Source: Oscillospiraceae bacterium
Lineage (GTDB): Bacteria > Bacillota > Clostridia > Oscillospirales > CAG-382
Length of the DNA stretch: 34,336 nucleotides
Direction of reading: 5' to 3'
NCBI GenBank assembly: GCA_022508745.1
Contig: JAFLUP010000021.1
Coordinates: forward strand, 1 to 34,336
The notes below the pieces were generated by a model. It was given only the letters and a program-made list of their open reading frames with translations. It had not been told where the DNA came from and did not search any database. Position numbers and translations under genes: made by a program. Shown in pieces: positions 1-34,336 of the stretch; the stretch's first letter is position 1, and every line of letters starts with the position of its first letter.

Positions 1-842
1 GCGTTGAAGGGAGAGATGGCGGCGCCGGTGTCCCGCAGCAGGATCGCGCGAATGTAAGTGACGAACGCCGCAGGACCCGCTGCATCCGTGAAGGAAATGC
101 CGTGGTAGCTGGGGTTCGGCTCCGCGATCGGGGCATACTTGCCGCTTGCCTTCCAATCAAACATGCCGGAATCCACGATGATGCCGCCCAGCGACGTGCC
201 GTGACCGCCGATGAACTTGGTGGCGGAATGGATCACGATGTCCGCGCCATGCTCGATGGGACGGATCAGGAAGGGCGTACCGAAGGTGTTATCGATGGCG
301 AGGGGCAACCCGTGCTTGTGGGCGATCTCTGCGACGGCGTCGATATCCGGGATGTCGCTGTTGGGGTTGCCCAATGTCTCCAGATAGACCGCTTTGGTGT
401 TGGGCTGAATGGCGTTTTCCACCTCTGCGAGGTTGTGCGCGTCCACGAATGTGGTGGTAATGCCGTACTGGGCGAGGGTATGGGCAAGCAGGTTGTAGCT
501 GCCGCCGTAGATGGTTTTCTGCGCGACGATGTGATCCCCCGCCTGCGCCAACGCAAGGATGGTGTAGGTGACGGCGGCTGCGCCGGACGCCAGTGCCAGC
601 GCCGCAACGCCCCCTTCCAACGCGGCCACGCGTTTCTCCAGCACGTCCTGCGTGGAGTTGGTCAAACGCCCGTAAATATTGCCCGCGTCGGACAGATCGA
701 ACCGTGCGGTGGCGTGAGCGGAGTTGCGGAAGACGTAGGAGGTGGTCTGGTAAATCGGAACGGCTCTCGCGTCCGTCGCGGGATCCGGCTGCTCCTGCCC
801 CACGTGGAGCTGGAGGGTTTCAAAACGATATGGATTGCTCAT
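1..842 (-). CDS. metY: O-acetylhomoserine sulfhydrylase / Cys-Met metabolism PLP enzyme (3' end cut by window)
   Basis: Reverse-strand translation from ATG at 842: MSNPYRFETLQLHVGQEQPDPATDARAVPIYQTTSYVF...AIDNTFGTPFLIRPIEHGADIVIHSATKFIGGHGTSLGG; PLP-lysine motif SATKFIGGHG. Absent from the ORF track because no stop lies in the window. Confidence 0.93.
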   Translation of the reverse strand, partial: MSNPYRFETLQLHVGQEQPDPATDARAVPIYQTTSYVFRNSAHATARFDLSDAGNIYGRLTNSTQDVLEKRVAALEGGVAALALASGAAAVTYTILALAQAGDHIVAQKTIYGGSYNLLAHTLAQYGITTTFVDAHNLAEVENAIQPNTKAVYLETLGNPNSDIPDIDAVAEIAHKHGLPLAIDNTFGTPFLIRPIEHGADIVIHSATKFIGGHGTSLGGIIVDSGMFDWKASGKYAPIAEPNPSYHGISFTDAAGPAAFVTYIRAILLRDTGAAISPFN

Positions 843-997
843 GGTCAATTTCCTTTCTGTTTTTGGATGGATGTGTGGCTCTTTGGAGAAAAAGATCAGC
901 GACACATTCGTCCGAAGCGGAAATTGGCTCTGAGAAGGCGTTCAAAATAGACTTTCATGCGTGATTCCTTGCAGCTTTGGTTGCTTTTGTTGCACCC

Positions 998-1035
998 ATT
1001 ATAGCACACTTTACCTACCATGTCAATAGGTAAAG
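998..1035 (-). promoter_or_regulatory. Promoter of the metY-like gene with a 9-bp dyad over the -35 box
   Basis: Reverse strand: TTGACA (1021-1026), 17 bp, TATAAT (998-1003); perfect dyad CTTTACCTA-N9-TAGGTAAAG at 1009-1035. Confidence 0.85.
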
Positions 1036-1081
1036 AGGTCTTTTGCGTTTGTTTTTTCGGAGAAAATTTTTTCAAAACCCC

Positions 1082-1130
1082 TTGACAACCGTGTTTACAT
1101 GGTGTAAACTGTATTTACAAGTTGTAAACA
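1082..1130 (+). promoter_or_regulatory. Promoter with two tandem BlaI/MecI-type operators
   Basis: TTGACA 1082-1087, 17 bp, TAAACT 1105-1110; dyads GTTTACAtggTGTAAAC (1093-1109) and TTTACAAgTTGTAAA (1114-1128), TACA/TGTA type. Confidence 0.85.
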
Positions 1131-1147
1131 CGAAAAGAGGGATCGAC

Positions 1148-1519
1148 ATGAAAGAGATGCGTATGGGGGAGATCGAAACCCGCTTTGCGCAGATCATCTG
1201 GCAGAACGAGCCGATCACCACCGGCGAGCTGATCCGGTTGAGCGAACAGGAGCTGGGGTGGAACCGCAGCACCACTTATACCGTGCTGAAACGGCTTTGC
1301 GAGAAGGGAATCTTCCAAAACCAAAACAGCTCCATCACGTCCTTGCTTTCGGAAAGCGAGTTTTACGCCCTGCAAAGCGAGAAGTTCGTCCGGGAGACCT
1401 TCGGCGGATCGCTGCCGTCCTTTCTGGCGGCGTTTTCCAAACGCAAGCAGTTGTCGGAGGAGGAGATCGACGCCATCCGTGGGCTGATCGAGGACTTTGA
1501 GAAAGGGGAAAAGTCATGA
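1148..1519 (+). CDS. BlaI/MecI/CopY-family transcriptional repressor
   Basis: MKEMRMGEIETRFAQIIWQNEPITTGELIRLSEQELGWNRSTTYTVLKRLCEKGIF: BlaI-type winged helix. SD AAAGAGGGATCGAC before ATG 1148 (ORF track start 1043 lies upstream of the promoter). Confidence 0.9.
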   Translation: MKEMRMGEIETRFAQIIWQNEPITTGELIRLSEQELGWNRSTTYTVLKRLCEKGIFQNQNSSITSLLSESEFYALQSEKFVRETFGGSLPSFLAAFSKRKQLSEEEIDAIRGLIEDFEKGEKS

Positions 1520-2925
1520 CGGCGGACGCGTTCTTTCTGCTCCTGCTGCACCGCAGCCTTGCGGCGAGCTGGCTGATCCTTGCGCTTCTGTTGTTTCGTC
1601 CGTTCCTTCGCAGGGTGTCCCGCTCCCTTTGCTGTGCCATGTGGGGGTTGGTGGCGTTTCGGCTGCTTTGCCCGTTCTCTTTTGAGAGCGCGTTCAGCCT
1701 GCTCCCCGGATCGGGAGCGCTTGCCGAGGCGGAAACTGCGACAGCGTTCCCGGGGCAGGAGCTGGTGAAGGTCGCCGCGGCGATCTGGCTGGCGGGCGTC
1801 CTGCTGCTCGGGCTGTATACGGTCGGCTCCTATTGGCACCTTCGGTATCTGGTGCAGGAAGCCGTGAAAAAGGAGGACGGCGTCTGGCTGTGTGACCGGA
1901 TCGACACGCCGTTTATCCTGGGCGTGTTCCGCCCGCGTATCCTGCTGCCGTTTTCCATGGATGCGGAGGATATTCCGTATGTGCTGGCGCATGAACGGGC
2001 GCATCTGGCGCGGCGTGACCATTGGCGCAAGCCCATCGCCTTCGCGCTGCTCACTGTTTTCTGGTTCCAGCCGGTGCTGTGGATCGCCTATGTGCTGCTG
2101 GGCAGGGATATTGAGTTCGCCTGCGACGAGCGCACCGTCCGCGCGTTGGGCGGGGACGACGAAAGCAAGGCGCGATACGCCAAAGCGCTGCTTCGGGGAA
2201 GCGTTCCCCGCGTGATCGCCGCGAAGCTGTACTGCCCGTTGGCGTTCGGCGGCTTGCAGACCAGACAGCGGGTGCAGTCCGTGTTGAACTATCGTAAGCC
2301 CGCCATGGCGCTGCTGCTTGCCGCCGCCGTGGTCTGTATCTCCGTCGCCGTCTGCTTTTTGACCGACCCGAAGGGAGGCGAAGTGCCGGAAGTCGTGTTA
2401 CCGGAACCGGATTCCGTTCTGGAAGCGTCGGACGAGCCGGCGGGAGAACCGCCTGCCGAATCGCCGAAGCCGAATCCTGTGCAAGTGACAGTGCAGCCCG
2501 GAAAGGAAGTTTTGCAGTCCGAGATTCGGCAGTCAATCGAAAGCAGTGATCTTTCCAACAGGAAAAAGGAGCAATTTTATACTTGCCTTTCCCATATGCG
2601 GATCGAGTTCTTTGACGAAAAAAAGCCGTATATGGCGGTAATCGAAAATACGGGCGATGCTGACGGGTCGATCACGTTTTGGGTACGATATATGACATAT
2701 GATCAAGATGTGCTTGCGCTACCCGTTAGTTCAGAGACAGACTTTTTCGTTGATGTGAAAATCGTAACAATTTTGCTTCCGGCGGGTGAAACGGTGTTCT
2801 ATACATTTGATCCCGGATATGAATACACTGCAAGACATGTAGTGGTCGCGGGAGTATCCTATGCGGAGCTTTCTGTGACTGATTACGGACTTACGGACGA
2901 AACGCAGAAGTTATACAAGGGATGA
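1516..2925 (+). CDS. M56-family (BlaR1/MecR1-like) membrane metallopeptidase antirepressor with a non-penicillin-binding C-terminal domain
   Basis: ATGA overlap with blaI-like gene; several TM segments; zinc motif HERAH plus FACDE; TM, Pro/Glu-rich linker, then C-terminal domain with VIENTGDADGSIT and LPAGETVFYTFDPGY. Confidence 0.88.
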   Translation: MTADAFFLLLLHRSLAASWLILALLLFRPFLRRVSRSLCCAMWGLVAFRLLCPFSFESAFSLLPGSGALAEAETATAFPGQELVKVAAAIWLAGVLLLGLYTVGSYWHLRYLVQEAVKKEDGVWLCDRIDTPFILGVFRPRILLPFSMDAEDIPYVLAHERAHLARRDHWRKPIAFALLTVFWFQPVLWIAYVLLGRDIEFACDERTVRALGGDDESKARYAKALLRGSVPRVIAAKLYCPLAFGGLQTRQRVQSVLNYRKPAMALLLAAAVVCISVAVCFLTDPKGGEVPEVVLPEPDSVLEASDEPAGEPPAESPKPNPVQVTVQPGKEVLQSEIRQSIESSDLSNRKKEQFYTCLSHMRIEFFDEKKPYMAVIENTGDADGSITFWVRYMTYDQDVLALPVSSETDFFVDVKIVTILLPAGETVFYTFDPGYEYTARHVVVAGVSYAELSVTDYGLTDETQKLYKG

Positions 2926-3062
2926 TTGATCAATGAAACGGAATCAGGCACAAGTCGAGCCGGTAACGGTACGGAAAAAGGGGTCTTTATGCCGCAGGGG
3001 GATACTCTAACTTAATTTGAGCTTGTGTTTTCGATTCGAGCAAAACGAAAGGAGGAAACCAT

Positions 3063-3725
3063 ATGAAAAGAACATTTGGCATTGTTCTTGCGTTCATCTT
3101 GGCGCTGACAATGAGCGCGGTCGTACTGGCGGAAGGATTGTCCGTCGAGAAAACGGAAGCTGTTACAGAAACCACGGAAATCGTTGCCGAAACCACGGAA
3201 ATCGTCGCCGAAACCACGGATACGGAGGCAAGCGAAGAAGTGGTCGAGGAAGAGAGCGTCACAGAAGCAGAGGAGGAATCTCTTACCGAAGCAAGTACCG
3301 ATCCTGCACTCTCGGAGGAGTATAGGTTGTTCCTTTACTGCCTGGATCACTTCCATTCAACGATGTGGCCGGGTCAGGAAGACGACCGCTGTACGCTTGT
3401 GATTGAAAACCGGGGAGAAGCAGACGGAACAATCACGGTATTTGCAAATTATGGATATGACAGTTGGTACGAGACAGGCGAACTGGAAGATCGAGAGTTT
3501 GCAAGTTACGGAGCGGAAATTGTTACAATTTCCCTTCCGGCGGGAGAAAAAACGTCCTATACTTTTGATCCGGGGTACTGGTACAACAGTATGGGATATG
3601 CGATTATCGGTGCGTCATATGAAGACATTTCCTATATGAAAGCCATAGAAGGCCCGGTAGTCAACAATCTAACGCTGGAAGAATATTTGGCACAATGCAC
3701 ACACCATGAGCTTGTTATCAAATAG
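3063..3725 (+). CDS. Secreted protein with acidic repeat linker and the same C-terminal domain as the upstream M56 protein
   Basis: SD AAAGGAGG; signal peptide MKRTFGIVLAFILALTMSAVVLAEG; T/E-rich repeats; VIENRGEADGTIT, EIVTISLPAGEKTSYTFDPGY. Confidence 0.85.
   Translation: MKRTFGIVLAFILALTMSAVVLAEGLSVEKTEAVTETTEIVAETTEIVAETTDTEASEEVVEEESVTEAEEESLTEASTDPALSEEYRLFLYCLDHFHSTMWPGQEDDRCTLVIENRGEADGTITVFANYGYDSWYETGELEDREFASYGAEIVTISLPAGEKTSYTFDPGYWYNSMGYAIIGASYEDISYMKAIEGPVVNNLTLEEYLAQCTHHELVIK
3168..3224 (+). repeat. In-frame 21-bp tandem repeat (about 2.7 copies)
   Basis: gaaaccacggaaatcgttgcc / gaaaccacggaaatcgtcgcc / gaaaccacggatacg, encoding ETTEIVA repeats. Confidence 0.8.
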
Positions 3726-3790
3726 AACGTTTCAATCGCTCATGCGATAGTCGTTATTCCCGCTTTCTGCGGCGAACGGGGGGAAAGACA

Positions 3791-3828
3791 AATGAGGAAG
3801 TCACTTTGGGGTGCTTCCTCATTTTTTT
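3791..3828 (+). terminator. Rho-independent terminator of the secreted-protein operon
   Basis: AATGAGGAAG (3791-3800) / CTTCCTCATT (3814-3823) followed by a T run. Confidence 0.8.
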
Positions 3829-3844
3829 GTTTGCATACGGGGTT

Positions 3845-3893
3845 CCGGGGGAATGATTCCCCGGCAGGGGCAAACGGGGGGCGGCGCCCCCGT
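3845..3893. repeat. Pair of GC-rich inverted repeats in a convergent intergenic region
   Basis: CCGGGGgaatgattCCCCGG (3845-3864) and ACGGGGGgcggcgCCCCCGT (3874-3893). Confidence 0.6.
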
Positions 3894-3901
3894 GAAATCC
3901 C

Positions 3902-4696
3902 TCACCCCAGCGCTACGTCCAGCAGCATCATAAGGGCAAAGCCGAGTGCGATGCTGACGGTGCCGACCGCCGCGTCCTTGCCGGTGCGGTCGCCCGCCTG
4001 CGCCTCCGGGATCAGCTCCTGCACGGTGACGTACACCATGGTGCCGGCGGCGAAGGAGAGAATGTAGGGCAGGATGGGAGTGATCAGCGAGGCGAGCGCC
4101 AGCGTGACCAGCGCGCCGAGGGGTTCCACTACGCCGGAGAGGAAGCCGCGCAGAAAGGCTCTGTGACGGGTATATCCGTCCGAGAGAAGCGGCATGGAGA
4201 TGATGGCGCCCTCCGGGACGTTCTGGATGGCGATGCCGATGGCGAGGGCGAAAGCGCCTGCGGCGGAGATGGCGGTGCTGTCCGCGGCGAATCCCGCGAA
4301 GATGACTCCCACCGCCATGCCCTCCGGGATGTTGTGCAGGGTGACGGCGAAGAGCAGCAGGGAAGTCTTGCGGTTGCCGGCAGGGAGAGCGCCTTCACAC
4401 TTCTTGCGCAGGACCGGGGCGAGGGCGTCCAGCGCCAGCAGGAACCCTACGCCGAGGAAGAAGCCTACCACCGAGGGGATCCACCCGGCGACGCCCTGTC
4501 CCTCCGCCATGTCGATGGCAGGCAGCAGGAGCGACCAAACGGAAGCGGCGAGCATGACGCCCGCGGCGAAGCCTAAAAGCGCTTTGCTGAGGATGACCCC
4601 CGGCTGGCGCTTGAGTACAAAGACGGCGGCGGCGCCCAGCGTGGTGCCCGCCAGCGGGATGAGGATTCCCAATGCGATTTGCAGAGTGACGTACAT
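3902..4696 (-). CDS. ZIP-family metal transporter
   Basis: MYVTLQIALGILIPLAGTTLGAAAVF...; LHNIPEGMAVG and IQNVPEGAIISMPL motifs of ZIP TM4/TM5. Start at 4696 has an AAAGGA SD; the ORF-track N-extension to 4759 looks non-coding. Confidence 0.92.
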   Translation of the reverse strand: MYVTLQIALGILIPLAGTTLGAAAVFVLKRQPGVILSKALLGFAAGVMLAASVWSLLLPAIDMAEGQGVAGWIPSVVGFFLGVGFLLALDALAPVLRKKCEGALPAGNRKTSLLLFAVTLHNIPEGMAVGVIFAGFAADSTAISAAGAFALAIGIAIQNVPEGAIISMPLLSDGYTRHRAFLRGFLSGVVEPLGALVTLALASLITPILPYILSFAAGTMVYVTVQELIPEAQAGDRTGKDAAVGTVSIALGFALMMLLDVALG

Positions 4697-4781
4697 GAAA
4701 AAACGTTCGTTCCTTTCGTTTTTGCTTTCTGTCTGTTCCCTTGTTTTCAGAATATGCAAAACCTGTCGGAAACGAAAGAAA

Positions 4782-4818
4782 AATGACCCTACGCCGAAAA
4801 AATCAGCGTAAGGTCATT
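4782..4818 (-). terminator. Terminator of the trxA operon
   Basis: Reverse strand AATGACCTTACGCTGATTTTTTCGGCGTAGGGTCATTTTT. Confidence 0.7.
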
Positions 4819-4835
4819 GTTTTTTGTAACAGAGC

Positions 4836-5147
4836 TTACAATCCCAGCTCCCCGAGAAGCTCTTCCTTCGGCGCGTAGCCGACGGATTTGGCGATGACTT
4901 CGCCGTTCTTGACGAGCAGCACCGTCGGGATGCTGGCGATGCCGTACTGCACGGCGAGAGCGCCTTCCTCGTCCACATTTACCTTGCAGACCTTCCATTC
5001 CGGGTGCTCGTCGGCAATTTCCGAGATGATGGGCGCCAGCATCTTGCAGGGACCGCACCAGGAGGCCCAGAAGTCGATCAGCACCGGTTTGTCGCTGCGC
5101 AGCGCTTCCGCTTGAAAGTTGGATTCCGTCAGTTTGATTTCCGCCAT
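4836..5147 (-). CDS. trxA: Thioredoxin
   Basis: MAEIKLTESNFQAEALRSDKPVLIDFWASWCGPCKMLAPIISEIADEHPEWKVCKVNVDEE...; WCGPC active site, cis-Pro IPTVLL. Confidence 0.97.
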   Translation of the reverse strand: MAEIKLTESNFQAEALRSDKPVLIDFWASWCGPCKMLAPIISEIADEHPEWKVCKVNVDEEGALAVQYGIASIPTVLLVKNGEVIAKSVGYAPKEELLGELGL

Positions 5148-5176
5148 GGTTGCGTACCGTTCCTTTCGTTGGTGGT

Positions 5177-5374
5177 CTATTTTTCCTTGTAGTAAAGCAT
5201 GCAGTGGCAGTAGCCCTCGAAGTCCGGATCCGCGATCTGCTCCCGGAATTCCTTGCACATACATTTGATGTCCTCGCTCTTGCCGATCCGGCAGGGACAG
5301 TAGCCGCCTTTCTGCTTGAGCCCTTCCTTGACGGTGCGGACGATCTCCTCGTCCTCGTTGAGACGGATTTTCAT
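5177..5374 (-). CDS. Ferredoxin:thioredoxin reductase catalytic-subunit-like protein
   Basis: 65 aa with CPC..CMC..CHC cysteine pattern (GGYCPCRIGKSEDIKCMCKEFREQIADPDFEGYCHCMLYYKEK); directly upstream of trxA on the same strand. Confidence 0.88.
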   Translation of the reverse strand: MKIRLNEDEEIVRTVKEGLKQKGGYCPCRIGKSEDIKCMCKEFREQIADPDFEGYCHCMLYYKEK

Positions 5375-5451
5375 GGAACATCAACCCTTTCTGTTGTTAT
5401 TATAACATGAAAAATGTGAAAAGCAAGGGGGAATGAGGCGAATGGATCCAA

Positions 5452-5484
5452 AAAAGGGGCTGTCGTTGCACAACAGCCCCTTTT
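5452..5484 (-). terminator. adhE terminator (symmetrical)
   Basis: AAAAGGGGCTGT (5452-5463) / ACAGCCCCTTTT (5473-5484). Confidence 0.8.
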
Positions 5485-5488
5485 GCTT

Positions 5489-8083
5489 TTACTTGCCGTA
5501 GTAAGCGTCCAGATACATCTGCTTGATCTCGCTCATGAGCGGGTAGCGCGGGTTCGCGCCGGTGCACTGGTCGTCAAACGCCTGCTCCACCATCTCGTCC
5601 AGACGGGCGAGGAAGTCCTGTTCGTCGATACCGTATTCTTGAATGGACTTCTTGATGCCGACTTTGGCTTTGAGCTCTTCCAGCTTGGCGATCAGCTTTT
5701 CCAGCTTCTCTTCGTCATTCTTGCCGGAAAGCCCCAGCGCTTCCGCCACTTCCGCGTAACGGCGGAGGGTGTGCGGGTGGTCATACTGCGGGAAGGTGCC
5801 CATCTTCGTGGGGACTTCCGCAGCGTTGAACCGCAGGACATAAGGCAGCATCAGTGCATTGGCGACGCCGTGGGGCAGGTGATGGAAGGAGCCCAGCTTG
5901 TGCGCCATGGAGTGGCAGACGCCCAGGAAGGCGTTGGCGAACGCCATACCTGCCATGGTGGCGGCGTTGGCCATCTTCTCGCGGGCGAGCGGGTCGTTGG
6001 GACCGTTGTCGTACGCCTTGGGCAGATACTCGAAGATCATCTGCAAAGCGCGGAGCGCGAGACCGTCCGTGTAGTCGGTCGCCATGATGGAGGCGTATGC
6101 TTCCAGCGCGTGGGAGACCGCGTCGATACCGGAAGCGGCGGTCAGACCCTTCGGCGCGTTCATCATCATGTCCGCGTCCACGATGGCCATGTCAGGCATC
6201 AGCTCGTAATCCGCCAGCGGATACTTGGTAGAACCGTCGGTGATGACGGCGAAGGGGGTCACCTCAGAGCCGGTACCGGCGGAGGTGGGGATAGCGATGA
6301 AGTATGCCTTTTCGCCCATCTTCGGGAAGGTGTAGACGCGCTTGCGGATATCCATGAAGCGCATGGCCATGTCCTGGAAGTCCGCTTCCGGATGCTCGTA
6401 AAGCACCCACATGATCTTCGCCGCGTCCATGGCGGAGCCGCCGCCGATGGCGATGATGACGTCCGGCTCGAAGGCGAGCATCTGCTTGACACCCTCCTGT
6501 GCGCATTGCAGCGTGGGATCCGGCTCCACGTTGTAGAACGTGGTGTGGGTGATGTGCATTTCGTCCAGCTTTGCGGTGATGGGCTTGGTATAGCCGTTCT
6601 TATAAAGGAAGGTATCCGTGACGATGAACGCCTTCTTTTTGTGCAGGACCGTGCCGACTTCGTCCAGCGCCACCGGCAGACAGCCCTTCTTGATATATAC
6701 CTTTTCGGGAGCGCGGAACCAGAGCATATTTTCTCTCCTCTCGGCGACGGTCTTGATGTTCAGCAGGTGCTTGACCCCAACGTTTTCGGAGACGGAGTTG
6801 CCGCCCCACGAGCCGCAGCCCAACGTCAGCGACGGAGCCAGCTTGAAGTTGTAAATGTCGCCGATGCCGCCCTGGGAGGAGGGAGTGTTGACCACGATAC
6901 GGCAGGTCTTCATGCGGTGCGCGAAGGCTTCCAGCTTTTCCTTCTGGGTCAGTGTGTCCAGATAGACGGAAGCGGTGTGACCGTAGCCGCCGTCCTGGAT
7001 GAGGCGATCCGCCTTCTTCATGGCGTCCTCAAAGTCCTTGGCGCGGTACATGGCAAGAACAGGGGAGAGTTTCTCGTGCGCGAAGGCTTCGGAGGGCTCC
7101 ACGCTGGTGACTTCACCGATGAGCAGCTTGGTGCCTGCCGGCACTTCGATGCCCGCCATCTTGGCGATGGTCTCCGCCGTTTGACCGACGATGCCTGCGT
7201 TCAGCTTGCCGCCGGGCAGGATGGTCTCCCGCACAGCATTCAGGTTCTTCTTGGGAATGATATAACCGCCGCGTGCGACAAATTCCGCACGGACCGCTTC
7301 ATATACGCTGTCCAGCACGATCACGGATTGCTCGGAAGCGCAGATCATGCCGTTATCGAAGGTTTTGGAATGGATGATGGAGTTGACGGCCAGCACGATG
7401 TTTGCGCTGTCGTCGATGACCGCGGGAACGTTGCCCGCGCCCACGCCCACTGCCGGCTTGCCGCTGGAGTAAGCGGATTTGACCATACCGGGGCCGCCGG
7501 TAGCGAGGATCAGATCGGATTCCTTCATGACCATGGTGGTCAGCTCCAGACTGGGTTCGTCGATCCACGCGATGAGCCCTTCGGGCGCGCCCGCCTTGAC
7601 CGCCGCATCCAGAACGATCTTTGCCGCGGCGATGGTGGAAGCCTTCGCGCGGGGATGGGGGCTGATGATGATGCCGTTACGGGTCTTCAGCGCCAGCAGG
7701 CACTTGAAGATGGCCGTGGAAGTGGGGTTGGTGGTGGGGATGACTGCGCTGAGGATGCCCACCGGCTCCGCGATGACCTTGGTCCCGAAGGCCGCGTCCT
7801 CTTCAATCACGCCGCAGGTCTTGACAGACTTGTAGGCATTGTAGATATACTCGGACGCGTAGTTGTTCTTGATGACCTTGTCTTCTACACAGCCCATGCC
7901 CGTCTCCTCAACCGCCATCTTGGCGAGGGGCAGCCTGGCTTTGTTTGCGGCAAGAGCGGCAGCCTTGAAGATGGCGTCCACCTGCTCCTGTTCGAAGGTG
8001 CCGTACGTTTGCTGGGCATTGCGAACCCTCGCAAGGGCTTCGCACAGCGTTTCCGGCGAGTTCACAATTCGATCCGTTTTCAT
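5489..8083 (-). CDS. adhE: Bifunctional acetaldehyde-CoA/alcohol dehydrogenase
   Basis: N-terminal aldehyde dehydrogenase and C-terminal Fe-ADH domains (GGGSAMDAAK, GVCHSMAHKLGSFHHLPHGVANA). Start MKTDRIV at 8083 preceded by GGAGA; ORF track begins at 8116. Confidence 0.97.
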   Translation of the reverse strand: MKTDRIVNSPETLCEALARVRNAQQTYGTFEQEQVDAIFKAAALAANKARLPLAKMAVEETGMGCVEDKVIKNNYASEYIYNAYKSVKTCGVIEEDAAFGTKVIAEPVGILSAVIPTTNPTSTAIFKCLLALKTRNGIIISPHPRAKASTIAAAKIVLDAAVKAGAPEGLIAWIDEPSLELTTMVMKESDLILATGGPGMVKSAYSSGKPAVGVGAGNVPAVIDDSANIVLAVNSIIHSKTFDNGMICASEQSVIVLDSVYEAVRAEFVARGGYIIPKKNLNAVRETILPGGKLNAGIVGQTAETIAKMAGIEVPAGTKLLIGEVTSVEPSEAFAHEKLSPVLAMYRAKDFEDAMKKADRLIQDGGYGHTASVYLDTLTQKEKLEAFAHRMKTCRIVVNTPSSQGGIGDIYNFKLAPSLTLGCGSWGGNSVSENVGVKHLLNIKTVAERRENMLWFRAPEKVYIKKGCLPVALDEVGTVLHKKKAFIVTDTFLYKNGYTKPITAKLDEMHITHTTFYNVEPDPTLQCAQEGVKQMLAFEPDVIIAIGGGSAMDAAKIMWVLYEHPEADFQDMAMRFMDIRKRVYTFPKMGEKAYFIAIPTSAGTGSEVTPFAVITDGSTKYPLADYELMPDMAIVDADMMMNAPKGLTAASGIDAVSHALEAYASIMATDYTDGLALRALQMIFEYLPKAYDNGPNDPLAREKMANAATMAGMAFANAFLGVCHSMAHKLGSFHHLPHGVANALMLPYVLRFNAAEVPTKMGTFPQYDHPHTLRRYAEVAEALGLSGKNDEEKLEKLIAKLEELKAKVGIKKSIQEYGIDEQDFLARLDEMVEQAFDDQCTGANPRYPLMSEIKQMYLDAYYGK

Positions 8084-8149
8084 GTGTTTGTCTCCATTTA
8101 GTTTTTTGGTTGACACAAAATACGACAGGATATTCCTGATTACAATACT

Positions 8150-8205
8150 ATTATATCGTATGCGAAAAAAAAATACAATGGTAAAAAGCGAAAGTTTTTA
8201 CCATT
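8150..8205 (-). promoter_or_regulatory. adhE promoter region with an 11-bp perfect inverted repeat (possible lnt terminator or operator)
   Basis: Reverse strand TATAAT (8150-8155), 17 bp, TTGTAT (8173-8178); AATGGTAAAAA (8177-8187)-N7-TTTTTACCATT (8195-8205); A9 run 8165-8173 reads as T9 on the minus strand. Confidence 0.65.
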
Positions 8206-8224
8206 TGTAAAGGAAGGTTTTGTG

Positions 8225-8257
8225 AATTGCGTGCAAAATTGCGTGCAAAATTGCGTA
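8225..8257. repeat. 12-bp tandem repeat, about 2.7 copies
   Basis: aattgcgtgcaa aattgcgtgcaa aattgcgta. Confidence 0.75.
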
Positions 8258-8292
8258 GGATGTCCTTCCGACTGCCTGCGGAAAATGCAATT

Positions 8293-9873
8293 TTATTTCG
8301 GTGAACTTGCAGATCTGTGCCGCCGGAAAAACCCGTAAGGGAGCAGGCAGAACAGATAAACGGCGGACAGGATCGGGAACAGACTCCCCGTGCAGCCGTA
8401 CAGGGTGGCGCGGCCGCCGAGGGAGAGGTCGCCGTACAGGACGTCCTGCTCCAGCGGTTCCGTCTGCCGCAGGATGCGCCCCTTGCCGTCCAGCAGCGCA
8501 GAGATCCCGGTGTTGGCGGCGCGCAGGACGGGTTTTCCGCTTTCTGCGGCGCGCAGCTTGGCGTAGCGAAGATGCTGCTTGACGCCGGCGCTGTCCCGGA
8601 ACCAAGCGTCGTTGGTGGCGATGACGGAAAAGGAGGTGCACGCTCCCGCCCGTTCCCCGCTGCCGAACACGGAATCGAAGCAGATATAACAGCCCACGCC
8701 ATAGGGTCCGACCTGCAGGACCGCATCCGTAGGGGAGACAGTCAGCTCCTCCCCGAGGTTCAGCTCGGCAAGGGGCGGAAACAGGGTGGCAAACAACCCT
8801 TTCAAAGGCAGCACTTCCCCGAAGGGGACCGGGTGCCGCTTGTCGTAAAAGGCGGAAAGCTCCCCGTCCGGCGAAATCGCCACGAGGCTGTTGTGCAGGC
8901 TCTCTCCGTCCTCTCCCCGCCGAAGGACCCCCAGCAGGATGGTGCAGTCGTATTCAGACGCGATGGAGGCGAAGGTCTCGTGCAGCACACCGCCCTCCGT
9001 GAAGTCCACAGCGACCGCGCTTTCCGGCAGCAGGATCAGCTTTGCGCCCCGCTGCGCCGCTTGCTCGGTCAGGTCCCGGTAGGCTTCAAAATCCTTGATC
9101 AGATAGTCGTCCTCCCACTTTTCGTCGGTGGAGATATTCGCTTGGATCGCCGCGACGGAGAGGGTTTCCGTCTCTTTCAACGGGAGGAAAAGCAGCACGC
9201 TCCCCGCGAGCAGGGCAACCGCGAACAGACCGCTGCCGGTGGCGAGCAGGGAACGCCGTCCGCAGCGGAGCGCCTCCGCGATCAGGGAGCAAACCGCCAC
9301 CGTCAGAAAGGCGATCCAGTCCGCTCCGAATAGGGAAACCGTTTGCAGCAGCGGCAGACAGCCGGTTTGCGACAGTGCCACCGTTCCCCAGGGGAGCGCT
9401 AACGAACCGAAGGCAAGCAGCTTTTCCGAAAGCACCCACAGGGACGCCAGCCCGAACGCCCGGAGAAAGGGGGATACGCCCGCCTCCCCTTTGGGGAAAA
9501 AGCGGGAAACCTGCAAAACGGCAGCTTGCACCGACCCCTGCAGGGCAGGGATCCCGAGACAGCAGAGCAGGACGATCCCAAAGGCGGTCGCGTTGGAAAA
9601 GCCGAAGGAGGAAAGGGGATACAGTGCCGTAAACCAGAGGTAAAGGGGGAACAGAAACCCCAACAGGAAGCAAAAAAAGCTGCGGAAGGTCTTGCCGCGA
9701 AGGGGTTCATGGGAGAGCAGCAACAAAAAAGCGGTCAGGGAGGCATAGGTCAGCGGGAACAGCCCTTCCACGAAAAACGGCAGGGAAAAAACCGCGCCTG
9801 AAAGCACGCATAACAGCAGGCTTCCGCGCGCGGTCCCGTATATCTTTTGCAGGTTATCCTTTAGCGTTGACAC
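8293..9873 (-). CDS. lnt: Apolipoprotein N-acyltransferase-like protein
   Basis: N-terminal TM helices and nitrilase-type domain; triad positions visible as LLPESAVAVD (E), YDKRHPVPFGE (K), YICFDSVF (C). GTG start at 9873 overlaps the upstream stop; ATG at 9921 is an alternative. Confidence 0.88.
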   Translation of the reverse strand: MSTLKDNLQKIYGTARGSLLLCVLSGAVFSLPFFVEGLFPLTYASLTAFLLLLSHEPLRGKTFRSFFCFLLGFLFPLYLWFTALYPLSSFGFSNATAFGIVLLCCLGIPALQGSVQAAVLQVSRFFPKGEAGVSPFLRAFGLASLWVLSEKLLAFGSLALPWGTVALSQTGCLPLLQTVSLFGADWIAFLTVAVCSLIAEALRCGRRSLLATGSGLFAVALLAGSVLLFLPLKETETLSVAAIQANISTDEKWEDDYLIKDFEAYRDLTEQAAQRGAKLILLPESAVAVDFTEGGVLHETFASIASEYDCTILLGVLRRGEDGESLHNSLVAISPDGELSAFYDKRHPVPFGEVLPLKGLFATLFPPLAELNLGEELTVSPTDAVLQVGPYGVGCYICFDSVFGSGERAGACTSFSVIATNDAWFRDSAGVKQHLRYAKLRAAESGKPVLRAANTGISALLDGKGRILRQTEPLEQDVLYGDLSLGGRATLYGCTGSLFPILSAVYLFCLLPYGFFRRHRSASSPK

Positions 9874-10726
9874 GGCAAACCATCTCCCGGGTGGCTTCGT
9901 AAGCGGTTTGGAACGCTTCAAAGGGGGAGGAAAACGCGTATTTATGGCGGATATCGTCCAGTTTGGAGAGGGAGGACAGCCCGGTAAACATCATCAGATG
10001 CGGCTCCATGGTGAGGATGACCTCCTCACCCGCCCGGTCGGCGGCGACAGCGGCAAGCGTCTCCTCCAGCAGGGCGACGCCCTTGCCCGGCGGCACGATG
10101 GTGCCGTCCTCGTCCGCGTCCTTGATATGGAAATACCGGATATAGTCCTTCAGAAGCGGGTACGCCGGCTTCGGGTCCAGCCCGCAGAAGGCGAAGTTGC
10201 CCGGATCCAGCACCGCTTGCAGCCGTCCGCCGAAATGCCGCATCAACTTTGCTTCGCTTTCCGGCGACGCGCCGTAGATGTCCTTTTCGTTTTCGTGGCA
10301 GAGTATGAAGCCGCGCTTTTCGGACAGCTCCAGAAGCTCCTCCGTCAGCGCAAAGACGCGCTGCTCGAAGGCCTCCGGGGAAAGCGCGCCGGGGTAAAAG
10401 CTGAACATACGGATCCACTTACATTCCAACCGTTCGCCCAGCTCCATCACCCGGAGAAACAGCTTGCGGTGGGCGTCCCAATCGCCGTCGGCGTCGATTT
10501 TTCCGATGGGGGAGCCCAGCGCGGAAAGTCCGATACGGGCGTTTGACAGTTTCTTGCGAACCGTCTCCGCTTCTTCGTCCGTCAGCAGGGTAAAGCTCTT
10601 CCCGTCCACGCCCCGCAGTTCCAGCAGCGGGATGCCCAGCTTTTGCAGCGCTTCCAACTGCCCGTCAAATTCCGGCGTGATCTCGTCCGCAAATGCGGAG
10701 AACCGAAAAGTTGCTTTTTGCTCCAT
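9854..10726 (-). CDS. Sugar phosphate isomerase/epimerase-like TIM-barrel protein
   Basis: MEQKATFRFSAFADEITPEFDGQLEALQKLGIPLLELRGVDGKSFTLL...HENEKDIYG...LDPGNFAFCG...YFHIKDAD; AP endonuclease 2-type TIM barrel motifs. SD GGAGGG. Confidence 0.82.
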   Translation of the reverse strand: MEQKATFRFSAFADEITPEFDGQLEALQKLGIPLLELRGVDGKSFTLLTDEEAETVRKKLSNARIGLSALGSPIGKIDADGDWDAHRKLFLRVMELGERLECKWIRMFSFYPGALSPEAFEQRVFALTEELLELSEKRGFILCHENEKDIYGASPESEAKLMRHFGGRLQAVLDPGNFAFCGLDPKPAYPLLKDYIRYFHIKDADEDGTIVPPGKGVALLEETLAAVAADRAGEEVILTMEPHLMMFTGLSSLSKLDDIRHKYAFSSPFEAFQTAYEATREMVCRVNAKG

Positions 10727-10739
10727 CGTGATCGCCCTC

Positions 10740-11579
10740 CTATCCGTTGTAATTCGGGATGATGACCCCTTCCTTGAAATATCCGGTGTAGTTCTTGTAG
10801 CCGGAGTCAAGGATGGTGGTGTAGTACGCCACCGAGCCGTGGACGTATTCGCCGTCGGGCCCGATGATGAAATTGCCGTTCTCATCCACCCTGCGGGTGT
10901 CCATCAGGTTGTTGCGGAAGGTACCGTCATAGGTGGAGCCGTCCGCCCATGTGTAAAATCCTTTGCCGTTGCGCATATCCTGCGAGAAATTGCCCTCGTA
11001 GACGTCACCGTTGGCGAAGGTCATTTTGCCGGTTCCGCTCTTGACGTCGTCGGCAAAGTAGCCCTCGTAACGGGCGCCGGAGCTCCAGGTAAACACGCCG
11101 TAGCCGCTCATGACATCCTTTTCGTAGTTCCCTTCGTAGGAATCGCCGTTGATGAATTTGAACACGCCGTGCCCGTTCTTTTTGGATTCCAGCATGCCGC
11201 CTTCATAGACGTCACCGTTGGCATAGATCATCTTGCCGGTTCCGCTCATCTCGTCGTCGACGAAGCCGCCTTCGTAGACGTCTCCGTTGGCGTAGGTCAT
11301 TTTGCCGATTCCGTGGCGGTAGATGTTGCGGATATCGCCTTCATAGAGATCCCCGTTGTCATAGGTGATGGTACGGTTGGCGTAATCCAACTGTGCGGAA
11401 CTGCCGTCCGGATAATGGATGGTACCTACGGTGGGCTGTCCGTTTTCGGACTTCCCGGCATATTTCGCGCCGCCGCTGGAGAAATAACGGTATCCTGCCA
11501 TCAGAACAATGATGATGGTGATGATAACCAGAATGATCGCCAGCGCCACGGCGACATGCAGCGGTTTTCTCCTTCTCAT
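10740..11579 (-). CDS. Membrane-anchored MORN-repeat protein
   Basis: N-terminal TM (VAVALAIILVIITIIIVLMAG) followed by about 7 repeats of the form YxNGDxYEGxFxxxxxxGxGxM. Confidence 0.9.
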   Translation of the reverse strand: MRRRKPLHVAVALAIILVIITIIIVLMAGYRYFSSGGAKYAGKSENGQPTVGTIHYPDGSSAQLDYANRTITYDNGDLYEGDIRNIYRHGIGKMTYANGDVYEGGFVDDEMSGTGKMIYANGDVYEGGMLESKKNGHGVFKFINGDSYEGNYEKDVMSGYGVFTWSSGARYEGYFADDVKSGTGKMTFANGDVYEGNFSQDMRNGKGFYTWADGSTYDGTFRNNLMDTRRVDENGNFIIGPDGEYVHGSVAYYTTILDSGYKNYTGYFKEGVIIPNYNG

Positions 11580-11603
11580 GCGGGAGGATCTCCTTTCTTG
11601 TCC

Positions 11604-11737
11604 CGTTGCAACTCACTCCGTTCATTGCAACGATTTGCAGTTCCGTTCGCTCGCGCCGGCGCGCCAAAGTGCTACGCACTTTGACACTTGCGGAACTGTA
11701 AGGTATTTGCGGGTCGGCGCATGTCCGCCCCGCAAAT
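11604..11737. repeat. Intergenic cluster of four perfect inverted repeats
   Basis: CGTTGCAA/TTGCAACG (11604-11611/11625-11632); CAGTTCCG/CGGAACTG (11638-11645/11691-11698) enclosing CAAAGTGCtacGCACTTTG (11665-11683); ATTTGCGGG/CCCGCAAAT (11705-11713/11729-11737). Confidence 0.75.
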
Positions 11738-11825
11738 GAATTTTATTGTAACTTACGTTTGTTCTGATTTTTATGGGTGCGTGGCAAGATATGCGTTCTA
11801 TAGGTGCATCGGAAACAACGCTCGG

Positions 11826-12257
11826 TTATGAGCCGTTGCTGAAATTCTGCAGGAATTCGGAAATTTTCGGATAAAAGACCGTGAACAGCACACCCACCAG
11901 AACCAGCAGACCGAGGATTAAAAGCAGGGTGAAGATGGTGGTGCCTTCGTTGCGGTATTTGGCTTTTGCCATCTTTGCCTTTTCCGGCGCAAGGTAGTAA
12001 AGCTCCTCTCCGTCGGGTCCGTCGGTACGCAGGACGGTTTCGTAAAGCGCGCCTCCCTCCCGCAGCGCAAGGCGGAGCGGGGGAGTCAGGCGGCAATGGA
12101 TCGCCGAAAGCGCCACCGCCGTTTCCGGGGAAGTGGCGTCGATCTCCGCCAGCTTGCGGACCAATTCGCCCACAAACTTGCGGCTGTACCAGAGGCATCC
12201 GGCGGCGACGCCGATCCCTCCCAACAGCATCCAGACGATCCAGATGATATCTTCCAT
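11826..12257 (-). CDS. Hypothetical protein with N- and C-terminal TM helices
   Basis: MEDIIWIVWMLLGGIGVAAGCLWYSRKF...GTTIFTLLLILGLLVLVGVLFTVFYPKISEFL; abuts serS on the same strand. Confidence 0.7.
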   Translation of the reverse strand: MEDIIWIVWMLLGGIGVAAGCLWYSRKFVGELVRKLAEIDATSPETAVALSAIHCRLTPPLRLALREGGALYETVLRTDGPDGEELYYLAPEKAKMAKAKYRNEGTTIFTLLLILGLLVLVGVLFTVFYPKISEFLQNFSNGS

Positions 12258-12258
12258 A

Positions 12259-13536
12259 TCAGCGAAGCTCCGTTTTGCCGCCCATATACGGACGGAGGAC
12301 TTCCGGAATCCGCACGCTGCCGTCCAGCTGCAGGTTGTTCTCTAAAAACGCAATGAGCATACGCGGCGGCGCCACTACGGTGTTGTTGAGGGTATGGGGC
12401 AGATACTTGCCGTCCGAGCCGTTCACGCGGATCTTCAGCCGGCGCGCCTGCGCGTCGCCGAGGTTGGAGCAGCTGCCCACCTCGAAATACTTCTTCTGGC
12501 GGGGAGACCACGCCTCCACATCCACGGAACGGACCTTCAGATCCGCAAGATCCCCGGAGCAGCACTCCAGCGTGCGGACAGGAATGTCCAGCGAACGGAA
12601 CAGATCCACGGTGTTCTGCCACAGCTTATCGAACCATACGGGGGATTCCTCCGGGCGGCAGACCACGATCATCTCCTGCTTTTCGAACTGGTGGATCCGG
12701 TAAACGCCACGCTCCTCGATGCCGTGGGCGCCCTTTTCCTTGCGAAAACAGGGGGAATAGCTGGTCAGGGTGATGGGCAGTTGCCCTTCGTCCACGATCT
12801 GGTCGATGAACCGACCGATCATGGAATGTTCGGAGGTGCCGATCAGGTAGAGATCCTCCCCTTCGATCTTGTACATCATCGCATCCATCTCCGCAAAGCT
12901 CATCACGCCGCTTGCCACGGCGGAGCGGATCATGAAGGGAGGCACGCAATAGGTGAAGCCGCGGTCGATCATGAAATCCCGCGCGTAGGACAGAATGGCG
13001 GAATGTAACCGCGCAATGTCCCCCATCAGGTAGTAGAACCCGTTTCCTGCGACCCGACCGGCGGAATCCAGATCAATGCCCTTGAAGCGTTCCATGATCT
13101 CCGTGTGGTAGGGGATGTCAAATGCGGGAACGACCGGTTCGCCGAACCGCTCCAGCTCCACGTTTTCGCTGTCGTCCTTCCCGATGGGAACGCAGGGGTC
13201 GATGAAGTTGGGGATGCGCATCATGGCGGCGAGCAGCTGCTCCTCCACCTGCTTTTCCTCGGCGGAAAGCTCGTCGATCCTGCCGCCCAGAGCGGCGATC
13301 TGCTTCTTGAGTTCCTCCGCTTCCTCCCGCTTGCCCTGTCCCATCAGCATGCCGATGGATTTGGAGCCCTTGTTGCGCTCCGAACGCAGGGCTTCCACCT
13401 CGCCCTTGATGGCGCGGTTGCGGGCGTCCAGAGAGAGCGCCTCGTCCACCAGCGGGAGCTTGTCGTCCTGAAATTTCTTGCGGATATTCTCCCGGACCGC
13501 GTCCGGCTGTTCCCTCAATACTTTGATGTCGATCAT
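12259..13536 (-). CDS. serS: Seryl-tRNA synthetase
   Basis: MIDIKVLREQPDAVRENIRKKF...; class II motifs (GTSEHSMIGRF, FRKEKGAHGIEERGVYRIHQFEKQEM, NNTVVAPPRMLIAFLENN). ATG 13536 has better SD spacing than 13542. Confidence 0.97.
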   Translation of the reverse strand: MIDIKVLREQPDAVRENIRKKFQDDKLPLVDEALSLDARNRAIKGEVEALRSERNKGSKSIGMLMGQGKREEAEELKKQIAALGGRIDELSAEEKQVEEQLLAAMMRIPNFIDPCVPIGKDDSENVELERFGEPVVPAFDIPYHTEIMERFKGIDLDSAGRVAGNGFYYLMGDIARLHSAILSYARDFMIDRGFTYCVPPFMIRSAVASGVMSFAEMDAMMYKIEGEDLYLIGTSEHSMIGRFIDQIVDEGQLPITLTSYSPCFRKEKGAHGIEERGVYRIHQFEKQEMIVVCRPEESPVWFDKLWQNTVDLFRSLDIPVRTLECCSGDLADLKVRSVDVEAWSPRQKKYFEVGSCSNLGDAQARRLKIRVNGSDGKYLPHTLNNTVVAPPRMLIAFLENNLQLDGSVRIPEVLRPYMGGKTELR

Positions 13537-13556
13537 TGCCATCGTTCCTTTCTATA

Positions 13557-14468
13557 TCATCCGTTTTCGTCGGAAGAAGATTCTTCGAAGAAGGTGTTCC
13601 CGCACAGGGATTTGATCAGCGTTTCCAGATCCTCCGCAGAGGAGAAGGACAGGAGCAATTTGCCGCTTCCGTTGGTTTCCAGCTTGATGGAGGCCTTCCG
13701 TCCCGCGCGTTCGCTGACCTGCCGTTCCAGCCGGCGGTAGTATTCCGCCTTTACCGGATTGCTCTCCGGCTTCTGCACGGGAGGTGCGTCCCGCAGCAGT
13801 GCGCGGACCGTCGCTTCCGTCTGTCGGACGGAAAAACCGCCTTCTTCTACCCGCTTCGCAAACGCAAGCAGATCCTTTTCCGCGTATTTTTCCGCCAAGG
13901 GCAGGAGCGCACGGGCGTGCCCGTAGGAGAGCGCGCCGCCCTCTACCAGATCGAGGATGGACTGCGGCAGCCGGAGCAGACGCAGCAGGTTTGCCACCTC
14001 CGCACGGGATTTTCCCACGCGGGAAGCCGCTTCCTCCTGGGTGAGGGAGAAGGTGTCAATCAGATCGCGGTAGCCCTGCGCCTCCTCTACCGGGTTGAGG
14101 TCCTCCCGCTGTAAATTTTCGATCAGGGAAAGCAGAGCGGCTTCCTCGTCGCTCAACTCCCGCAGCAGCGCGGGCAGTTCGTTCAGCCCTGCCATCCGCG
14201 CAGCCCGCCAGCGGCGTTCCCCGGCGATGATCTCGTAGTAGCCGTTTTCCTTCCTCCGGACCACGATGGGCTCCAACAGCCCGTGGGCGGAGATGGAGGA
14301 CGCCAGCTCCGTGAGCGCCGTCTCGTCGAAGCGCTTGCGCGCCTGCTTGCGGTTGGGCTCAATCTCCGAAAGGCGCAGGGAGAGCAGAGAGCCGTCCCCT
14401 TCCGGCAGATCCGGCCGGTTATCCGTTATCAGGGCGCTGTATCCGCGTCCCAAACCTTTTTTCGCCAT
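13557..14468 (-). CDS. parB: Chromosome partitioning protein ParB/Spo0J
   Basis: MAKKGLGRGYSALI..., IVVRRKENGYYEIIAGERRWRAARMAG, ENLQREDLNPVEEAQGY. Confidence 0.97.
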   Translation of the reverse strand: MAKKGLGRGYSALITDNRPDLPEGDGSLLSLRLSEIEPNRKQARKRFDETALTELASSISAHGLLEPIVVRRKENGYYEIIAGERRWRAARMAGLNELPALLRELSDEEAALLSLIENLQREDLNPVEEAQGYRDLIDTFSLTQEEAASRVGKSRAEVANLLRLLRLPQSILDLVEGGALSYGHARALLPLAEKYAEKDLLAFAKRVEEGGFSVRQTEATVRALLRDAPPVQKPESNPVKAEYYRRLERQVSERAGRKASIKLETNGSGKLLLSFSSAEDLETLIKSLCGNTFFEESSSDENG

Positions 14469-14481
14469 GGATTTTCTCCTC

Positions 14482-15258
14482 TCACATAGAGTCGCAGCGT
14501 TCCATTAACTCTCTCGCTACGGCGGCGTAAGCTGCGGCGCCCTTGCCGTGGCGGTCGTAATCCAGAATGGAAAGCCCGTAGCTGGGGGCTTCGCTGATAC
14601 GCACCGAACGGGGAATGGGTGTGCGGAACAGCTTGCCGGGGAAGAACTTCTTAATCTCCTCTAACACGCTGACCGTCAGATTCAGCCGCCCGTCGTACAT
14701 ATTGACCAGCACGCCCACCAGCTCCAGCGGCGGGTTGTACCGCTTACGGATCAGCCGGATGGTGGTGGAAAGCTGGGAAAGCCCTTCCAGCGAGTAGTAT
14801 TCGCAAAGCATGGGGATGATCACGCCGTCCGCCGCCGTGAGCGTGTTGACGGTGATGAGCCCCAGTGCCGGAGGGCAGTCGATGATGATGTAATCGTATT
14901 GCCCGCGGACGGTCTCCAGTGCGTCCTTTAGGCGGAACTCCCGGCGGGGTTCGTCCGCCAGCTCCAGCTCCGCCCCCACCAGATCGATCCCGGCGGGGAT
15001 GATGGACAAGCCCTTCACCTCTGTGCGGAGGGTCGCCTCCTCCGCCGTCGCCTGCCCGATGAGAACGTCGTAGACGGTTTTTTTGGTATTCTTTTTGCGA
15101 ACGCCGATGCCGCTGGTCAGGTTCCCCTGCGGGTCCGCGTCCACCATCAGCACTTGTTTCCCCGCACGGGCGAGGCAGGCGGCGATATTCAGCGCCGACG
15201 TGGTCTTGCCCACGCCGCCTTTTTGGTTGGCGAAGCACAGAATCCGGTTGTTTCCCAT
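14482..15258 (-). CDS. parA: Chromosome partitioning ATPase ParA/Soj
   Basis: ANQKGGVGKTTSALNIAACLA (deviant Walker A), DADPQGNLTSGIG, IIIDCPPALGLITVN. SD GAGAGG before ATG 15258. Confidence 0.97.
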   Translation of the reverse strand: MGNNRILCFANQKGGVGKTTSALNIAACLARAGKQVLMVDADPQGNLTSGIGVRKKNTKKTVYDVLIGQATAEEATLRTEVKGLSIIPAGIDLVGAELELADEPRREFRLKDALETVRGQYDYIIIDCPPALGLITVNTLTAADGVIIPMLCEYYSLEGLSQLSTTIRLIRKRYNPPLELVGVLVNMYDGRLNLTVSVLEEIKKFFPGKLFRTPIPRSVRISEAPSYGLSILDYDRHGKGAAAYAAVARELMERCDSM

Positions 15259-15300
15259 CGGCGAACCTCTCTTTTTCAAAACAAATCTTTCCTTCTGACA

Positions 15301-15329
15301 AGTATACCTTTTCTTCGAGGAATTGTCAA
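15301..15329 (-). promoter_or_regulatory. parA-parB-serS promoter
   Basis: Reverse strand TTGACA (15324-15329), 17 bp, TATACT (15301-15306). Confidence 0.8.
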
Positions 15330-15392
15330 GAAGTCTTTCGCATAAAATACCGTAAATCCCCTATAAAATTTGTAAACCTTTCTGCATTTCTC

Positions 15393-15421
15393 TTGACAAT
15401 TGCGATTCTTTCCGTTAAAAT
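15393..15421 (+). promoter_or_regulatory. mscS-trmO promoter
   Basis: TTGACA 15393-15398, 17 bp, TAAAAT 15416-15421. Confidence 0.75.
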
Positions 15422-15474
15422 TCGGAGATGAAAGGACTGCTTTTGCATCATCGAATCTTTTGGAGGTGCTTGTT

Positions 15475-16332
15475 TTGAATTTTGATACGTTGCTCGAAAC
15501 GCTGACCGGCTACTGTATCACATACGGCGGCAGGCTGCTGGTAGCGGTGATCGTTCTGGTGGTTGGTTTCTGGCTGTGCCGCATGGTGTCCAAACGGATC
15601 CGGCGCGGGAAAGTCGCTTCCCACATGGACCGTTCGGTGCTTTCCATTCTGCTCCGGCTGATTTCCCTTGCGTTCAAGACCATTTTGGTGGTCACGGCCA
15701 TCGGCATCATGGGCGTGCCCATGTCCTCCATCATCACAGTCATCGCCACCGTCGGCGCCGCCATCGGTCTGGCGCTGCAAGGCTCTCTGTCCAACCTGGC
15801 GGGCGGGATCATGCTGCTCATCTTCAAGCCCTTCCGCGTGGATTCCTTCATCAGCACCCAGGATTACATCGGCACGGTGACGGAGATCGGGCTGTTCTAT
15901 ACCGTCCTGCGGACGCCGGACCACAAGCGTGTGACGCTTCCCAACGGCACACTGATGAACAGCGCCGTCACCAATTACAACTCCTATGACACCATCCGCG
16001 CGGATCTGACCTTCGGCGTCGCCTACGGCAGCGACATCGACCGCGTCCGCAGCGTCCTGCTCGACGTCGCGAACGGGCATCCGCTGGTGCTGGAGGAGCC
16101 CGCCGCCATCGTGCACATGACCAATCACGATGATAGTTCGCTGACCTTCGTTCTTCGCGTGTGGTGCAAGAGCGAAGATTACTGGACGGTACAGTGGGAG
16201 CTGCGGGAAACCGCCGAGCGAGCGTTCGGCAAAGCCGGCATCGAGATCCCCTTCCCGCAGGTAGACGTGCATATCAAGGAGACGGGGCTGACCGATCATG
16301 GAGCTGTGACCGATCATGGAGCTGGTATGTAA
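15475..16332 (+). CDS. mscS: Small-conductance mechanosensitive channel (MscS family)
   Basis: TTG start at 15475 preceded by GGAGGTG; FGDERTAF peptide of the ORF-track version overlaps the promoter. Core GAAIGLALQGSLSNLAGGIMLLIFKPFRVDSFI is MscS TM3/beta domain. Confidence 0.93.
   Translation: MNFDTLLETLTGYCITYGGRLLVAVIVLVVGFWLCRMVSKRIRRGKVASHMDRSVLSILLRLISLAFKTILVVTAIGIMGVPMSSIITVIATVGAAIGLALQGSLSNLAGGIMLLIFKPFRVDSFISTQDYIGTVTEIGLFYTVLRTPDHKRVTLPNGTLMNSAVTNYNSYDTIRADLTFGVAYGSDIDRVRSVLLDVANGHPLVLEEPAAIVHMTNHDDSSLTFVLRVWCKSEDYWTVQWELRETAERAFGKAGIEIPFPQVDVHIKETGLTDHGAVTDHGAGM
16289..16324 (+). repeat. Perfect 18-bp tandem duplication at the mscS/trmO junction
   Basis: TGACCGATCATGGAGCTG at 16289-16306 and 16307-16324. 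Confidence 0.9.
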
Positions 16333-16984
16333 GCCCATCGCGGTCATCCGCACCCCCTTCCCGACGAAGTTCGGCATCCCTCGGCAGAGCGGACTGGTGG
16401 AGAGCGCCACGTCCCGCATCCTCTTCGAGGAGCCTTACCGCAAGCCGGAAGCGCTGCGGGGGCTGGAGGGGTACTCTCACCTGTGGCTGCTGTGGCTGTT
16501 CTCCGCGTCTGTACGGGAGGGATGGTCTCCGACGGTGCGTCCGCCCCGATTGGGCGGGAATACGCGGATGGGGGTCTTTGCGACCCGTTCTCCCTTCCGC
16601 CCGAATCCCATCGGGCTATCCTGCGTGCGCCTGCTGCGCATCGAGGGGTGCGAGCTGGTGGTAGCGGGCGCGGACCTGATGGACGGCACGCCCATTCTGG
16701 ACATCAAGCCCTACCTGCCCTTTACCGACGCCCGCCCGGACGCAACCGGCGGTTTTGCGGATGCGGTGCGGGAAAATACGCTGACGGTGGAGTTCCCGCC
16801 GGAATTGGCGGAAAAGCTGCCCGCTGACCTCCGCGAATCGTTGACCGAACTGCTGGCGGAGGACCCGCGTCCCCACTATCAGGACGACCCGGAACGGGTC
16901 TACGGGTTCCCCTTTGCGGGGTACGAGGTGCGGTTTTGCGTGCGGGATGGCGTATTGACCGTCCTTTCGGTTGAAAACATATGA
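16316..16984 (+). CDS. trmO: TsaA/TrmO-family tRNA (N6-threonylcarbamoyladenosine37-N6) methyltransferase
   Basis: PIAVIRTPFPTKFGIPRQSGLV, LEGYSHLWLLWLF, GVFATRSPFRPNPIGLSCVRL, DGTPILDIKPYLPF. Confidence 0.93.
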   Translation: MELVCKPIAVIRTPFPTKFGIPRQSGLVESATSRILFEEPYRKPEALRGLEGYSHLWLLWLFSASVREGWSPTVRPPRLGGNTRMGVFATRSPFRPNPIGLSCVRLLRIEGCELVVAGADLMDGTPILDIKPYLPFTDARPDATGGFADAVRENTLTVEFPPELAEKLPADLRESLTELLAEDPRPHYQDDPERVYGFPFAGYEVRFCVRDGVLTVLSVENI

Positions 16985-17009
16985 AAACAGGGCTTCACAG
17001 CCCTGTTTT
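16984..17009. terminator. Bidirectional terminator between trmO and the convergent small gene
   Basis: AAAACAGGGCTtcacAGCCCTGTTTT, followed by GCTTTT on the plus strand. Confidence 0.85.
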
Positions 17010-17013
17010 GCTT

Positions 17014-17310
17014 TTATTCGTCGGTTTTGTCCGCAGGCGTATCTTCCGGCTCCTTTGGCTGGTTGAAGGAGGCGATGATGCGCCTTCTGCGTCTGTTGAG
17101 CACATAGTACACCGGCAGCATCGCCAGCCCGCCGAACAGGATGAGCAGCGAAATCACCTGAAAGACCTTCTCCACCGGGGTGAGCTGGGTTTTATCGTCC
17201 GCGGATCCGGCGGAATCCGCAGATCCCTCCGCTAACGCGTGAAGGGGGAGCAACACCGTGCAGAGAGAAATGCACAGCAGGAGCAAGATACAGAGGCGAA
17301 ACTTCTTCAT
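17014..17310 (-). CDS. Small secreted/membrane protein, signal peptide plus one TM
   Basis: 98 aa MKKFRLCILLLLCISLCTVLLPLHALAEGSADS...VFQVISLLILFGGLAMLPVYYVLNRRRRRIIASFNQ; own promoter upstream. The 584-aa ORF in this frame runs through galT antisense. Confidence 0.8.
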   Translation of the reverse strand: MKKFRLCILLLLCISLCTVLLPLHALAEGSADSAGSADDKTQLTPVEKVFQVISLLILFGGLAMLPVYYVLNRRRRRIIASFNQPKEPEDTPADKTDE

Positions 17311-17346
17311 GGCGAAAAGCCCTTTCTTTTTGTCGTCCTTTGTTCC

Positions 17347-17411
17347 AGTATAAAACATTTTTTTGAATTTGTCAAACCGTTCTTGACGAACCGAAAAAAA
17401 AACGCTATACT
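17347..17411. promoter_or_regulatory. Back-to-back divergent promoters for the 98-aa protein (-) and galT (+)
   Basis: Minus: TTGACA (17370-17375), 17 bp, TATACT (17347-17352). Plus: TTGACG (17383-17388), 17 bp, TATACT (17406-17411). Confidence 0.85.
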
Positions 17412-17445
17412 GATACGGGAAAAGTCGAAAAAGAGGAATTTTGTC

Positions 17446-18954
17446 ATGGGAAATGTATGCTTTCCGCTGATCGAGGCACTGGTCGATTATGCGGAGAAAA
17501 CCGGTCTTGCAGATAAGCGGGATCGGATCTACTACACCAACCGGCTGTTGGAATTGTTGAAAATGGATTCCTACGAACCGGTTTCGCCGGAGGAAATCCC
17601 GCAGGATCTCTCCCTCCAGACCTTGCTGGACCGTTTGTGCGACTATGCGGCGGACGCGGGGATCATCGGGGAGGGGATCACCGAGCGGGACCTGTTCGAT
17701 ACCCGCGTCATGGCGCTGTTCACGCCGCTCCCCTCCGCCGTGCAGGATCGCTTTGCGGCGGACTACCGAAAAAGCCCGGAGGCGGCTACCGACGGGTTTT
17801 ATCGCCTTTCCCGGGACTGCAACTACATCCGTACCGAACGGGTGGCGAAGGATCTGCGCTGGGAATACGCCGGCAAGTACGGCGTACTGGACATCACCAT
17901 CAACCTTTCCAAGCCGGAAAAGGATCCGAAAGCCATCGCCGCGGCGCTGCAATCCAAGGCGTCCTCCTACCCGCGCTGTCAGCTCTGCGCGGAAAACGTG
18001 GGGTACGCCGGCCGGCTGGACCATCCCGCGCGGCAGAATTTGCGGGTGATCCCGCTGACGCTCGCCGGGGAGCAGTGGTGGTTCCAGTATTCCCCCTATG
18101 TGTACTATCCTGAGCACTGCATCGTTCTCAACGACGAGCATACCCCCATGCAGATCACGCCCCGGACGTTTGAGCGGCTGCTGGATTTCGTTACGCTGTT
18201 TCCCCATTATTTCATCGGCTCCAACGCGGATCTGCCCATTGTGGGCGGGTCCATTCTGACCCACGACCACTTCCAGGGCGGGCATTACACCTTCGCCATG
18301 GAGCGTGCAACGGTCGCGGAGCGCTATTCGCTGCGTTCCTTCCCGGAGGTGCGCGTGGAGCGGCTGCACTGGCCGCTGACCGTCCTCCGGCTGACCGGGG
18401 AGAGGGAACAGGTTTCTGCTCTGGCGAATCTGGTGCTGGAGACATGGCGGAACTACACGGACGAAGCCGCCTGCGTGTTTGCGGAGACGGAGACGGGCAG
18501 GCACAATACCGTCACCCCTATCGCCAGACGACAGGGGGAGCTGTACCAGCTGGATCTGGTGCTGCGCAACAATCTTACCACGCCGGAGCATCCTGCAGGG
18601 CTGTACCATCCCCACGCGGAAAAGCACCACATCAAGAAGGAAAACATCGGGCTGATCGAGGTCATGGGTCTGGCGGTACTGCCCGCCCGGCTGAAAGCCG
18701 AGCTTGCCGAGCTTGCGGATCGCTTCCGCGCCGGGCTTCCCATGGATACGCCGGGCACCGCGTCCCATGCGGAATGGTTCGAGGGCGTCTGCGCTTCCCG
18801 TCCGGTGACGACGGAAACGGTGGAGGCCGTCCTTGCCGAGGAGGTAGGACGGGTGTTTGAAGCCGTTCTGGAGGATGCGGGGGTCTACCGCCCGGACGCG
18901 AAGGGAGCAGCCGACTTCCGCCGCTTCGTGGAGGCGCTGGAAAGCCGTTCCTGA
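17446..18954 (+). CDS. galT: Galactose-1-phosphate uridylyltransferase (long Firmicutes type)
   Basis: MGNVCFPLIEALVDYAEKTGLADKRDRIYYTNRLLELL...; GSNADLPIVGGSILTHDHFQGGHYTFAME. Confidence 0.95.
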   Translation: MGNVCFPLIEALVDYAEKTGLADKRDRIYYTNRLLELLKMDSYEPVSPEEIPQDLSLQTLLDRLCDYAADAGIIGEGITERDLFDTRVMALFTPLPSAVQDRFAADYRKSPEAATDGFYRLSRDCNYIRTERVAKDLRWEYAGKYGVLDITINLSKPEKDPKAIAAALQSKASSYPRCQLCAENVGYAGRLDHPARQNLRVIPLTLAGEQWWFQYSPYVYYPEHCIVLNDEHTPMQITPRTFERLLDFVTLFPHYFIGSNADLPIVGGSILTHDHFQGGHYTFAMERATVAERYSLRSFPEVRVERLHWPLTVLRLTGEREQVSALANLVLETWRNYTDEAACVFAETETGRHNTVTPIARRQGELYQLDLVLRNNLTTPEHPAGLYHPHAEKHHIKKENIGLIEVMGLAVLPARLKAELAELADRFRAGLPMDTPGTASHAEWFEGVCASRPVTTETVEAVLAEEVGRVFEAVLEDAGVYRPDAKGAADFRRFVEALESRS

Positions 18955-19334
18955 CCGTCACTCCGCGCCAGCAGATCTCCCAGCGCGAGGATCGGCAGGG
19001 TCAGGAAGAACCAGACGGCGGAAAAGGGCAGGCACACCTGTCCGAATAGATTGAGGGGCACGCCGGAATAATCCCAGATCTGCAGATGCAGGTACAGGTT
19101 GACGAAACTGCCCGCGAAAAACTCCACGGCGGTGATGATTGCGCTGCCGATGGCGCAGCGGACGTACCAGCCGGTGTTGCGCGCCCTTCCCGCGCAGCAG
19201 ATCCCATAGATCATCGCGGCGGAAAGTCCGCCGGCAAAGAACATGGAAATGTGGGAATACCCCCGGTACAGCAGCTCCAACAGGAAGTAGATACATCCGC
19301 CGGTGCCGAACATCCAAAGCCATTTTCCAAACAT
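18885..19334 (-). CDS. Putative ABC-transporter type IV / CmpB-like membrane protein
   Basis: GYSHISMFFAGGLSAAMIYGI...IITAVEFFAGSFVNLYLHLQIWDYSGVPLNLFGQVCLPFSAVWFFLTL. Start may be 19313; 3' end overlaps galT antisense. Confidence 0.75.
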   Translation of the reverse strand: MFGKWLWMFGTGGCIYFLLELLYRGYSHISMFFAGGLSAAMIYGICCAGRARNTGWYVRCAIGSAIITAVEFFAGSFVNLYLHLQIWDYSGVPLNLFGQVCLPFSAVWFFLTLPILALGDLLARSDGQERLSSASTKRRKSAAPFASGR

Positions 19335-19368
19335 AAAACCACCTCGACGATTCGGTCGAGGTGGTTTT
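19335..19368 (-). terminator. 14-bp perfect hairpin, likely terminator of the SLOG-type gene
   Basis: AAAACCACCTCGAC (19335-19348) / GTCGAGGTGGTTTT (19355-19368). Confidence 0.75.
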
Positions 19369-19419
19369 CGTCACTCTCGCCGTTTGATCACGCTTTAGTG
19401 TTTACCGGCGCGGGTGACT

Positions 19420-19788
19420 TTATTCTTTTTTTGTGCTGTCTTCCGGGATATATAACCGTACGGGGACTCCACGCTCGCGGGCGTATTCCACCGTGAACGC
19501 CGTGCCGGGGGAGCTTCCGTCCCAGAGCGCCACCACCAGATCGGCACATTCCACGATCTGCCGGTTGCGGAACAGGGGAGCCCTCCTGCCGTACAGCGCA
19601 TAATTGGGGCGGATCACGCGGATGGGCAACCCGTGCCGTTTGGCGTATTCCTCCGCCAGCGTATCCACCCCGGGGGCGCCCCCGGAGATGAGCATGGCGG
19701 TCTCCGCCGGCAGATAGCGGGCAAGATCCGCCTGCGTGATCCCGCGGGAACCGATCACGGCGACGTGCAGCGACTGTTGTTCGGGCAT
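19420..19788 (-). CDS. SLOG-fold (DUF2493/YpsA-related) protein
   Basis: HVAVIGSRGIT...AMLISGGAPGVDTLAEEYAKRHGLPIRVIRPNY...RNRQIVECADLVVALWDGSSPGTAFTVEYARERG. Confidence 0.8.
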   Translation of the reverse strand: MPEQQSLHVAVIGSRGITQADLARYLPAETAMLISGGAPGVDTLAEEYAKRHGLPIRVIRPNYALYGRRAPLFRNRQIVECADLVVALWDGSSPGTAFTVEYARERGVPVRLYIPEDSTKKE

Positions 19789-19884
19789 GGCCTCGCCCCC
19801 TTTCTGTGTCATTCATTATAGAGGTCCCTGTCTGTTTTGTCAACAAAAATTTGTCGAAGGGCAAAAAATTGATGAAAAAGAGGA

Positions 19885-19913
19885 TTGATTTTCCCCGCCG
19901 GGTTTGCTATACT
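19885..19913 (+). promoter_or_regulatory. Promoter of the apgM-like gene
   Basis: TTGATT 19885-19890, 17 bp, TATACT 19908-19913. Confidence 0.65.
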
Positions 19914-19942
19914 GAAAGACAGTGAAAGGAAGTTGATGCTGC

Positions 19943-21163
19943 ATGAAATACATCATTCTGGTCGGGGACGGCATGGCGGATCTCCCTCTGCGGGAGCTTG
20001 AGGGCAGAACGCCGCTTTCCGCTGCCCGCAAGCCCGGGATGGATTATATCGCCTCCAAGGGGATCAACGGGCGCGTCCATACGGTCCCGGAGGGGATGGT
20101 GCCGGAAAGTGATACCGCCAACCTGGCGATCATGGGTTACGACCCCCGCCAGTATTCCAAAGGGCGCTCCCCGCTGGAAGCGGCAAGCATCGGCATCCGT
20201 ATGCAGCCGGACGAGACGGCCATCCGTGCCAACATCGTCACCCTTACCGAGGAGCAGGAAAGCTACGAGGATCGGCTGATGGTGGACCATTCCTCCGGCG
20301 AGATCACCACCGAGGAAGCGGACTTACTTATCCGCGATGTGCAAAGCAAATTTGGGGATGACGTCCGGACGTTCTACACTGGCGTCAGCTACCGGCACTG
20401 CCTGATCTGGAAGGATTGCCCGCCTTTCACCGATTTTTCCCGTCCCCACGATATCATCGGCAAACGCATCGGCGACTATCGCCCCCAGAGCGCGTCCTCC
20501 CGCCCCATGTGGGAGCTGCAGCGCGCGTCTTATGACTTTTTGAACGGACATCCCATCAATCTCGCCCGGGCGAACGCCGGGAAGAACAAGGCAAACTCTC
20601 TTTGGCTCTGGAGCCCGGGGAAGAAACCGTCGCTGCCGGAGTTTTCGGCTCTGACGGGTCTGAAGGGCAGCGTGGTGTGCGCGGTGGACCTGATCAAGGG
20701 GATCGGTCTCTGCGCGGGGCTGAACGTCCCTTCTGTGCCCGGCGCCACCGGCACGCTGGATACCAATTACCGCGGTAAGATGGAAGCCGCTCTCCGGGAA
20801 CTGGAGGCCGGAGCGGATTTCGTCTACCTCCATGTGGAAGCGCCGGATGAATGTGGGCATCAGGGCAGCTATACCGATAAGATCGAGTCGATCCGGCGCA
20901 TCGACAGCGAGATCCTTTGTCCGCTGCTCAGGCAGCTTCACCGGAGCGGAGAGCCCTTCCGTTTGCTGCTGCTGCCGGATCATCCTACGCCCGTTTATGC
21001 CCGCACCCATACCCGCGACGCGGTGCCCTTCGTGCTGTACGATTCGGCGGCGGAGCGGGACAGCGGGATCACCTGCTACTGCGAACAGAGCGGCTTTGAC
21101 GGCGGCGTGTTCCTGCACAAGGGGGAGGATTTGCTCCGCCTGCTGCTGGGGAGGCCGGTATGA
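19943..21163 (+). CDS. apgM: Cofactor-independent phosphoglycerate mutase, archaeal (ApgM) type; bacterial homologues also proposed as homoserine kinases
   Basis: MKYIILVGDGMADLPLRELEGRTPLSAARKPGMDYIASKG...ESDTANLAIMGYDP...HVEAPDECGHQG...LLLLPDHPTP. Confidence 0.88.
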   Translation: MKYIILVGDGMADLPLRELEGRTPLSAARKPGMDYIASKGINGRVHTVPEGMVPESDTANLAIMGYDPRQYSKGRSPLEAASIGIRMQPDETAIRANIVTLTEEQESYEDRLMVDHSSGEITTEEADLLIRDVQSKFGDDVRTFYTGVSYRHCLIWKDCPPFTDFSRPHDIIGKRIGDYRPQSASSRPMWELQRASYDFLNGHPINLARANAGKNKANSLWLWSPGKKPSLPEFSALTGLKGSVVCAVDLIKGIGLCAGLNVPSVPGATGTLDTNYRGKMEAALRELEAGADFVYLHVEAPDECGHQGSYTDKIESIRRIDSEILCPLLRQLHRSGEPFRLLLLPDHPTPVYARTHTRDAVPFVLYDSAAERDSGITCYCEQSGFDGGVFLHKGEDLLRLLLGRPV

Positions 21164-21714
21164 AGGGGTACCTGACCGCGCGGGGAAAGATCGTCCTTTC
21201 CGATTACCGCGAATACATGAATTTCAACCTGTTCCGGGGGAAGTTCTCCCGTCTGATCCGCGGCTTTGTGATATTCGCCGTGGTGCTTGCCTGCCTGCTG
21301 GTTCTGCTTGCGGGACTCCAGATGCAAAGCACCCTGCTGGTGCTTGCCGCCGGCATCGCGCTGCTGTGCTTCTGTATGTTCTTCTATCTGCTGCGCCGGA
21401 CGGTCAAGCAGACCTGTCTCAAAAGAAAACCGTTCCTTTACGCGACGCACGAGGTGCATTGCGGCGGGAACGGGCTGATCTATTCGATTTTGTACGATCC
21501 GGAGCACAACCCCCAGAAATTGCCGGACAGCCAGCAGGATCACCTGTACGAATCCTTCTTCCGGGTCTATGAGACCGGCGGCTTCTTCTACTTTTACCCG
21601 GATAAGAAATCCGCCATCATCCTCCCGAAGCGCAACATGACGCTGCAGGACGGACAGCGCTTGCGCACCTTGCTGCAAAAGGAACTGGGGGATCGGTTCG
21701 TTCGCTGCATATAG
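21160..21714 (+). CDS. YcxB-like membrane protein
   Basis: ATGA overlap with apgM-like gene; two TM helices then soluble domain ...ESFFRVYETGGFFYFYPDKKSAIILPKRNMTLQDGQRLRTLLQKELG. Confidence 0.65.
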   Translation: MKGYLTARGKIVLSDYREYMNFNLFRGKFSRLIRGFVIFAVVLACLLVLLAGLQMQSTLLVLAAGIALLCFCMFFYLLRRTVKQTCLKRKPFLYATHEVHCGGNGLIYSILYDPEHNPQKLPDSQQDHLYESFFRVYETGGFFYFYPDKKSAIILPKRNMTLQDGQRLRTLLQKELGDRFVRCI

Positions 21715-21718
21715 GGGT

Positions 21719-22390
21719 TCAAGTTCGGAGCAACCGGTCGATCTCCGCAAGCAGCGCATCCTCGTCGGAGGAGTTCATTCCCCGGGCAAGCAGCCCGGTA
21801 CGGCGCTTTTCCGCTTGCGAACGGGTCTTTTCCGCGTAGGAACGGAACGCGTCCGTTTGCGGGCGCTTCTGCCCGAGGAATAGATCCGCGTAGCAGTAAG
21901 CGGTCTTTTCCCCCGTAAAATCCGCGGCGAGGATGGCGTAAGGCTTCCCTCGCTCGCAGGTGAAGCGTTCCTCGCGGATGGCGTATCCGTTTTCCCAAAG
22001 GAAGCGCCGCAGGTCGTCCTGCGCGGTCATGGGCTGCAGCAGGAAGCGGCAATCCGGGTGCGGTCCGTAGCGGCGGAGGATCTCTGCGATCAGCTCGCCG
22101 CCCATCCCGCAGATGCAGGCGCAGTCGAAGGCATAGTCCCCCAGTGCGTCGAACCCGTCAGACAGGCGAAAGTCGATGTTTCCGACGCCGGCGGAAGCGG
22201 CGTTCGCCCTACCGTGCTCCAGCGGACCCTCCCGCAGGTCGGAGGCGACGGCGAAGGCGGCGTCCCCGTTCTTCACCGCCCGTACGGCGATAAACGCGTG
22301 GTCCGAACCGATGTCCGCAAGGCAGCGGAAGGGGCTGTATGTATGGATCATTTCCGCCACCAGTTCTAAACGGTTTCCGAGGGATCTCAT
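21719..22390 (-). CDS. trmK: tRNA (adenine22-N1)-methyltransferase, TrmK family
   Basis: MRSLGNRLELVAEMIHTYSPFRCLADIGSDHAFIAVRAVKNG...CICGMGGELIAEIL...FLLQPMTAQDDLRRFLWENGYAI; SD GGAGGAAA. The ORF-track N-extension is not coding. Confidence 0.92.
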   Translation of the reverse strand: MRSLGNRLELVAEMIHTYSPFRCLADIGSDHAFIAVRAVKNGDAAFAVASDLREGPLEHGRANAASAGVGNIDFRLSDGFDALGDYAFDCACICGMGGELIAEILRRYGPHPDCRFLLQPMTAQDDLRRFLWENGYAIREERFTCERGKPYAILAADFTGEKTAYCYADLFLGQKRPQTDAFRSYAEKTRSQAEKRRTGLLARGMNSSDEDALLAEIDRLLRT

Positions 22391-22428
22391 GTGGGTTTCC
22401 TCCGTGTAAACAGATATAGGAAGCCGAC

Positions 22429-22457
22429 GTATGCGGGGGTCGAAGCCCCCTGCACAC
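22429..22457. other. GC-rich hairpin upstream of trmK
   Basis: GTATGCGGGGGtcgaagCCCCCtGCACAC; stem with one bulge and one wobble pair. Confidence 0.5.
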
Positions 22458-22479
22458 ATACCGGCGAGTAGAGAAGGGG

Positions 22480-22665
22480 TTAGCCTTCCAGTTTGTCCTC
22501 CAGACATTTGAACGCCCTTTTTGCCTTTTTCTTCAGGCTGCAGGCGCATGAACACTTGTTGACCGCCATGTTGGCCACCAGAACGCCAACGGCGACGCCC
22601 ATCGCGACGCCGACCATATTGCAGACCAGGCGGTGCTTCGCGATCATTTTTTTCATGCAAAACAT
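22480..22665 (-). CDS. Small cysteine-containing TM protein
   Basis: MFCMKKMIAKHRLVCNMVGVAMGVAVGVLVANMAVNKCSCACSLKKKAKRAFKCLEDKLEG; AAAGGA upstream; start could also be 22677. Confidence 0.6.
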   Translation of the reverse strand: MFCMKKMIAKHRLVCNMVGVAMGVAVGVLVANMAVNKCSCACSLKKKAKRAFKCLEDKLEG

Positions 22666-22833
22666 CGGTGTGACCATTCCTTTCTTGAAAGTGCATTGTC
22701 AAGAATAGTTTTGGCCCCTGTGAATGGAAATATACTACCATAAAAATCTCTTGCACGCAACCTTTTTCTGGAAAAAACAGTGCAAAAAGGGGAAGTTTCT
22801 CCGAAAAAACAAGGAAAACTTTCAAAAAAAGTG

Positions 22834-22862
22834 TTGACAAATCGTTTCGAGACGGCTATAAT
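22834..22862 (+). promoter_or_regulatory. yceD-rpmF promoter
   Basis: TTGACA 22834-22839, 17 bp, TATAAT 22857-22862. Confidence 0.88.
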
Positions 22863-22928
22863 GGAATGTACTTGCGCGGTAACGTGCGTGCAGGAAAGTG
22901 AAACGAAACAGGGAAGGGATGTTTGCCG

Positions 22929-23444
22929 ATGGTGCTGGATCTGCGGGAGCTGATCGCAGGCGCGGTGAAGGAAGTTCCCTTTGCTTACGAACAAGCGCTG
23001 GAAGGCGCCGGGGCAAAAACGCTTTCCGACGATCTGCAATCAGGCGTTTTACAGGCGTCCGGCAAGGCGGAAAATCACGCCGGCTATTCCCAGTTGAAGG
23101 GCGAAATCCTGTTGGAAGGTATCTTCCGGTGCGGCCGCTGCTGCAAAACGTTTCCCAGAACCCTCCGGTTCCCCATGGCGTATCCTTTGGCGGAAACCCT
23201 TGCGGGGGAGGATATGGAGGAATACCTCCTGCTGGAAGACGGGCAGTTGGATCTTTCCGACGTGGTAAACAGCCAGCTCCTGCTGGAACTGCCGTATCGG
23301 TTCCTGTGCAAGGAGGATTGCAAAGGGCTTTGCCCCAAGTGCGGGTGTGACCGGAACGTGGATTCCTGCCAATGCGATCTGCGGGAAAAGGATCCCCGTT
23401 GGGCGGTTCTGAACGGCTTTTTTGACGAAGAAGAAACAACTTGA
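22929..23444 (+). CDS. yceD: YceD/DUF177-family protein
   Basis: MVLDLRELIAG...FRCGRCCKTFPRTLRFPMAYPLAE...LCPKCGCDRNVDSCQCDLREKDPRWAVLNGFF; directly upstream of rpmF. Confidence 0.9.
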   Translation: MVLDLRELIAGAVKEVPFAYEQALEGAGAKTLSDDLQSGVLQASGKAENHAGYSQLKGEILLEGIFRCGRCCKTFPRTLRFPMAYPLAETLAGEDMEEYLLLEDGQLDLSDVVNSQLLLELPYRFLCKEDCKGLCPKCGCDRNVDSCQCDLREKDPRWAVLNGFFDEEETT

Positions 23445-23468
23445 TCATACAGAAGGAGGTTCATTGAG

Positions 23469-23660
23469 ATGGCAGTCCCGAAGAGAAAAGTCTCGAAAGC
23501 GAGACGCGATAAGCGGCGTTCCAATGTCTGGAAGCTGGAGCTTCCCGGCATGCTGAAGTGCCCGAAGTGCGGTGCGTACAACCTTTCCCACCGCGTCTGC
23601 AAGTCCTGCGGCTACTATCGTCGTAGAGAGGTCTTGAAGATCGAGGAAGAAAAGGCGTAA
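23469..23660 (+). CDS. rpmF: 50S ribosomal protein L32
   Basis: [56 protein letters not shown]. Confidence 0.97.
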
Positions 23661-23745
23661 AGAAAAGCGTGTTGCTCAGCTTCTCAACGGCACAGAGCGG
23701 CACGCCTTTTTCATGGAGATAAAACGGCAAAAGGAGGTCAACACG

Positions 23746-25050
23746 ATGGTGGAAATATTGGAAGTCCTTCCCGGAAGTCCCGCGGCAAAGGCAGGAGTTC
23801 TTCCCGGGGATGTGCTGCTTTCCGTCAACGGGGAAGCCATCCGGGATGTGTTGGATTACCGCTTTTTTGCCGTCGACCCCCACAGCACACTGGTGGTCTC
23901 CCGGGCAGGGGAGGAGCTGACCTTCCCGCTGCGCAACCGCGCTTATGAGGAGCTGGGGCTGGAATTCCGCAGTTATCTGATGGACGAAAAGAAGCATTGC
24001 GCAAACCATTGCATTTTCTGTTTCATCGACCAGAACCCTCCCGGTATGCGGGAAACCATTTACTTCAAGGATGACGACGAACGGCTCTCCTTTTTGCAGG
24101 GGAATTATGTCACCCTGACGAATTTGCAGGATCGGGACGTAGAACGCATCGTCAGGATGCGGATCTCCCCGGTGAATGTCTCCGTACATACCATGAACCC
24201 GTCCCTGCGGGTGCAGATGATGCGCAACCGTTTCGCGGGGGAAAAGCTCCGCTATCTGAAACAACTGGATGAGGGCGGAATCCGCATCAACGCCCAACTT
24301 GTTCTCTGCCGGGGCGTCAACGACGGGGAAGAACTGGATTACTCCATTGGGGAGTTATGTAAACTTGAAAATCTGGAAAGCCTCGCCGCCGTGCCCTGCG
24401 GGATGACCGCGCACCGGGAGGGGCTGACGGAGATCAAACCGTATGACCGCGCTTCCGCTTCCGACGTGATCGACCGCGTGGAGCGCATGGCGGCTCGCTG
24501 CTTGCAGCAGCGCGGGTCGCGCACGGTGTACGCTTCGGACGAGTTTTATCTGCTTGCCGAGCGCCCCATCCCCCCCGCGGAGGCCTACGAGGACTATCCG
24601 CAGCTGGACAACGGCGTGGGGATGCTGCGGCTGCACACGGAGGAGTTCCGGGACGCGCTGGAGTCTTATGAAGGAAAATGTGCGCGCAGACACGTCAGTA
24701 TCGCCACCGGCGTGGCGGCGGAGCTGCACATGAAGGAGCTTGCGGGGCTTGCCTGCGGGCGCTTCCCCTCCCTGCGGGTGGACGTACACGCCATCCGCAA
24801 CAAGTTCTTCGGGGAGAGCATCACCGTCAGCGGTCTTGTGACCGGCGGGGATCTGATCGAACAGCTTTCCGGTGTGGAGCTGGGGGACGTGCTGCTTCTG
24901 CCGGAGAATATGCTGCGGCACGAGGGAGATTTATTTCTGGACGGCGTAAGCCTGTCCGACGTGGAAGAAAAGTTGAAGATCCGGGTGGAAGTGACCGGGC
25001 GCGACGGGGAGGACCTGCTCGCGAAACTGCTTGGGGAAGGAGAGGAATAG
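23746..25050 (+). CDS. DUF512-type PDZ / radical SAM-like protein
   Basis: SD AAGGAGG; PDZ-like VLPGSPAAKAGVLPGDVLLSVNGEAI; CANHCIFCFIDQNPPGMRETIYFKDDDERLSFLQGNYVTLTN. Confidence 0.93.
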   Translation: MVEILEVLPGSPAAKAGVLPGDVLLSVNGEAIRDVLDYRFFAVDPHSTLVVSRAGEELTFPLRNRAYEELGLEFRSYLMDEKKHCANHCIFCFIDQNPPGMRETIYFKDDDERLSFLQGNYVTLTNLQDRDVERIVRMRISPVNVSVHTMNPSLRVQMMRNRFAGEKLRYLKQLDEGGIRINAQLVLCRGVNDGEELDYSIGELCKLENLESLAAVPCGMTAHREGLTEIKPYDRASASDVIDRVERMAARCLQQRGSRTVYASDEFYLLAERPIPPAEAYEDYPQLDNGVGMLRLHTEEFRDALESYEGKCARRHVSIATGVAAELHMKELAGLACGRFPSLRVDVHAIRNKFFGESITVSGLVTGGDLIEQLSGVELGDVLLLPENMLRHEGDLFLDGVSLSDVEEKLKIRVEVTGRDGEDLLAKLLGEGEE

Positions 25051-25054
25051 ACGC

Positions 25055-26377
25055 ATGGCCAATGGAATCGTTGCGGTGGTCGGGCGGCCGAATGTGGGCA
25101 AAAGTACGCTGTTCAACCGTCTGACGGGCGCGCGGGTCGCCATTGTGGAGGATACCCCCGGCGTCACGCGGGACCGCATTTACCGGGACGTGGAATGGAA
25201 CGGAAGAACCTTCCGGCTCATCGACACGGGTGGCATCGAGCCCCGGACGGACAGCTCGCTGCTGGTACAGATGCGGGATCAGGCGGAGGTCGCGATCCGT
25301 CATGCGGACGTGTTGGTGTTTTTGTGCGACCTGAAAAGCGGGTTGACGGACGCCGACAGGGATATCGCCACCATGCTGCGCAAGGCAAGAAAGCCGGTGC
25401 TGGTGGCGGTGAATAAGGTGGACAGCGTGGGGGAAACTCCCGCGGAGTTTTATGAATTCTACGCGCTGGGCTTTGAGGAGGTCTTCCCGCTTTCCTCCAT
25501 GAACGGCACCGGAACGGGCGACCTGCTGGATCGGGTGGTGGAACTGCTTCCGCCGGAGGAAGAAGCCTCCGACGACGAGGGACGGATCCGTATCGCCGTG
25601 ATCGGCAAACCCAACGCGGGGAAAAGCTCGCTGGTCAATCGCTTCTGCGGGGAGGAACGGGTCATCGTTTCCGACATGGCGGGAACCACCCGCGACGCGG
25701 TGGACACCTATGTGGACAACGCCTACGGCAGGTACATTCTGGTGGATACCGCCGGCATCCGCCGCAGCGCCCGGATCGAGGATCGGCTGGAAAAATACAG
25801 CGTCCTGCGGGCGAATATGGCGGTGGAAAACAGCGACGTGTGCCTGATCATGGTGGACGCGCAAGAGGGCGTCACGGCGCAGGATGAGCGCATCGCGGGT
25901 CTGGCGCATAACGCCGGAAAAGCCAGCGTAATCGTCATCAACAAATGGGACCTGATCGAAAAGGACAACAAGACCCATGACGATTTCATGAAGCAGGTTC
26001 GCACCGCCCTCGCCTATATGACCTACGCCCCCGTGGTGTTCGTTTCCGCAAAGACCGGGCAGCGCCTGGATAAAATCTTTACCTTGGTCAACGACGTTTA
26101 CCGGGAATCCTGCAAGCGCGTCACCACCGGCGTGCTGAACGATTTCCTTTCGGATATCACCGAGCGGGTCCAGCCGCCCACGGATAAGGGCAGACGGCTG
26201 AAGCTCTATTACATGACCCAAACGGCCACCAATCCGCCTACTTTTGCCTGCTTCTGCAACAGTGCGGAGCTGTTCCACTATTCGTATCAGCGGTATATCG
26301 AAAACTGCCTGCGCAACACCTTCGGCTTTGCGGGCACACCCATCCGCTTGATCATCAAACAGAAGGGAGACGAGTGA
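25055..26377 (+). CDS. der: Ribosome-associated GTPase Der (EngA)
   Basis: Two G domains: VGRPNVGKSTLFNRLTG...DTPGVTRD and IGKPNAGKSSLVNRF...DMAGTTRDAVD; KH-like C-terminus. Confidence 0.97.
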   Translation: MANGIVAVVGRPNVGKSTLFNRLTGARVAIVEDTPGVTRDRIYRDVEWNGRTFRLIDTGGIEPRTDSSLLVQMRDQAEVAIRHADVLVFLCDLKSGLTDADRDIATMLRKARKPVLVAVNKVDSVGETPAEFYEFYALGFEEVFPLSSMNGTGTGDLLDRVVELLPPEEEASDDEGRIRIAVIGKPNAGKSSLVNRFCGEERVIVSDMAGTTRDAVDTYVDNAYGRYILVDTAGIRRSARIEDRLEKYSVLRANMAVENSDVCLIMVDAQEGVTAQDERIAGLAHNAGKASVIVINKWDLIEKDNKTHDDFMKQVRTALAYMTYAPVVFVSAKTGQRLDKIFTLVNDVYRESCKRVTTGVLNDFLSDITERVQPPTDKGRRLKLYYMTQTATNPPTFACFCNSAELFHYSYQRYIENCLRNTFGFAGTPIRLIIKQKGDE

Positions 26378-26378
26378 T

Positions 26379-27137
26379 ATGCTGCAATTCTTCGAATGGT
26401 TCTGGGAGGCGATCGGCATCCCGGCGCGTCTGGGCATGGCGGACGGTCAGTCCTTTCAAGGGTTCTTTATCTGGATGTACAATCAGTTCAGCGGGCAGGG
26501 GAAGGATCTTCCTGCCGCTCTGACCTTCTGCGGTGCGGCGCTGCTATGCAGCATCCTGCCGTATCTGCTGGGGAGCCTGAACACCGCGATCATCGTTTCC
26601 CGGTTGAAATACCACGACGACATTCGGAATCACGGCTCCGGCAACGCGGGTCTGACCAACATGGCGCGGGTCTTTGGAAAGAAAGGCGCGCTGTTGACGC
26701 TGCTGGGCGATATGGCAAAGCAGTTTGTCTCCGTCGTGATCGGGATTGTGGTCTGTGGGGAGTGGGGCGCGTACCTTGCGGGCGTGTTCTGTATGTTCGG
26801 GCATATTTTCCCTTTGTATTACCACTTCCGCGGGGGAAAGGGCGTGCTGACCGCCGCCACCATGATCCTGATGATCGACTGGCAGGTCTTCCTGATCGCC
26901 TTCGCGCTGTTCGTTCTGACGGTGCTGCTCACCCGGTACGTCTCCCTCGGTTCCATCATCGCGGGCTTTGCACTGCCCGGTATCGTCTATACCAGCGCCA
27001 AAGTGCGGGGATTTGCGCCCGGTCTCCCGGCGATGATCTTCTCCATTTTCATCGGGTTGATGCTGATCTTTATGCACCGGTCCAATATCCGCCGCCTGTT
27101 TGAAGGCACGGAAAACAAGTTCAAGTTTAAGAAGTAA
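26379..27137 (+). CDS. plsY: Acyl-phosphate:glycerol-3-phosphate acyltransferase PlsY
   Basis: GSLNTAIIVSRLKYHDDIRNHGSGNAGLTNMARVFGKKGAL, GHIFPLYYHFRGGKGVLTA; about 60-aa N-terminal extension. Confidence 0.93.
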   Translation: MLQFFEWFWEAIGIPARLGMADGQSFQGFFIWMYNQFSGQGKDLPAALTFCGAALLCSILPYLLGSLNTAIIVSRLKYHDDIRNHGSGNAGLTNMARVFGKKGALLTLLGDMAKQFVSVVIGIVVCGEWGAYLAGVFCMFGHIFPLYYHFRGGKGVLTAATMILMIDWQVFLIAFALFVLTVLLTRYVSLGSIIAGFALPGIVYTSAKVRGFAPGLPAMIFSIFIGLMLIFMHRSNIRRLFEGTENKFKFKK

Positions 27138-27151
27138 ATGCCGGAACAAGG

Positions 27152-27185
27152 AAAACCCTCGATACGCCGTATCGAGGGTTTTTTC
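27152..27185 (+). terminator. plsY terminator
   Basis: AAAACCCTCGATACG-C-CGTATCGAGGGTTTT, near-perfect 31-bp palindrome, then TT. Confidence 0.88.
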
Positions 27186-27198
27186 ATGGGGAAACGCA

Positions 27199-27510
27199 CT
27201 ATGTATCGTCTTTTTGGGAAGGAAGATTTTCTATGATAAAGCTGAGGTCGTCCTTGCAGAGCTTTTGTATCGCAAGGGATTTTGCTGTATTGGATACCAT
27301 TCGATCTGAATTTTCCACCAGATGACCAAATCCGTAAAGGATAAAGGATCCGATCCAAGAAAGCAGGGGACCGATGAGCATGAAAATGATTCCGACAATG
27401 ATGGCTTCGTTAACCAGGAGCACGATTCCAAGTAATATCGAGGCGGCGCTCCCTATCCCGCAGAGAACCATTGCCAACATTTTGATTTTTCCGCCGATGT
27501 TGCTGAACAT
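27199..27510 (-). CDS. Small two-TM hypothetical protein
   Basis: MFSNIGGKIKMLAMVLCGIGSAASILLGIVLLVNEAIIVGIIFMLIGPLLSWIGSFILYGFGHLVENSDRM. Confidence 0.8.
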   Translation of the reverse strand: MFSNIGGKIKMLAMVLCGIGSAASILLGIVLLVNEAIIVGIIFMLIGPLLSWIGSFILYGFGHLVENSDRMVSNTAKSLAIQKLCKDDLSFIIENLPSQKDDT

Positions 27511-27538
27511 GATTTATACAACTCCTTTTTTCCAATGT

Positions 27539-27597
27539 GGCGAATCTTTGGCGAATCTTTATAGAAAGATTGTATCAAAATGCCACCATATTGTCAA
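27539..27597 (-). promoter_or_regulatory. Promoter and leader of the two-TM gene, with an 11-bp tandem repeat
   Basis: Reverse strand TTGACA (27592-27597), 17 bp, TACAAT (27569-27574); GGCGAATCTTT at 27539-27549 and 27550-27560. Confidence 0.75.
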
Positions 27598-27746
27598 GCC
27601 GTTTTTCGATAAATATGGGGCAAAAAAGGGAGAAGCGATATGGAAATGGTCAGTTTGTGAAAGACCCGAAAGAAAAAAGGACACAGTCGGTAGAAGGCGG
27701 CGATGAAGGGATTCACGCCGATCGGGAGCTGATTGCATAGAAAAAC

Positions 27747-27785
27747 GCCGGATACGGTTCCAAACCAACCGTATCCGGCATTTTT
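27747..27785 (-). terminator. iscS-iscU terminator
   Basis: GCCGGATACGGTT (27747-27759) / AACCGTATCCGGC (27767-27779). Confidence 0.8.
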
Positions 27786-27792
27786 GTTGCTT

Positions 27793-28197
27793 TTATCCTT
27801 CTGCGACCGCTACCGCCGGCTTCTTGCCGGAACGGGTTTCGTAGTCCTCGATGGCGGCGCGGATGGCCTCCTCCGCCAGCACCGAGCAGTGCATCTTGTG
27901 CGCCGGCAGTCCGTCCAGCGCTTCCGCGATGGCCTTGTTGGTCAGCGCCAGCGCTTCGCTGATGGGTTTGCCTTTGATCATCTCCGTCGCCATGGAGCTG
28001 GAGGCGATGGCGGAGCCGCACCCGAAGGTTTCGAACTTGACGTCCACGATGACGTCGTTTTCGATCTTCAGGTAGATCTTCATAATATCGCCGCAGCGGG
28101 CGTTGCCCACTTCTCCTACGCCGTCGGCGTCTTCCATGGTGCCCACGTTGCGGGGGTTGGTGAAATGGTCCATGACCTTTTCGCTATACAGTGCCAT
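27793..28197 (-). CDS. iscU: Fe-S cluster assembly scaffold IscU/NifU-like
   Basis: MALYSEKVMDHFTNPRNVGTMEDADGVGEVGNARCGDIMKIYLKIEN...TFGCGSAIASSSMATEMIKGK...KMHCSVLAEEAIRAAIEDY. Confidence 0.96.
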   Translation of the reverse strand: MALYSEKVMDHFTNPRNVGTMEDADGVGEVGNARCGDIMKIYLKIENDVIVDVKFETFGCGSAIASSSMATEMIKGKPISEALALTNKAIAEALDGLPAHKMHCSVLAEEAIRAAIEDYETRSGKKPAVAVAEG

Positions 28198-28226
28198 ATG
28201 CTTTCTTCATCCTTTCCGATTGCTCT

Positions 28227-29423
28227 TTACAGCAGAAATGCTTCTTCGCCCGCTTCTAATTTTTGCCACACCGGGGACATCCCGCGCAGCCTTTCCACCG
28301 CCCACGGGACCCATTGCAGCACGGCGTTTACGTCTTCCTCGGTGTTTTCCGCGTCCAGCGTCAGCCGCAGGGAGCCGTGCGCCACCTCGTGGGGCCGCCC
28401 GATGGCGAGCAGCACATGGCTGGGCTCTAAAGAGCCGGAGGTGCAGGCGGAGCCGGAGGAGGCGTAAATGCCCTTCATGTCTAACAGCAGGAGTAACGAT
28501 TCCCCTTCGATGCCTTCAAAGCAGAAGCTGACGTTGCCCGGAAGCCGCGCGTCGCGGTCCCCGTTGAGGGCGCAGTGGGGGATCTTCCCCAGCCCTTCGA
28601 TCAGCTTATCCCGCAGAGAACCGACATATGCGGCGTTTTCTTCCATGTGATCCACGGCGTCTCGCAGAGCCGCCGCCATGCCGACGATGCCGGCGACGTT
28701 TTCCGTCCCCGCGCGCTTGCCACGCTCCTGTGCGCCGCCTTCCACCAGCGTCGCCAGCGGGATCCCTTTGCGGCAGTACAGCAAGCCCACGCCCTTCGGC
28801 CCGTGGAACTTGTGAGCGGAGATGGTGAGCAGATCCACGTTTTGTGCCTTGACGTCGATGGGCAGATGCCCTGCCGCCTGTACCGCGTCCGTGTGGAACA
28901 GCACACCCTTCTCCCGGCAGACCGCACCGATCTCCGCGATGGGTTGTACGGTGCCGATCTCGTTGTTGGCGTACATAACGCTGACCAGACAGGTGTCCGG
29001 TCGGATGGCGGCACGGACTTCTTCTGCGCTGACGAGCCCGCTTTCGTGCACGTCCAGCAGGGTGATCTCAAAACCTTCGCGCCCGAGCTGCTCCAGCGTG
29101 TGCAGCACCGCGTGATGCTCAAATGCCGTGGAGATGATGTGCGTTTTTCCTTGCTTTTTGCCCCAGATCGCGGCGGTCCGCAGGGCTTGGTTGTCCCCTT
29201 CGCTGCCGCCGGAGTTGAAGGTGATCTCCCGCGGGGTGGCGCCGATCATGGTCGCCAGCGCTTCCCGGGCGGTTTCGAGTGCTTCTTTCGCCTTCTGACC
29301 GGGTGTATGCAGGCTGGAGGGGTTGCCGTATACTTCCGTGAGGAAGGGCAGCATCGCATCCAGTGCCGTCTTGCTCAACGCCGTGGTGGCGGCATGATCC
29401 AGATAAATTGGTCTTTCTCCCAT
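28227..29423 (-). CDS. iscS: Cysteine desulfurase IscS/NifS-like
   Basis: MGERPIYLDHAATTALSKTALDAMLPFLTEVYGNPSSLH...SAHKFHGPKGVGLLYCRKG...ASSGSACTSGSLEPSHVL. Start 29423; ORF-track N-extension overlaps the promoter. Confidence 0.96.
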   Translation of the reverse strand: MGERPIYLDHAATTALSKTALDAMLPFLTEVYGNPSSLHTPGQKAKEALETAREALATMIGATPREITFNSGGSEGDNQALRTAAIWGKKQGKTHIISTAFEHHAVLHTLEQLGREGFEITLLDVHESGLVSAEEVRAAIRPDTCLVSVMYANNEIGTVQPIAEIGAVCREKGVLFHTDAVQAAGHLPIDVKAQNVDLLTISAHKFHGPKGVGLLYCRKGIPLATLVEGGAQERGKRAGTENVAGIVGMAAALRDAVDHMEENAAYVGSLRDKLIEGLGKIPHCALNGDRDARLPGNVSFCFEGIEGESLLLLLDMKGIYASSGSACTSGSLEPSHVLLAIGRPHEVAHGSLRLTLDAENTEEDVNAVLQWVPWAVERLRGMSPVWQKLEAGEEAFLL

Positions 29424-29464
29424 GTTTATGACCTTTCTTTTATGGTTCCATTCAGTTCGGTAGC

Positions 29465-29512
29465 AGTATAGCATAGAAAACCCACCTTGTCAATAGGATT
29501 AAACAAGGTGGG
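29465..29512 (-). promoter_or_regulatory. iscS-iscU promoter overlapping a 10-bp inverted repeat
   Basis: Reverse strand TTGACA (29488-29493), 17 bp, TATACT (29465-29470); CCCACCTTGT (29481-29490) / ACAAGGTGGG (29503-29512). Confidence 0.82.
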
Positions 29513-29551
29513 AAAATTTATTTATGATATTTGTGCTATTTTATGAAAAAC

Positions 29552-30451
29552 TCATTCCGTTCGTACGGCAAATAATTTGTATTCGCATTCCTCAAAAATG
29601 GACTCTTCGCCGGTTGAGGAAACATATTTCGTACATATACAGTTGCCGAACTCATCGTATTCATAGCGACGAATTGTCTCGCTGCCGGGCTCTATGGACA
29701 CCGCTTTTTCTGTCAGCCTGCCTGTGCTGTCATACGTATAGCTTTCATATTCAAAAACTTCGCCTTCGTAAAAGCTCTCGTATTTTAAGAGGTTTCCGTT
29801 TTCATCGTAGGTGTATTCTTTTTGTTTTACATCGTCTGTGTATTGTGCAAGGGGATCATCGCCGGCAGTATAATACCAAACCAATACATGCCCTTCCGAA
29901 TCTTTGCTGCTTTTTGTATAGCTGCCGTCCTCGGCGTATTCATAATCGTATTGGTTTGTAACGGAACCGCCTGTCTCAACCGTTTTAATTAGTTTTCCGG
30001 AATCATCGTAGGTGTATTCCGTCGTTGTTGTTCCTCCGGACCAATGTGTATATTTTATGACCCTGTCTTTTTCATCATATTCCCATTTTTCAGCGGTCAG
30101 CGCTTTATCATCGCCGTCTTTTTCATCGATTCGGACGAGACGTCGTTGATCGTCATATGTATAGTAACTGCGTGAACCGCTGGCATATTCGATTACAGAA
30201 AGATTCCCCCACTCATCATATTCATACGTCATCCAATCTCCTAAAATTGGATAGCTGACTTTATAAAGCATCCGTTTTTCGATAGTGGGATAGGGCAAAG
30301 AGGTTTCCTCGGATGCTGCCGATGCTATCGATGCACTGCTGGTTTCTTCTGCGCTGCCCTCGGGTGCTGTGTTGGATTTGCAAGCGGTAAGTGAAAATGC
30401 CGCAAAGCATAGCGTAAGAGTGAAAGCGATGAGTTTAGTGATTTTTTTCAA
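29552..30451 (-). CDS. Lipoprotein with YD/RHS-like repeats
   Basis: Lipobox LTAC; repeats such as YEYDEWGNL, YYTYDDQRRLVRI, YTYDDSGKLIK, YTYDENGNLLKYES, YTYDSTGRLTEK, YEYDEFGNCI. TTG start at 30451 has GGGAGGG SD spacing; ORF-track start 30469 precedes the SD. Confidence 0.82.
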   Translation of the reverse strand: MKKITKLIAFTLTLCFAAFSLTACKSNTAPEGSAEETSSASIASAASEETSLPYPTIEKRMLYKVSYPILGDWMTYEYDEWGNLSVIEYASGSRSYYTYDDQRRLVRIDEKDGDDKALTAEKWEYDEKDRVIKYTHWSGGTTTTEYTYDDSGKLIKTVETGGSVTNQYDYEYAEDGSYTKSSKDSEGHVLVWYYTAGDDPLAQYTDDVKQKEYTYDENGNLLKYESFYEGEVFEYESYTYDSTGRLTEKAVSIEPGSETIRRYEYDEFGNCICTKYVSSTGEESIFEECEYKLFAVRTE

Positions 30452-31604
30452 TTTCAAATACCCTCCCATTGTCGTTATGATTTAGATTTGAAGCCATACC
30501 AAGGTATATCTTATCTTCTGTGACAGCAAGGCAAGCAGCCGGAATTTCATGTTTCAGCTCTGCAGCTACCGTAAAAGCATCTTGACCGTATTTGTAAATT
30601 ACGGAAGTACTGTTTTCTCCGGGGATCGTTTTTATGCTTAATACATACAATTCATCGTTGTATACATATAAGTCGTTTACGGTGCCTCCGTTAGGAAGCT
30701 CGATCTCCCGCAAACTGTCCGCAGAGGAGCAAGCGTAAAGCTTTGTTGAGGAGAAATAAAGCGTTGTGCCGATATTCACAGCTGCGCTTAGGTCTTTTGA
30801 TACTCCGTTTAAACTGCCAAGCGTGACTTTGTCGCTCCAGTCCGCGGCGAATACAAACTGACTGCCGTCGTATTGATAAAGCATACCGCTGCAAAAAGCA
30901 TAAAGCTCATGATCGATAGTTAATAGATGGTAATATCTGCCGAATGGTCCGCTTTTCACTGGCTGCGCACCTTGGTCAAGCAAGGGCATAACACCGAAAC
31001 TATTGCCGTTGTCCTCCGAAACAGCAACGTAATAATGTTCGTGGTCCGCCTCGTACTCGACAGCGGCAAAGAGCTTGCCGTCATAGGCAGCGATATCCCA
31101 GCAATGGGAAGAATTGGGAATGGTGCGCTTGACTTTCCATTCGTCGTTTTCCAGATAGTAATAGTTGCACAGATCCCAGCCGTCTTGTCTTGCATCTGTC
31201 CCCGGAACGGTCAACACACCGTTCAGCACGACAAATTCATTTACTTCTTCATCGGGTACGGATCCAAGCTGCTCCCATTCCTCCTGCGCGATGCAATACC
31301 GCCACATATCGACAGGACCGGAGTTCACATTCCAATTTCCGCCCCCGACATATAGCATTCCATCTAATACATACATATCAAGCACTCGAATGCTTGTGCC
31401 AGCGGTGCTGTAGCGGGATCCTTGCGGTGCGCCAAGATCTTTATAGGTGGAAGTAACGTCTTCGGAGAGCGTATTTTCGGAGGCGGTTATCGATCTGTCG
31501 GAACTTTCCGGCGAAGCCGAGGAGAGGTCGTCATTTGACCGGCTGCAGCCGGAGGAAAAAATGGTCAAAAGTACAAGTAAAAAAATAAGAAATCGCTCCT
31601 TCAA
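30435..31604 (-). CDS. Lipoprotein, probable beta-propeller/Kelch-like
   Basis: Lipobox FSSGC; repeated blade-like segments (LDMYVLDGMLYVGGG, FVVLNGVLTVPG, IAAYDGKLFAAVEY, LYVYNDELYVLSI, LAVTEDKIYLGMAS). TTG 31604 fits the AAAGGAG SD better than GTG 31610. Confidence 0.78.
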   Translation of the reverse strand: MKERFLIFLLVLLTIFSSGCSRSNDDLSSASPESSDRSITASENTLSEDVTSTYKDLGAPQGSRYSTAGTSIRVLDMYVLDGMLYVGGGNWNVNSGPVDMWRYCIAQEEWEQLGSVPDEEVNEFVVLNGVLTVPGTDARQDGWDLCNYYYLENDEWKVKRTIPNSSHCWDIAAYDGKLFAAVEYEADHEHYYVAVSEDNGNSFGVMPLLDQGAQPVKSGPFGRYYHLLTIDHELYAFCSGMLYQYDGSQFVFAADWSDKVTLGSLNGVSKDLSAAVNIGTTLYFSSTKLYACSSADSLREIELPNGGTVNDLYVYNDELYVLSIKTIPGENSTSVIYKYGQDAFTVAAELKHEIPAACLAVTEDKIYLGMASNLNHNDNGRVFEIEKNH

Positions 31605-31695
31605 ATGCACCGCTCCTTTCTGTTCACAAATACAAAAAATGAAGCATGGATGTGCGATATCTTGCGATTCTGTCCATGCTTATGCTACATTGGGT

Positions 31696-31724
31696 ATTAT
31701 ATCGCGTTTGATTGTATTTGTCAA
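31696..31724 (-). promoter_or_regulatory. Promoter of the lipoprotein pair
   Basis: Reverse strand TTGACA (31719-31724), 17 bp, TATAAT (31696-31701). Confidence 0.82.
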
Positions 31725-31830
31725 GCTTTTTTAAAGGATCGTTAGGCTTTCCTATTCGATTTTGGACTTTTGCATAGTTTTCAATCGAGGAAAAAGATGT
31801 GCACGCTTAAGTTTTTATGAAATATGCACA

Positions 31831-31860
31831 ATGAAAAGGCGGTATGCGCCGCCTTTTCAT
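31831..31860 (-). terminator. Terminator downstream of the acetyltransferase gene
   Basis: ATGAAAAGGCGG-tatgcg-CCGCCTTTTCAT. Confidence 0.7.
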
Positions 31861-31877
31861 TTTCACCGGAATTGTCG

Positions 31878-32489
31878 TTACAGCTCTACCGGTCGCCCTT
31901 TTCCATAAAACAGCTTGTCCTGCTCCGTGATCTCCCGCAGGACGCGGCAGGGGTTGCCCACGGCGACCACGTTCGCAGGGACGTCCTTCGTCACCACGCT
32001 GCCCGCGCCGATGACGGTGTTGTCCCCGATGGTCACGCCGGGCAGAAGGATGGCGCCCGCGCCGATCCAGACGTTGTTCCCGATGTGGATCGGCAGGTTG
32101 TACTGGTACGCTTGTTCCCGCAGAGAGGGATCCACCGGATGCCCGGCGGTGGCGACGGTCACGTTGGGACCGAACATACAGTAGTCCCCCACGGTGATCT
32201 CGCAGTCGTCCACCAGCGTCAGGTTGAAATTCGCGTAGACGTTCTTGCCGAAGGTGACGAACTTGCCCGCCCAGTTGGCGTGGAAGGGCGGCTCGATGTA
32301 GCAGCCTTCCCCGATGGAGCGGAACATCTTGCGGAGCATTTCCGTGCGTTTTTCCGCCTCGTGCGGGCGGGTGGCGTTGTATTCGTATAGCAGCTCCAGC
32401 CGCTGGAGCTGTTCCATTTGCAGGGTTTCGTCCAGCGGCAGATACAGCCGTCCGTCCGCCATGCGTGCGTGAATGTCGGATTTTTCCAT
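31878..32489 (-). CDS. Maltose/galactoside O-acetyltransferase-like hexapeptide acyltransferase
   Basis: GCYIEPPFHANWAGKFVTFGKNVYANFNLTLVDDCEITVGDYCMFGPNVTVATAGHPVD...IHIGNNVWIGAGAILLPGVTIGDNTVIGAGSVVTKDVPANVVAVGNPCRVLRE. Confidence 0.93.
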   Translation of the reverse strand: MEKSDIHARMADGRLYLPLDETLQMEQLQRLELLYEYNATRPHEAEKRTEMLRKMFRSIGEGCYIEPPFHANWAGKFVTFGKNVYANFNLTLVDDCEITVGDYCMFGPNVTVATAGHPVDPSLREQAYQYNLPIHIGNNVWIGAGAILLPGVTIGDNTVIGAGSVVTKDVPANVVAVGNPCRVLREITEQDKLFYGKGRPVEL

Positions 32490-32575
32490 ATTGGTATCTC
32501 CTTTTTCTTTTGCACGGTCAGTATACCACACCCAAAACAAAAATGCAACCACAGAAAAGTTTTTGAGGAATTTTC

Positions 32576-32605
32576 AAGGGGACTTTTTTTTCAAAAAGTC
32601 CCCTT
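32576..32605 (-). terminator. Hairpin downstream of clpB, probable terminator
   Basis: AAGGGGACTTTTT-tttc-AAAAAGTCCCCTT, 13-bp perfect stem; weak T run. Confidence 0.55.
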
Positions 32606-32642
32606 GCATGGGGTGTGGGGCAACATCCCACGATCTCCCCGG

Positions 32643-34336
32643 TTATACGATTTTCAACACCCCGTCGATGCAATCTACCCGCAGTTCCGTGTGAGGCGCG
32701 ACTTCTCCCTCGACGATGCGTTTGGCGAGCAGCGTTTCCACCTCCTGCTGCACGAACCGCTTCAGCGGACGCGCGCCGTACTGCGGGTCGTACCCTCCCG
32801 CGAGGACGTAGTCCTTCGCTTCCTGCGTCAGCGTGACGGACAGGTATTGATCGGCAAGCCGACGGTTGAGGTCTGCGACGATCAACTCCAGGATCCCTTC
32901 CACGTTCTCTTTGGTCAGCGGGCGGTAGAACACCGTCTCGTCCAGACGGTTGAGGAATTCCGGGCGGAAGGACTGCCGCAGCAGGGACGTGACCGCCTCC
33001 CGCGCTTCCGGGGAAATCTCTCCGTCCCGGATGCCCTCCAACAAGTATTGGGAGCCCAGATTGGAGGTCAGGATGATGACGGTGTTCTTGAAATCCACCG
33101 TGCGTCCGTGGGAATCCGTGATGCGCCCGTCGTCCAGCACTTGCAGGAGGATGTTGAACACGTCCGGGTGCGCTTTCTCGATCTCGTCGAACAGGACGAC
33201 GGAATAGGGCTTGCGGCGCACCGCTTCGGTCAGCTGCCCGCCTTCTTCATAGCCCACGTATCCGGGAGGGGCGCCGATCAGGCGGGAGACCGCGTATTTC
33301 TCCATATATTCCGACATATCGATGCGGATCAGGTTGCGTTCGTCGTCGAACAGCGCTTCCGTGAGCGCTTTCGCAAGCTCGGTTTTGCCCACGCCCGTGG
33401 GACCGAGGAACAGGAAGGAACCGATGGGACGGTTGGGGTTCTTGATGCCCGCGCGGGAGCGCAGGATGGAGCCAACCACCTTTTCCACCGCTTCGTCCTG
33501 CCCGACGACGCGCTTGTGCAGCGTGTCCCCCAGATGCAGCAGCTTTTCCCGGTCGCCCTCCATCAGACGGGAGACGGGGATGCCTGTCCAGCGTTCCACG
33601 ATGCCGGCGATTTCCGCGTCCGTCACCTTGTCCCGCAGGAAGGGTTTGTGCTCACTGCTTTCGGCTTCGGCTGCGGCAAGCTGTTCCTTCAGTTTGGGCA
33701 GTTCGCCGTATTTCAGCTCCGCCGCCCGTTCCAGCCGGTACTCCCGCTCGGCGGCGGCGATGTCCGCCGTGATCTGCTCGATGCGGGTTTTCAGCTCGTG
33801 TACCTTATCAAGGCTCGCCTTCTCGTTTTCCCAGCGGACCTTCATCGCCTCGTACTGCTCACGGACGCCGGCAAGCTCCTTCTGCACCTCCGCGAGGTGC
33901 TCCCGGGAGATGTCGTCGTCCTCCTTTTTGAGCGCCGCCTCCTCGATCTCCAGCTGGATGCTTTTGCGCCGCAGGACGTCCAGCTCCGTGGGCATGGATT
34001 CGATCTCCGTATGCACCATGGCGCAGGCTTCGTCGATCAGGTCGATGGCCTTGTCCGGCAGGAAACGGTCGGTGATATAGCGGTTGGAGAGAGTGACGGC
34101 GGCGATGATGGCGGAATCCAGGATGCGCACACCGTGGAAGTTTTCGAACCGCTCCTCTAACCCCCGCAGGATGGCGACGGTGTCCTCTACCGTCGGCTCC
34201 GCCACCAGCACTGTCTGGAACCGGCGCTCCAGCGCCGCGTCCTTTTCGATATACTGCCGGTATTCGTCCAGCGTGGTGGCGCCGATGCAGTGCAGCTCGC
34301 CCCGGGCCAGCATGGGCTTTAAGAGGTTGCCCGCGT
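32643..34336 (-). CDS. clpB: ATP-dependent chaperone ClpB (C-terminal part; 5' end outside window)
   Basis: Frame open to the window edge ([40 protein letters not shown]); middle coiled coil; [73 protein letters not shown]. Confidence 0.97.

Follow-up and report, generated by a model that had tools for sequence, protein, structure and literature searches.

The window, by which we mean the whole 34,336-nucleotide stretch of DNA analyzed here, carries three consecutive forward-strand genes that resemble a BlaI-M56 signaling operon ending in an exported protein. The first (1148-1519) encodes a 123-residue repressor whose winged-helix domain matches Pfam Penicillinase_R over residues 7-115 (E 3e-22; 79.5 bits against a cut-off of 22.6) and which thus belongs to the BlaI/MecI family. 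Its stop codon overlaps by 4 nt the start of the second gene (1516-2925), the product of which is a 469-residue BlaR1-type membrane metalloprotease of the M56 family (Peptidase_M56, residues 10-253, E 4e-38; 131.7 bits against a cut-off of 31), with membrane segments, the zinc motif HERAH at residues 159-163 (1990-2004) and the motif EFACDE beginning at residue 200. The third gene (3063-3725), separated from the second by 137 bp, encodes a 220-residue protein in which a signal peptide without lipobox can be read at about residues 1-24 (3063-3134), followed by an acidic linker of TTEIVAE-type repeats; the mature protein is strongly acidic, with 44 Asp and Glu residues against 8 Lys and Arg. A preliminary description of this DNA had claimed a BlaI/M56 pair with an HExxH motif and a secreted neighbor with a signal peptide and acidic repeats, and all of these are present in the open reading frames as claimed. 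Elsewhere in the window, on the reverse strand (8296-9921), lies a gene for an apolipoprotein N-acyltransferase-like protein (LNT_N and CN_hydrolase domains), a type of enzyme best known from diderm bacteria.

Upstream of blaI, a consensus scan finds a forward-strand sigma-70-type promoter at 1082-1110 (TTGACA-17-TAAACT, 10 of 12 positions), which is supportive only, given that 1.9 such sites are expected by shuffling. Two BlaI-type operators were read directly from the sequence, the dyad GTTTACATGGTGTAAAC at 1093-1109 and TTTACAAGTTGTAAA at 1114-1128. They hold exact TTTACA-N3-TGTAAA dyads (1094-1108 and 1114-1128), the sole exact copies in the 2.16-Mb genome, which overlap the promoter or come shortly after it and have the TACA/TGTA form of BlaI/MecI operators. 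An intrinsic terminator on the forward strand (3790-3824; fold of -19.4 kcal/mol, z -4.2, then T7), placed by the scan at 3807-3821, follows the secreted gene and would end the putative three-gene transcript. Because the unique dyads lie over the promoter, the terminator follows the third gene and the sites listed by the scan include no promoter or terminator in the gap between the M56 and secreted genes, the simplest reading is that 1148-3725 would be transcribed as a single autoregulated unit.

The C-terminus of the M56 protein had been described as something other than a penicillin-binding domain, and the profile searches agree. Neither Pfam nor NCBIfam returns a penicillin-binding or class D-like domain with an acylated serine, of the kind that defines a BlaR1/MecR1 receptor, and the NCBIfam model blaR1_generic reaches 64.8 bits against a cut-off of 400, covering residues 118-280 only, which correspond to the protease core and the last membrane segment. 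No beta-lactamase or penicillin-binding protein gene was found beside the BlaI-M56 pair, where the third gene encodes the secreted protein, and Pfam leaves both that protein and the M56 C-terminus without a match above cut-off. The suggestion that these two regions are paralogous holds: residues 346-469 of the M56 protein (the sensor copy, 2551-2922) align with residues 83-220 of the secreted protein (the secreted copy, 3309-3722) at 38% identity over 102 aa (BLASTP, E 5e-17), and motifs common to both include VIEN.G.ADG.IT and IVTI.LPAGE...YTFDPGY. We refer to this as the mirrored domain. AlphaFold2 predicts a helix followed by about seven beta strands for the sensor copy (pLDDT 78, pTM 0.71), and the same order of elements with inserted helices for the secreted domain of a sister operon on contig C63, described below (pLDDT 84.5). 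Foldseek searches of the PDB with both models returned generic matches only, none at E <= 0.001, so that the fold points to no ligand.

The mirrored domain is narrowly distributed. Used as single-sequence queries, the two window domains match only each other within their own genome, and neither 23 congeners nor the family's 62 other genomes yield a match. When profiles were run against 63 genomes of the family and 394 of the order, the domain was recovered only in the source genome, apart from three marginal order-level matches (E 0.004-0.006). The M56 protein as a single query against the genome contigs found no relatives. Conservation of the BlaI-M56-secreted triplet had been proposed as a check on the locus; the exact triplet is not found in congeners, whereas its architecture recurs with unrelated domains. 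This recurrence, which is not visible from the window, is a larger finding than the window locus itself.

Two sister operons repeat the layout. In the same genome, contig C63 (G000:C63; L001/L071) carries a BlaI, an M56 and a secreted protein, with a domain pair 68% identical over 137 aa, and a locus of a congener (L090) has a pair that is 79-83% identical (83% over 138 aa). Between the window, C63 and L090, the BlaI proteins are 71-79% identical, the M56 cores 54-67% and the first 60 residues of the secreted proteins 42-55%; the mirrored domains are 21-32% identical between these loci versus 35-79% within them. A tree that places the sensors in one clade and the secreted copies in another was rejected (delta lnL 175, AU p 3e-63). 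Since identity within loci exceeds that between loci, the BlaI proteins and M56 cores are conserved and the sensor-clade tree is rejected, these sequences indicate that the domain pair changes as a unit and that the rest of the operon stays recognizable. Synonymous divergence within pairs is 0.30 (dS) at L090 and 0.71 at C63, against 0.85-1.19 for M56 cores between loci, which makes both pairs younger than the divergence of the cores, and at L090 a recent duplication or conversion would best explain the pair. The synonymous sites of the window pair are saturated (pS 0.76, 99 codons).

The two operons of the source genome also differ in their operators. The C63 variant is GTCTAC-N5-GTAGAC, where the window dyads read GTTTAC, and as neither form occurs exactly anywhere in the genome but at its own locus, they suggest that the two operons may be insulated from each other. 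Fragments of a third M56 system lie at the end of contig C68 (L100, 9485-10011) and at the start of contig C96 (L099, 2-2086) and look like a single gene split between the contigs. The C96 sensor is likewise mirrored by its neighbor, at 58% identity over 201 aa; if C68 and C96 do hold one gene, all three BlaI-M56 systems of this genome would be mirrored. By eye, the genes upstream of the C68 fragment look like capsule/exopolysaccharide-type genes accompanied by a LytR-CpsA-Psr-like protein, and for this reason the third system may be linked to the envelope.

To place these operons in context, M56 loci were surveyed in the genus (57 loci), the order (80, plus the window) and the phylum (35). 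Each M56 C-terminus was compared with its own flanks, taken as 3.5 kb per side with the M56 gene masked and translated in six frames, at E <= 1e-3. A flanking gene shares the M56 protein's own C-terminal domain in 20 of 175 M56 ORFs, with a partner absent at BLAST sensitivity for the other 155; when flanks were swapped by permutation, the mean was 0.45 matches, and none of 2000 trials reached 20. All 20 partners are on the same strand as the M56 gene and 19 are downstream of it, their N-termini, judged by eye, are signal peptides or lipoprotein-like, and the 20 cases cluster into 13 groups (12 if the window locus is joined with C63 and L090). As the flank-swap control alone overstates the case, we added a control for local paralogy using 300 other long genes of the same loci. 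With any position allowed, the difference is not significant (20/175, or 11.4%, of M56 ORFs against 22/300, or 7.3%, of other genes; p 0.13). A downstream paralogue on the same strand accompanies 19 of 175 M56 ORFs against 7 of 300 other genes (p 2e-4), though the p-values of the survey are optimistic, since loci of one genus are not independent and 12 of the 20 mirrored loci come from the source genus, six of these representing one LRR family. Among 111 M56 C-termini from the order and phylum (alignment A4), few match Pfam, the most frequent matches being DUF4825 (7), Big_14 (4) and Peptidase_M23 (3), and no match to a penicillin-binding transpeptidase family was found at E <= 1e-5.

In several mirrored pairs the shared domain is recognizable, namely as a GH10 xylanase, an ABC solute-binding protein (SBP), a phosphodiester glycosidase (NAGPA) or a BspA-type LRR protein. 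At L155 (G137:C1, 5048-9155), an M56 protein that ends in a fused GH10 xylanase domain adjoins a secreted GH10 xylanase, and DVVNE and SELDI are kept in both sensor and partner; on this sequence evidence the M56-GH10 protein is a candidate xylan sensor. It was absent from the five congeners of its host that were searched and is a singleton among the six genomes of that genus, and the L155 pair is therefore not a conserved locus. At L132 (G131:C39, 730-6164), an M56-SBP protein adjoins an SBP lipoprotein (69% identity over 413 aa), after which come two genes whose sequences read as ABC permeases, making the M56-SBP protein a possible nutrient sensor of the protease type. At L228, an M56-NAGPA protein adjoins a NAGPA protein with 62% identity. 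BspA-type LRR lipoproteins are the partners at six loci, with Pfam run on one of them (L062). The mirrored partner at L109 (7867-10238) is followed by another lipoprotein gene that looks much like it, and may thus have undergone duplication itself.

We consider it probable that the window holds an autoregulated BlaI-M56 signaling operon in which the sensor domain copies the protein that the operon itself exports and both copies recognize a common ligand. At rest, BlaI would occupy both dyads and keep the whole operon off, blaI included. An extracellular ligand would bind the predicted beta-sandwich domain at the M56 C-terminus, upon which, by analogy with BlaR1, the protease would be activated and BlaI inactivated, allowing the blaI-M56-secreted protein transcript to be made. 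The secreted protein, whose own copy of the domain sits on an acidic tether, could then bind the same ligand and sequester or otherwise handle it, thereby ending the signal. Since BlaI, the dyads and the M56 motifs are conserved, the inner half of this scheme (BlaI, dyads and M56) likely works as in BlaR1. As for the outer half, recognizable exported partners bind or process a substrate, and the sensor would thus most likely read its partner's substrate while the exported copy deals with it. As speculation, the acidic secreted protein of the window could trap something cationic. The preliminary description had suggested a ligand other than a beta-lactam, common to sensor and secreted protein; the missing penicillin-binding domain and the sister loci are consistent with this, and a shared ligand is the best and most economical reading because comparable loci pair GH10 with GH10, SBP with SBP and NAGPA with NAGPA. 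Weighing against the overall scheme are the 137-bp gap ahead of the secreted gene, the 155 M56 ORFs that lack such a partner and the comparable frequency of local paralogues among other genes when position is ignored.

Other relationships between the two copies can be envisaged. The secreted protein could itself be the signal or a direct regulator, with the copies binding each other in a self-sensing or feedback loop and their matching reflecting receptor-ligand co-evolution. Homotypic binding would be expected to produce pairs that agree inside each locus and differ from one locus to the next, as seen here, and the distinct operators of the two operons in the source genome fit such insulation, yet the GH10, solute-binding and NAGPA sister cases point to glycans or small ligands, and we regard this explanation as unlikely. 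Less likely still is a pure decoy, in which the secreted copy only competes for the ligand and damps the sensor without any other job. That the copy is exported, has the same domain and apparently belongs to the same operon would suit a decoy, but the GH10 and ABC partners are plainly an enzyme and part of a transporter, which makes them effectors.

It is about equally improbable that the domain was simply duplicated in tandem and persists without a functional link or common ligand. Local paralogy is common enough among other genes of these loci (7.3%) to keep this explanation in view, but it would not lead one to expect that 19 of the 20 partners lie downstream of the M56 gene and on its strand, that the partners are exported, and that they comprise about 12 unrelated kinds of domain, nor the mirroring of all three BlaI-M56 systems of the source genome, if C68 and C96 are one gene. 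The reading in which the sensor copies its exported partner and shares its ligand thus remains our preferred one. Its extension is more tentative, and we hold it at slightly below even chances: BlaI-M56 would be a general sensor platform, onto which an exported ligand-handling protein is copied as the M56 sensor domain, and repeated conversion or co-replacement would keep the copies alike.

Beta-lactam resistance is the main context in which M56/BlaI systems are known, yet no named domain is matched by most of the M56 C-termini in our sample. If the rule that the sensor mirrors the operon's exported product is true, it would yield testable ligand predictions for such orphan M56 receptors, the ligand being readable from the partner, for example xylan for M56-GH10 and the transported solute for M56-SBP. 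It would also make BlaR1 and beta-lactamase an example of a general route by which sensors evolve, and mirrored M56 operons would offer swappable extracellular sensors. Literature searches turned up no account of mirrored M56 operons for signals other than beta-lactams, which is weak evidence of novelty as subscription journals were thinly covered.

The closest comparison is with the BlaR1/MecR1-BlaI/MecI systems that control BlaZ or PBP2a. They have in common with the window locus a BlaI-type repressor, paired TACA/TGTA dyads, an M56 protease with HExxH and an extracellular C-terminal sensor, and an exported regulated product. The window M56 protein differs in having no penicillin-binding domain and in a sensor domain that matches the next gene, and its operon, unlike bla and mec, has as product a predicted beta-sandwich protein of no named family. 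In BlaR1, ligand binding outside the cell activates the protease, which cleaves BlaI directly, and class D serine beta-lactamases are relatives of the sensor (PMC9834060); this sensor, too, therefore resembles an enzyme that handles beta-lactams, and the pairing of BlaR1 and beta-lactamase seems to be a special case of mirrored sensor/product operons. A sensor resembling the enzyme under its control is also found in Clostridium thermocellum, where the GH10 domain of the anti-sigma-I sensor RsgI6 shares 57% identity with the xylanase Xyn10D, a member of the sigma-I6 regulon, and binds xylan but has very low catalytic activity (PMC4711584). RsgI, described as released by RseP (PMC12203970), is an anti-sigma factor and not an M56 protease with BlaI, and the genes it controls are found at other places in the genome. 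PetP/PetR of Synechocystis likewise pairs a BlaR1-like protease with a BlaI-like regulator for a signal other than a beta-lactam, namely copper (PMC7896320), although that paper describes no mirrored pair of sensor and product. At the window locus and at C63, the M56 protein's own C-terminal domain is repeated in an adjacent exported protein, the feature that defines the class proposed here, and what is new relative to these known systems is the recurrence of this arrangement with unrelated domains together with the matching of the pair within each locus.
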